This document shows positions 1 to 8,683 of a stretch of 8,683 nt of DNA, in pieces. Each line of letters opens with the position of its first letter. The stretch's first letter is position 1. Made by a program: the position numbers and the translations under genes. Source of the stretch: JBFMHD01 sp040752395 [NCBI: Candidatus Hydrogenedentota bacterium] (lineage in GTDB: Bacteria; JBFMHD01); the NCBI GenBank assembly GCA_040752395.1, contig JBFMHD010000120.1, forward strand, positions 1-8,683. The letters run 5' to 3'. The notes under the pieces were generated by a model, which saw nothing but the letters and a program-made list of their open reading frames with translations, was not told where the DNA came from and ran no database searches.

Positions 1-47
1 CCCTAACCCCTAACCGCCGCCCCCTAATATACCCCATCCCCTAATAT
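1..47. repeat. C-rich low-complexity repeat
   Basis: This stretch is built from the word CCCTAAC, present twice in tandem at 1-14, and from CCCCTAATAT, present at 21-30 and 38-47. It has C runs at 1-3, 7-10, 20-24, 32-35 and 38-41, so the opposite strand is G-rich with five G runs. One of the spacings (11-19) is 9 bases, longer than in classical quadruplex motifs. It touches the window edge, so its true extent is unknown. No gene is seen here. Confidence 0.7.
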
Positions 48-50
48 CCT

Positions 51-74
51 TTGTGCCTCTGTGCCTCTGCGCCT
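51..74. repeat. Three octamer units, YTGYGCCT family
   Basis: Three adjacent 8-base units fit the pattern YTGYGCCT: TTGTGCCT at 51-58, CTGTGCCT at 59-66 and CTGCGCCT at 67-74. The same family of words recurs after groEL at 6357-6388 and, in reverse orientation, at 6320-6343, so it is dispersed within this genome and not a single-site oddity. It is non-coding. Short reading frames across it exist on both strands but have low-complexity products and no ribosome binding site. Confidence 0.75.
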
Positions 75-80
75 TTAATT

Positions 81-115
81 TCAATTTCCAATCTCCAATT
101 TACAATTCGAAATTC
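81..115. repeat. Heptamer-period repeat (CAATTT words)
   Basis: Five successive 7-base units vary around YCAATTT: 81-87, 88-94, 95-101, 102-108 and 109-115, the last two more diverged. The period is 7, unlike the period of 8 in the adjoining block at 51-74. The final units run into the hairpin at 105-130. Confidence 0.6.
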
Positions 116-130
116 AAAAGAATTTCGAAT
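105..130. repeat. Perfect 11-bp inverted repeat, AAAA loop
   Basis: The arm ATTCGAAATTC at 105-115 is the exact reverse complement of GAATTTCGAAT at 120-130, separated by AAAA at 116-119. Each arm also contains the self-complementary core TTCGAA. It is followed by no T run, so it does not look like an intrinsic terminator. It lies about 120 bp upstream of top6B and may cap the adjoining repeat block. Confidence 0.75.
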
Positions 131-163
131 ATCTTGCTTCTTAATCCCACCTATAACTGATGG

Positions 164-244
164 AAAACCTTTTTTTAATAAAAAATGCTTGACAGAGATA
201 CGAAATAAAAACAAAATATGCAAGTTTTTGTAAAAAAAGGTTTT
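164..244. repeat. 14-bp inverted repeat around top6B promoter
   Basis: AAAACCTTTTTTTA at 164-177 is exactly repeated in inverted form as TAAAAAAAGGTTTT at 231-244. The 53 bases between the arms contain the best promoter candidate for the top6 operon. The right arm ends 7 bases before the top6B start codon and includes the only Shine-Dalgarno-like bases (AAGG, 237-240). It could be a paired operator or, in a longer transcript, a stem hiding the ribosome site. Both roles are inference. Confidence 0.6.
189..217 (+). promoter_or_regulatory. Candidate sigma70-type promoter of top6B-top6A
   Basis: TTGACA at 189-194 matches the -35 consensus exactly. It is followed after 17 bases by CAAAAT at 212-217, which matches 4 of 6 positions of TATAAT. 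Transcription would begin near 224, leaving a leader of about 28 bases before the ATG at 252. Spacing and strand fit the downstream operon, but the region is AT-rich and the -10 is only fair. Confidence 0.45.
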
Positions 245-251
245 ATATTCT

Positions 252-1823
252 ATGCAGAGTAAAACAAATGTTCTTACAGCTGAAGATATGGCTTTGATGC
301 AACGAGAGATATCTGTCTCTGAGTTTTTTGCTAAAAACAGACACCTTCTTGGTTTTGATAATCCGCAAAAAGCATTACTTATGGCAGTGAAAGAGGCATG
401 TGATAACTCGCTTGATGCCTGCGAAGAAGCAAGGATTCTCCCTGAACTATATATTGAAATAAAGCAACTTGGAGAAGATAGATTTATAGTCTCAGTTGAG
501 GATAATGGTCCTGGTATAGTTAGAGATGCTATCCCGAATATATTTGGTAAACTCTTATATGGTTCAAAATTTCATGCGATGAAACAGACACGCGGGCAAC
601 AAGGCATCGGCATCTCATCAGCTGCATTATACGGTCAACTGACAACAGGGAAACCAATTAAAATAATATCAAAGACTCGTAAAGATAAGCCTGCACATTA
701 TTTTGAGATACACATTGATACAAATAAAAACAGACCTGAGATAATAAAAGATGAAGTAGTTTCATGGAAAAAAGAGCATGGTACCAGAGTCGAGATCGAG
801 CTCGAGGGAAAATTTTATCGTGGTAAACATTCCATAGATAATTATCTGCGTCAGACAGCTATTTCTAATCCGCACGTAAAAATTACATACCAACCACCTG
901 ATACTGAGGAATTAGTTGTATATAAAAGAAGCGTTCAGGAGTTACCAGTTGAACCGTTGTCCATTAAACCTCATCCACATGGCATAGAACTCGGAATGCT
1001 TATCTCTATGGCAAAAAACAGTTCTTCAGGATATTTAAAAAGATTTCTACAAACTGATTTTTCTCGTGTCTCAACTAAAATCGCTGAAGAGATAGCAAGA
1101 AGGGCTAATATTGATAGTAAAAAGAAACTATCGTCTATAACAAGGGACGATTTCGATGCTCTTTATAGAGCTATTAATCTTACTAAAATTATGAACCCCG
1201 CAACAAATTGTTTATCACAGATTGGAGAAGAGGGGATACTTAAAGGGTTAAAAGCTGTTATAGAAGCTGATTTTTATTCTGCTGTATCAAGAAGCCCTGC
1301 AGTATATCGTGGTAACCCGTTTATTATTGAAGCAGGGATTGCCTATGGTGGAAAGCAGCCACTTGAAGAACCTGCTGAATTATTAAGGTTTGCAAACCGT
1401 GCACCATTACTCTATCAGCAGTCAGGTTGCGCTATAACAGAGGCTGTGATAAATACCTCATGGAGAAATTATAATCTTGCTCAGCCAAAAGATGCTATGC
1501 CCATAGGACCTTTGACAATTCTTGTCCATATGGCAAGCATCTGGGTACCGTTTACTTCTGAATCAAAAGAATCCATAGCTCATTATCCTGAAATAATAAA
1601 GGAAGTTAAACTTGCGCTGCAGGAGTGTGGAAGAAAGGTTGGTTTACATATTCGAAAAAAGATTCGTCAGGCTGATGAAACAAAAAAACGGTCATACATA
1701 GAAAGATATATACCACAGATTGTAATAGGATTAAAAGAGATATTAAATTTAAAAGAAAAAGAAACGAATAAAACAACGAAAAATCTCTATGTAATACTTG
1801 AAAAAACAAGGAGAAGATATTGA
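252..1823 (+). CDS. top6B: DNA topoisomerase VI subunit B
   Basis: This is the ATPase subunit of topoisomerase VI, the type IIB enzyme that passes one DNA duplex through another using ATP. The 523 residues match the usual length of archaeal Top6B (about 500-550). The N-terminal GHKL ATPase domain (about 1-230) shows the N box with E48 and N52, the DNGPG motif at 84-88, and the glycine-rich lid around TRGQQGIGISSA (113-124). A helix-two-turn-helix region follows at about 231-310, then the transducer domain to about 500, including the NRAPLLYQ segment at 382-389. K439 in the TSESKESIA loop is the probable switch lysine contacting the ATP gamma-phosphate. The ATG at 252 has only a weak AAGG ribosome site 11 bases upstream. 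The gene overlaps top6A by four bases, as expected for subunits made together. I see no disrupted motif. The assignment is firm; presence in a bacterium is the unusual part. Confidence 0.96.
   Translation: MQSKTNVLTAEDMALMQREISVSEFFAKNRHLLGFDNPQKALLMAVKEACDNSLDACEEARILPELYIEIKQLGEDRFIVSVEDNGPGIVRDAIPNIFGKLLYGSKFHAMKQTRGQQGIGISSAALYGQLTTGKPIKIISKTRKDKPAHYFEIHIDTNKNRPEIIKDEVVSWKKEHGTRVEIELEGKFYRGKHSIDNYLRQTAISNPHVKITYQPPDTEELVVYKRSVQELPVEPLSIKPHPHGIELGMLISMAKNSSSGYLKRFLQTDFSRVSTKIAEEIARRANIDSKKKLSSITRDDFDALYRAINLTKIMNPATNCLSQIGEEGILKGLKAVIEADFYSAVSRSPAVYRGNPFIIEAGIAYGGKQPLEEPAELLRFANRAPLLYQQSGCAITEAVINTSWRNYNLAQPKDAMPIGPLTILVHMASIWVPFTSESKESIAHYPEIIKEVKLALQECGRKVGLHIRKKIRQADETKKRSYIERYIPQIVIGLKEILNLKEKETNKTTKNLYVILEKTRRRY
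1808..1813 (+). promoter_or_regulatory. Ribosome binding site fixing the TTG start of top6A
   Basis: AAGGAG at 1808-1813 lies 6 bases before TTG at 1820-1822, within the last codons of top6B. There is no ATG or GTG start in frame nearby, and the next methionines (residues 79-80) would remove conserved sequence. This site therefore decides the start. Confidence 0.8.
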
Positions 1824-2935
1824 AAAGATCAAATGTTATAAAAGATGTTAATCCTGTAAAATATATAAGAGAGACTGCAAACAGCATATATAGTGCAATA
1901 CAAAAAATAAAGAAACCAGAACTCTCTTTTCCTATAAGGGCATTAAATAATGTAAGATATGATGATAAGCGTGGCTATTTTGAGATAGACGACAAAAAGA
2001 AGTTGCGAACTTTAACGGTTTTAACTGTCAAATCATTTGCTCAAGTTTTAAGAATGATGTCGCTATCAAAAGAGCTTGTTAATACCAATGATTTTGCAAC
2101 AAAACGGGATGTGTATTACCAATCCAAAAACTGGGAGGATGCAAAATTTGATGAACAACCTGAATCTGATGAGGTAATGGATGACATTGAAGCATTGTTT
2201 TCCAGCTATGGTGTAAATCGTGAACAACTGCGGTTTTATCCTGAGGAAAAAGGGGGCGATGTTGCAGGGAAATTAATTGTTATAGATTATGACAGAGAGA
2301 CAGGTAAAAAGATAAGGATCGATTGCACGGGGTTTGGTAGCGGAGCATACTCAGTACCTTCAAGTGTTGAGCAACTTAGATTTGAGACAAAGGCAGAATT
2401 TATTCTTGCGATAGAGACAGGTGGTATGTTCCAGCGGTTAGCAAGCCATAAATTCTGGCAAAAAGCAAATTGCATATTAGTTTCAATGGGCGGCGTTCCC
2501 ACAAGAGCCTGCCGCCGCTTTATACGAAGACTATCCGAGGAAACAAACATACCAGTGTACGCATTTGTAGATTGCGACCCATACGGAATAAGTAATATAT
2601 ACCGCACACTTAAAGTAGGTTCGGGCAACGCTGCCCATATTAATAAGTTCTTCTGCGTACCGTGGGCGAGTTTTCTTGGTGTTACACCACAGGATATCAT
2701 AGATTACAAACTGCCAACTCATCCATTAAAAGAGGTTGATATCAAACGAGGAAGAGACGCACTTAAAAATGACCCGTTTTTTATTTATCACAAACCCTGG
2801 GCTGAAGCTATGGGGCAGTTACTTGATATGGGGGTTCGGGCAGAACAGCAGGCACTTGCGAAATGGGGGTTAAACTACGTTATCGATGAATACCTTCCAC
2901 GCAAACTCAAAGCCATCTCGAAATTTCTGCCGTAA
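1820..2935 (+). CDS. top6A: DNA topoisomerase VI subunit A (Spo11-like)
   Basis: This is the DNA-cleaving subunit of topoisomerase VI, homologous to eukaryotic Spo11. Its dimer makes a transient double-strand break with covalent 5'-phosphotyrosyl links. The 371-residue length is normal for the family. The 5Y-CAP winged-helix domain contains TKRDVYY (94-100); by alignment with the Spo11/Top6A motif the second tyrosine, Y100, should be catalytic. The Toprim domain has E199 in AIETGGMF and the DxD pair D251/D253 in FVDCDPYG, the expected magnesium ligands. The C-terminal part includes the conserved GVTPQDI (287-293). Translation starts at TTG, with TTGA at 1820-1823 serving as both this start and the top6B stop, preceded by a good AAGGAG site, so the two genes are probably translationally coupled. 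The stop is only 2 bp from that of the convergent STAS gene. All active-site residues are present, so an active enzyme is expected. Confidence 0.96.
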   Translation: MKRSNVIKDVNPVKYIRETANSIYSAIQKIKKPELSFPIRALNNVRYDDKRGYFEIDDKKKLRTLTVLTVKSFAQVLRMMSLSKELVNTNDFATKRDVYYQSKNWEDAKFDEQPESDEVMDDIEALFSSYGVNREQLRFYPEEKGGDVAGKLIVIDYDRETGKKIRIDCTGFGSGAYSVPSSVEQLRFETKAEFILAIETGGMFQRLASHKFWQKANCILVSMGGVPTRACRRFIRRLSEETNIPVYAFVDCDPYGISNIYRTLKVGSGNAAHINKFFCVPWASFLGVTPQDIIDYKLPTHPLKEVDIKRGRDALKNDPFFIYHKPWAEAMGQLLDMGVRAEQQALAKWGLNYVIDEYLPRKLKAISKFLP

Positions 2936-2937
2936 GG

Positions 2938-3429
2938 TTAGTTCTCTTTATTGATTTTGTTTTCTAAAACACTTCTTAAAGATTCAAATCTCTTAATATT
3001 TGATTCATCGAGTTCTTCAAGCTCTTTATGGGCTTTTAATATAAAACTTGCATCCTCTTTTTTTATATCCGAAGAGATTTCCATTATCTCTTCAAGTATA
3101 GCTTCAAACATTTGTTTTTCAAGGATAGAAGCAAACTTTGTAATCCCCATTGTTTTTAAAGTTTCATAAACATCTTTGCTGGTTTCAACGATAATAAGAT
3201 TCCTATTGAGCTGTTTAAATTTTTTTAATGCGTAAGCAATGATACCAACAAACGTGCTGTCAAGATATTCGCACTCACCAAGATTTAAATAGCATTCTCT
3301 CCACTCTTTGAATGATAGGTCATCAATAAGGTTTCTAAAAACACGGGCATAATTCCATGTCCCGCGACCAACAATCTTTATGACAATATATCCGTTAGTT
3401 GAACCTATAAAAACCCTACAGGTATCCAT
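2938..3429 (-). CDS. STAS-domain anti-sigma factor antagonist with C-terminal extension
   Basis: This is a probable cytoplasmic regulator of the SpoIIAA/RsbV type, which binds an anti-sigma kinase and is switched off by phosphorylation. The STAS domain covers roughly residues 1-105 of 163. The segment LNLGECEYLDSTFVGI (48-63) is the characteristic strand-loop-helix, and S58 or T59 in the DST motif is the likely phospho-acceptor. The remaining 55-60 residues are charged and helical, a tail absent from minimal antagonists (about 110 residues), perhaps a dimerisation or partner segment. GTG at 3432 and ATG at 3429 are adjacent. I chose the ATG because GAGG lies 5 bases from it but only 2 from the GTG. 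The gene starts 15 bases after the amylase stop, so it is probably cotranscribed with the amylase. No kinase, phosphatase or sigma factor is in the window, so its target is unknown. Confidence 0.85.
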   Translation of the reverse strand: MDTCRVFIGSTNGYIVIKIVGRGTWNYARVFRNLIDDLSFKEWRECYLNLGECEYLDSTFVGIIAYALKKFKQLNRNLIIVETSKDVYETLKTMGITKFASILEKQMFEAILEEIMEISSDIKKEDASFILKAHKELEELDESNIKRFESLRSVLENKINKEN

Positions 3430-3434
3430 CACTT

Positions 3435-3438
3435 CCTC
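3435..3438 (-). promoter_or_regulatory. Ribosome binding site of the STAS gene
   Basis: On the minus strand GAGG, within the longer GAGAGGAA at 3433-3440, lies 5 bases before the ATG at 3427-3429 and inside the short gap after the amylase stop codon. It favours the ATG over the GTG immediately before it and supports translation from a shared amylase-STAS transcript. Confidence 0.6.
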
Positions 3439-3444
3439 TCGGTG

Positions 3445-5859
3445 CTAACCCTCACTCTCAATTTTATATATCGCTACACTTTTTGGTGAGATGAAAAAAG
3501 TGATACCTTCAGTTGTAGAAGATGTGGTTCCATCCGAGCCGTATAAGGGCTCAAGCGGAGCCTCAATTATCTCATCAAATATATCAGCTTTTAAAACCAC
3601 TTTGTTATCAGTTGTTTTTGAGTTATTGTACACTATCAGTAAATCATCATTAAAATAAGTTTTACGGATCACCCACAGCTCATTGCTTGAATATATTTCC
3701 CGTATCACACCCCGTCTTAAAGCATCATGGTCTTTTCTTAAATGAAGCAGAGAAGCTACTTTTTCAAATGTTGCCTTCTGATATTTATCCCATTTATCCT
3801 CAAAGAGCATCATTCTTCTATTATCTGGGTCAGCTGCACCTGTTAATCCTATCTCATCACCATAATATATCATTGGTATCCCATTTAATGTTAGTAAGAA
3901 CCCGAATGCAAACTGGATTTTCTTATACATCGCTTCAGCTTTTTGTGGGTCGGTTTTATCAATCTGCGGCGGTTTTGTAAACGCAAGTTCTTTCTCTTTA
4001 TTCGCATCAAAATTTTTATCAGCATAAGCAATGAATCTTGAAAAATCATGGTTTCCTAAGAGAGGGGATACTTGATAGATATTATATATTTTATTAGATA
4101 ATAGATATTCCTCTCTTAATCTATCTAAGTCAATCTTTTCATAAGCAAAAAAATCACGGATAGACCAGTATAGCGGAAAATCAAATTGACTATCGAGTTT
4201 GGTGTATTTGATATATTGTTTGATTCGTTCTCTTGAATCTATAGTTTCACCAACCATAAAGAACCTTTTATTTTGCGGTATCTCAATCTCTCGAACAATC
4301 TCTTTTCTTAAATCAATAAAAAAGTTTTCTGGTATATGTTTTACAGCGTCCACTCTGAACCCATCGATGTTAAATTCTTTTATCCACCATATTGCATTCT
4401 CAACCATCATATTTTTTACCGCTTCTTTGTCATAATCAAACGATGGTATAAACTCGTCAAACCACGTTGTAAATGGATATTTATCAAATAATCTAAGGTT
4501 TTTGGTTCCGTCAGGAAGAAGTAAGGGAGTAAACCAGTCAGGATGCTCATTATAGATATCACTTTCTTTATGTATATGATTGAATACTATATCAAAAATA
4601 ATTTTTATATTCTTGCTATGTGCTACGTCTATCAATGTTTTAAGGTCATCCTTTGAACCAAAATGTTCCTCAATCTCTGTTAAAGATTTGGGCCAGTAAC
4701 CGTGGTAACTAGTAAACTTTCTATGAGGTGGTAGAGAATCTATATAAGCTCCTTCAACATTATCAATAACTGGTGAAATCCAGAGAACATCCACTCCTAA
4801 TCTTGAGAAATAGCCTTCTTCTATCTTTTTAATTATACCTTTAAAATCACCACCCTGATAATTTGCGATCTCTGCAAGCTCTTCATCAATAACAGGGGTA
4901 TCGTTCGCAGGATCATTATTGCAAAATCTATCTGTAAAAACAAAATATATAACTCTATCTCGCCAGTCAGGAAGATTAGTCTCTTTATATTCCTTAAATC
5001 TGTATTCGCCTATGGCACCATTATTATCAAAGACCCACAATTTTAAATCAATTTTATCAGCTGGCACTATCTTGATATGTATATAAAGATCATATTTATC
5101 ATCATCTATTCTATCTTCATATATTTTTATATACTCAAAAGGTTCGTTATTATAGAGTGCTTTAACATTTATATCTTCAGAACTAACATTTTCAATTAAA
5201 AATATATATTCTATATTATTCTTATCCCTGATAATTCTTTTATAAGGAATGATTTTAAACTCTGCTATAGCACCTACTTCAATAACAGAATTAAACCCGC
5301 CAAAGCCATCAGGTGATTTTAGTGTAGCGTTCGGGTCAGGCACCCATTGCGAGCCATCTATAACAAATTTATACGCATAACTACCAGCCGGTAATTCCTT
5401 TGTTAGCTCATATATCCCATCGTTATTCTCATCTTTTAATAAATCAGCTTTATTATTCCAGGCATTAAATTCCCCGGCAACACTTACACTTGATACAGGT
5501 TTACCCGGTGCGAACCTGAATAATACCACCTTTTTCTCTACACAATAAAAAGGTACAAAGAGGACCGCTTTATCATCTATTGAGTTTTTTAAAGTGCAAC
5601 CAATTAGATAAAACCCAGTATTTTCACTTTTGATTTTTAAGTAGTCTCCATCTAAATTAATTTCACATTCGTTATCTAGTACCTCATCAATAACAAGCTC
5701 GTTTTTATCCGAGAGATTTATTACATAGTCTTTTAAATCTATGCTTTTTACAACATTTTTTTCAGCTTTTATTAATTCAGGCATATCAGTTAACAAAGTC
5801 TGAGCATTAAGACTTGAGAAAAAAATTAATACTACAAATAATAAAAACAAATTTTTCAT
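3445..5859 (-). CDS. Secreted GH13 alpha-amylase family protein with CBM48-like domain
   Basis: This predicted exported glycoside hydrolase acts on alpha-1,4-glucans. Residues 1-19 form a signal peptide with hydrophobic core LFLLFVVLIFF and likely cleavage at LNA|Q; there is no lipobox cysteine. Residues 21-108 look like a beta-sandwich of unknown type with C65, C88 and C106. Residues 111-195 resemble a CBM48/isoamylase N-terminal module (VAGEFNAWN, YAYKFVIDG, WVPDPNA). Residues 196-295 are a further beta-rich region. The catalytic barrel begins near 300. GH13 motifs are DIVFNH (423-428), GFRVDAVKH (500-508) with nucleophile D504 and R502, VGETID (536-541) with acid/base E538, and GNHD (602-605) with D605. 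All catalytic residues are intact. A C-terminal beta domain follows from about 725. The ATG has AAAGGAG 9 bases upstream and its own promoter. Exact specificity (alpha-amylase, cyclomaltodextrinase or neopullulanase) cannot be read from motifs alone. Confidence 0.93.
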   Translation of the reverse strand: MKNLFLLFVVLIFFSSLNAQTLLTDMPELIKAEKNVVKSIDLKDYVINLSDKNELVIDEVLDNECEINLDGDYLKIKSENTGFYLIGCTLKNSIDDKAVLFVPFYCVEKKVVLFRFAPGKPVSSVSVAGEFNAWNNKADLLKDENNDGIYELTKELPAGSYAYKFVIDGSQWVPDPNATLKSPDGFGGFNSVIEVGAIAEFKIIPYKRIIRDKNNIEYIFLIENVSSEDINVKALYNNEPFEYIKIYEDRIDDDKYDLYIHIKIVPADKIDLKLWVFDNNGAIGEYRFKEYKETNLPDWRDRVIYFVFTDRFCNNDPANDTPVIDEELAEIANYQGGDFKGIIKKIEEGYFSRLGVDVLWISPVIDNVEGAYIDSLPPHRKFTSYHGYWPKSLTEIEEHFGSKDDLKTLIDVAHSKNIKIIFDIVFNHIHKESDIYNEHPDWFTPLLLPDGTKNLRLFDKYPFTTWFDEFIPSFDYDKEAVKNMMVENAIWWIKEFNIDGFRVDAVKHIPENFFIDLRKEIVREIEIPQNKRFFMVGETIDSRERIKQYIKYTKLDSQFDFPLYWSIRDFFAYEKIDLDRLREEYLLSNKIYNIYQVSPLLGNHDFSRFIAYADKNFDANKEKELAFTKPPQIDKTDPQKAEAMYKKIQFAFGFLLTLNGIPMIYYGDEIGLTGAADPDNRRMMLFEDKWDKYQKATFEKVASLLHLRKDHDALRRGVIREIYSSNELWVIRKTYFNDDLLIVYNNSKTTDNKVVLKADIFDEIIEAPLEPLYGSDGTTSSTTEGITFFISPKSVAIYKIESEG

Positions 5860-5902
5860 ACCCGGAAACTCCTTTACCCCACACCAATTGTTACTACATA
5901 AT

Positions 5903-5931
5903 ATTTTAGTTCATTATCACTTTTTTGTAAA
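5903..5931 (-). promoter_or_regulatory. Promoter of the amylase-STAS pair
   Basis: On the minus strand TTTACA (5926-5931, 5 of 6 to the -35 consensus) is followed after exactly 17 bases by TAAAAT (5903-5908, 5 of 6 to the -10). Transcription would begin near 5896, giving a leader of about 37 bases that includes the AAAGGAG ribosome site at 5869-5875. It is the best sigma70-type match in the window, and it implies that the amylase can be expressed independently of the upstream zinc-ribbon gene. Confidence 0.6.
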
Positions 5932-5975
5932 CTTTAAATTCTATATCAACAAGAAGTATGGGTGGGTTTACCCGC

Positions 5976-6236
5976 TTAATTTTTTTTTGTTTCATCTGGT
6001 TTTGTACTAGGGGTTGTCTCTTGTTTTTCTTTTTTTAGTTTCTCTTTATAATCTTTAGAGCGATAATCTGTTATATAAAATCCGTTGCCTTTGAATAAGA
6101 AGCCTCCACCACCGCTTATTAATCTTACAACCTTAGCTTTACATTTGGGACACCTTTTTAGAGGTTCATCTTTTATACTTTGAAATAACTCAAAAGAGTA
6201 TTTACATTTCGTGCATTTATATTCATAAGTAGGCAT
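5976..6236 (-). CDS. FmdB-family small zinc-ribbon protein
   Basis: This is an 86-residue member of the FmdB family of putative regulatory zinc ribbons. The start MPTYEYKCTKC is diagnostic, and the two CxxC knuckles (C8/C11 and C29/C32) should bind one zinc ion. The glycine-rich GGGG (43-46) followed by FKGNGFYITDYR (48-59) is the usual family continuation. The tail from about 64 is lysine- and threonine-rich and probably disordered. The name comes from a protein linked to formamidase gene regulation, but for most members the role is unknown, so no specific function is claimed. The gene lies 156 bp downstream of groEL and 116 bp upstream of the amylase. The 15 bases before the ATG contain no purine-rich ribosome site, unlike groES, groEL and the amylase. 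A promoter candidate lies just upstream. Confidence 0.9.
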   Translation of the reverse strand: MPTYEYKCTKCKYSFELFQSIKDEPLKRCPKCKAKVVRLISGGGGFLFKGNGFYITDYRSKDYKEKLKKEKQETTPSTKPDETKKN

Positions 6237-6277
6237 AAAGATTAGTAAGGAAGTGTCTTAACCAGTTCTGCCATTTG

Positions 6278-6306
6278 ATAATTGCTATGCCATATTGCAA
6301 TGGCAA
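6278..6306 (-). promoter_or_regulatory. Candidate promoter of the zinc-ribbon gene
   Basis: On the minus strand TTGCCA (6301-6306, 5 of 6 to -35) is followed by 17 bases and then AATTAT (6278-6283, 4 of 6 to -10). The start would fall near 6271, leaving a leader of about 35 bases. The elements overlap an imperfect inverted repeat: GATAATTGCTAT at 6277-6288 against ATGGCAAATTATC at 6300-6312, pairing with one bulge. The match is moderate. Confidence 0.4.
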
Positions 6307-6319
6307 ATTATCCATCATC

Positions 6320-6380
6320 AGACACAGAGTAGCAAAGGCACAGAAAAGAAAAAGCGTTGTGCCTTTGTCCCTCTATGTCT
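6320..6380. repeat. Large imperfect hairpin made of octamer words, after groEL
   Basis: The arms at 6320-6342 and 6358-6380 are 23 bases each and complementary at 19 positions, with a 15-base loop. The left arm is three octamers of the YTGYGCCT family in reverse orientation; the right arm is the forward array. On the groEL transcript the structure begins 13 bases after the stop codon. It could end transcription or protect the 3' end, although no U run follows it, so it is not a textbook intrinsic terminator. Confidence 0.65.
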
Positions 6381-6388
6381 TTGTGCCT
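6357..6388. repeat. Four octamer units, YTGYGCCT family
   Basis: Four adjacent 8-base units are TTGTGCCT (6357-6364), TTGTCCCT (6365-6372), CTATGTCT (6373-6380) and TTGTGCCT (6381-6388). They share the words and period of 51-74 and stop 4 bases short of the groEL stop codon. The array supplies the right arm of the hairpin at 6320-6380. Confidence 0.75.
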
Positions 6389-6392
6389 CTAA

Positions 6393-8033
<1,641 letters not shown>

Positions 8034-8321
8034 TTATTCAACTATACCGAGAATATCTTCTTCTTTGAGTATCAGATATTCCTCATCATCGAGTTTAATC
8101 TCAGTCCCGGAATATTTGCCAAACAGAATCTTATCACCTTTCTTTACATCTATAGGGATAACTTTTCCGTTCTCATCCTTTTTACCAGGCCCTACAGCAA
8201 TGACCTCACCTTCCTGTGGTTTTTCTTTAGCAGTATCAGGTATAATAATACCGCCTTTTTTTACTTCTTTTTCTTCGAGCCTTTTTACAAGCACCCGATC
8301 ACCTAAAGGTTTAATTTTCAT
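8034..8321 (-). CDS. groES: Co-chaperonin GroES (Hsp10)
   Basis: This is the lid of the GroEL chamber, forming a heptameric dome in the cytoplasm. The 95-residue length is typical. The N-terminal [13 protein letters not shown] is characteristic. The mobile loop (about 17-35) contains GGIIIPDTA, whose I25-I26-I27 segment inserts into the GroEL apical domain. The C-terminal half carries GEVIAVGPG (38-46) and the closing [12 protein letters not shown]. The ATG at 8319-8321 has AGGAGGG 10 bases upstream on the minus strand, and it is the first gene of the groES-groEL operon. No CIRCE operator (TTAGCACTC, 9-base gap, inverted copy) is visible in the 362 bases upstream, so control by HrcA at that site is not supported. 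Confidence 0.99.
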
Positions 8322-8363
8322 CTTAATCCGACCCTCCTGTCTTTAAACTTATAAAATTTGTTT

Positions 8364-8379
8364 CAGCCACTTCGGGCTG
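8364..8379 (-). promoter_or_regulatory. Short hairpin in the groES leader
   Basis: CAGCC at 8364-8368 pairs with GGCTG at 8375-8379 around a 6-base loop. It sits 43-58 bases upstream of the groES start and would be in the mRNA leader if transcription starts further up. It is an isolated GC-rich island in very AT-rich sequence. Its role is unknown; it is not a CIRCE element. Confidence 0.35.
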
Positions 8380-8447
8380 TTATTCAACTTTAATTTGTAA
8401 CTACACAAGCAATTAAAATGCCATAATTTTATCTTCTAAATATTGAA

Positions 8448-8480
8448 ATTATATCTAATAACCTATTTTTTAATTGCCAA
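8448..8480 (-). promoter_or_regulatory. Weak candidate promoter of groES-groEL
   Basis: On the minus strand TATAAT at 8448-8453 is a perfect -10. The nearest -35-like hexamer, TTGGCA at 8475-8480 (5 of 6), is 21 bases away, longer than the usual 16-18. Either the -35 is poor or a different sigma factor is used. The surrounding sequence is so AT-rich that a chance -10 is possible. Confidence 0.25.
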
Positions 8481-8521
8481 TATGACTATATACCTTATAT
8501 ATTATGGACATTTTGACAGCA

Positions 8522-8557
8522 TTTTTTCTTGCTTTTATCAAGAAAAAAATATATAAT
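8522..8557 (+). promoter_or_regulatory. Inverted repeat overlapping a possible rightward promoter
   Basis: TTTTTTCTTG at 8522-8531 is the exact inverse of CAAGAAAAAA at 8539-8548, with a 7-base centre. TTGCTT at 8529-8534 and a perfect TATAAT at 8552-8557 are 17 bases apart on the plus strand, so the palindrome would cover the -35 and spacer like an operator. The T and A runs are in the wrong order for an intrinsic terminator. Any gene served would start beyond the window. Confidence 0.3.
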
Positions 8558-8608
8558 TTTACCTCTACTTTTTTGAAGATAGTATAAGCGCGGTTTGCGC
8601 TCTACACT

Positions 8609-8656
8609 ATTGGGTTATTGGGTTCTTGGGTTCTTGGGTTATTGCGTTTTTGCGTT
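8609..8656. repeat. Six 8-base tandem units with G-quadruplex motif
   Basis: Six contiguous octamers occupy 8609-8656: ATTGGGTT twice, CTTGGGTT twice, then ATTGCGTT and TTTGCGTT. The first four give GGG runs at 8612-8614, 8620-8622, 8628-8630 and 8636-8638 with three 5-base loops, which satisfies the usual G3-N1-7 quadruplex pattern on the plus strand. The period of 8 equals that of the octamer blocks at 51-74 and 6357-6388, but the word is different. Confidence 0.8.
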
Positions 8657-8683
8657 GTACACAAAGGATGAAAAACTAAAGAT

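Follow-up and report, generated by a model that had tools for sequence, protein, structure and literature searches.

The 8683 bp stretch of DNA analysed here (the window) contains a complete, intact topoisomerase VI (topo VI) operon at positions 252–2935. We put at roughly 0.7 the probability that the two genes encode a working bacterial topo VI, most likely a dedicated decatenase that accompanies gyrase and substitutes for topo IV, with both the activity and the role predicted from sequence. As an A2B2 type IIB topoisomerase, the enzyme would use its two B subunits to bind ATP and clamp the T-segment. The two A subunits would cut both strands of the G-segment via Y100 and the Toprim metal-site residues E199, D251 and D253. 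The T-segment would then be passed through the cut G-segment.

The gene for subunit B, topB (252–1823, forward strand), starts with ATG and encodes a 523 aa protein that includes a GHKL ATPase, a putative H2TH region and a transducer. The gene for subunit A, topA (1820–2935, forward strand), starts with TTG and encodes a 371 aa protein with a winged helix domain that carries Y100 and a Toprim domain that carries E199, D251 and D253. The TTG start of topA overlaps the topB stop by 4 nt, and a Shine–Dalgarno-like AAGGAG (1808–1813, forward strand), read from the sequence, lies 6 nt upstream of it; translation of the two genes may be coupled. A sigma-70-like promoter (TTGACA-17-CAAAAT; 189–217, forward strand) located 34 nt upstream of the topB ATG is a weak candidate; the 15 promoter-like matches found in the region are not above the chance expectation from shuffled sequence (mean 11.9, sd 3.3). 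No Rfam model matched anywhere in the window at gathering thresholds. The sequence-only reading had already described the operon as complete, and this stands, as its coordinates are exact, the family models were passed and every catalytic residue checked is present.

Subunit B scored well above the cut-offs of both NCBI equivalog models for topo VI-B, NF003218 (697.8 bits; cut-off 274) and TIGR01052 (553.8 bits; cut-off 380.7), and passed the Pfam models HATPase_c and Topo-VIb_trans (PF09239, 195.7 bits; cut-off 24). Methanosarcina mazei B aligns throughout the putative H2TH region, where the sole Pfam match was to NFACT_N (256–309) and fell below its cut-off (22.0 bits; cut-off 31). Subunit A passed three Pfam domain models, TP6A_N, Topo_VI_alpha and TOP6A-Spo11 Toprim (PF04406, PF20768 and PF21180), and fell below the cut-offs of all six NCBIfam topA models (NF003332–NF003337), the highest score being 456.4 bits against the 675 of NF003337. 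The A subunits of two relatives, G075 and G157, are likewise under the NF003337 cut-off (477.1 and 447.8 bits). Judged from its sequence, the window A is clearly a Top6A, though one outside the curated NCBIfam subfamilies. Five of the six NCBIfam topA models are named 'topoisomerase IV subunit A' by NCBI, which is a naming trap. The Pfam search returned no match to PF00521 or PF00204 among the proteins of the window.

The catalytic motifs that had been claimed for both subunits, the GHKL boxes in B and Y100, E199 and D251/D253 in A, were confirmed by alignment to solved chains. In A, all four residues are the same letters in the solved chains of Methanocaldococcus jannaschii, M. mazei and Saccharolobus shibatae, and across 27 aligned rows E199, D251 and D253 are present in 27/27 and Y100 in 26/27, with a gap in one partial row. 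In B, residues E48, N52, D84, G86, G88, G115, G118, G120 and K439 are the same letters in two solved chains, and the motif residues are conserved in 25/25 aligned rows. The assignment of these positions in A and B as catalytic follows in part the M. jannaschii and M. mazei enzymes. Where M. mazei B has the DNA-contact motif WKxY, the window B has WRNY, and W[KR]xY is present in 25/25 B rows. According to the available text of PMC13040014, this motif touches DNA and is required for relaxation.

Genomic setting and relatives of the operon

The operon is followed by genes of bacterial character, as the sequence-only reading had proposed. A gene for a STAS-domain protein that resembles anti-sigma factor antagonists (2938–3432, reverse strand) is convergent with topA, and the two stops are 2 nt apart. 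Further downstream are genes for an alpha-amylase with an N-terminal carbohydrate-binding module (3445–5859) and an FmdB-type zinc ribbon (5976–6236), then the group I chaperonin genes groES-groEL (6393–8321, reverse strand; GroEL at 6393–8018 and GroES at 8034–8321). Neither the STAS gene nor groES-groEL is part of the topo VI system. The operon had also been said to match its neighbours in base composition, which holds only roughly. B falls within the neighbour ranges, with a GC3 of 0.25 (0.21–0.29 in the five neighbours) and an AGA+AGG share of arginine codons of 0.65 (0.50–0.75 in the neighbours), but A, with a GC3 of 0.34 and the lowest AGA+AGG share (0.46), is slightly apart from them.

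G+C content along the window is 0.31 at 1501–2000, 0.43 at 2251–2750 and 0.34–0.35 from 2751 on. The fall across position 2936 would fit a contig in which a piece of archaeal topo VI has been wrongly fused to bacterial sequence around that point, or one from an archaeon with a group I GroEL. However, a change of equal size lies inside the operon, and the whole-gene G+C contents of topA (0.396) and groEL (0.397) are equal. The small gap between the convergent stops of topA and the STAS gene also argues against a join, as does the GroES-GroEL-FmdB order, which is shared by 3/30 GroEL loci compared (G136, G149 and G285). Some Methanosarcina carry GroEL and the closest solved relative of A is archaeal, but at 56% identity to M. 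jannaschii A and 47% to M. mazei B the pair is more distant from these than from its nearest relatives (A 77%, B 62%), which belong to a clade with two named bacterial MAGs. With bacterial genes next to the operon and its closest relatives in that clade, an archaeal–bacterial join at 2936 is not needed to account for the window, and we consider either form of this alternative highly improbable. As far as sequence can tell, the window is not a join artefact. The best-scoring matches to the window GroEL, among the matches listed from 386 genomes, are no more than 74% identical. Searches of the phyla of G136, G149 and G285 (2 and 50 genomes), which had no within-phylum positive control, returned no match to topA.

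When genome contigs were scanned with B, two loci that are 58% identical were found, in MAGs labelled Gemmatimonadetes and Candidatus Eisenbacteria. In the phylum of the Eisenbacteria locus (G001), both topB and topA are present in 7/7 genomes searched. A sample of 98 genomes contained topA in 10, including G075, which carries the nearest relatives of both members of the window pair (A 77%, B 62%), and topB was found at 62% identity in 2/2 genomes searched from the phylum of G075. In a sample of 386 genomes, 18 contain topA (E up to 1e-3) and the identical 18 contain topB (E up to 1e-20); in one of the topo VI genomes, G157, the two genes are on separate contigs. Topo VI is thus present in 9/9 genomes searched from two small phyla, which suggests that it behaves like a core gene there. 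The genomes with G handles are probably bacteria, having been sampled for their kinship with bacterial MAGs, and GroEL is found in 369/386 and GyrA/ParC in 378/386. The view that the operon is not an obviously recent arrival is borne out by nearest relatives that are in a clade with two bacterial MAGs and by the A tree, which groups the window with G075 and G099 (95/98).

Comparison of 18 loci with the window, in which one locus is only 4.8 kb and another 12.3 kb, revealed no conserved accessory neighbour; of the 15 largest protein clusters, the only widely recurring ones were those of topB and topA. The other clusters were overlapping shadow frames, genes common to the Eisenbacteria-like loci L113–L116, one gene in L066, L113 and L115, and one in L067 and L107. 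None of the neighbour genes that recur among the 18 loci is present in the window. Searches of viral contigs with an A profile, or with the window B by itself, found no relative. With a B profile, two viral relatives were found, which are of two other types (c2 and c3, defined below) and not of the window's type. Neither the window A nor the B of G139 had a match among phage records. Among plasmids, B returned three full-length haloarchaeal matches and two partial matches, and A returned three haloarchaeal matches. The neighbours of the window operon are housekeeping-type genes.

Gyrase, topoisomerase IV and the cellular role

Among the 386 genomes, no PF00521 (GyrA/ParC) gene was found in 8, and two or more were found in 87. 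Exactly one is present in 18/18 of the topo VI genomes in this sample and in 22/22 of those examined overall. The chance that none of 18 random genomes would have two or more is 0.009, but this figure ignores shared ancestry among the genomes and depends on how they were selected, and we read the 0/18 as no more than a hint. Genomes that lack topo VI also most often carry just one PF00521 gene (273/368), and hence a single gene alone is no proof that topo VI fills a gap. A Q-x-RGG-x-G box that resembles the GyrA box is found at the aligned place in 22/22 of the single PF00521 proteins, the canonical letters being those we take to define a GyrA box. With a stricter pattern, fixed beforehand, only 11/22 match among the frames listed, and for the genes beyond these 11 the GyrA label is fair but not firm. 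By analogy with these relatives, the window's host probably has gyrase and no topo IV.

These counts extend a published survey. According to the available text of PMC11302465 (Allen and Maxwell 2024), topo VI occurs in 17 bacterial families, all of which have gyrase, and topo IV is absent from those outside Pseudomonadota and Terrabacteria. M. mazei topo VI is described as a preferential decatenase in the accessible part of PMC8837201, and complementation of a parE-ts Escherichia coli strain by it is attributed to unpublished data in PMC11302465. Taken together, these two sources and the single GyrA/ParC gene in the relatives argue for an enzyme that would serve beside gyrase as a dedicated chromosome decatenase, in the place of topo IV.

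A different role, as an auxiliary and dispensable third type II enzyme beside gyrase and topo IV, has a precedent in the seven bacterial families that have all three enzymes, as listed in the text available from PMC11302465, and the GyrA/ParC counts given here come from relatives, not from the window's genome. Such a role is unlikely, as 22/22 topo VI genomes have a single GyrA/ParC-family gene with a GyrA-box-like motif, and topo VI in 9/9 genomes searched of two phyla is unlike a sporadic accessory gene. We therefore favour replacement of topo IV. Whether bacterial topo VI replaces topo IV is an open question for which these two phyla, with topo VI in 9/9 genomes and a single GyrA/ParC gene, would be good test lineages. 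We know of no biochemistry for the topo VI clade of the window.

Possible separate histories of the A and B subunits

Three groups were defined from A identities before any tree was built. The window and 15 genomes make up c1 (G001–G007, G031, G075, G099, G157, G179, G215, G294 and G344), while c2 includes G092, G180, G183 and G253, and c3 includes G139, G223 and G274. For B, mean identity is as high between c1 and c2 (54%) as within c2 (53%; 64% within c1), whereas for A it is only 35% between the groups against 56% within c2 and 72% within c1. This difference suggests that the A half of topo VI has been exchanged, with one B family paired with A subunits from two distant stocks. When columns were resampled (14 c1 and 4 c2 rows, with G157 and G294 left out), c2–c2 identity exceeded c1–c2 identity by 20.7 points for A (95% range 16.3 to 24.4), and the value for B was −1.2 (−3.2 to 0.6). 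The c1 A subunits are 57% identical to M. jannaschii A, and those of c2 are 41% identical to S. shibatae A. NCBIfam scores are in line with this split, as the four c2 A proteins pass NF003333, while those of the window, G075 and G157 in c1 have their best match in NF003337, below its cut-off.

In the A tree, a branch with 94/95 support sets off the 16 c1 A subunits, M. jannaschii being the next lineage out, and c2 groups with S. shibatae (100/99). The A data reject a c1+c2 clade (AU p 4.2e-5). The rejection holds (p 0.012) when M. jannaschii is dropped and the viral L117 row included, a data set in which one branch (99/97) still sets off c1 but none sets off c2. In the B tree, c1 and c2 adjoin (internode roughly 0.1 substitutions) and are set apart from M. 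mazei and the haloarchaea (85/70). The A-type split, in which c2 joins Sulfolobus, is nonetheless compatible with the B data (AU p 0.21 and 0.19). A direct conflict between the A and B topologies is thus only half made, and the branch to S. shibatae B is very long. The AU test trees were built without the c3 rows and the viral L118; in trees that include c3, for A and B alike, c1 is not on one side of a branch (2 changes). The tree program flagged long branches that meet in the A trees, both in the c3-inclusive tree and in the main test tree.

PMC11302465, in the part available, attributes two bacterial clusters to at least two transfers of both subunits. Whole operons received twice or more, with a c2 A that evolved fast on its stem, would require no exchange, and the B trees, which include no Methanococcales B, do not reject the grouping of c2 with Sulfolobus seen in the A tree. 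However, the c2 A is 33% identical to M. mazei A and the c1 A 35%, so c2 A is not obviously accelerated. It is also closer to S. shibatae A (41%) than to c1 A (35%), while B is alike between c1 and c2 and within c2. We regard whole-operon transfer without exchange as rather doubtful. As the B comparison set contains no Methanococcales B, both the exchange and its direction rest on incomplete archaeal sampling.

The length of B beyond window position 500 also differs between the groups. The window B ends in ...ILEKTRRRY, a short tail that leaves no room for a C-terminal domain, and 14/16 c1 B subunits end after 22–23 residues (23 in the window), the others having 54 (G157) and 39 (G294, partial). 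The c1 B mostly ends in a short conserved tail. Longer tails are found in five c2 rows, including the viral L117 (48–110), in four c3 rows, including the viral L118 (58–151), and in two haloarchaeal rows (113 and 124); for two PDB rows the comparison is uninformative. In archaea, according to the text available from PMC9348778, Top6B C-terminal extensions occur in gyrase-encoding species and never in gyrase-less ones, and are tied to gyrase. Because the c1 genomes have a GyrA-like gene and a B that mostly leaves no room for a C-terminal domain, this archaeal link seems not to extend to c1.

Bacterial topo VI may thus be a mosaic, in which one B family is combined with A subunits of two or more remote archaeal origins, Methanococcales-like in the window's cluster and Sulfolobus-leaning in another. 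The cleavage half would have been swapped under a kept ATPase half, and the window's cluster would also lack the B C-terminal domain despite gyrase, against the proposed archaeal link. We see the chances for and against this proposal as evenly balanced. If the histories of A and B are indeed separate, the modularity of topo VI has been underestimated, and recombining naturally occurring A and B subunits in vitro could show what makes the halves fit. The modularity would also bear on how Spo11 came to function with differing B partners.

Comparison with known systems

Topo VI, an enzyme known chiefly from archaea, had been described as sporadic in Bacteria, and this is weakened by the bacterial topo VI clade already reported in 2024 (PMC11302465), which is largely the kind of finding that the sequence-only reading had said would count against its claim. 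The window pair belongs to this known branch. It has the same two subunits, and among the archaea compared its A is nearest to Methanococcales, as is one of the published clusters. The cases outside Pseudomonadota and Terrabacteria in the available part of PMC11302465 have gyrase without topo IV, and the relatives found here seem alike. The lineages named here (Eisenbacteria and Gemmatimonadetes MAGs) are absent from the 17 families in the legend to its Figure 6, and the text available reports no counterpart of the A/B mismatch, though one discordant case, the Bdellovibrio B, is termed anomalous. Among the papers listed in a literature search that covered few subscription journals, none dealt in its title or abstract with an exchange of A or B between bacterial topo VI enzymes, and a search of the same scope returned no publication on Eisenbacteria and topo VI. 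The novelty is modest, and lies in the presence of topo VI in every genome searched from these two phyla, in the lone GyrA/ParC-family gene alongside it, and in the A/B mismatch between subunits.

The best solved relative of the window A is M. jannaschii Top6A (PDB 1d3y; 359.8 bits, 56% identity over 300 aligned residues), which has the same active site but is archaeal, whereas the window A is bacterial. The domain order matches that of M. mazei topo VI (PDB 2q2e and 9o0g), which provides the best solved relative of the window B (494.3 bits, 47% identity), while the M. mazei A is only 36% identical to the window A. M. mazei B is also longer, at 621 aa, and its C-terminal domain starts at residue 511 (PMC13040014, from the part available), whereas the window B has only 23 aa past position 500.

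Topo IV (ParC/ParE) and gyrase are type IIA enzymes, whereas the enzyme of the window is type IIB, though proposed here for the cellular role of topo IV. The other type IIB enzyme is topo VIII, according to the text available from PMC11302465. Spo11 has domains in common with the window A, but as distinct from the Spo11/topo VIB-like pair, the window B has the full GHKL and transducer and scores above the topo VI-B equivalog cut-offs.

Sequence upstream of topB

An imperfect 25-nt inverted repeat (84%) at positions 164–188 and 220–244 of the window flanks the putative promoter (189–217) on both sides, just 5' of topB, and is a possible operator or transcription-attenuation structure. Further upstream, an intergenic stretch with low-complexity strings (1–130) includes an 11-bp hairpin at 105–130, and looks like a dispersed intergenic repeat.

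The groES-groEL-fmdB gene order

The order groES-groEL-fmdB (groES-groEL, 6393–8321; FmdB-type zinc ribbon, 5976–6236) was also found at loci L042, L049 and L051, which represent three genomes, two of them from a single phylum. This shared order is a possible clue to the kinship of the window's host. The GroEL match at L049, in genome G149, contains one internal TGA and one internal TAG, and may be a pseudogene or may reflect sequencing errors or recoding.

Unlinked genes and pairs on contigs labelled viral

In G157, which carries a topo VI of the same cluster as the window, topA and topB are on separate contigs, C11 (L104) and C6 (L140), while other genomes have adjacent pairs. When B subunits were aligned, the G157 tail was longer than usual, extending 54 aa past position 500.

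Two IMG/VR contigs labelled viral, L117 (34.7 kb) and L118 (482 kb), each contain a topB-topA pair, of the c2 and c3 types, respectively. The A subunit of L118 is 78% identical to that of the c3 genome G139. These pairs may be phage-borne, or the contigs may be wrongly labelled cellular DNA.

A further case of unlinked topB and topA is the circular 560-kb plasmid of Salinibaculum sp. KK48 (L099), where record coordinates place the two genes approximately 340 kb apart on the same replicon.
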